Shown piece by piece: positions 1-29,770 of a stretch of DNA of 29,770 nucleotides (within the stretch, counting starts at the first letter, position 1; each line of letters starts with the position of its first letter). The notes beneath the pieces were generated by a model, which was not told the origin of the DNA, ran no database searches, and worked only from the letters and a program-made list of their open reading frames with translations. The stretch covers positions 1-29,770 of the IMG/VR virus record IMGVR_UViG_3300042320_000750; one strand, 5' to 3'. This DNA is from a virus. The translations under genes and the position numbers were made by a program.

Positions 1-116
1 CGGTCTACCCCCGCAGCCTCAGCGGCCTGGGCTAGTGTGTAGCCACGCTTCACGTAGGCTGCAATGGCGTTTGCTACTTTTGTACTGGCCTTTCCAGGCC
101 TACCCATCTTGGTCAT
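1..116 (-). CDS. Putative helix-turn-helix DNA-binding protein, N-terminus only (runs off the left edge)
   Basis: The visible 38 residues begin MTKMGRPGKAST and continue with a helical stretch (VANAIAAYVKRGYTLAQAAE) ending AAGVD. The pattern 'YTLAQAAEAAGV' is typical of a homeodomain-like helix-turn-helix, as found in phage regulators and small terminase subunits. The start ATG overlaps the stop of the upstream mini-gene (ATGA), and GGAAAG lies just ahead of it, which favours this start over the internal ATG at 107. The body of the protein is outside the window, so its role cannot be decided. Transcriptional regulation or DNA recognition is an inference from this short motif alone. Confidence 0.55.
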   Translation of the reverse strand, partial: MTKMGRPGKASTKVANAIAAYVKRGYTLAQAAEAAGVD

Positions 117-229
117 TTGTTCTTTCCAGGAGACGACGTTAGCCCATCAACGAAACCAACAAGGTACCCCAGAAGACCAACCAGGACGGTTGAGAAAAAC
201 GTTCCAACAAACACTGCGAAACCGTTCAT
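113..229 (-). CDS. Small predicted membrane protein (38 aa)
   Basis: This very short ORF encodes a protein starting MNGFAVFVGTFFST. A single hydrophobic segment covers about residues 4-29 (rich in F, V, L, G) and is followed by a short polar tail ending PGKNK. Its start overlaps the stop of the upstream 36-aa ORF (TGATG) and its stop overlaps the next start (ATGA), so it sits neatly inside a coupled chain. That placement is the main evidence that it is expressed. The family is not recognised. A one-span inner-membrane peptide is a reasonable inference, and any role in lysis, exclusion or membrane remodelling would be a guess. Confidence 0.55.
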   Translation of the reverse strand: MNGFAVFVGTFFSTVLVGLLGYLVGFVDGLTSSPGKNK

Positions 230-339
230 CAGCAGTTCCTCCAGACCTGAAGGACAACCCACGCAGCAAGCCCTAGACCAGCCAACTTGATTGCGAACGC
301 TGCCAACTCAACACCAATCACCCAGAACAGCTTGCTCAT
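229..339 (-). CDS. Small predicted membrane protein (36 aa)
   Basis: The product starts MSKLFWVIGVELAAF, is almost entirely hydrophobic from residue 4 to about residue 31, and ends QVWRNC. It therefore looks like a single-span membrane peptide. The start ATG overlaps the nuclease stop codon upstream (ATGA), and the stop overlaps the next mini-gene by TGATG. Both junctions are the same type used by larger, clearly real genes in this window, which supports translation by coupling. There is no independent Shine-Dalgarno sequence beyond the A-rich end of the nuclease gene. I recognise no family and cannot assign a function. It forms a tandem pair with the 38-aa membrane peptide downstream. Confidence 0.55.
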   Translation of the reverse strand: MSKLFWVIGVELAAFAIKLAGLGLAAWVVLQVWRNC

Positions 340-1268
340 TTTTTTGCTCTCCACTGGTAGTAGCCCTTTGAATTCTCACGGTCCCAAACCTCGTCACCGA
401 ACTCAGGTTTGCCTCCACCATCCACGTACCGCTTCATGGCGGCGGTGAAGTAGTCGGCCCTGCGTTTCAGCATACGGATGGCGTTCATCATCTCGCCAGC
501 CTCAGTGTCATTCTCCGGGTCTGTCTTGAACTCCACGTTGTGTTCTCCTAGCTGCTTGTCAAGCTCAGAAACCGCAGAACAGTACGCCATGTGTGGGCAG
601 TAGAACTGTGTGCAGTGTGGTCCAATTACCGGCTCACCAGGCTGCCTTGCAAGCTCAGCTGTCAGCTTCTCCATGTGGGCCTCAAGTGTCAAGTGGTCCA
701 CGGTGATTTCGTCCATGTAGGCGTCGTCACCAAGGTAGCAGACCACCAGCTTGAACTCCCTGGGAGCCTTGCCGGTTGCCATGTAGTAGGCACTGGCAAG
801 CGTCAGAAGCTGCTTGCGAGCCCCAGCGCCGCCGCCAGTCTTCCAGTCCAGGACAACCACTGAGCCGTCAGGCTGCTCCACAATCAGGTCTGCAGAGCCA
901 TGCATAAGGCCGTCAGTGGGGTAGTCTCGGCCAGATACCGACCCGTAGACCTGCCCAGTAACGGAAGGCTCCATTCCCATGGCAACCTCAAAGAGCGGCT
1001 TACCACCGGCCTTCATGTACTTGGTCACAATGGCGTTAGCTGCCCGTACCATATCCGCCTCTTCGTCAGTCAGGCTGGGCTTGAACATTGGGTCAGACCA
1101 GGACTTGTGAATGGCGTCATGGACCCTGGTGCCAGAGTCGCGCTTGGAAGTGTCACCCAGCGTGTCGTCATACCATTCGGCCCCGACCCGTCTCCAGTGG
1201 TTGCATGGAGACAGAATCAGGGCCGAGTAGGATGCGCTGGGCTGGAAGATGTCCAGCCGGCGTTTCAT
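336..1268 (-). CDS. PD-(D/E)XK exonuclease, Cas4/RecB-like, with probable Fe-S cluster
   Basis: This 310-residue protein has the ordered motifs of a RecB-family nuclease: His50/His54 in GTRVHDAIH, Asp127 in GSADLIV, Asp141-Trp-Lys143 in VVLDWKTG, and a Q...Y helix (Gln153-Tyr161). Cys22 near the N-terminus and Cys219, Cys224 and Cys230 near position 220 are placed like the split cysteine set that binds a 4Fe-4S cluster in Cas4 and AddB. It probably resects DNA ends to give single strands. It lies directly after the SSB-like and ERF-type genes (TGATG junction), so a role in phage recombination or replication is likely. The Fe-S cluster is inferred from cysteine spacing only. No CRISPR array or cas genes are present, so this is not a CRISPR locus. 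Confidence 0.85.
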   Translation of the reverse strand: MKRRLDIFQPSASYSALILSPCNHWRRVGAEWYDDTLGDTSKRDSGTRVHDAIHKSWSDPMFKPSLTDEEADMVRAANAIVTKYMKAGGKPLFEVAMGMEPSVTGQVYGSVSGRDYPTDGLMHGSADLIVEQPDGSVVVLDWKTGGGAGARKQLLTLASAYYMATGKAPREFKLVVCYLGDDAYMDEITVDHLTLEAHMEKLTAELARQPGEPVIGPHCTQFYCPHMAYCSAVSELDKQLGEHNVEFKTDPENDTEAGEMMNAIRMLKRRADYFTAAMKRYVDGGGKPEFGDEVWDRENSKGYYQWRAKK

Positions 1269-1606
1269 CAGAACGGGTCGTCCGGGTTGCTAGCCTCAGC
1301 CGTAGTGGCGTCCTTGGCTTTGGCTGGGCGAGTGACGGTAATTTCGTTCGCCACAACGTTCAGGTTGGTGTACTTCTTGCCATCCTTATCCGTAACGGTC
1401 ACCTCCAGCTTGCCCTTCACGGACACAATGTCGCCCTCACCAGGAATGGTGGAGCTGCCCGGGAACCCAGTGACCCGGAAGTACGTCTTGGTCTTCTCGC
1501 CAGTCTTCTTGTCGGTACGGGTGTTGGAAAGGTCAAAGCGGAAGAACTTGCCTCCGTCATGAACCTTGTTCGCAAACCCATCAGTCTCAATCGTTGTCCA
1601 ACCCAT
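1268..1606 (-). CDS. Single-stranded DNA-binding protein-like (OB-fold)
   Basis: The 112-residue product combines a beta-rich body (KFFRFDLSNTR, YFRVTGFPG, IVSVKGKLEV) with an Ala/Lys-rich linker and an acidic, Phe-terminated tail NPDDPF. In bacterial SSBs the acidic tip ending in Pro-Phe docks partner repair and replication proteins. This, the short length and the OB-like body indicate an SSB that coats single-stranded DNA. It lies between the ERF-type annealing gene and the Cas4-like nuclease, which fits a recombination cassette. The start at 1606 follows GAGAG in the spacer after the upstream gene. The body is divergent from classical SSB, so the call rests on overall pattern, tail and context. 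Confidence 0.75.
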   Translation of the reverse strand: MGWTTIETDGFANKVHDGGKFFRFDLSNTRTDKKTGEKTKTYFRVTGFPGSSTIPGEGDIVSVKGKLEVTVTDKDGKKYTNLNVVANEITVTRPAKAKDATTAEASNPDDPF

Positions 1607-1607
1607 G

Positions 1608-2210
1608 TTACTTACTCTCCAGTTCTTTGATTCGGGCCGCCAGCTTCTCCATGAAGACGGACGGCATGTTCAGTACCTCTGCCTCAACAAGGCATTCCTT
1701 GAGCTTTACAGCGTTGTCCTTAGAGGCGCTGCACTTATCACGCAGCTTCTCCTCAGGAGTCTTGTCCTTTGGCTTAGACGCAGCGTTGCCGTCGTCGTCC
1801 TCCGTACCAAGACCGCAGGCTGCCAGCAGAGCGTAGCGCTTGCCGTACGTGATTGCACTTCCGAGCTTCTGCGGGTCAGTGATGTCCTTCACCGGAATCT
1901 CGGACACGAACTCGTGCACGTACCCAGTGTCTGAGTGCACCAGCTTTGTGCAGATGCGCACCGAACCCATGTCGCAAAGGTGAGTCGGGTACTGCATGAG
2001 CGCAATGCCACATTTGTTCAGTGCCGGCACCACAACGTCCAGAACGCTCTCCAGAGTAGCGTACTTGCTCTTGAAGTGGTCATTCTTACGGTCACGAGTA
2101 ACCGTCTCCATGCTCAGCTGTGCAAGCAGGAACGCCTTCCAGAACTCACGTTTACCGGTCAGCTCGGCAACCCTGTTGGTAAACTCCATCTCATCCAGTT
2201 TCTGCGTCAT
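1608..2210 (-). CDS. erf: ERF-family single-strand annealing protein
   Basis: The 200-residue product contains features expected of the ERF family: FKSKYATLESVLDVV near residues 47-61, a middle beta region (GYVHEF), and the hallmark DPQKLGSAITYGKRYALLAA followed by GLGTEDDDG. ERF proteins anneal complementary single strands during phage recombination and genome circularisation. The C-terminal third is charged and helical, as is common in this family. The start overlaps the upstream stop (ATGA). The SSB-like and nuclease genes follow within two bases and with a TGATG junction, giving the classic trio of annealing protein, SSB and end-resecting nuclease. The family assignment is firm; how it cooperates with the host is unknown. 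Confidence 0.9.
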   Translation of the reverse strand: MTQKLDEMEFTNRVAELTGKREFWKAFLLAQLSMETVTRDRKNDHFKSKYATLESVLDVVVPALNKCGIALMQYPTHLCDMGSVRICTKLVHSDTGYVHEFVSEIPVKDITDPQKLGSAITYGKRYALLAACGLGTEDDDGNAASKPKDKTPEEKLRDKCSASKDNAVKLKECLVEAEVLNMPSVFMEKLAARIKELESK

Positions 2211-2395
2211 AGTCTCTTCACTTTCTCTAATGCATCATGCATGTTTTTACCGATTACGGTCTTGTCGGTTGTCCCGTCAGTGCTCTGAAGGGTAACTCGC
2301 ACTCGCCCACTGTCGTCATGGTACGGGTCAATGTCAATGCCTGCCCATCCCTTTCCCATGACAGCCAGGTAGATGTCAACGATTCTGCTTTCCAT
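2207..2395 (-). CDS. Hypothetical small protein (62 aa)
   Basis: The reading frame is open further upstream, but the start at 2395 (MESRIVDIYLAVMGKG) is preferred because it overlaps the stop of the VRR-NUC gene as TGATG, like many junctions here. The 62-residue product has an N-terminal helix, a beta-like section (AGIDIDPYHDDSGRVRVTLQ) and a C-terminal helix ending DALEKVKRL. Its stop overlaps the erf start. I do not recognise the family. Its location between a structure-specific nuclease and the annealing protein suggests, without proof, an accessory role in DNA metabolism. Confidence 0.7.
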   Translation of the reverse strand: MESRIVDIYLAVMGKGWAGIDIDPYHDDSGRVRVTLQSTDGTTDKTVIGKNMHDALEKVKRL

Positions 2396-2757
2396 CAACA
2401 GAATGACCCAAGGTAGTCCGCCATGTTGGCGAGCATTTCCGACTCGGACCTTGCGAGGATGTAAATGCATCCATCTTCAGACTCCCATCTCTTTCTGAAG
2501 TCCTCCTGCGCAGGGCGAAGCTTACCTGTAGCGGTCTTCAGTTCAATGGCAAAGAAGGTTCCTTTCATAACGGCAAAGATGTCAGGAAGACCTGGGCTGC
2601 CAAGGCGAATCATTCGCTTTCCAATGAACACCATGCCTGAATTCTGCCGCCAGTGAAGTATGCCGCGAATCTTTAGCTGCTCCAGGCATCCCTTCAGAAT
2701 GTCCTTCTCCGGCCGCTGCTTCGGCGCGGCCTTCTTCTTAGGCTTCGTAGTCTTCAT
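2395..2757 (-). CDS. VRR-NUC domain nuclease
   Basis: The 120-residue protein matches the compact VRR-NUC fold. A Lys-rich N-terminus is followed by Glu17 and a helix, WRQNSG (residues 36-41), and GSPGLPDIF with the active-site Asp59. Then come IELKT with Glu72 and Lys74, GKLRPAQ with Gln84, and a closing strand (CIYILARS). VRR-NUC proteins are PD-(D/E)XK nucleases that cut branched DNA; phage and plasmid members are often this minimal size. The protein probably resolves replication or recombination intermediates. The start lies about 20 bases inside the end of the upstream gene, and the stop overlaps the downstream start. Confidence 0.88.
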   Translation of the reverse strand: MKTTKPKKKAAPKQRPEKDILKGCLEQLKIRGILHWRQNSGMVFIGKRMIRLGSPGLPDIFAVMKGTFFAIELKTATGKLRPAQEDFRKRWESEDGCIYILARSESEMLANMADYLGSFC

Positions 2758-3130
2758 ACTTTACCGAAGCCACCTCTGCGTGACCCACGAGCTTGCAGAC
2801 GTTGAACCGCTCGCCAGGGAACTTGCTGGCCATGGAGTATGCGGCTTTGATGGCCTCCTGCCGGTTGGTGAAGGTGACCTTGTTCCAGATGATGTACGTG
2901 CTTGTTTTTTCTGCTGCTTTTTTCATTTTGAAATTCTCAGATACCCTGTAGTCATACATGTAGCTAAAGTTACCCTCGCCGTGTGGCGAGTCGTACTTAC
3001 CACATGAACGGTGTATAGAGGTTGGTGGAACAACAACCCTTCTCCAGTCACTTTCTTGACCGCACCAGTAGACAACGTCACCTGGCTTAAGTGACAACCA
3101 CTCCTCCTCAGTGATTGGACGAAGCTTCAT
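2738..3130 (-). CDS. Hypothetical protein (130 aa)
   Basis: The frame is open upstream to 3241, but the start at 3130 (MKLRPITEEEWLSLKPGD) is preferred because a strong Shine-Dalgarno (GGGAGGAAAGCG) precedes it. The longer version would run far into the upstream 53-aa gene. The N-terminal third (WLSLKPGDVVYW, DWRRVVV) looks like a small beta barrel. The centre has aromatic and Lys-rich stretches, and the C-terminal part is helical (NRQEAIKAAYSMAS) with an acidic end. No catalytic motif is visible and I do not recognise the family. It is placed among replication and recombination genes. Confidence 0.72.
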   Translation of the reverse strand: MKLRPITEEEWLSLKPGDVVYWCGQESDWRRVVVPPTSIHRSCGKYDSPHGEGNFSYMYDYRVSENFKMKKAAEKTSTYIIWNKVTFTNRQEAIKAAYSMASKFPGERFNVCKLVGHAEVASVKYEDYEA

Positions 3131-3269
3131 CGCTTTCCTCCCTAATCTCACGCCACTGCAACTCAAGACGAGCTGCCTCTTCAGCGATTGCTTTCTCTGC
3201 CTGGGCTCGGTACTTGCGAGCCAGGAACCACACAACAACACTCCAGTACAGTCTACGCAGGTAGTTCAT
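3108..3269 (-). CDS. Small membrane-anchored coiled-coil protein (53 aa)
   Basis: This short ORF encodes MNYLRRLYWSVVVWFLARKY followed by a long amphipathic, Glu/Arg/Ala-rich helix (AQAEKAIAEEAARLELQWRE) and a polar end (SSNH). The first part could be a single membrane span preceded by positive charges, and the rest looks like a coiled coil, an architecture shared with small phage anchoring proteins. The start overlaps the upstream stop (ATGA). The stop lies 20 bases inside the next gene, whose Shine-Dalgarno is within this ORF, so the two are probably coupled. Family unknown. Confidence 0.6.
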   Translation of the reverse strand: MNYLRRLYWSVVVWFLARKYRAQAEKAIAEEAARLELQWREIREESDEASSNH

Positions 3270-3865
3270 TTTGCCGCCTTTGAAAGCATGATGGTTGCGG
3301 ATGCAAGTGCCTCCAGGTCGTGATTGGTTCCTGCCATATACGCAGAGTGAAGCGCCTTGGCAAGAGCAACCTCTTTCTGACGCTCGGTGGGCTGCAGTGG
3401 TCCGGTCGGAAACTGGTAGCCAAGAACGCTCGGTAGCTGTCCCGCTGGGTACAGTTTCTTCAGCACGGCCGTGGAACTCACTGGTGGCGTCCTGGTAACG
3501 GATGAAGAAACATGTGGGACGCTTCTTTTTCCGCCAAGGCGCTCCTCAGCCTGATAGATTTTCTCGGGAACAACAGCAACCAGAACGCCGTAGCTCTTGC
3601 ATCCAAAGAACTTTCGCACACCAATGTCACGTGGAAGCCATCCGTCAAGGTATGCCTTGCGCACAGATGGCGAATACTCTCTGGAAGTTGCGCGAGCGTT
3701 TGTGGACCACCCTGGTGGGATGTGAATTGCGCAGTCACCTTCCTTCAGGTACCCGGTAGAGAACACTGTTGGCTTTCCGCCAACAATGGTCTTACTCAGG
3801 TTCTTGGAACCTTTCACTGGATACACTTTGCCTACACGCAGCAGCGTCGGGGAATCATTTGACAT
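3266..3865 (-). CDS. Protein with a domain like the N-terminus of DRB0094/Rnl5-type RNA ligases
   Basis: In this 199-residue protein, residues about 8-110 resemble the N-terminal OB-like domain of DRB0094-type RNA ligases. They have V-x-K-V-x-P-V-x-G-S, then GGKPTVFSTGYLKEGDCAIH, an IP turn, and RDIGVRKFFGCKSYGVLV, which parallels the ligase pattern ending R-K-L-R-G-x-x-S-x-G-L. The catalytic nucleotidyl-transferase half, with its KxDG lysine, is absent. Instead there is a Ser/Thr/Pro linker (HVSSSVTRTPPVSS) and a short helical C-terminus (ALAKALHSAYMAGT). It may be a nucleic-acid-binding relic or a partner domain, not an active ligase. The resemblance is by eye. The start overlaps the upstream DUF3310 gene by 11 bases. 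Confidence 0.55.
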   Translation of the reverse strand: MSNDSPTLLRVGKVYPVKGSKNLSKTIVGGKPTVFSTGYLKEGDCAIHIPPGWSTNARATSREYSPSVRKAYLDGWLPRDIGVRKFFGCKSYGVLVAVVPEKIYQAEERLGGKRSVPHVSSSVTRTPPVSSTAVLKKLYPAGQLPSVLGYQFPTGPLQPTERQKEVALAKALHSAYMAGTNHDLEALASATIMLSKAAK

Positions 3866-4076
3866 TTTTCTCTACCCTTTCAATCTCTCGCGCAATGTAC
3901 CACTGCGCCTTCTTTAGGTCTTTGATGGATGGCTCACCGTTCTTCAGTCCGGCTCGCCATAGATACTTGATGATGCACCCGACGTTGAACGTCATGTGCT
4001 CCACGATTTGAATGCACTCTACACCTGACGGGTGTGACGTGTAGTGCTTTGGGTGTGAAACGTCTTCGTCACTCAT
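3855..4076 (-). CDS. DUF3310 protein (related to T7 gp1.7)
   Basis: The 73-residue protein carries the complete short DUF3310 pattern: HPKHYTSHPSGVECIQIVEH, then FNVGCIIKYLWRAGLKNG and the closing DLKKAQWYIAREIE. This domain occurs in T7 gene 1.7, a nucleotide kinase that phosphorylates dGMP and dTMP, and in many phage stand-alone copies. The present copy is the minimal version. A role in nucleotide supply is therefore possible, but catalysis cannot be shown from the sequence. The start (MSDEDVSHPKHY) follows GGAGAAG shortly after the helicase stop. Confidence 0.85.
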   Translation of the reverse strand: MSDEDVSHPKHYTSHPSGVECIQIVEHMTFNVGCIIKYLWRAGLKNGEPSIKDLKKAQWYIAREIERVEKNVK

Positions 4077-4091
4077 TCTTCTTCTCCGAAG

Positions 4092-5402
4092 TCAGCTGTC
4101 ATGTAAACCCCCAGCCACCAGGCCATCGTTACCACTACTATGGCTTTGTCCAGTGTCGTGACTTGTAAAAGTAACAGTACGAGCATTGAACTTCATCCTC
4201 ACGGTTCCGGTTGGTCCACCACGCTGCTTGCGGATAATCAGCTCAGCCTCTTCCTTGTCCGCTGTTGGGTTGTAGACCACATCTCGGTACAGGAACATCA
4301 CTGCGTCTGCGTCCTGCTCTAGAGCACCAGACTCGCGAAGGTCACTCATGAGTGGCCGCTTGTCTTCTCGGTGCTCGCAGTTTCTATTCAACTGACTAAT
4401 ACCGATGACTGCGCAGTCAAGCTCCTTGGACAGCATTTTTAGTCCACGGCTGAACTTTGCCGTTGAACTCTGCGTGTCGTCCGTGTCACCGGTCGCAAGC
4501 TGGATGTAGTCCACTGTGATGAGCTTCAGAGGAAACCCGCGCTTGGCTGCCTGACGGTGGACAATGCGCGCCTTCTGCATAATGGCCCCAATGGAGTATG
4601 ACGAATCGTCAATGAACCACTTCTCCCGTGGGATGCTGTCCGGGATGCCGACCACGCGGGTAAGCTCGTCTTGTGTAACTTTAGACGTGCAAACTTGCAT
4701 AAGGTTGATTTGCGCACCTTCTGCAATCTCACGCTCCGCGTGCTCCTCTGCCCCCATCTCCAGTGAGAAGTCCAGGCAGGAGAACCCCTGGCGCATCACT
4801 GCAGCGCGAATGCTCTTGATAAGAGCCGTCTTGCCCATGGCAGGTCGTCCAGCCACAATGTAAAACTTCTTGGTCCTGAGACCGATGATGTACCGGTCCA
4901 GGCTGGTGATTCCAGATGACATTGGCGGCGGCACATTGCCATTCAGACGCTCCATGAACAGCTTCAGGTAGTCAGACACCACCTCGTGGCCGTCGTGCGT
5001 CTTAGAGGCTCCCGAGGCCGAGTACATGGCCTTCTCCAGCTGAGCACAAATCTCCTCTGGGTTGGCACTGGAGCCATTGGCGATGGCCTTGCAGGCTTGG
5101 GTCATGCGGTGGACAGCGGAAGACCGGCGAAGGTCCTTGCAGATGGACTCCACGTCTACGTCACGAACCAGGCGCTCCACGTCTAGGCCATCCACGAACG
5201 TGCGTGGTGGTGCCCCCTTACGCTCCAGAATGGACACCGCGTTCACACTCATCCCTGAAGCCAGAAGCTCCTGGGAGACGGAAAACAGAAGGCGAGCGTT
5301 GGCTGACTGGAAGTCGTCCCTGGACAGGGACGTGAGAATGGTGGCTTGCGCCTCCTGGGAACCGTACACGAGTGCTGCGCAGACTGATGCTTCTACACCC
5401 AT
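4092..5402 (-). CDS. dnaB: DnaB-type replicative DNA helicase
   Basis: The 436-residue protein has the two-part DnaB layout. A helical N-terminal domain (about residues 1-130) is followed by a RecA-like ATPase from about residue 160. Walker A is AGRPAMGKT (184-192, Lys191), a DnaB sensor region includes DFSLEM, Walker B is LKLITVDYIQL (Asp300), and the DNA-binding/arginine-finger section contains ISQLNRNCE and LRESGALEQDADAVMFLYR. It unwinds the phage genome ahead of the polymerase as a hexamer. No primase domain is fused and no loader gene is obvious. The start overlaps the upstream stop (TAATG). The family assignment is certain. Confidence 0.95.
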   Translation of the reverse strand: MGVEASVCAALVYGSQEAQATILTSLSRDDFQSANARLLFSVSQELLASGMSVNAVSILERKGAPPRTFVDGLDVERLVRDVDVESICKDLRRSSAVHRMTQACKAIANGSSANPEEICAQLEKAMYSASGASKTHDGHEVVSDYLKLFMERLNGNVPPPMSSGITSLDRYIIGLRTKKFYIVAGRPAMGKTALIKSIRAAVMRQGFSCLDFSLEMGAEEHAEREIAEGAQINLMQVCTSKVTQDELTRVVGIPDSIPREKWFIDDSSYSIGAIMQKARIVHRQAAKRGFPLKLITVDYIQLATGDTDDTQSSTAKFSRGLKMLSKELDCAVIGISQLNRNCEHREDKRPLMSDLRESGALEQDADAVMFLYRDVVYNPTADKEEAELIIRKQRGGPTGTVRMKFNARTVTFTSHDTGQSHSSGNDGLVAGGLHDS

Positions 5403-5785
5403 TAGTTCAGTTTCTCCTTCCCAGTGGTTGGCTTGTTTTCAGGGTCGCCTGAGTACACCTGGTCAAGAAGCTTGCCCATGTCAATCTCCAGTCTGTCACC
5501 GAACTCCACAAGGAACTCTCGGATGATGGAAGCCCTGCCTAGAAGCGAAACAACGCCCCAGGAGAGGACGTAGGACAGGACCCTGGCGAACTGGCGGGTT
5601 GTGGCCATCAGTTCTGCTGGTGGTTCGTTCTTTGGGTCCGGGTCTTTGGTTGCAATTGTTCCAATGCTTGCGGCAATAACACGTACACCAGAGCAAACCT
5701 TCATCAGCGTTTCGGTTGGACGCTCGTCACCTGCACGAATTGGTGCAGCAACAATGCTCACCATAGAGTTGTCTTCTTCCTTCAC
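5402..5785 (-). CDS. Hypothetical protein upstream of the helicase (127 aa, GTG start)
   Basis: The start is a GTG at 5785. It overlaps the upstream stop (GTGA) and has GGAGG four bases ahead, whereas the ATG at 5764 has only a weak upstream site. The product is helical, with a central segment (QFARVLSYVLSWGVVSLLG) that is amphipathic to hydrophobic, and ends in a charged tail (TTGKEKLN). It could be a helicase accessory or loader, because such small proteins often precede phage dnaB genes, but no loader motif is visible and the function is unknown. Confidence 0.7.
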   Translation of the reverse strand: MKEEDNSMVSIVAAPIRAGDERPTETLMKVCSGVRVIAASIGTIATKDPDPKNEPPAELMATTRQFARVLSYVLSWGVVSLLGRASIIREFLVEFGDRLEIDMGKLLDQVYSGDPENKPTTGKEKLN

Positions 5786-6018
5786 TTTACCTCCAGGAAC
5801 TGTGCAACCGCCTCAGCGGCATGCACCGGTAGAACCCATGTTGTTTCTGACCTGTTCGGCCTTACCAGCCGTACAGCGATACTGTCTTTACCTTCGCGAG
5901 ACACGTACACTGCTGGCTTTGGCATTGGCGGCCTCACCTTCTTTGCGTCCGTCTCCTCCAGTCTCTGCTGCTCTGCAACCAGCTTCTCTGACTCTTCTCT
6001 GGTTAGCCCAGAGAACAT
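5782..6018 (-). CDS. Hypothetical protein (about 78 aa; start uncertain)
   Basis: The frame is open to a TTG at 6099, inside the preceding nuclease-like gene, but the first ATG is at 6018 (MFSGLTREESEKLVAEQQ), just after that gene ends. Neither start has a convincing Shine-Dalgarno, so the N-terminus is uncertain. The product has a helical, charged first half, a Pro/Lys section (RPPMPKPAVYV), and a beta-rich second half (DSIAVRLVRPNRSETTWVL) ending in a helix. I do not recognise it. The GTGA overlap with the next gene supports real translation of this frame. Confidence 0.6.
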   Translation of the reverse strand: MFSGLTREESEKLVAEQQRLEETDAKKVRPPMPKPAVYVSREGKDSIAVRLVRPNRSETTWVLPVHAAEAVAQFLEVK

Positions 6019-6046
6019 GTCAATCGTGCGAAGCTCTGCGGGTGGC

Positions 6047-6619
6047 TTAGCGGAGCTTCTCTTTGTCCCAGCCAAGGTGTGCCTCTGCCCAGTTTTCAAT
6101 GGTTACAAGCTGACTGGAGTCGCAGTCCATGCACTGGTACTTCTCGTACCTGCTCTTGTCAAACACTTCTCGGACACCAACCTGGGTACCAGGAGTAAGC
6201 ACGAGACAGTCTCCGTCTGACGACACGAACACGAAAGCGTACCCAATCGGAACGTGCCTTGTCTCGCCCTGCTGCTCGCCAAACTTCCTCACCCAAGCGT
6301 TCTTTGAGCACACCAGTCTGCGAGCGTACACAGACAGCTCGGCAGTTGTTTTGTTGGCCGACTTTACCTCTAGTGAGCACTTTTCAAAGAATGCCGACAT
6401 CTGGTCGTCAACACCAGTTGGTGACGCTCTGCCAATAACAAGGTCTGAGCTTCCGTAGAAGTCGGACATTTTGTCCTCCTTCCCAGCAATCTTCAGCGCT
6501 GGGTGGAGTACGTCATAGCCCATGCGTGACAGCTTACCGGCAACCCATGCTTCCCAGTAAGCGGCTCCGTCTGCACGGTCCACGAAGGACTTGGTTATTC
6601 TCGGATGGTAGCCCTTCAT
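6047..6619 (-). CDS. Putative PD-(D/E)XK nuclease-like protein
   Basis: The 190-residue protein shows a plausible PD-(D/E)XK core: an N-terminal helix (YWEAWVAGKLSRMGYDV, with Glu23), a strand with Asp59 (SDLVIG), then CSLEVKSAN with Glu84 and Lys86. This E-x-K signature after a DLV strand is typical of endonucleases and Holliday-junction-type enzymes. The C-terminal part (CLVLTPGTQVGVREVF) may be a further beta section and contains a C-x-x-C pair (CMDC). It would be the third nuclease-like gene in this block. The family is not recognised, and the fold call is an inference from motif spacing. Confidence 0.6.
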   Translation of the reverse strand: MKGYHPRITKSFVDRADGAAYWEAWVAGKLSRMGYDVLHPALKIAGKEDKMSDFYGSSDLVIGRASPTGVDDQMSAFFEKCSLEVKSANKTTAELSVYARRLVCSKNAWVRKFGEQQGETRHVPIGYAFVFVSSDGDCLVLTPGTQVGVREVFDKSRYEKYQCMDCDSSQLVTIENWAEAHLGWDKEKLR

Positions 6620-7473
6620 TCGCTCTTGCTCCTTCCTCCGGACGTTTGGTTTTCCTTGTCCTCAAACAGCGCTGCGTCTTTGCGCAGGTTCTCTTCGTGC
6701 CAGTTTTTCAGCCACTCCAGACAGACCGGACTTGCGGCCTCCCAGGAGTACAGGCTGTACGCTGCATACCTCTGCGCACGCTCCATGAACTTGGCAAGGT
6801 CCTCCTTGTAGAAGAATCCCGGAGCCTTCTGGGCGAACACGCTTTCCTTGCCGTAGGAGCAGCCAATGGGGCTGATTTCGTACTCCTCCAGACGACGCTT
6901 ACGCTCATCCCACTTGTCCCACGGGTTCCCGGGAACCTCTGCCATGTCATTGTAGTTTCCTCGTAGCAGCTCCGTCCAGTACAGCTGAGGGTGAGTGTCG
7001 CCAAGGATGGAAAACTCATTGTAGGGCCATTGTGGGTGGTACTGCAGCCATGACAACGGTGCGTGAGCCAGCTTGTCCATGAACGGCTGTCCGTAGTTGG
7101 TTAGCTCGGCAACAAGCGAAAGGGCCTCCTGTTTCTTGCCAGTCCACTCAATCTCGGCATTGATGATGTGGTTGCGGAAACCGGCATCCACCACTTCTTT
7201 GATGAATGTGGCCTGCTTTTTGGAGTCTCTCGGGTAGCAGTACGCCCAGCTTACCGGACGGATATCGTTCCGCTCGCAGGCAAGGATGAACTCACGGTAA
7301 CCGAACGGGCCACCAGACTTCATGTGCCACTTGTCGTGCTCACCAACACGCAGAGCACACCACTTCACCCCGCGCTGACGCATCTCGTCCAGCAGGTAGA
7401 ACCACGACTGATTTTTGTGAGCTGCAGCATGGAAGGCAACCCACATGCCAAAGCCAGTAATACGGTCACTCAT
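6616..7473 (-). CDS. TIM-barrel glycosidase-like protein, candidate endolysin
   Basis: The 285-residue protein alternates strands and helices in a way typical of a beta/alpha barrel: GFGMWVAF, VKWCALRVGE, RPVSWAYCYP, HIINAEIEW, LSWLQYHPQ, PQLYWTEL, ISPIGCSYG and YAAYSLYSWE. The fourth strand carries acidic residues (NAEIEW) where barrel glycosidases such as GH25 muramidases place catalytic carboxylates, and the last ends in SLYSWE. It could be a cell-wall hydrolase. It lies close to small membrane and lipoprotein genes that look like lysis genes. No signal peptide or wall-binding repeat is seen, and the last 25 residues are charged and probably disordered. Muramidase identity is an inference. 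Confidence 0.55.
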   Translation of the reverse strand: MSDRITGFGMWVAFHAAAHKNQSWFYLLDEMRQRGVKWCALRVGEHDKWHMKSGGPFGYREFILACERNDIRPVSWAYCYPRDSKKQATFIKEVVDAGFRNHIINAEIEWTGKKQEALSLVAELTNYGQPFMDKLAHAPLSWLQYHPQWPYNEFSILGDTHPQLYWTELLRGNYNDMAEVPGNPWDKWDERKRRLEEYEISPIGCSYGKESVFAQKAPGFFYKEDLAKFMERAQRYAAYSLYSWEAASPVCLEWLKNWHEENLRKDAALFEDKENQTSGGRSKSE

Positions 7474-7687
7474 CTTTCATCTCCTTGTTGACTTCCAGCA
7501 TTGCTGAGCACAGCTCAAGCATGGTCTTTTCGTAGCTGTCTCGGAACCTGTCAAGCATTGCTTCCTTTATGCTGCAGTTGAAGCACATGTTGTCGGATGT
7601 CATGTTTGCAACGCACACAACACCTTTGCAGCGTACGCACTGGTCAAAGCCAGCAAGGTAGTCGTCATCGTCGCCCTGCGTGCTCAT
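7466..7687 (-). CDS. Small Cys-rich zinc-ribbon-like protein (73 aa)
   Basis: The start is placed at the ATG at 7687 (MSTQGDDDDYLAGFDQ) because GAGGAG lies nine bases upstream; a GTG 24 bases earlier is possible. The protein contains CVRC (about residues 17-20), a following Cys, and MCFNC about 20 residues later, so two C-x-x-C pairs could bind one zinc ion. The rest is a charged helix (EAMLDRFRDSYEKTM). The stop overlaps the glycosidase-like gene by eight bases. A nucleic-acid or protein-binding zinc finger is likely, and its partner is unknown. Confidence 0.65.
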   Translation of the reverse strand: MSTQGDDDDYLAGFDQCVRCKGVVCVANMTSDNMCFNCSIKEAMLDRFRDSYEKTMLELCSAMLEVNKEMKDE

Positions 7688-7736
7688 AGAAGTACACTCC
7701 TCTGCGTCCACCCTTGGAATTCACGAAATTCAGAAT

Positions 7737-7856
7737 TCACTGCCACGCGAGTCTGGTGCATGGTCCACACACAATCCAGTCTTCCGTGTACTGACACCCT
7801 GTAGCAGGGTGTGCTGGTCCGCCACAATCTCTGCATTCGTACCTGCGAAAAGACAT
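7737..7856 (-). CDS. Mini zinc-finger-like protein (39 aa)
   Basis: The start at 7856 is chosen because AGGAGGT lies eight bases upstream; the longer frame to 7943 would need a TTG start inside the previous gene. The 39-residue product begins MSFRRYECRDCGGP. It has C-x-x-C, a His (GPAHPATGC), another Cys, and a closing CGPC, so it looks like a compact zinc-binding knuckle. With the neighbouring 73-aa gene it makes two Cys-rich mini-proteins side by side. A short DksA/TraR-type finger is one possibility, since it has the CxxC...CxxC spacing, but the usual helical arm is missing. Confidence 0.6.
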   Translation of the reverse strand: MSFRRYECRDCGGPAHPATGCQYTEDWIVCGPCTRLAWQ

Positions 7857-7914
7857 TGCCCGCGACCTCCTGAAAACAGGCTCGTCACGGGCAGCTTGTG
7901 TGGCAAGTGGGTAG

Positions 7915-8079
7915 CTACTTCTTTTTTCCGAATCTCTCGTCAAGCAAGAGCTGTGCCTTACGGTTGTTCTCCTGGACGTCCCACTCGGAAATGGCGGTCT
8001 GCACCGTGTCTCGTGGCAGGAGGTGAAGGGCCAGGTTCAGCGCCTTCAGGCCAAGCTCCAGGATGGCATCAGGGCTCAC
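7915..8079 (-). CDS. Small helical protein (54 aa, GTG start)
   Basis: The GTG at 8079 is the only start in this frame, because a stop lies two codons upstream. It overlaps the end of the lipoprotein gene by 11 bases. The product reads SPDAILELGLKALNLALHLL, then a Pro break, then a charged helix ending in GKKK. The first helix is amphipathic and the second is strongly charged, so the protein may bind a membrane surface or a partner protein. It has no recognised family. Confidence 0.5.
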   Translation of the reverse strand: MSPDAILELGLKALNLALHLLPRDTVQTAISEWDVQENNRKAQLLLDERFGKKK

Positions 8080-8335
8080 ACTTCACCCACTTCCCGTTCA
8101 CGTTGCAGAAGCCCCACTGCAGGTTCACGCTAGCAATGCAGGACTCGGCAGAGTCACGGGTAGGCAACGCTGCGCAGGAGGCCAGCTGGGCTGCGTGAGC
8201 GTCCTTTGGCGGAATGGAAGGCGGAGAGCTGCAGCCAGAAATGGAAGCAACCACGGCAGCCATGATGATGGCATACGCAAGAATCTTCCCAAGAACCAAC
8301 CCAGTCGGGTTGGACTTCACTCGGCATCGGGCCAT
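8069..8335 (-). CDS. Small secreted lipoprotein (88 aa), possible outer-membrane spanin
   Basis: A positively charged N-terminus (MARCRVKSN) leads into a hydrophobic segment (about 13-30) and a lipobox-like SISGC, with the acylated Cys predicted at position 35. The mature part is about 54 residues, starts with a Ser/Pro-rich stretch (SSPPSIPP), and has four Cys that could form two disulphides. Small, Pro-rich lipoproteins next to holin-like genes are typical o-spanins in phages of Gram-negative hosts, but no i-spanin partner is obvious, so this role is tentative. The start is supported by AAAGGAGG just upstream and a TAATG overlap with the preceding gene. Confidence 0.65.
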   Translation of the reverse strand: MARCRVKSNPTGLVLGKILAYAIIMAAVVASISGCSSPPSIPPKDAHAAQLASCAALPTRDSAESCIASVNLQWGFCNVNGKWVKCEP

Positions 8336-8595
8336 TACTTGTCCTCCTTTCTATCCACAAGCACCGGGCTTGGGATGACAACGGCAATCAGGTACTTCAC
8401 GTAGGATGAGTCCAGCTTACCAGAGTACACGAGTGCACATACACCAACAAAAACGGCGGTGAACACAATGGCTCGGACAAGGTCAACGTCTAGGGATAGC
8501 TTAGTCATGCGGATTAGCTTAGATAGTAGCTTCTCTTTGCCGTATACGCCAATGCTTGCGCGCACCTTGGTCTTTTTGTTCTGGATGGAAATCAT
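8335..8595 (-). CDS. Small membrane protein (86 aa), holin candidate
   Basis: The protein starts MISIQNKKTKVRASIGV with a basic region of about 40 residues. A clear membrane span follows (LVRAIVFTAVFVGVCALVY), then a short polar hinge and a second hydrophobic segment (VKYLIAVVIPSPVLV), ending in a charged tail (DRKEDK). One certain and one possible membrane segment fit a class II-like holin. Its position between another small membrane protein and a lipoprotein supports a lysis role, but holins have no sequence signature, so this is inference. The start overlaps the upstream stop (ATGA). Confidence 0.6.
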   Translation of the reverse strand: MISIQNKKTKVRASIGVYGKEKLLSKLIRMTKLSLDVDLVRAIVFTAVFVGVCALVYSGKLDSSYVKYLIAVVIPSPVLVDRKEDK

Positions 8596-8909
8596 CTCTC
8601 CCTCTCTCTGATACGGTCTCGGAAGAAGTACAGAATAGCAGAAACCACTGCCCCTCCGTACTTGGTAACTGTTGCCAAAAGTGTGGCGAATGCGCTGAAA
8701 TTGTTGGCCCCGATGTAGTGGTCTTTTCTAGGTGTAGCGGTCACCTGCGATGCGGCAGAAATGCTGACGCTAACCTCGGACGGACCGAAGAAGAAGCTCT
8801 CCTGCCAATTGTGCTCCTGGGCCTGGCCAGTGATTAGGCGGGACCGGAACGCAGTGGACATTCCGTACACTGACGTGAGGTACGGACGTGAACCAATCCC
8901 ACGCCTCAC
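8592..8909 (-). CDS. Small protein with C-terminal membrane segment (105 aa, GTG start)
   Basis: The GTG at 8909 lies just after the upstream stop (TAAGTG) and is preceded by GGAGGGG, a strong ribosome site. The N-terminal 70 residues are polar. The C-terminal section (FATLLATVTKYGGAVVSAIL, about 74-93) is a probable membrane span, followed by a strongly charged end (RDRIRERER). Hydrophobic-then-basic tails are common in holins and tail-anchored phage proteins. It is the first gene of the candidate lysis block. It could instead be a membrane-contacting virion protein, because it directly follows structural genes. Confidence 0.55.
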   Translation of the reverse strand: MRRGIGSRPYLTSVYGMSTAFRSRLITGQAQEHNWQESFFFGPSEVSVSISAASQVTATPRKDHYIGANNFSAFATLLATVTKYGGAVVSAILYFFRDRIRERER

Positions 8910-9716
8910 TTACCCCTCCGTATATCGGATGTTCGCCCAGATGGTAGTGGCGGTGGTAGCGGACGGCAGCCAGACAATGAACGGAACAGTGTTGTTGTAG
9001 AGTCTTGGCATACCGCAAGCCACGGCGTCCTGGTTCACGTTCAGTGCAACCACTGGAACGCCAATCTCGGCAAGCACTCGGTAAAGAACAAGGTGAATGG
9101 CGCCCGTAACGTAAGACGTGCCAAGGGTGACCGACTCCACACTTCTGACACCAGTATCTCCTGCCTGAAGGAAGAACGGAACAAACGTCCCGGCTGCGGC
9201 CGAGGCAGGGAAGCTCGGCATGGTGCCGGTTCTGCCCGCCGTGCCTGCCTGGTTTGTGTACGAAATTGTGGTGTTTGCAATGGCGCCAGCGTTGGTGGTG
9301 GCAGTGGACACTTCCAGGGCAGCGTATACGCCTTCTCCGTTGGTGGTTCCGTCCAGGTCCCTCGCTGGAATTGCAACTGGCGTAATGGCCTGTGCAGTAG
9401 TGGTGGTGACCACAAGACCGGAATTGTGCCATAGCCTATCCAGCAGAAGCACAGAGCCAACAAGCGATGCGCTAGCGCTGATGCCAGCAAGGTACTTGTT
9501 TCCAGAACTCGGGTTGGAGAACGGAATCTGACCAGCGTACGTGGTGAGCGCGGCCCCGTTGATGCCGGGAGCGGGTGGTGCCCCGGCTCCTGGAATGCCG
9601 GCGGTGTAGAGCGTGCTGTGAAGAACGCCGGGGGCCTCCATGGTTCCGGTGGTCTTCTGGAATCTCCCTGGCTGATTCAGCCCAGCAATTAGGGTGTCAA
9701 TGCTTGTAACGGCCAT
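8910..9716 (-). CDS. Virion structural protein, beta-rich (268 aa)
   Basis: The 268-residue product is rich in Ala, Thr, Gly and Ser with few charged residues, typical of a beta-sandwich phage structural protein. It starts MAVTSIDTLIAGLNQPGRFQ and has a Gly/Pro/Ala section near residue 40-52 (PGAGAPPAPG). A beta-rich body follows, including SVLLLDRLWHNSGLV and GAIHLVLYRVLAEI, and the end is VPFIVWLPSATTATTIWANI. No catalytic motif is visible. I do not recognise the family by name. It is the last gene of the tail block and could be a head decoration, a tail fibre element or a receptor-contacting protein. The start abuts the upstream stop with no gap. Confidence 0.75.
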   Translation of the reverse strand: MAVTSIDTLIAGLNQPGRFQKTTGTMEAPGVLHSTLYTAGIPGAGAPPAPGINGAALTTYAGQIPFSNPSSGNKYLAGISASASLVGSVLLLDRLWHNSGLVVTTTTAQAITPVAIPARDLDGTTNGEGVYAALEVSTATTNAGAIANTTISYTNQAGTAGRTGTMPSFPASAAAGTFVPFFLQAGDTGVRSVESVTLGTSYVTGAIHLVLYRVLAEIGVPVVALNVNQDAVACGMPRLYNNTVPFIVWLPSATTATTIWANIRYTEG

Positions 9717-10085
9717 TTAGCCCTCCTCAATCGTGATGTCGCCAACCTGGAATCTTGCACCCTCACCCGAGCCAATGGAGACCGGGGTAACGTCGCCGTA
9801 GTACAGCATGTTGCCACCAGAAACAGCGTCAAAGATGGCAACGGACACAACTGTACCCCAGGACGTTCCAGCAATGCCAAAGTCGGGAGCGTCAGTGTTT
9901 GAGGTTACCCCGAGCGCAGGAACACCAAACGTGACGGACTGCCTGGCGTATCCACCGCCAGAAACCTCAGTTCCGGGAGCAACGTCAGTGCATGCGGTCG
10001 TGTGAAGGCTGACATAAACGGTACCAGTTCTCAGGTACGCGTTGATGACAATGTCTTCTAGGTAGTTGCTTTTGCCGGACGCCAC
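9717..10085 (-). CDS. Phage structural protein, tail fibre-like beta domain (122 aa, GTG start)
   Basis: The product shows a layout seen in small phage structural proteins: a helical start (NYLEDIVINAYLR) followed by VYVSLHTTAC, then GTEVSGGGYARQSVTF and TSWGTVVSVAIFDAVSGG with a final strand-rich end. Phage proteins with 'YVxLHT...GTEVSGGGYAR...F.....WG.....IFD' are usually annotated as tail fibre or hypothetical structural proteins. The start is GTG. No enzymatic residues are evident. It is one of three consecutive beta-rich structural genes here. Confidence 0.75.
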   Translation of the reverse strand: MASGKSNYLEDIVINAYLRTGTVYVSLHTTACTDVAPGTEVSGGGYARQSVTFGVPALGVTSNTDAPDFGIAGTSWGTVVSVAIFDAVSGGNMLYYGDVTPVSIGSGEGARFQVGDITIEEG

Positions 10086-10475
10086 TTAGGCCCCCGTAAT
10101 GCCGTTGGTTCTGTACGAGTCCGGCGAGCTGACGTACCACTTGATGCTGCCAACACCTGCCGCAATCACATCAAGTGTGGAAAGTACATGGGTGGGAATC
10201 CATAGGTCAATTCTGGAGCCAGAAGGCAGCTTTAGGCCGTTAGCTGTCGTGGTTGCGGCTGCAGTGGCAGTCTCTTTGAATCTCAGATAGCAGTCATTGG
10301 AGACGCACTCAAAAGTGACCCACACAAACCCCTTGGGCCTGTCTGCCGCTGGAAGTCCGGTCCAAAGTGCAACGTTGGCAGCCGCGGCACCCGTAGCAGC
10401 GGTCTGAACGACCTGCTTACCATCATCGGATGGCGGTAGTCTCTGGTAGAATCCACTCTGTGCGTCCTTGCTCAT
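10086..10475 (-). CDS. Small virion structural protein (129 aa)
   Basis: The 129-residue product starts MSKDAQSGFYQRLPPSDDGK. After an Ala-rich stretch (TAATGAAAANVALW) it has alternating strands: KGFVWVTFECVSNDCYLRF, GSRIDLWIPTHV and SIKWYVSSPDSY. The composition (Ala, Thr and aromatic rich, few charges) fits a compact beta-sandwich accessory virion protein. The family is not recognised. It lies downstream of the secreted metalloprotease gene and upstream of two other beta-rich structural genes. Confidence 0.7.
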   Translation of the reverse strand: MSKDAQSGFYQRLPPSDDGKQVVQTAATGAAAANVALWTGLPAADRPKGFVWVTFECVSNDCYLRFKETATAAATTTANGLKLPSGSRIDLWIPTHVLSTLDVIAAGVGSIKWYVSSPDSYRTNGITGA

Positions 10476-10493
10476 GCGAAAATCATACCACCT

Positions 10494-11132
10494 TCAGGGT
10501 TGGACACAAGGATTCATTGGACGGTCACATTTGTTGGCTCGGCAGAATTCTTCCAAGTCTCTGGACGCCAGGCAGGGCGCAATTTCTCGGTATCCGGCCT
10601 CCATGACGCAACTTCCACTGCACTGGATGTGGTGGGCCCCGAGAACATGTCCAAACTCGTGGATTGCAATGAGTTTTTCCATGTCACTGTCTTCCATTCG
10701 GTCACGAATCAGCACAACCTTCACCCCGAAAGGTCCCGGGCCGTAGATTCCGCCAGGAGGAGACGTAAAGGCAAGGTGGTAGGAGCTTGTGGTCTCGTCT
10801 AGGTACTGTACGAACGGGTCGTCACCGTCAGCCTTGAGAAGGACATGGTGAAACTCGTGTCTTTTTGGTGCGGTTGGGTCTGAATGGTTCACGTCCCATG
10901 TGAAGGTAATGGAGACCATTCCATTGGTTGCCCTTTCCCACTCCTTGGCTGCCCCCAGAATCGCTTTCCGGTCTTTGGCAGTAAAGGACATGTCCGCATG
11001 GAACGGAAGCTCTACGGTCGGTCCTGGGGGCCCTGGCTCCTTTGGTCTAGGGCTGCATGACGGGGTGAACAGGACGTACAGGCACACAATGTAGCACAGT
11101 GCTTTACTGATCAGATTGCGTAGGTGTTGCAT
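10494..11132 (-). CDS. Secreted matrixin-like zinc metalloprotease (lipoprotein-like leader)
   Basis: The start at 11132 (MQHLRNLISKALCYIVCLYV) is preferred: GGAGAG lies about seven bases upstream, and the longer frame only adds Arg-rich sequence inside the preceding gene. The 212-residue protein has a hydrophobic leader ending near Cys26 (TPSC, an imperfect lipobox), then a Pro-rich spacer (RPKEPGPPGP). It then has a metzincin-type zinc motif HEFGHVLGAHH (158-168), with three zinc-binding His and catalytic Glu159, followed by CVM as a possible Met-turn. Matrixins are rare in phages. It may cut a host surface or capsule protein, or process virion proteins. Six Cys in the C-terminal part suggest disulphides and an extracytoplasmic site. 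Confidence 0.8.
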   Translation of the reverse strand: MQHLRNLISKALCYIVCLYVLFTPSCSPRPKEPGPPGPTVELPFHADMSFTAKDRKAILGAAKEWERATNGMVSITFTWDVNHSDPTAPKRHEFHHVLLKADGDDPFVQYLDETTSSYHLAFTSPPGGIYGPGPFGVKVVLIRDRMEDSDMEKLIAIHEFGHVLGAHHIQCSGSCVMEAGYREIAPCLASRDLEEFCRANKCDRPMNPCVQP

Positions 11133-13461
11133 ATGGGCTCTCCGTGATTCCGGCCTTTCCTGCCGGCGATGACGACTGCGACTCTTCCTGTTCCTTGGCC
11201 GCCGCAGCTTCCGCATAGGCTTCCTGGTTACGTTTGATGAACTCTGGCTCCATAACCCTGTCCACCGGCTCTCCAAGAAGCAAGCTCAGCTCAACAAGTT
11301 TGGAGGCATGGATACCATTTCCAGACATCTGCACCTTTGCAACACTGTCTCTCACTGAATTCACAATTTGTCTGTGCAGGTCCTTCCAAATCGTTTTAAA
11401 CGTGTTAGCTTCGTCTTTGCTGAGCGCTCCGGACATAAGCGCTTTGATTGCGGCGGTCGGGTTGCTGACGATATTCCAGGTACGAACGGCGTTTAGCTGG
11501 TCCCTGGTCAGTACGGACGACTGGTAGGACTTTCTCATACTACCTAGCTTGGCCGAATTCGCAGCCGAGATACGCTCTCCAACCATCGCGACCGACTTGT
11601 CGTAGTTCGCCATCACGGACTTATGCAGCTCAGGCGATGGGGATAGTCTGCCCACGTACTTGGTGAGCGCCTCACGGTACGACGGGGAAGAAACTCTGTC
11701 GTACTCCTTGAGAATCTTCTTGTAGGAGGCCGGCGTAGGAGTCTCCATGTGGTGCTGCTTGGTGGCAACCTTTCCTCCAGTAGTCAGGAACGCAGTTGCT
11801 GCCTTTCCCGCAATCTCCGCAGTGGACTTGGTCATGGCAGCAAGCTCGCCAGAGATGGCCATTCTCTCCATGGCCTCTTTCACGTGTGGACCGTTCAGTA
11901 CGTACCTGGCAGCTCTTGCTGCGCTGTAGCCAAGGGCTCCAGCGATTGGGTTAGTGGCGGCCCCAATGGCTGTTGCGTAGGCCATGTCCGAGAGCGCTTC
12001 AGAGATTCCACCGGCTGCAGCTGCTGGCTGCTTTTTGAACAGCTCACCAGCCTTGGCTGCATCAAGGATACTCTCGTTCATGGAGCGCTTGAGCATGGCT
12101 GCCCTTACGGCTTCAGATGAGCCAACAGAGTCAATCTCAGTGGCAATGGCTGCCCTTACGGCGTCCGACTTTGCCATGTTGTAAATCTTCAGAACACGCT
12201 CACCGTCCAGCGTCTCTGGCATGTTTGCCCTTTCCAGTCTGCTTGCTAGGCCAGAAATCTTGCCAGCCTCAGCAGCGGGTGCGGGAACGGTAGGAGTGGG
12301 ACCTGGAACCCAGCCGTCACCGCCAGTGAATGACCTTGGAGCGCGAGCCTCTCCGGGCATTCTCTTTGGGGTGGTGAATGACGACATATCTCTCGGGCGA
12401 GGAGCAAACACAGCTGATTCGCCGGCCTCAGCCTCTCTGATGGCTCCAACAATTCTTGCCTTGGTGATTTTTACGTCTGAAGACCCGAGAGCGGATACAA
12501 GCTCGTTCTTTGCCTGCGCAATGTTCTCTTTTGCCTTAGCCACGACATCAAACTTGTTGTCAATACCGGAGAACTCCTTGGCCGCAATGGACTCGTACTC
12601 CTTTGGCACATTCAGCTTCTTGGCCAGCTTCTCTTCAACCTCGTTTGCGAACTTGGTGGACAGCTTCTCCCCAACCGATTCCAGACCCTCAGCGGCAAGT
12701 CTTCCACCGATACCGAGACCGGCACCAAGGAAGAACCCGCCACCAGTATGGGCGGCAAGAGCGGCAGCCGTAAGCGGCTTGTCGTGAAGCGTGGCGTCAG
12801 AAACGTAGTTGCCGGCGGAGTAGATGGCTCCGTGAGCGCCATTGCCAAGGCCGGCGTTGATGATGCGATTAAGCTTCTCTCCCCTTCCAAGGGATGCGGC
12901 AGCGTCAGCCGCAATGGCCTCGCCAAGGGCTCTTTCGGCAACCCCAACACCTTCCCTAGCGGCAAGCTCTGCGGATACGTCTACGGCCTCCCTGAGGCCA
13001 AGCTTCTCGGCAATACCAAGACCCTTCAGAGCGATTCTACCACCCTGAACTGCCTCCTCCACTGGAATCATTGCGGAGGCGGCTAGGCCTAAACCGTGAC
13101 CAATGGTTTCCGCGTCACCGGTTCCAGCACGCTCCATCGCAAGCTCTCTGGACTTGTTCCACTCGCCAAGTCCAAACTGCCCATTCGTAAGAGCGTCACC
13201 GGCCTCCAGCGCCTTCTGGATGGCAAACGGAGCCATCCCAAGAGACACCTCCGACGTAACGCCACGGTAGTAGCGTTCTGCTGGAGACATGGTCTTGTAG
13301 GTGTCAATGTCCTTGTACATCTGCTTTGCAGACTGCTCAGACACAACCGTATCGTTCTTGCGTAGAGAATTTTCTCCGATGACCTTCGGCATTCCGCCGT
13401 CGTCAACAACAACGGCCTTGCCACCATCTTCGGCAAAGTCCTCAGGGGAGAAGTCACCCAT
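11104..13461 (-). CDS. Large internal virion/DNA ejection protein (785 aa)
   Basis: This long Ala-rich helical protein starts MGDFSPEDFAEDGGK. It has two glycine-rich hydrophobic regions that could insert in or cross a membrane: near residues 240-265 (GGGFFLGAGLGIGG) and near 500-530 (ATNPIAGALGYSAARAARYV). Coiled segments and a Pro-rich linker (PGPTPTVPAPAAEA) separate them. Such proteins are packed in podophage heads and pass through the tail to build a channel in the host envelope. Its N-terminus matches that of the upstream gene product, suggesting a common targeting signal. No lysozyme or peptidase motif is visible. The start overlaps the upstream stop (TAATG). Confidence 0.75.
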   Translation of the reverse strand: MGDFSPEDFAEDGGKAVVVDDGGMPKVIGENSLRKNDTVVSEQSAKQMYKDIDTYKTMSPAERYYRGVTSEVSLGMAPFAIQKALEAGDALTNGQFGLGEWNKSRELAMERAGTGDAETIGHGLGLAASAMIPVEEAVQGGRIALKGLGIAEKLGLREAVDVSAELAAREGVGVAERALGEAIAADAAASLGRGEKLNRIINAGLGNGAHGAIYSAGNYVSDATLHDKPLTAAALAAHTGGGFFLGAGLGIGGRLAAEGLESVGEKLSTKFANEVEEKLAKKLNVPKEYESIAAKEFSGIDNKFDVVAKAKENIAQAKNELVSALGSSDVKITKARIVGAIREAEAGESAVFAPRPRDMSSFTTPKRMPGEARAPRSFTGGDGWVPGPTPTVPAPAAEAGKISGLASRLERANMPETLDGERVLKIYNMAKSDAVRAAIATEIDSVGSSEAVRAAMLKRSMNESILDAAKAGELFKKQPAAAAGGISEALSDMAYATAIGAATNPIAGALGYSAARAARYVLNGPHVKEAMERMAISGELAAMTKSTAEIAGKAATAFLTTGGKVATKQHHMETPTPASYKKILKEYDRVSSPSYREALTKYVGRLSPSPELHKSVMANYDKSVAMVGERISAANSAKLGSMRKSYQSSVLTRDQLNAVRTWNIVSNPTAAIKALMSGALSKDEANTFKTIWKDLHRQIVNSVRDSVAKVQMSGNGIHASKLVELSLLLGEPVDRVMEPEFIKRNQEAYAEAAAAKEQEESQSSSPAGKAGITESPYATPTQSDQ

Positions 13462-15998
13462 TAGTTCTTACCTGGCTTCAGTCTTCCAAGACGCTGAATT
13501 CGCTGTCTCTCCAGGTCCATAGAGTTGCTGGACTGAAAGTATTTTGCGAGAGCAAGCGTGGTTAGGTTATCAACCTCCTTCTGGTCAGAGCCGGTGCCAG
13601 GCTTGTTGGCCGCCAGAGCCTTTCTGACACCCTCCTTCGCAATGGCAACCTGCTTCTTCACGAGAAGGTCCTCATACGTGTTGGCGTAGTCCTCCATCTT
13701 CTTGAAGTCGTCCATTCTCGGCATACCCTTCTCGTGGTTGCGAATCTCTGAGGTGGTCATGCTCTTTCCGGCAGACTCACCAAGCTTCATGTTGGAGATG
13801 TTGACGAGTGCTGTCAGTAGCTTGTCGGTTGCCTCTCGCTCTTTCTTGGCAACAGGGTTGTCTCCAAGACCAGCAGCTGCAGACGCAGCCCTAGCAGCGC
13901 GAATCTTCTCCTGCCACTCGGACGACTTGAGCGCACCAAGAATTAGCAGTGGCTTTCCAATGACATCGTTGACCGGCTTTCCCTGCTCCGCGGCAACCGA
14001 CTTGATTCCATCAATGGCCTCAAAAAGCTCCTTCATCTGAGCAACTCTTGCCGGGTAGTTCTCCTCAGAGAACTCCTTGTCAACAGCTCCATTGTTTTCG
14101 CTGAGCTTTGAGATTGCGGTGGAGTAGTCAGACTTTGCCATCTGGTGAGCCTGGGCAATAAGACCGCGTGGGTCCTTTACCTTTGACTGATTGTTTGAAA
14201 GCTCAAGAATTCTCTTGTTCACTGCGCTGATGTACGCCTCCTGTGCGGCGTTTGATAGAATGTTGGCATACTCAGCCTTCTGCTCCTTGGTTCCGATGTC
14301 TCTCTGGCGAACCCATTCTGCGATTTTGATTTTGTCTTTGGTGATTTCTGACGCAATCTCACGAACCTCATTAGGGTCACGCTGAGCCCAGGTGACAGTA
14401 TTGGAGTCGTCGTAGATTCTCTTCAGCGTCTTACCCATGACAGCGTCTCCGGGAGACCTTGCTGGCTTTTCTGGACCAATCTCGTCCTTCGGCGGCGGGA
14501 TGGGTTTTCCCGGGGTTGGGTTGTAGTTGCTTGCCTGTGGTGAGGCGGCAGGAGCCACTCCAGTCTGCGCAGAAACGCCAGACTGACCACGAAGGTTTGC
14601 CGCATACTCGGTTAGTCTGTTCAGTCCGGAAGATAGTCCGGAAGTGACCGGGTTGTTTGCTACCATGTCTGGGCCGGAAGGAAAGCCCTGCTCTGGGCCG
14701 CTGCCAGCCGGAGAGAACGGTGCCGGAGACGGGGTGGCGGACATATCTTTGTCAGTGGTGTCCTTTAGAAGTCTTGGCTCCTGACCGGCCGGAACAAAGG
14801 TCTCACCAATCCACTTTCCAGCAGTATCGTCGGCGTACTTGCTTTCGTTGCTGAACGTTGGGTGGTTTGGCTTCTTGAACGTGTCCGGCCAGTGTCCGCC
14901 CTTTGGCTTTCTGATTCCAGCCTTGAACGCTCCACGAAAGTCGTAGTCCTCACCGGAGTCATTTGGAGCAACGGTGTTCTTCCACGCCATGTAGAGCTTC
15001 TCCTGCTGTGGGGATAGCGGAGTGTCGTACTTGGACGCCTCGGTCTTGGTCTGAACTGGATAGATTGCGTTGGAGCCAGCCGCTGGGTCGGCGTACATCG
15101 CAAGTGCCGCAGGAACAAACTGCGCGCCGCGATGGAGGGCAGCGTTTAGCTGCATGGACTTCACCTGGGACGACGTGTCAAACCTGGTGGCCATCTCCAG
15201 TGCCTGGTTCTTCTTGTCCTCGCCCTGGAAGCGCATGGATAGAGCCTTCAGCTTTTCGGAGGCGGCGTCGTCGTACGCCTTGGACATGGCAACCCTCGCA
15301 AGCCGCTCGTCACCGTACAGTTTGGTGTATCTGTCCAGCGCGTTCACCGCACCCATTCTCTTGGTGCCCAGCGCATCAATCCTCTCCTGCTGCTTGTCCA
15401 TCTCGCGCGCAACGTAATCGTTGTACATCTTCACTCCAGACTCTGGAGTGTTGGAGAACAGCGGGCTTAGGGCAGCTGCAATTGTGGCAGCGGCCTGGGC
15501 GGGGTTTGCGTAAAGGTCACCCTTCGCCATGGAGCGGCGATAGATTTCCTTGTCCATGCGCTCAATGTTTGCCTGCCTGTTACGGCGGTCGGCAAGGTTT
15601 GCCTGCTCTGCGGAATTTATTTCAGAGCTTCTACCTAGGGCGGCATCAGCGTCGGCCGCAACGCGATTAGACTGCTGGATAAGCGCATCACCCTGGGCGT
15701 TGCCAGCGGCAAGAGCGGCAGCCCTCTGGGCTGCTTCCTTCTCTCTTAGGGACTGAACTTCCTTGATTCCACCAACAACGCCGTAGTCGGTTCCAGGACC
15801 AACTGGGACTGCGGAAGCAGGGGCCTGCTGCTGAGGGGCTAGCTTGGTAGCATGGTAAAGCTCCGACGTTGACCCCTCGGACTGGGCAAGCGAAAGCTTT
15901 GGGCCAATTACTGAAGGAGTTGAGCCGTCAGGGATTCGCTTATCAATGTTGCTATCGTCATTGCCGGCGAAGTCTTCCGGGGAGTAGTCGTCTGCCAT
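13461..15998 (-). CDS. Large internal virion/DNA ejection protein (845 aa)
   Basis: The protein starts MADDYSPEDFAGNDDSN and is mostly helical and coiled-coil-like with many Ala, Glu, Lys and Gln residues (for example ALDRYTKLYGDERLARVAMS). A disordered Pro/Ser/Gly section lies in the middle (about residues 430-530) and helices follow to the end (LGRLKPGKN). Size, composition and location between tail genes match podophage internal core or ejection proteins, which carry DNA across the host envelope. It shares an N-terminal tag (SPEDFA and a later VIG) with the next gene product. No enzyme domain is recognised. The start lies three bases after the upstream stop. Confidence 0.72.
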   Translation of the reverse strand: MADDYSPEDFAGNDDSNIDKRIPDGSTPSVIGPKLSLAQSEGSTSELYHATKLAPQQQAPASAVPVGPGTDYGVVGGIKEVQSLREKEAAQRAAALAAGNAQGDALIQQSNRVAADADAALGRSSEINSAEQANLADRRNRQANIERMDKEIYRRSMAKGDLYANPAQAAATIAAALSPLFSNTPESGVKMYNDYVAREMDKQQERIDALGTKRMGAVNALDRYTKLYGDERLARVAMSKAYDDAASEKLKALSMRFQGEDKKNQALEMATRFDTSSQVKSMQLNAALHRGAQFVPAALAMYADPAAGSNAIYPVQTKTEASKYDTPLSPQQEKLYMAWKNTVAPNDSGEDYDFRGAFKAGIRKPKGGHWPDTFKKPNHPTFSNESKYADDTAGKWIGETFVPAGQEPRLLKDTTDKDMSATPSPAPFSPAGSGPEQGFPSGPDMVANNPVTSGLSSGLNRLTEYAANLRGQSGVSAQTGVAPAASPQASNYNPTPGKPIPPPKDEIGPEKPARSPGDAVMGKTLKRIYDDSNTVTWAQRDPNEVREIASEITKDKIKIAEWVRQRDIGTKEQKAEYANILSNAAQEAYISAVNKRILELSNNQSKVKDPRGLIAQAHQMAKSDYSTAISKLSENNGAVDKEFSEENYPARVAQMKELFEAIDGIKSVAAEQGKPVNDVIGKPLLILGALKSSEWQEKIRAARAASAAAGLGDNPVAKKEREATDKLLTALVNISNMKLGESAGKSMTTSEIRNHEKGMPRMDDFKKMEDYANTYEDLLVKKQVAIAKEGVRKALAANKPGTGSDQKEVDNLTTLALAKYFQSSNSMDLERQRIQRLGRLKPGKN

Positions 15999-16001
15999 GG
16001 A

Positions 16002-16436
16002 TTACTTCCCCATCATGTAGCCAGAGATGGCTGCGTTTCTTGGGTTTGCACCAACCTGGGCGCCAACCTGTCTACGCTGCATCTCGGCCTGAATCTGTTC
16101 TGCCGTTGGTCCACGCTGGGCCTGAGGGGGCGGAGCCTGGTACTGCTGGGCCTGTCCACTGACGTTCGGTGGTGGGATGTACTGAGCTGTTGGGTTTGCG
16201 TTGCCACGAACGGAGCCCATCATGCCGGCCATGGAACGCTGGGGAGGTCCCGCTGCACGGTTTCTGTTTGGGTCCATCGCCATGGCTCTACGCTTCTCCA
16301 TCTGCGTTCTCATGTACTGAGCGTTCGCATCAGCGTTTAGGTCAACGCCCTGCGAAATGGCAGCAGCCTGAGCTGCCTGCTGTGATGGCGGCATGTACTG
16401 AATGGAACTGCCACCCATACCAAGTCTGTTCGGCAT
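16002..16436 (-). CDS. Gln/Pro/Ala-rich structural protein (144 aa)
   Basis: The product begins MPNRLGMGGSSIQYMPP. It is low in complexity: a Gln/Ala stretch (SQQAAQAAAISQ), a Met/Arg section (MEKRRAMAMDPNRNRAAG), a Pro/Gln region (QQYQAPPPQAQRG) and an Arg/Gln helix. Low-complexity proteins in this position are usually minor virion components. The first codons echo the end of the upstream 57-aa gene (CTTGGTATGGGTGG in both), so it may have arisen by local duplication. The start overlaps the upstream stop (TAATG). Function unknown. Confidence 0.65.
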   Translation of the reverse strand: MPNRLGMGGSSIQYMPPSQQAAQAAAISQGVDLNADANAQYMRTQMEKRRAMAMDPNRNRAAGPPQRSMAGMMGSVRGNANPTAQYIPPPNVSGQAQQYQAPPPQAQRGPTAEQIQAEMQRRQVGAQVGANPRNAAISGYMMGK

Positions 16437-16609
16437 TAGAATCTACTCCCACCCATACCAAGGTTGTACTGTTCGGCCATTACGGCGTCATCGTTTAGGT
16501 CCTGCACGTATTTGTTCGCATCCTCAAGCTCCTTTTTGGGGGACTTGTACCCGGCATAGTCCGAGTCCTGAATGCGCTTCTGTAGCTCAAGAATTTGCTT
16601 GTAGTCCAT
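16436..16609 (-). CDS. Small helical protein (57 aa) between structural genes
   Basis: This ORF encodes MDYKQILELQKRIQDSDYAG followed by a Lys/Glu-rich helix and the end NLGMGGSRF. Its start overlaps the upstream stop and its stop overlaps the downstream start (both TAATG), and it fills the only gap between the two neighbouring genes, so translation by coupling is likely. The helical, charged content and the C-terminal LGMGGS motif, shared with the start of the next protein, suggest a minor virion or chaperone role. Family unknown. Confidence 0.65.
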   Translation of the reverse strand: MDYKQILELQKRIQDSDYAGYKSPKKELEDANKYVQDLNDDAVMAEQYNLGMGGSRF

Positions 16610-17670
16610 TACTGGTCCGGCGGCTCGTAAGTGTTGGTGCGAACGTCAACCTCTCTCTTTTTCGGAAGACCCGAGAGAGAGTTGACACCGCTTTGAGCGG
16701 TACCAAGAAGGCGCTGGGTTGCGGTCTGTCTGGCCTGAGCATTCTGCGCAGCGATTCCAGACTCGCGAGCCTGCCTCTCCTGCTCAGCATCGGCAAGGTA
16801 TCTGTTTCTGTTGTCGTCCATCTGGGACTGACCCATACCAAGGTGCTGCGAATCCGTGCCGTATCCACGGCCAAGGTTTCCATAACCAAGAGCAACGTTG
16901 GACTGACCGATTCCGAGCTGTCCGTAGTTGGCTCCGGCATTCAGCATCCCAAGACCGTACTGGTCGTTCTGGCTCTGGTTAAACTTTGCCATGTCATTTC
17001 CCATACCAAGACGGCTCTGGTCGGAAGCTCGTAGCTGCCCAGACATCTGACCGTAGGCGTTTCTGGCATTCGCCATCTCGGCTGCGCGCATCTGTCCAGC
17101 CTGATTGAAGGCGTCAGCCTGTAGACCGGCGGTGGCCATTGCAGCGTTGCCCTGGGCGTTGGCTAGAGCGGCGGCTCCGCGGGCCCCACCAGCAGACGCC
17201 GACTGAGCTGCAGAGGCTCTATCAAGGCCCGACTGCAGCTGATACGCGGCCTCTGATGGGGCAAGGCCCATAGCGGCATCCCTTGCCAGCCCAACGGCTC
17301 CTGTCATGTCTCCGCGAGCCTGAGCGTCCAGGTCGCTCATCCACTGAGACTCCTGAGCCCCAGCTCTTCCCTGGGCACCTAGACCCTCTCCATACAGGCT
17401 TCCGGCCATGCCCGCATACTGGCCAGCCTGAGCGTTAGCGGCGTCTTCGCTGCCCCAAGAACGCTGCTGACCGTAGTCAGAGGTCTCACGAAGGGCGGGA
17501 TCAATAACGGTTCTGTCGTAGTTTGGGTTGCTGTACTGGTAGTTGTGCTCACCCTTCCAATCCTCATATCCCTCCTCCGCAAGGCCTAGAGCGCTCTTGG
17601 CGCCGTCGCCAAGAAATTCTGCCCCCTTCTTCACGTAGTCAATGGGATTGAATGGATTGAAGTCACTCAT
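16609..17670 (-). CDS. Gly/Ala/Gln-rich virion protein, probable ejection component (353 aa)
   Basis: The protein starts MSDFNPFNPIDYVKKGAEFL with an amphipathic helix. It continues with Ala/Gly/Gln-rich helical sequence (ARGDMTGAVGLARDAAMG, GARGAAALANAQGNAAMATA) and has a Gly/Asn/Gln region with repeated LGxG motifs (LGMG, LGIG, LGYG, LGRG, LGMG) around residues 220-285. It ends with a basic, polar tail. Small Ala/Gly-rich helical proteins of this kind belong to podophage ejection sets. It lies between the nozzle-like gene and two large internal proteins, which supports that reading. The start has GGAGG upstream at a longer than usual distance. Confidence 0.65.
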   Translation of the reverse strand: MSDFNPFNPIDYVKKGAEFLGDGAKSALGLAEEGYEDWKGEHNYQYSNPNYDRTVIDPALRETSDYGQQRSWGSEDAANAQAGQYAGMAGSLYGEGLGAQGRAGAQESQWMSDLDAQARGDMTGAVGLARDAAMGLAPSEAAYQLQSGLDRASAAQSASAGGARGAAALANAQGNAAMATAGLQADAFNQAGQMRAAEMANARNAYGQMSGQLRASDQSRLGMGNDMAKFNQSQNDQYGLGMLNAGANYGQLGIGQSNVALGYGNLGRGYGTDSQHLGMGQSQMDDNRNRYLADAEQERQARESGIAAQNAQARQTATQRLLGTAQSGVNSLSGLPKKREVDVRTNTYEPPDQ

Positions 17671-17690
17671 AGCTCGTACAATACCTCCGA

Positions 17691-20600
17691 TTAGGCTTTC
17701 TGGCCAGATGCAAGTTGCGGGCCAGTGTTTTTGGCCGCGATTTTCCAGGTGATACCAAGCACGTCACAACCGGCACCGTACCCAACTGGGTATGTCACAG
17801 TGTCGGCTGGGGCGGCATCGTTCACTTTTAGCTTGACTGAGCAGTTCACCATCTTGGATGGCTGCAGGTTGAACTCCTCAAGCGGGAGAGACACGAAGGT
17901 TCCTGGCTCCCAGGTCTTGGTCTGCGTGTAGCCTCCGTAGTCGTAGGCGAAGCTCATGGTGAGGGCGTGGTTGCTGTCTGCGAGCTTCTTGGAAAGGAAG
18001 AACGCATCAAACACGCGCTGGCGCTCGTGAGGTCCACTGGTCTTCTTCCATGATGTCTCAATGGTGAATGGAACGTAGTAGGTTCCGTCGGTCTTGGTGG
18101 TGGGGCTTGCGGTGTATGTGTAGTCCGCCCAGTCTGCGTAGACGGTTCTCTGGACAGAGTCATTCGCAGTGATTGCCTGGCAGATGCCCTGGAGGCTGTA
18201 GCCATATCCGCCAGGAGATCCGCTAGGCGTGTACTTGGCGGTCGTCCACATGTCCAGACCGATGTCGTAAACAAGCTCCTCACCGGTCCCGTAGAAGGCC
18301 CCCGTAGAGTCGTACGTGCTCGCAACAAGGTACTTCACGAATGAGCCGGAACGGTTGAACGTGCAGCCAACGGTGTACTGGTTCGCGTTCACGCTGGTTT
18401 GCACTCTCTCACCAATCCAGAGCACATCCAGTCTACGAGATAGCAGCTCAATGCCGCGCTGCGAGCGGAACATGATTCCGGTTGGAATGGTCACGATACT
18501 GTTTACCGAAACGCATCCGATGTCAGCGCTCACCCTCTGTGGAGAAGAGAACTCTGCACCGGAGCCGCCGTTCTCCGGAGGGCCGTCTCCATCAACCACA
18601 AAAATGGAATCCTTTTTGAAGATGACGAGCCTACCGTCAAGGCTTGCAATGGCCGTTATTGGGCCGGTGCCTCCGTGAATGAAGAAGCTGAACTGAGGGT
18701 TGAACCAGGCGCTCTCCCCGTCCACGAAGAAGCTGCTGTAGTAGACCTTGGAGCCGTACGCATCGGCCACAAACAGCCTGTCACGGTGCTGGCAGACAAC
18801 GGACGTGCCTGGGGGAGCGTGGCGGTCTAGGGCACCACCAGGGCCAAGCAGTGGCTGCCTGTACATCTCTGGCTGAGACTGCAGAACAGCGTCTGTCATG
18901 ATGTCATTCATGAACAGGTTGGGAAGCGTCTGGTCAATTACCTGGACGCCAGGAGGAAGTGTTGACCCGTCGGTCGGCACCTGTGAGGAGCCGCACAGGT
19001 ATAGTCTCTTTCCTCCAACAACGGTCCTGTAAACCTCAACCTGTACCTGATAGTCCGCGCTTCTTCCTGACTCTCTAGCGGTCATGTGGCAGGCGAGAAT
19101 GTTGACCTCAATCTCCTCTGAACCTGGTGCAACCGTAATGGAGTACGGACCAAACGTTCTGCTGAGCGCAACGTTTCCGGATGAGTCAAGGTGTCTGTAC
19201 ACTACAACATAGTTGTGCAGGCCAGGGTCAACGCCACCGGCAAGAGCCACTGCGGTGAAGTCTGCAAGCGGGTAGTCAACCATCCCGCATTCAAAAGCCC
19301 TATCAGCATCATACTGCTGAGTGCTTCCGGCTGACGTAACAAGCTCGCTGCCAAACGCTGCGGTGGACCAGCACATGTTAGGGTCGTTGATTCTTAGCTC
19401 ATGGATACCGGCAATGCCCGAGCGCTGGCTTGGGTTGTTTGGTGTAACAAGAGTAAGGTTTACGCCGTCAGCACTGAGCGCCCTGTATCTTAGTGAGTCT
19501 GAGGAGAAGAACGGGGCCTCGTACAGAAGTGGAGTGGTTACCCTGTATGCGTTGTAAAGCTCAAGGCTAGCAACTGGCCTAAACGTATTAAGCTCCGCGG
19601 CCAGCGCACCAATAGATGTGGATGTTGGGTCGGAGATGCACGCAAGAACATGTGGCGCAAGCGTGGCAGGGGTGTGGTTCACCGTGTCCGCCGTGTCGGA
19701 CTTCACGAGGTGCTGATAGAACTCCCTAGAGCCGGACATGTACAGCGGCTTGCCGAATACCTCCCATCCGAAAACCTCGGAAGACAGGGTTGGGGGCGTT
19801 GACGCGAGGATGTCGGCGGAATAGTAGACTCTAACCTTCCTAGTGGTGGTGCTACCAAGGTTGTGAGATGTGCTTTCGGACAGGTAAAGAGAAACACCGG
19901 CAGCGGTGGAGCCGATTGCAATGTCAGCGCGCGCGGAGTTGATGGCTCCGCCAACGGCAGAGATTGCGGTAACTACTGTTCCTGGGGTAATGGCAGCATA
20001 AACCGCAAAGTCCGAACCGCTCGGACCGCTTCCGAACGCTGCTAGGTAGGTTGCGGAGACTGAGATGCTCCTAATTTCAACCCATCCGTCAGCAACAAGG
20101 TCGTACTCGGTGTACGCTCCGGCGTTCGTGAGCGTGTCAATATGGGTTCCCCAAGACACGAGTGACGTTCCGTTCACCTCGTCAGTGGCAATGTCGGTAA
20201 TTGGGTCACCGGCAAACGCTGCGGGTCCGGTGTACGTAAACCCGGTAGCATCGTCTGGCCACTTCGCCCAGGAGTCGTGGACGAAACTTTTGATGATTCC
20301 AGCTGCGTACGCGTGGCAGTGGAAGTATCTGTCTCCCACGAATGCCATCTTGATGCCGGCAGAACCGGCTCCCGCGAATCCACCAGCATCGGTTGGAACG
20401 TCGTACTTGGCAATCAGCTGCCCGTTGCTGTAGATGGCCAGTGCAATCGTGAGGTCGCCATTGGTGCCCCTGGGAGACTCGTAGGCAACAGCCGTGTACA
20501 CGCTGCTGCTGGCAACACCAAACACGCGCTGCCCGTCCTTCAGCGGCCTAACGGACGAGCTGACGATGTTGCGGGAGCGAATGCTGAACTCGCAAATCTT

Positions 20601-20933
20601 GGACTTCTTGCGAGGGTACTGGGAGAACTTGTCGTACTCGTAAAGAGAGCATCCATCACCGGTGGAATTGGTGGATACGATGCACAGGTTTCCGGTGGTG
20701 GACTGGAAGATTTTCTTCGGCCTGTTGATACCGTTGTTGTCCTGGTCGGTGTAGCCATTGATGATAAGTCCGGGACGCTTGGTGAAGCATCCGGCCTGGT
20801 CCTGCACAAGGTTCTCGCAGGCAACAAGCTCAGTGTCGCCAAGAAGCTCCTCGCGAACTCCCTGGTTGACGCCCTTTGCCAGCTGTAGCGGAACTAGCGT
20901 TTTCTCAAGAACCTGCGGGCCCTGCTGTGCCAT
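17691..20933 (-). CDS. Tail nozzle-like / tail tubular B-like protein (1080 aa)
   Basis: This is the largest gene of the window. It begins MAQQGPQVLEKTLVPLQLAK, followed by an early section with GCFTKRPGLI, typical of podophage tail tube B/nozzle proteins. These start with a 'KGV...E......NL....G...KRPG' motif in which a tail protein docks on the portal-adaptor complex; here ENLVQDQAGCFTKRPG fits. The body is beta-rich, with repeated strand pairs and sections such as GRLVIFKKDSIFVVDGDGP and RGIELLSRRLDVLWIGERVQ, which look like beta-propeller blades seen in nozzle proteins. It probably forms the distal short tail. The C-terminal section is also beta-rich. The assignment rests on motif, size and gene order. 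Confidence 0.82.
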   Translation of the reverse strand: MAQQGPQVLEKTLVPLQLAKGVNQGVREELLGDTELVACENLVQDQAGCFTKRPGLIINGYTDQDNNGINRPKKIFQSTTGNLCIVSTNSTGDGCSLYEYDKFSQYPRKKSKICEFSIRSRNIVSSSVRPLKDGQRVFGVASSSVYTAVAYESPRGTNGDLTIALAIYSNGQLIAKYDVPTDAGGFAGAGSAGIKMAFVGDRYFHCHAYAAGIIKSFVHDSWAKWPDDATGFTYTGPAAFAGDPITDIATDEVNGTSLVSWGTHIDTLTNAGAYTEYDLVADGWVEIRSISVSATYLAAFGSGPSGSDFAVYAAITPGTVVTAISAVGGAINSARADIAIGSTAAGVSLYLSESTSHNLGSTTTRKVRVYYSADILASTPPTLSSEVFGWEVFGKPLYMSGSREFYQHLVKSDTADTVNHTPATLAPHVLACISDPTSTSIGALAAELNTFRPVASLELYNAYRVTTPLLYEAPFFSSDSLRYRALSADGVNLTLVTPNNPSQRSGIAGIHELRINDPNMCWSTAAFGSELVTSAGSTQQYDADRAFECGMVDYPLADFTAVALAGGVDPGLHNYVVVYRHLDSSGNVALSRTFGPYSITVAPGSEEIEVNILACHMTARESGRSADYQVQVEVYRTVVGGKRLYLCGSSQVPTDGSTLPPGVQVIDQTLPNLFMNDIMTDAVLQSQPEMYRQPLLGPGGALDRHAPPGTSVVCQHRDRLFVADAYGSKVYYSSFFVDGESAWFNPQFSFFIHGGTGPITAIASLDGRLVIFKKDSIFVVDGDGPPENGGSGAEFSSPQRVSADIGCVSVNSIVTIPTGIMFRSQRGIELLSRRLDVLWIGERVQTSVNANQYTVGCTFNRSGSFVKYLVASTYDSTGAFYGTGEELVYDIGLDMWTTAKYTPSGSPGGYGYSLQGICQAITANDSVQRTVYADWADYTYTASPTTKTDGTYYVPFTIETSWKKTSGPHERQRVFDAFFLSKKLADSNHALTMSFAYDYGGYTQTKTWEPGTFVSLPLEEFNLQPSKMVNCSVKLKVNDAAPADTVTYPVGYGAGCDVLGITWKIAAKNTGPQLASGQKA

Positions 20934-21331
20934 TAGAGAACTCCGAACTGGGATTTCTCAACGCGGATAACGGCCTTGCCTTCGTACGCGCTGAAGATTG
21001 TGATTGAGTTGTTATCGGATGCCGACCTGTACATGGACATGCCCATTGGAGAAACGCCATTCTCTCCAGCAGCCCAATCCGTTACCCACCACCGAACCGG
21101 GCAACCGAATCCATGCTGCAGCGTCTCTGAGGAGCCGGTGGAGAACTGAACCTCAAACTCAACTGACTCCGGTGGCGAGTTTGCCTCAAGAGTCTGCACA
21201 CGAGCGGACAGGTCCTTAACAACCCTGACAAGCTCCGCCGTGTCCTTGTCGTCCATGGAATTGGCGGACGACTGGCCAGTGAGCTGGCGAGAGGTGCTTA
21301 CCTGTCTACCGGTTACGTCAAAAAACCTCAT
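20933..21331 (-). CDS. Small virion protein with coiled-coil and beta domain (132 aa)
   Basis: The product has a Ser/Thr/Gln-rich start and a short coiled coil (DTAELVRVVKDLSARVQTLE, about residues 29-48). A compact beta domain follows with LQHGFGCPVRWWVTDW, SMYRSASDNNSITIFSA and GKAVIRVE. The beta part matches a pattern frequent in small podophage structural proteins (HGF/L-x-x-P-x-x-W near the start, and a final strand with small residues). A trimeric coiled coil plus knob is plausible for a short fibre or head-tail collar protein. Its position between the adaptor and the nozzle-like gene fits. The start overlaps the upstream stop (ATGA). Confidence 0.68.
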   Translation of the reverse strand: MRFFDVTGRQVSTSRQLTGQSSANSMDDKDTAELVRVVKDLSARVQTLEANSPPESVEFEVQFSTGSSETLQHGFGCPVRWWVTDWAAGENGVSPMGMSMYRSASDNNSITIFSAYEGKAVIRVEKSQFGVL

Positions 21332-22032
21332 AGGCCGATGATACCGTCATTGCGGTAAATCTCAATGTTGTCACCAACAACATCGTACATGTGAACGGCA
21401 GCGTTGTATGACAGGAGACCGTATCTCCACTGTCTCTGCCACTGCGTCTTGCGCTCAACAATTCTACGTGGCTCATTGTTGTCGCGCTTGGCCATCATGG
21501 CCATACGTGCCTCCTGGCGGGCCTTCTCCTTCTCGTATGGAGACTGGTCCTCTTCCTTCTTGGCCTTCACGTAGATGGCAGCGCAGGCAAGCGTATGGGC
21601 CTCGTAGCCGTTGATGCCGTCCACCACGTCAGTGCCAGCCGAAATCTTTGCGGCGTACGGTAGGTAGCTTGCGCGTAGCTGGATACCGGAAGCGTCTGGG
21701 GTAGCAAGGATGAAGGACGACTCTCTGACCACCCTGCGAAGCGGAACCCACTTTCCAGCAACCTGGGCCTGGATGGAGATGAGCTTGTAGAAGTCTCCTG
21801 CCGGAAACACGGTGGTCAGTGGATAGTCGGACTGCCCGGACACCGTTGCGAACGTGACCTTCTTGGTAAGGAACTCTCCGGCTCCGTACTGAATGAGCTT
21901 GTCAATGGTCTCGGACTGACCGGCAGACAGGTACTCAAACATCTCAACATGAGACAGGTGAGTGTCATTCTCGGTGTCCGTCATCTTTCGGAGACGGCTC
22001 TCCAGTTCTGCTGCCGTAAAAGTCCTGGGCAA
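21328..22032 (-). CDS. Head-tail adaptor (connector) protein
   Basis: The 234-residue protein has the phage adaptor pattern: an N-terminal helix (ELESRLRKMTDTENDTHLSH) and a second helix (EYLSAGQSETIDKLI). A beta pair follows (FATVSGQSDYPLTTVFPAGDF), then GKWVPLRRVV and a helical C-terminal section (YEAHTLACAAIYVKAKKEED). The N-terminal helices include residues ahead of the first ATG, so the TTG start at 22032, preceded by GGTGA, is preferred over the ATG at 21984. These proteins join the portal to the tail tube. It lies after the capsid genes and a predicted terminator, so it starts the tail block. Confidence 0.82.
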   Translation of the reverse strand: MPRTFTAAELESRLRKMTDTENDTHLSHVEMFEYLSAGQSETIDKLIQYGAGEFLTKKVTFATVSGQSDYPLTTVFPAGDFYKLISIQAQVAGKWVPLRRVVRESSFILATPDASGIQLRASYLPYAAKISAGTDVVDGINGYEAHTLACAAIYVKAKKEEDQSPYEKEKARQEARMAMMAKRDNNEPRRIVERKTQWQRQWRYGLLSYNAAVHMYDVVGDNIEIYRNDGIIGL

Positions 22033-22041
22033 GATTCACCA

Positions 22042-22077
22042 ATAAAAGTGGCACCGACCTATGGCGGAGTCAGTGCC
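22042..22077 (-). terminator. Rho-independent terminator/attenuator between head and tail genes
   Basis: On the minus strand a nine-pair stem (GGCACTGAC with GTCGGTGCC, one T-G pair) with a ten-base loop is followed by ACTTTTATT. It lies about 30 bases downstream of the stop of the 63-aa gene and just before the adaptor gene. The short T-run suggests partial termination, which would lower tail gene transcription relative to capsid genes. A smaller hairpin (ACCCT-GCGG-AGGGT) precedes it at 22083-22096. Confidence 0.7.
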
Positions 22078-22108
22078 GGTAGACCCTCCGCAGGGTATTC
22101 TGTTGCGG

Positions 22109-22300
22109 TTAGTAGCCGCAGGCAGTGAAGAACTTCTTCAAAGCCCGAGCTTTTGCTTCAGCCGTGTCAGCCTTCATGAACAGCTTCATGGCAGAGATTT
22201 CCGCCATATCAGAGGAAGGCTTGCTCTCCGGCATGTCATCCTCTTCATCGTCCATCGGAACGGACTTCAGTTTGGACAGTTCGTCAGAGAGCTTGCTCAT
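22109..22300 (-). CDS. Small acidic protein (63 aa)
   Basis: The product starts MSKLSDELSKLKSVPMDDEE, has an acidic patch (DDEEDD), a Ser/Pro part (ESKPSSDMAEIS), and a basic helical C-terminus (AKARALKKFFTACGY). The acidic-then-basic layout suggests a small assembly or head-completion factor, but no family is recognised. Its start overlaps the upstream stop (TAATG), and the predicted terminator follows its stop, so it is the last gene of the head block. Confidence 0.65.
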   Translation of the reverse strand: MSKLSDELSKLKSVPMDDEEDDMPESKPSSDMAEISAMKLFMKADTAEAKARALKKFFTACGY

Positions 22301-22683
22301 TACACGCTACCCCACTCAAACTCAAGCATGAGGGTTGCCGTGGTAAGCAGGTCAACTGCAGCCCCGGCGTCGGTATACGTCTCAAGCTGAATGGTTCTGG
22401 CGGAAGGCGAGTAGCTGGCCATGACGAGTCTGGCTAGGACGTTTGCCCCTGCGGAGACTGGCATAACCTGAGCGCTCGCCCACTTGATGACTCCACCCTG
22501 CGTATCGTTGAACGTCACAAGGTATCTGCCGGTTGCGGCGTTGTAGGTCACAGAGCGAACGTTGTCGCCGTAGACCCTCGTGCAGTTAGCAGCGGCCCCA
22601 CCGCCAAGGAACCTTGCGGTGTCCCTGACGGTTTTCCCATTTCGGGAGCTGGAGCCCAGGTTGCTAGAGGCCGGGATAGGCAT
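22300..22683 (-). CDS. Small head protein, possible decoration or stabilisation protein (127 aa)
   Basis: The product starts MPIPASSNLGSSSRNGKTVR. It continues beta-rich: SVTYNAATGRYLVTFN, GVIKWASAQVMPVSA, ARLVMASYSPSARTIQLETY and a final strand pair LLTTATLMLEFEW. It has few charged residues. Its place immediately after the major capsid gene (TAATG junction) fits a head decoration or minor capsid protein, which is an inference from position and fold type. No family is recognised. Confidence 0.7.
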   Translation of the reverse strand: MPIPASSNLGSSSRNGKTVRDTARFLGGGAAANCTRVYGDNVRSVTYNAATGRYLVTFNDTQGGVIKWASAQVMPVSAGANVLARLVMASYSPSARTIQLETYTDAGAAVDLLTTATLMLEFEWGSV

Positions 22684-23924
22684 TAGGCACCGAAGTTCTG
22701 GAGGTAAACGTGCGGACCGGGGTTCTTGCAGCGCGTGTTACCGTAGCTCACGAAGCGGACTTCGTAGGCGTCGGCGTTGCTAAGGCGCTGGAACTTCAGA
22801 CCGTCAAGCTCGCCAAGGTGCGGCCAAGCGCCAAGGGACTTGATGCTGAACTCGTCCAGCTTCAGGAGGTAAGCGCGGTTACGCTTCATGAATGGGTCGC
22901 CAAGGATTTCAATCGGGCCGTTATCGCCCTCAATCGTGACCTTGCTGAATCCGTGCACGCCAGCAGTGCTGCCGGGGCGCTCGTACTCAATCTTGCCACC
23001 AAGGGACTTCTTCATCGCAGCAACCTCAATGTTGTTCGCGATAAGAACAGTCGGGGTTCCGATGCCCTGGAAGCCAGCCTGCGCAGAGGCGTCAACCACC
23101 GCGTCCTCCATCGCCCAACCGGTGTAGTCCACGGACTGACCAGCAAGACGAACGGGGTCCTGGTTTCTGTTGAGACCAAGAAGGGTTCCGGGGGTGGCTC
23201 CGCCGACCACGTAGGACGGGATGCCGAGGATGACGGCGTTGTTCGCCCCACCAACGGACTGGTCGCCCGAGCGAACGAAGTAGTCGGTAGCCGTAACGTC
23301 GGTAATGAGGGTGTTGAGGTTGGCCGAGAACGTCAGGGTTCCCGAGCGTCTGTTGATGCCAGTCACTCTCGCGCGAGCCGCACCACCAACGCGAAGCGTG
23401 GGGGAAAGACCGGTCGTGGAAACCGCTCTGAGCGTCATGTTCAGCTCAAAGTAGTTCATGTTGGTACCAGCGGCCATGGTGATGGTCGTGGCCGCCACGG
23501 CAGAGGCTAGCTGGCCGAGAACACCGTCACCGTCACCCCACAGGTACGTGGACGTGACAGCCAGCTCGGTGCTGGCGATTCCCTTGGTCTCATTCTCCCA
23601 AAGGTCAACCATTGCACCCTCGGTCTTCACGGCAGCCTCAGCAGCCTCGCCAGTGATTCTGGCGACACCGTAGTGGCTCACGCGGGTCAACGCGAAGCGC
23701 AGGTAGTTACCCTGGAAGACGTTGGACTGAGCCTCTGCAAGGTCACCAGAGCTACCCTGCGGGTAAGCGTTCTGGATGGGGACGTACATCAGCTCGCCGA
23801 CGAAGTCTTTCTCCTTCTTCAGGCGGTTGAGGGTCACAAAGGACTTCTGGATGGAAGCCGGGATTTCGCCATTAGGGTACAGAACCTTAAGGGCTGCCTG
23901 GGAGGCGGCAATAGTTGCGGTCAT
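22683..23924 (-). CDS. Major capsid protein (HK97-type)
   Basis: The 413-residue protein follows the scaffold gene. It starts MTATIAASQAALKVLYPNGE, a pattern with a helical N-terminus (no long scaffold-like delta domain). The body includes FVGELMYVPIQNAYPQGSSG (an extended-loop-like region), NYLRFALTRVSHYGVARIT, and repeated beta pairs up to DAYEVRFVSYGNTRCKNPG. This matches podophage major capsid proteins of the HK97 fold, in which coat proteins keep a long loop and helical spine. The upstream leader contains three copies of a five-base repeat. Length and gene order (TerL, portal, scaffold, capsid) make the identification strong, although no signature residue defines the family. Confidence 0.88.
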   Translation of the reverse strand: MTATIAASQAALKVLYPNGEIPASIQKSFVTLNRLKKEKDFVGELMYVPIQNAYPQGSSGDLAEAQSNVFQGNYLRFALTRVSHYGVARITGEAAEAAVKTEGAMVDLWENETKGIASTELAVTSTYLWGDGDGVLGQLASAVAATTITMAAGTNMNYFELNMTLRAVSTTGLSPTLRVGGAARARVTGINRRSGTLTFSANLNTLITDVTATDYFVRSGDQSVGGANNAVILGIPSYVVGGATPGTLLGLNRNQDPVRLAGQSVDYTGWAMEDAVVDASAQAGFQGIGTPTVLIANNIEVAAMKKSLGGKIEYERPGSTAGVHGFSKVTIEGDNGPIEILGDPFMKRNRAYLLKLDEFSIKSLGAWPHLGELDGLKFQRLSNADAYEVRFVSYGNTRCKNPGPHVYLQNFGA

Positions 23925-23946
23925 TTACGTATGTTCCTAAGAAAAA

Positions 23947-23963
23947 GTTAAGTTAAGTTAAGT
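23947..23963. repeat. Tandem five-base repeat in the major capsid leader
   Basis: Three consecutive copies of GTTAA (TTAAC on the coding strand) occupy the 41-base gap between the scaffold stop and the capsid start. The leader also has a run of T and the weak site AGGA about ten bases before the ATG. It may be an unstructured, A/T-rich translation enhancer, which is an inference. Confidence 0.6.
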
Positions 23964-23965
23964 GG

Positions 23966-25018
23966 TTATGCCGGTTTACGGCGTGATTCGGACGCTTTGA
24001 TAGCGGCACTAACCGCTGCTCTAGCTGCCATTCTTCGCTCTTCGTCACTGAGGTCATCAGCCACCGGCGTAGAGAGCGTTCTTCGCTCCTGCGATGTCTG
24101 CGTGTTCAGCGTTCTTGGTCCGCTACTTACCTGAGCCGGAACCTTGGCGGTGTTGGCACTCTTCTTGCGTGCAAACTCAGTGTAGCGCTTCGCTGCCTGC
24201 TCTTCAAGATATTCTGCAATTTCTTTTAGAGAGGCCTCTTTTCCTGTTAGGTCACGGTACTCACGAGCAACACGGTCGCCCTCGGACACAAGCTGGTCCT
24301 CCGTATATAGAGCACGCGCGTGGGGAGCAGCCTCCTCGGAGACAAGGGACTTGAACTCAGAGATTACGCTCTCGCGGTGCTGGCGAACCTTCGCGGTCTC
24401 AAGGGAACGAATGTACTCCTCACGCTGTTTCTCCTGCTCCGTCTTCCAGTTCTTCAGCTCGTCCAGCTCTGCCTGTCTGCGCTTCTCTTCGCGCATCTTG
24501 GCGGCCTCTGGAGTGCCCTCGGTAGCCAGTCCATAGATGAACTCCTCCGGGTCAAGACCAAGAGCCTTCAGTGCCTTAGCGGGGTCCTTCTTTAGCTCGG
24601 CAAGGGCGTCTGCCTGAGCCTTCAGGCTGCGATGGTAAGCCGCCAGCTGCTGCTTCTCGCGCTCAATCTCGGAGCGCATGTTGTCCACTTCAGCCATGGC
24701 CTCACGGCGCTTGGCCTGAAGCTTCTCGCGCTGACGTAGGGCCTTGGCAAGGTTCACCTCGTCAGGGTCAACGTCTTCGTCTTCCTGCTTCGCCTCAGCA
24801 GTCGGAGCCTCTTTAGCTGGATCGTCGTCTAGGGCTCCAATGGCCTCCAGGTCCCGACGCATCTTCGCGTTAGGGTCGTGTTTCGCAAGCGCTTCATCAG
24901 CGCTCTCAGCATCATCCACGGACTGGCCGGCAAGCTCGGCCTTGTAAGCCTCAAGCATTGCCTCTCTCTCATTACCACCATCAGAACCGCCTTCGGCAGT
25001 CTCATTCTCTACAGTCAT
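23966..25018 (-). CDS. Capsid scaffolding protein
   Basis: The 350-residue product is highly charged and helical, with long coiled-coil stretches (DEVNLAKALRQREKLQAKRR, ADALAELKKDPAKALKAL, REEKRRQAELDELKNWKTEQ) and acidic ends. It starts MTVENETAEGGSDGGN and finishes with a basic tail (KASESRRKPA), as expected of scaffolding proteins whose C-terminus binds coat protein. It lies between portal and major capsid genes, the standard place for a scaffold. No protease motif is seen, so scaffold release probably does not need cleavage by this protein. GAGGTGA precedes the start. Confidence 0.85.
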   Translation of the reverse strand: MTVENETAEGGSDGGNEREAMLEAYKAELAGQSVDDAESADEALAKHDPNAKMRRDLEAIGALDDDPAKEAPTAEAKQEDEDVDPDEVNLAKALRQREKLQAKRREAMAEVDNMRSEIEREKQQLAAYHRSLKAQADALAELKKDPAKALKALGLDPEEFIYGLATEGTPEAAKMREEKRRQAELDELKNWKTEQEKQREEYIRSLETAKVRQHRESVISEFKSLVSEEAAPHARALYTEDQLVSEGDRVAREYRDLTGKEASLKEIAEYLEEQAAKRYTEFARKKSANTAKVPAQVSSGPRTLNTQTSQERRTLSTPVADDLSDEERRMAARAAVSAAIKASESRRKPA

Positions 25019-25045
25019 TCATTCACCTCACAGGTTGCTTCAATT

Positions 25046-27016
25046 TTAGAAAGGCATTTGCCCACCTGGACCACCAGGAGGCATACCTTCAGGGATTTGG
25101 CCAGGCATGTCTCCTGGCGGCAGTGGCATAGGCGGCGGAGGCGCTGGCGGCATGCCCATCTCAGGGCCCGGCATAGCCATACCGTCAATGAGTTGATTAT
25201 CGGGAGCCGGTGGCTTCTGCAGTGCATCAATGTCCTCCAGGAACTTCACGAGCATGTCGTAAACTTCGTCGTCGTAGTCATCTCGTACACGGTACAGGCT
25301 GATGTAGTTCAGCGTGATTACCCGTGCCTCCACAAGGTCATCCCACGGCATTGGGGCCAGGTATCGCTTCTTGCGTACGATGGTGGTGAGCGTCTTGCGA
25401 ATGATGTCAGCCGGAGCACTGGCCAGGTCATCCGACTGGGCAAGGTCTGGAACCTCAAGAAGTCCACGCATGTTGTTCGGAATCTGAGACACCTTGGACA
25501 GCGCATCCACCTTGCCGGCAAACGTCTGCGGGAGACCGCTTGCAGACTGCACGAACAGGACCATGTTCTTGCGGTCCATGTTGATTTCGGAGAAGTTCAG
25601 CTTGGTGAAGCTGGTCTTCATCTTGGTACCGGTCGGGGCTCTGGCCACAACGTCCTTACCGGAAGCACGAAGCTCCTCAGCCTCATCCAGAATCACCTCA
25701 GCAAGCTCAATCATGGCCTGCTCGTACTGCTCGTGATTCATGGCGTGACGAGCTGCACCCTGGTCAACCATTCGCTCTAGGAACGGCGAACCCACGTCTC
25801 TCATTTGCGCAGGAAGGCCACCGGTGGACTCAAACTGGCTGATGCCCAGGGTTCCACGCATGCGCTCAGGCATGCCGTTACGCTCAGCGTAGGCGTCGGG
25901 GGTAATGGGTGTTGGGTTCCACTCCCTCACGGACGAGCTTGGGTCCATCTTAGTCAGCAGGACCGCGCCCTCTACGTCATCAATGTGCTGAGGAACGATT
26001 CCGCTGTCCTCCCTCACAATGATTCTCGGCACACCCAGAAGGTCATGTGCTCTATCAATGCGCTTCACCATCTTGGTAAGCGTACGCTGCAGCGGAAGGA
26101 GTCTCTTCACGGCAGACTCGCCGTAGTACCCTCCGAGAGACAGGTTGAACTTCATCTTCACCAGCGGAAAGCGCTTGCGCTTGTACTCGCGGTCAATCAG
26201 CGTGCAGTTCTTGATGGTGACGCAGTAGCGGCCGTTCTTGCCTGAGCTGTCGGGAAGGTGCCAGGTCTCCCATACGGTGACCATGTCTCCACGGTGCTCT
26301 GGAACGCCCGCACGAACGTCGTCGTCATCGTTACCTGGAGCGTTGGCGATGGCCTCAAAGCGCTCCTCAGCCGTACCGAACAGTCCGTCGTCTTCCTTCC
26401 CGTACTCTTCCAGCAGAAGGAATCGGTCAATGTTGGTCTTTACGTGAATGCTTCTTGGGTTGCCGTGGCGGGCTTCCAGGCGGTCCACGAACACGTTTCT
26501 CGGGGTGGCTCTGGAGACGGTAATTCGGTACTCACCGTCGTCCTCGCAGGAGCCCACGCGCAGGAATCCAGTGCCATATACAAGCATGTCGGCTCCAGAC
26601 TCTGGGACTGCTACGGCATGCACCTTTGCGTCACGGAAGATACCTTCCATCCAACGGCTAGCAGCAATGCCTCTCTCGTGCTCCTCAAAGTCTGCCTCGG
26701 ACGTACTGAACGCCGGAACTACCTTGGTCTTGAACAGCTGCGCATGTAGCGTTTCAATACTGTTCGCCAGCTCGTTCTGCTCAATCTCTTCCGAGAAGGC
26801 AGACACGTCGGTATCAGGCTCCCCGAGCTGCGACATGTCCACGCCGTACTCCATGGCGTAGATTCTGTACGCCTCGTAACGGTTGGCCTGGTCGTCTCTA
26901 ATCTGAGCGATGAGGGGCTGGATAACCTCGTGCGGCTTCTTGTTGTACGCTGCCGCATTCCAGAACTGAGCTGTCTGCCATTCTGGACGAGTCTTTTGTG
27001 CTCGGCTTTTTGCCAT
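25046..27016 (-). CDS. Portal protein (head-tail connector)
   Basis: This 656-residue protein starts MAKSRAQKTRPEWQ; a TTG two codons earlier is less likely. It has the podophage portal arrangement: helical N-terminus (AYNKKPHEVIQPLIAQIRDD), a wing with YGTGFLRVGSCEDDGEYRIT, a clip/stem region with KMVKRIDRAHDLLGVPRIIV, and a helical crown near the C-terminus. The last 60 residues are unusually rich in Pro, Met and Gly (PAPPPPMPLPPGD). The portal is the DNA entry point of the capsid and docks the terminase and the tail adaptor. It lies between terminase and scaffold genes. Assignment rests on size, order and motifs. Confidence 0.87.
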   Translation of the reverse strand: MAKSRAQKTRPEWQTAQFWNAAAYNKKPHEVIQPLIAQIRDDQANRYEAYRIYAMEYGVDMSQLGEPDTDVSAFSEEIEQNELANSIETLHAQLFKTKVVPAFSTSEADFEEHERGIAASRWMEGIFRDAKVHAVAVPESGADMLVYGTGFLRVGSCEDDGEYRITVSRATPRNVFVDRLEARHGNPRSIHVKTNIDRFLLLEEYGKEDDGLFGTAEERFEAIANAPGNDDDDVRAGVPEHRGDMVTVWETWHLPDSSGKNGRYCVTIKNCTLIDREYKRKRFPLVKMKFNLSLGGYYGESAVKRLLPLQRTLTKMVKRIDRAHDLLGVPRIIVREDSGIVPQHIDDVEGAVLLTKMDPSSSVREWNPTPITPDAYAERNGMPERMRGTLGISQFESTGGLPAQMRDVGSPFLERMVDQGAARHAMNHEQYEQAMIELAEVILDEAEELRASGKDVVARAPTGTKMKTSFTKLNFSEINMDRKNMVLFVQSASGLPQTFAGKVDALSKVSQIPNNMRGLLEVPDLAQSDDLASAPADIIRKTLTTIVRKKRYLAPMPWDDLVEARVITLNYISLYRVRDDYDDEVYDMLVKFLEDIDALQKPPAPDNQLIDGMAMPGPEMGMPPAPPPPMPLPPGDMPGQIPEGMPPGGPGGQMPF

Positions 27017-27031
27017 GCACAATCTATGCCA

Positions 27032-27202
27032 CTAGCCAGTTCGCGAATCAAGAACTTTGGAAAGGTCCCTTGACAATTGCTCAGCCAGACCGGTCTTGGT
27101 CTTGGCCAGTTCCAGAAGCGATTTTGCTATCTCAAGAGCATGAAACGCCAGTTTTTCAGCATTTCTTGCGTCTTCAATGGCAAAAACAAGCTCTGCGCGC
27201 AT
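27032..27202 (-). CDS. Small helical protein between terminase and portal (56 aa)
   Basis: The frame is open further upstream inside the terminase gene, but the ATG at 27202 lies 20 bases after the terminase stop and is preferred. The product is one long amphipathic helix (MRAELVFAIEDARNAEKLAF, then ALEIAKSLLELAKTKTGLAE) with a charged end (SRDLSKVLDSRTG). It is probably a coiled coil. No family is recognised; a head assembly or packaging helper is possible from position. An alternative 32-aa ORF in another frame starts with an ATGA overlap on the terminase stop and cannot be excluded. No strong ribosome site is visible for either. Confidence 0.5.
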   Translation of the reverse strand: MRAELVFAIEDARNAEKLAFHALEIAKSLLELAKTKTGLAEQLSRDLSKVLDSRTG

Positions 27203-27221
27203 ATGCTGAACAGCAAAATAC

Positions 27222-28838
27222 TCATCTTCGCAGCGCTCCCACGAATCCGGCGTCTCTGCGCTGCTTTGCGGACATTCTGGCGAGTGTTTTTCGCTCAAGC
27301 TGCTTGACGTAGTCTCTGTTTGCTGAGGCGAGGTGTTCTCTTTCACGGCGCTCCCACTCCTGCTTCCATTCATTGGTGCCTGGCTCGTATGCAATCTGCA
27401 GCCCCTTCACCGAAGCGTATGTAAGGTCGTGTACGCATAGCACCCACGCGCTCACAAGGTCTCCGTGACCCATTCCTTTGCGTCTTGGGATGCTGATTGA
27501 CAGCAGTCCACCCTGTACCGGACGAGACTTTACCGAAAGTAGCTGGGCCTTGAACCGCTTGTTCTCTGGAATAACGCATCTTCCCTCGGTTAGCTGGCTT
27601 TTCGTCCTGGCAAACGTGTCGTGCTTACCCGAGACACCACCAGGGGCCTCACGGACGCTGATTCCTTCAGCTGCCAGGAACTCTCTCATGGCCTCTCGGT
27701 AGTGGCCGTCAGTGATAAGGGAAGTGACTCCAAAGCGCTTCATTCGTGCGGAGAACTGCTTCACAACCTCGGAGGGCTTCAGAGGCTTGCCCTTCTCCGG
27801 CTGCAGCTCAAGCATGTCTGCCACCACGTACTTCTTGCCATCGTAGGTGGCGATGACAAGGGCCGAAGAGTCGGACTTGAAGCCAAAGTCGGCCGCAGCC
27901 ACGTAACGCTGTAGGTTGTTGTAGTGGGCTGGAAGCGTAAGGTCTGGCACGGTGCAGCTGGTCACGCTGACGGCGTCAAAGAACATTCCGCCAACCATGG
28001 CGTCCCGCTCGCAGAAGAACTCACGACGGGCGTTCTCCGGGTCTGACTCCATCTCCTGCCTGACAAGCTCCAGGGTCTCTTGGTCGTCACGTACGAGCGT
28101 TGTCGGGGCAATCATGGCCAGGGCAGTGTCCGGTCTCCCGAAGTTCTTCTCCAGGTCCTCTGCCATCATGTTCTCGGTTGGCCATGGCGTGGAGATAAGC
28201 ATTCCAACGCCGCCGTAAATGAGCCTTGGCTTCAGCGCTCGGTAGATTTCCCTATCGTTCACCGCGTACTCGCCAGAGTCGCCAGAGTTGAAGAACTCTG
28301 CCTCGTCCAGGATGAAGCTGATGATGGTTCTACCACGGGCGCTTACGCCACCCTTGCTGGCGGCAACGGCCTGAATCATCACCAGGCGCCTGTCTGACGG
28401 CCTACGAATGGTGATGGAGAACTTGTCCTCAGCGGTCACCAGGGCGTTCAGGTGCTGGTTGTTGCGAATCATCTCGCGAGACATCCCAATGGACAGCTTG
28501 GCCGTCTCCTTATCGGGAGCAATCACGAAAACACGTGGAACGTCACCGGGTCCGCACCTACGAAGGTCTGCGGTCACTGCCTTGTAGATTCCAAAGGCAG
28601 AACATAGAGTAGTTTTGCCGCTTCCACGACCAAGTGAGAGCACAATTTTTCTTCTGTGCTTCTTCAGGATTTTGACAGTCTCGTCAAACCCTAGCATCTC
28701 CTTTGCAATCGGAATTAACCCGATAGGGAGGTCTGACAGCTGCTCGCCACCAAAGGCAATCCTGGCAATCACTTCCTGACCATTGGTCAGTGTGAGCCCT
28801 AGAATCTCCTGGCAGAACTCATGAAACCGTATTGACAT
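27222..28838 (-). CDS. terL: Terminase large subunit (TerL)
   Basis: The 538-residue protein has both TerL domains. The ATPase has Walker A SLGRGSGKTT (68-77, Lys75), Walker B SFILDEAEF (Asp178, Glu179) and the coupling motif ISTPW (215-219). The nuclease domain follows, with RNase-H-like acidic residues in AADFGFKSD (Asp317), LITDGHYRE (Asp377) and GMGHGDLVSAW (Asp460). The protein packages DNA through the portal and cuts it to length. It follows the tRNA cluster, and no small terminase subunit is identified here; the partial genes at the window ends are candidates. The start at 28838 (MSIRFHEF) has no clear Shine-Dalgarno, and an inverted repeat reaches the start codon. Confidence 0.95.
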   Translation of the reverse strand: MSIRFHEFCQEILGLTLTNGQEVIARIAFGGEQLSDLPIGLIPIAKEMLGFDETVKILKKHRRKIVLSLGRGSGKTTLCSAFGIYKAVTADLRRCGPGDVPRVFVIAPDKETAKLSIGMSREMIRNNQHLNALVTAEDKFSITIRRPSDRRLVMIQAVAASKGGVSARGRTIISFILDEAEFFNSGDSGEYAVNDREIYRALKPRLIYGGVGMLISTPWPTENMMAEDLEKNFGRPDTALAMIAPTTLVRDDQETLELVRQEMESDPENARREFFCERDAMVGGMFFDAVSVTSCTVPDLTLPAHYNNLQRYVAAADFGFKSDSSALVIATYDGKKYVVADMLELQPEKGKPLKPSEVVKQFSARMKRFGVTSLITDGHYREAMREFLAAEGISVREAPGGVSGKHDTFARTKSQLTEGRCVIPENKRFKAQLLSVKSRPVQGGLLSISIPRRKGMGHGDLVSAWVLCVHDLTYASVKGLQIAYEPGTNEWKQEWERREREHLASANRDYVKQLERKTLARMSAKQRRDAGFVGALRR

Positions 28839-28851
28839 ATACGGTTGTATA
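28838..28851. promoter_or_regulatory. Inverted repeat touching the terL start codon
   Basis: TATAC-GGTT-GTATA is a perfect five-pair inverted repeat whose last base is the first base of the terL ATG on the minus strand. It may be a protein-binding site or an RNA hairpin that controls terminase translation, or a weak tRNA-operon boundary. The function is an inference. Confidence 0.4.
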
Positions 28852-28861
28852 CCACACTTTG

Positions 28862-28933
28862 CTCACGAGGCAGGATTCGGACCTGCATAACCATGGTTAA
28901 CAGCCATGTGCACTACCATTGTGCTACCCGTGA
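28862..28933 (-). tRNA. tRNA-Asn (GTT)
   Basis: The 72-base minus-strand cloverleaf has a seven-pair acceptor stem (TCACGGG with CTCGTGA, one G-T pair), a D arm with GCAC and GTGC, and the anticodon stem CATGG/CCATG with loop CTGTTAA (anticodon GTT, Asn). A five-pair T-stem (GCAGG/CCTGC) completes it. The T-loop reads TCCGAAT, so C replaces the usual T at position 55. The CCA end is not encoded. It is the tRNA closest to terL. Confidence 0.88.
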
Positions 28934-29079
28934 AGGTTGCTTCCCGACCCAAGTTGACGAACACCGACCAGGGTGTTCCGTCCGGAAGTGAGGTGTGGAC
29001 TTTCCCACCAGTCATCAGGTCCCGGCATTGCTTTCGCCATGCTTTCTACTTGGTCACCCAAGTGAGCTTCGGCCTTCGG
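28934..29079 (-). ncRNA. Unassigned hairpin-rich segment between tRNA-Pro and tRNA-Asn
   Basis: This 146-base gap is much longer than the other inter-tRNA spacers (16 to 41 bases). On the minus strand it can form ACTTGG-GTGA-CCAAGT (29048-29063), GCATgGC-GAAA-GCaATGC (29025-29042), GTGG-loop-CCAC (28995-29008) and GAACACC-CTGGTC-GGTGTTC (28959-28978). GTGA and GAAA are GNRA tetraloops, common in structured RNAs. I know of no family that matches. A 38-residue ORF (MAKAMPGPDDWWES) overlaps this segment and is the alternative explanation. Confidence 0.45.
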
Positions 29080-29152
29080 TCAGTGATGTAGGATTTGAAC
29101 CTACGCAACCCGCTTCCAAAGCGGGGACTCTACCAGGCTGAGCTAATCACTG
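29080..29152 (-). tRNA. tRNA-Pro (TGG)
   Basis: This canonical 73-base minus-strand cloverleaf has a perfect seven-pair acceptor (CAGTGAT/ATCACTG), D arm GCTC/GAGT, and anticodon stem CCCGC/GCGGG with loop TTTGGAA (anticodon TGG, Pro). The T-arm is GTAGG-TTCAAAT-CCTAC. The discriminator base is A and CCA is not encoded, so the host or phage CCA-adding enzyme would complete the end. Confidence 0.92.
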
Positions 29153-29193
29153 TTGCGATTGCATGGGCACAACTAGGTTTCCCGTGCAATCAG

Positions 29194-29267
29194 TACCGCA
29201 AGTAGGATTTGAACCTACACTGTACACGTTCTAAGCGTGCTGTCTCCTGCCATTGGACTACTGCGGC
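29194..29267 (-). tRNA. tRNA-Leu (TAG), short variable loop
   Basis: The 74-base minus-strand cloverleaf has an acceptor stem GCCGCAG/TTGCGGT with two G-T pairs and a three-pair D-stem (GTC/GAC) with a long loop, as in leucine tRNAs. The anticodon stem is GCACG/CGTGT with loop CTTAGAA (anticodon TAG, Leu CTA codon), and the T-arm is GTAGG-TTCAAAT-CCTAC. The variable loop is only five bases, whereas bacterial tRNA-Leu normally has a long arm. The identity is read from the anticodon alone. Confidence 0.85.
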
Positions 29268-29286
29268 TTGGCCACTTTTGTGGCGG

Positions 29287-29370
29287 TGGGTCGTCCTGGT
29301 AACGCTCCAGGCGGGCACATTGTACGACTGCTTTACAGGCAGCCCCGCCTCTTTAGCGGACTACCGACCC
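29287..29370 (-). tRNA. Divergent tRNA-Tyr (GTA)-like RNA
   Basis: The minus strand can fold an 84-base cloverleaf. It has a six-pair acceptor (GGGTCG/CGACCC), anticodon stem GCTGC/GCAGT with loop CTGTAAA (anticodon GTA, Tyr), and a long variable arm with its own stem (GTAC-AAT-GTGC), as in bacterial tRNA-Tyr. The T-stem is CCTGG/CCAGG. The D arm (TCCGC/GCGGG) directly abuts the anticodon stem and the T-loop reads AGCGTTA instead of the TTCGAAT type. It may be a divergent tRNA or a decayed copy. Confidence 0.55.
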
Positions 29371-29372
29371 AT

Positions 29373-29444
29373 TAGTATCCTGTCTCTCCAGGCTGCCACG
29401 CTAGAATCGCATAGTGCAGACTCGCGTTTAATCTGCTCCATACT
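29373..29444 (-). ncRNA. Cloverleaf-like RNA of tRNA size, identity unclear
   Basis: This minus-strand segment of 72 bases has four stems in tRNA order: a five-pair end stem (AGTAT/ATACT), a D-like arm (GCAGA/TCTGC, 11-base loop), an anticodon-like stem (CTATGC/GCGTGG) with loop GATTCTA, and a T-like stem (CCTG/CAGG). The central loop triplet would be TTC (Glu), but position 33 is A instead of T and the T-loop is not canonical. It shares GCCTGGAG in the T arm with the adjacent Tyr-like RNA. It may be a degenerate tRNA; a chance fold cannot be excluded. Confidence 0.35.
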
Positions 29445-29460
29445 GCGTTATTGGGTAAAG

Positions 29461-29528
29461 CACCACCCCAAGGAATTGAACCCTGCTCACTGGTTTTGGA
29501 GGCCAGTTAACGCCCAGCGTCGGATGAT
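29461..29528 (-). tRNA. Divergent tRNA-Trp (CCA)-like RNA with short D arm
   Basis: This 68-base minus-strand fold has a seven-pair acceptor (ATCATCC/GGGTGGT, two G-T pairs). The anticodon arm ACTGG-loop-CCAGT holds CTCCAAA (anticodon CCA, Trp), and the canonical T-arm is CAGGG-TTCAATT-CCTTG. The D arm is minimal (ACGC-TGG-GCGT), and the anticodon loop would be nine bases, or seven with a C-A mismatch. This is unusual for bacteria, but the T-arm and anticodon loop strongly suggest a tRNA or a recent derivative. Confidence 0.55.
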
Positions 29529-29578
29529 ATTGGTGGCCGTCTCTCCGAGCTGTCAAGCTTTTAGTGAAGCTTTTAACA

Positions 29579-29598
29579 TCCAGGATTGGGTACCTGGA
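29579..29598 (-). other. Hairpin after the right-edge gene
   Basis: On the minus strand TCCAGG and CCTGGA form a six-pair stem with an eight-base loop (TACCCAAT), beginning seven bases after the stop of the partial right-edge gene. There is no T-run after it, so it is unlikely to be an efficient terminator. It may protect the mRNA end or mark processing between mRNA and the tRNA cluster. Confidence 0.35.
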
Positions 29599-29605
29599 AC
29601 TTCTT

Positions 29606-29770
29606 TTACATCAGCCCGTTTTCTTTTGCGTACGCTTCTAGCCAGTCAGGAATGTCTTTGTCTACCCTAACTGCTGTTGGGGTCTTGTCAACTCCCTGCG
29701 TCTGATTTTTGATTTGCTGAGAAAGTGCGTCAGCTTCCGCTTTCAGCTGTTCGTACGTTTTCTTTGGCGG
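29606..29770 (-). CDS. Hypothetical protein, C-terminal end only (runs off the right edge)
   Basis: The last 54 codons of a gene that continues beyond the window are visible. They encode a charged helix (KKTYEQLKAEADALSQQIKN), a Thr/Val linker and a final DIPDWLEAYAKENGLM. The order of helix, linker and a Trp-containing end would fit a small DNA-binding or accessory protein, but no family can be assigned from this fragment. It is the last protein gene before the RNA region. Confidence 0.7.
   Translation of the reverse strand, partial: PPKKTYEQLKAEADALSQQIKNQTQGVDKTPTAVRVDKDIPDWLEAYAKENGLM

Follow-up and report, generated by a model that had tools for sequence, protein, structure and literature searches.

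Results

The window, by which we mean the whole 29,770-nucleotide stretch of viral DNA analyzed here (IMG/VR record IMGVR_UViG_3300042320_000750), contains at positions 10494-11132 on the minus strand an open reading frame of 212 amino acids that begins with an ATG at 11132. The frame, its predicted parts and its neighbors are as follows; counts out of 22 refer to the family alignment described below.

10494..11132, minus strand: metzincin (matrixin-like), a putatively exported, probably lipid-anchored protease of 212 aa (Pfam, family alignment, AF2 model and fold comparison)
11055..11132, minus strand: signal peptide and lipobox region, residues 1-26, with Cys26 the likely lipidated residue (judged from the sequence, its hydrophobicity and where the Cys lies; similar in 17 of 22 sequences)
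10629..10661, minus strand: zinc-binding and catalytic motif HEFGHVLGAHH, residues 158-168 (HExxHxxGxxH kept in 22 of 22 sequences)
10602..10604, minus strand: Met177, the Met-turn methionine (position read from the sequence; a Met follows the motif in all 22)
10497..10574, minus strand: Cys-rich C-terminal segment C187-C209 (signature CLxxxDLxxFCxxNxC of the podovirus-like group)
11104..13461, minus strand: upstream gene c7, 785 aa, a probable internal virion protein (identity by position only)
9717..10085, minus strand: downstream fibre or head protein (PF23140 gp80-like, phrog_240)
8335..8595, minus strand: c20, a small membrane protein (likeness to a holin by appearance only)
8069..8335, minus strand: small Cys-rich lipoprotein of 88 aa, like c22 of related phages by eye

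An earlier note on this DNA had read HEFGHVLGAHH and a downstream Met as the metzincin signature and had pointed to a Cys-rich C-terminus, and both readings held. Glu159 is the catalytic position of the motif, Met177 is the first Met downstream of it, and six Cys lie between residues 171 and 209 (Cys171, 175, 187, 197, 202 and 209), the last four of them in the tail. At the other end of the protein, residues 2-22 are a predicted helix, and Cys26 stands after this hydrophobic stretch in a lipobox-like TPSC, the -3 position of which is atypical (judged without a trained predictor). A short Pro-rich linker follows between the Cys26 region and the catalytic domain. Because just 13 residues separate Cys26 from the first strand of that domain, the window protein lacks an N-terminal MMP-type prodomain with a cysteine switch. 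These export and anchor signals agree with the note's description of an exported or lipid-anchored protein, and on this sequence evidence the window protein is very likely both exported and anchored.

A DNA pattern for HExGHxxG followed by 26 residues and D[LI]xx[FL]C had a single match in the window and no match in 100 dinucleotide shuffles. Homologues occur at the same genomic position in related phages, and 10494-11132 is therefore a real gene and not a chance open reading frame. The window protein (P0001) had no match in PHROGs, isolate-phage records or plasmids and matched no NCBIfam model. It matched Pfam Peptidase_M10 (PF00413) with an E value of 2.5e-4 and 21.4 bits, below the curated cut-off of 24, and the copy of the same gene in contig G001 scored 19.8 bits against that cut-off. 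The homologues in G003, G004, G006, G008 and G009, five of the six homologue-bearing contigs, passed it. Since the window protein falls under the cut-off, we describe it as matrixin-like and do not file it as M10; the earlier description as matrixin-like thus stands for the nearest fold neighbor, which is a matrixin, but not for a strict M10 filing.

An AlphaFold2 model of the window protein, built with the 22-sequence alignment, had a mean pLDDT of 91.8 and a pTM of 0.81. The best solved match to the model in a Foldseek search was karilysin (4in9, E 2.3e-7). VIA-align 2 placed karilysin 2xs4 at Z 14.7 (rmsd 2.8 over 146 residues, 18% identity) and human MMPs at Z of about 13. Karilysin and matrix metalloproteases headed the PDB entries listed for the model, a snake-venom metalloprotease came further down, and the family profile matched MMP-16, MMP-1 and karilysin around the active site (E 2e-10 to 3.5e-9). 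Structure prediction, the check that had been proposed for this protein, thus returned a model with the metzincin core and not the fold lacking it that had been named as the contrary outcome. The protein is almost certainly a metzincin; its modeled fold is matrixin-like, and catalysis is predicted. Fibroblast growth factor receptor 4, which headed a single-sequence PDB search (E 0.002), was judged a chance match because it covered residues 137-208 only and was missing both from the best 60 matches of the profile search and from the matches listed in the fold searches.

Viral contigs were searched with the major head protein, so as not to select for the protease. The search returned nine loci in nine records. 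Two of the loci come from the window's phage or from a near-identical one: L004, and L003 across the stretch where it overlaps. A protease homologue was present in six of the nine records, and the remaining three (G002, G005 and G007) stop before the protease position. G002 ends at the equivalent of window base 18312, and the sequence downstream of the head gene amounts to about 5.3 kb in G007 and about 11.2 kb in G005 (for which the early end is judged from this distance), where the window needs about 11.6 kb to reach the protease. The window and G001 close a circle of about 40 kb. Across the six phages, protease identities were 20-41% compared to head-protein identities of 62-78%, and the two sets correlated (Mantel r 0.77, a value reached in 4 of 720 permutations of the six phages). 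These parallel but much lower identities suggest that the protease gene was inherited along with the virion genes and is fast-diverging. In the related phage G004, a second small metzincin gene, with HEIGHVLGLPH, lies close to the end of the contig (L081, G004:C1:1-1700, approximately 611-682, minus strand).

The placement among virion genes that the earlier note had reported is correct and is conserved in related phages. In the window the protease lies on the same strand as the terminase, portal and major head genes, and its start overlaps the end of c7 by 29 bases; in all 10 podovirus-like loci it lies downstream of c7 on the same strand. In three of the 10 loci (L028, L029 and L032), c20 directly follows the protease; in the window the two are about 1.9 kb apart, and several genes separate the protease from the first that encode membrane proteins. 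The c22 gene lies a short way downstream of the protease in L028, L030, L031 and L032, and L027 and the window have genes that look like it; the look-alike in the window, the Cys-rich lipoprotein at 8069-8335, could be a partner, an inhibitor or an o-spanin. A GH25 gene (c14) starts about 2-3 kb downstream of the protease in six of the 10 loci, on the opposite strand in five of those six, and Pfam confirmed GH25 in all five tested.

No endolysin was identified in the window. The frame at 6616-7473 on the minus strand is a candidate for that role but was left unassigned: it belonged to no family, had no profile match to GH25 proteins and gave a poor model (pLDDT 47); it encodes a conserved protein of 285 aa with 46% identity to L025. 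A crude hydrophobicity scan of the whole circle of about 40 kb gave no convincing type II membrane gene for an i-spanin, and no TIMP-like gene was recognized as a partner of the protease. Elsewhere in the window, a cluster of four tRNA genes (Asn, Pro, Leu and Tyr) lies at 28861-29370 on the minus strand.

A first search for the wider family gave at least 23 viral loci. The family alignment (A2) holds 22 sequences, namely the window and 21 other loci; L002 is the window's phage, and L039 was left out because its locus had a match read in a second frame. The identity of A2 members to the window protein was 19-36%, and in all 22 the HExxHxxGxxH motif was followed at a short distance by a Met. 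A lipobox-like Cys was present in 17 of the 22, and the other five, which are distant relatives, had an N-terminal hydrophobic helix alone. All 22 matched PF00413 at E ≤ 1e-3, and none matched a PHROG or a PADLOC model. Queries with P0001, L026, L034, L043 and L045 against 50,697 isolate-phage records found no relative, and a query with L040 against the same records returned only an unrelated reductase gene (E 0.5). Searches of viral DNA with two patterns gave 8 and 9 matching stretches, part of which lay in contigs already found.

The contigs that carry the family range from podovirus-like phages of about 40 kb to contigs of up to 480 kb. In a profile search of 19 records, 12 had one match, five had two (G017, G019, G023, G025 and G027), G018 (198 kb) had four and G020 (394 kb) had seven. 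The additional copies examined retain HExxH, with the exception of L075, which gave no such frame and has an internal stop. Read from the tree described below, the G020 copies are both old lineages and recent duplications, because the G020 label needs five changes in the tree and three copies form a G020-only group.

To judge which of these records are phages, three markers were considered. The terminase model phrog_2 matched in seven of the 19 records, including G023, G024 and G028; PF03237 matched in none of 12 records tested; and a tail-sheath match below the cut-off was seen in four of 12, including a weak one in G020 that is the only marker there. The terminases in G023, G024 and G028 and the weak sheath match in G020 support their being phages. 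None of the three markers was found in G015, G016, G017, G018, G021, G022, G026 and G027, so that the viral status of these eight records, among them G018 with its four profile matches, is that given by the IMG/VR classification. G016 and G021 have neighbor genes in common with the terminase-bearing G023 and G024.

In the larger contigs, the neighbors of the protease gene are presumably RNA-ligase-like, DNA-methyltransferase-like and phosphatase-like, names that we gave by motif and not by systematic annotation. The genes that we take to be RNA-ligase-like (KxDGxx motif) recur near the metzincin in many phages (for example L065:11370-11966, minus strand; clusters c4 and c18). Two arrays of small genes were also observed. 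In IMGVR_UViG_3300032328_001458 (239 kb), 24 tandem genes of 101-128 aa lie beside the metzincin (L045:811-8900, minus strand). Most of these overlap by 1-4 bases, all 24 products start with a zinc-ribbon-like CxxC...C and most end in (L/I)IFS; no signal peptide was seen in them, and Pfam gave only weak zinc-ribbon matches. The second such array, in IMGVR_UViG_3300047994_000374 (394 kb, seven metzincins), comprises 17 small genes (L040:1930-7934, minus strand), of which 15 start with CxxC...C and most end in a residue followed by FL; its architecture is that of the first array, and its sequences are different.

Cellular relatives were sought in a genome collection. The DNA pattern with the 26-residue spacing had one match there, L064 in a Saprospiraceae MAG, which was rejected as a family member: it is a 928-aa frame that scored 21.9 bits against the phage profile, over the active site only. 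An earlier DNA pattern, which catches just three of the 23 known loci, had no match in the collection. Because the 26-residue pattern omits the 25-residue spacing, confinement of the family to phages is suggested only. The profile was also run against 296 genomes from the phylum to which L064 belongs, the sole cellular phylum profiled; no match there exceeded 49 bits, a score reached over part of the domain, and the A2 members among the 19 profiled records scored 141-219 bits. The best NCBIfam model for the family overall, yet not for P0001, was NF041905, the MXAN_2677/2678 metalloprotease family, which 13 of the 22 members matched at E ≤ 1e-3; for this reason, cellular relatives closer than those sampled may exist. 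From its name we take NF041905 to be cellular and myxosortase-dependent.

In the tree, the 12 best Bacteroidota (cellular) loci split from 40 phage sequences with support of 95/89, and this split was present in 94% of bootstrap trees. The tree has many long terminal branches, 11 open forks and an arbitrary root, and was used only for the cellular split and the G020-only trio. Six of its viral rows derive from the DNA-pattern searches, and L060 (a fragment with Leu where others have Met), L075, L081 and L050 (from the same contig as L080) are not in it.

Discussion

What is new here is a coherent family with its own C-terminal signature and a fixed place in a podovirus-like lineage, one that is missing from PHROGs and the isolate records searched and is multiplied in large phage contigs. 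These phages probably use the metzincin on the envelope or the surface of the bacteria that they infect. The roles offered in the earlier note, the cutting of host surface proteins, matrix degradation and superinfection exclusion, are still conjecture. The reading that we prefer, to which we give somewhat less than an even chance as a whole, is that of a late, anchored metzincin that cuts envelope proteins and thereby aids lysis and release. A zinc endopeptidase of matrixin-like fold would be made late, together with the virion genes, as the position of its gene suggests. It would be exported by the Sec route and then lipid-anchored (or held by an N-terminal helix, as in five of 22 sequences), which would place the catalytic domain in the periplasm or on the cell surface. 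By cutting proteins of the host envelope or surface as infection ends, the enzyme would then weaken the envelope and make lysis and release easier.

Lysis and release is ranked first, the shaving of receptors second and the degradation of matrix third, because the nearest experiment is that on Mtz of Listeria. The lysis role itself is a tentative assignment by analogy, and several observations weigh against it. In the window, several genes stand before the first that encode membrane proteins, and no endolysin was identified; in five of its six loci, GH25 is encoded on the other strand from the protease. No TIMP-like partner was identified, and the Listeria arrangement is different in that Mtz is secreted and Tim is lipidated. 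Since the neighbors seen in the larger contigs are not lysis genes, a single lysis role may not fit the whole family.

In the main rival reading, an anchored protease would instead destroy phage receptors or other surface proteins and thereby keep new virions from being captured by the dying cell and its debris, a form of superinfection exclusion or anti-readsorption. The lipid or helix anchor fits such a function, as do the low protease identities relative to the capsid, expected of a host-facing protein, and the several divergent copies in single large contigs, up to the seven of G020, with the catalytic motif kept in those examined. The end of a virion operon, however, suggests late expression, and rapid divergence may be mere drift; we regard surface shaving as a credible but rather unlikely explanation. 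Digestion of host matrix or biofilm protein after lysis, which would free progeny, was proposed for the 199-aa lipoprotein metallopeptidase of phage Molly by the authors who described it (PMC8776804), and the matrixin-like fold is in keeping with it. A lipid anchor would nevertheless hold the enzyme at membranes, and the Colly protein is no close relative, its profile match being restricted to the active site, so matrix degradation appears unlikely.

Two further explanations are less probable still. The position inside the virion gene cluster, overlapping c7, would suit an enzyme of virion maturation, or one carried in the virion, with a role in trimming phage proteins or in entry. The hydrophobic N-terminus with a lipobox Cys or a membrane helix in 22 of 22 sequences would, however, remove the protein from the cytoplasm, where heads mature, which makes this role very unlikely. 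That the gene is an inactive or regulatory relic acquired from a host might be supposed from the many matrixin-like genes of bacteria (PF00413 matched in 10 of 14 control genomes). We consider this hardly plausible, given that all catalytic residues are kept at such low identity to the window protein and that in the tree the phage sequences are separated from the 12 best Bacteroidota matches.

If the late envelope protease that we prefer does act on the envelope, it would offer a testable answer to how some phages without recognized spanins break open Gram-negative cells; it would also be a new source of enzymes for bacterial surfaces. A protease route of this kind is conceivable because 91 of 677 phages are without a recognized spanin (PMC6139136). 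In its boldest form, the idea is that phage-specific anchored metzincins constitute a protease-based breach of the envelope, replacing spanins in phages that lack them by cutting proteins that keep the outer membrane or surface layer in place, and that large phages have expanded them to sets of up to seven. This is speculation, and we think it improbable as it stands.

Comparison with known systems

Metzincins are among the best-studied animal proteases. Karilysin of Tannerella forsythia, a bacterial matrixin, shares with the phage protein the metzincin fold and the type of zinc motif. Unlike karilysin, the phage protein is small and lipoprotein-like with a Cys-rich C-terminal tail, and the sequence similarity is confined to the active-site region. 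The nearest functional analogue is the spanin of the Rz/Rz1 type, in which a phage outer-membrane lipoprotein acts at the last step of lysis; spanins are not known to be enzymes.

Phage metzincins were already known as annotations, as the fold search showed for Lactobacillus phage 3-521, Maribacter phage Colly_1 and an uncultured Caudovirales phage. The best phage matches in BFVD were the Zn-dependent protease of Lactobacillus phage 3-521 (E 6e-8) and a Peptidase M10 protein of the uncultured Caudovirales phage (E 1.9e-6); they differ from the window protein, with 16% identity and Foldseek TM-scores near 0.5. The remark in the earlier note that secreted proteases are rarely described in phages was fair, if short of two cases in print (PMC8776804 and PMC8235301), beyond which we found no phage metzincin described in the open-licence PMC literature. 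The section consulted of a jumbo-phage review (PMC7824862) mentions only other zincins.

The first of the printed cases is Mtz of Listeria monocytogenes, which PMC8235301 describes as a phage-derived secreted metzincin encoded downstream of the holin-lysin genes in prophages. It cleaves a lipoprotein partner, Tim, and Mtz together with Tim raises sensitivity to lysis in a manner that requires the catalytic Glu (PMC8235301). By that description, and not by sequence, Mtz resembles the window protein as an exported metzincin of phage origin, in its case beside lysis genes. It differs as an accessory gene of Gram-positive prophages with a TIMP-like lipoprotein as partner, where here the protease itself looks like the lipoprotein.

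The second case is the 199-aa lipoprotein metallopeptidase of Maribacter phage Molly (PMC8776804). The matrixin family metalloprotease of Molly and Colly (MT732450, Colly1_9) is, like the window protein, a small phage lipoprotein with HExxHxxGxxH. The Colly protein has a lipoprotein-like start and HEIAHVLGLGH, matched structurally in BFVD (E 7.3e-5) and scored 25.5 bits against the family profile, over profile positions 144-175 of 208, around the active site only. It differs in being without the Cys-rich tail and in coming from a flavobacterial myovirus. Anchored phage metzincins have thus far been mentioned only in passing in the literature that we found; here an uncultivated podovirus-like lineage encodes such a protein in a conserved gene, and such genes occur in large phage contigs, often in multiple copies.
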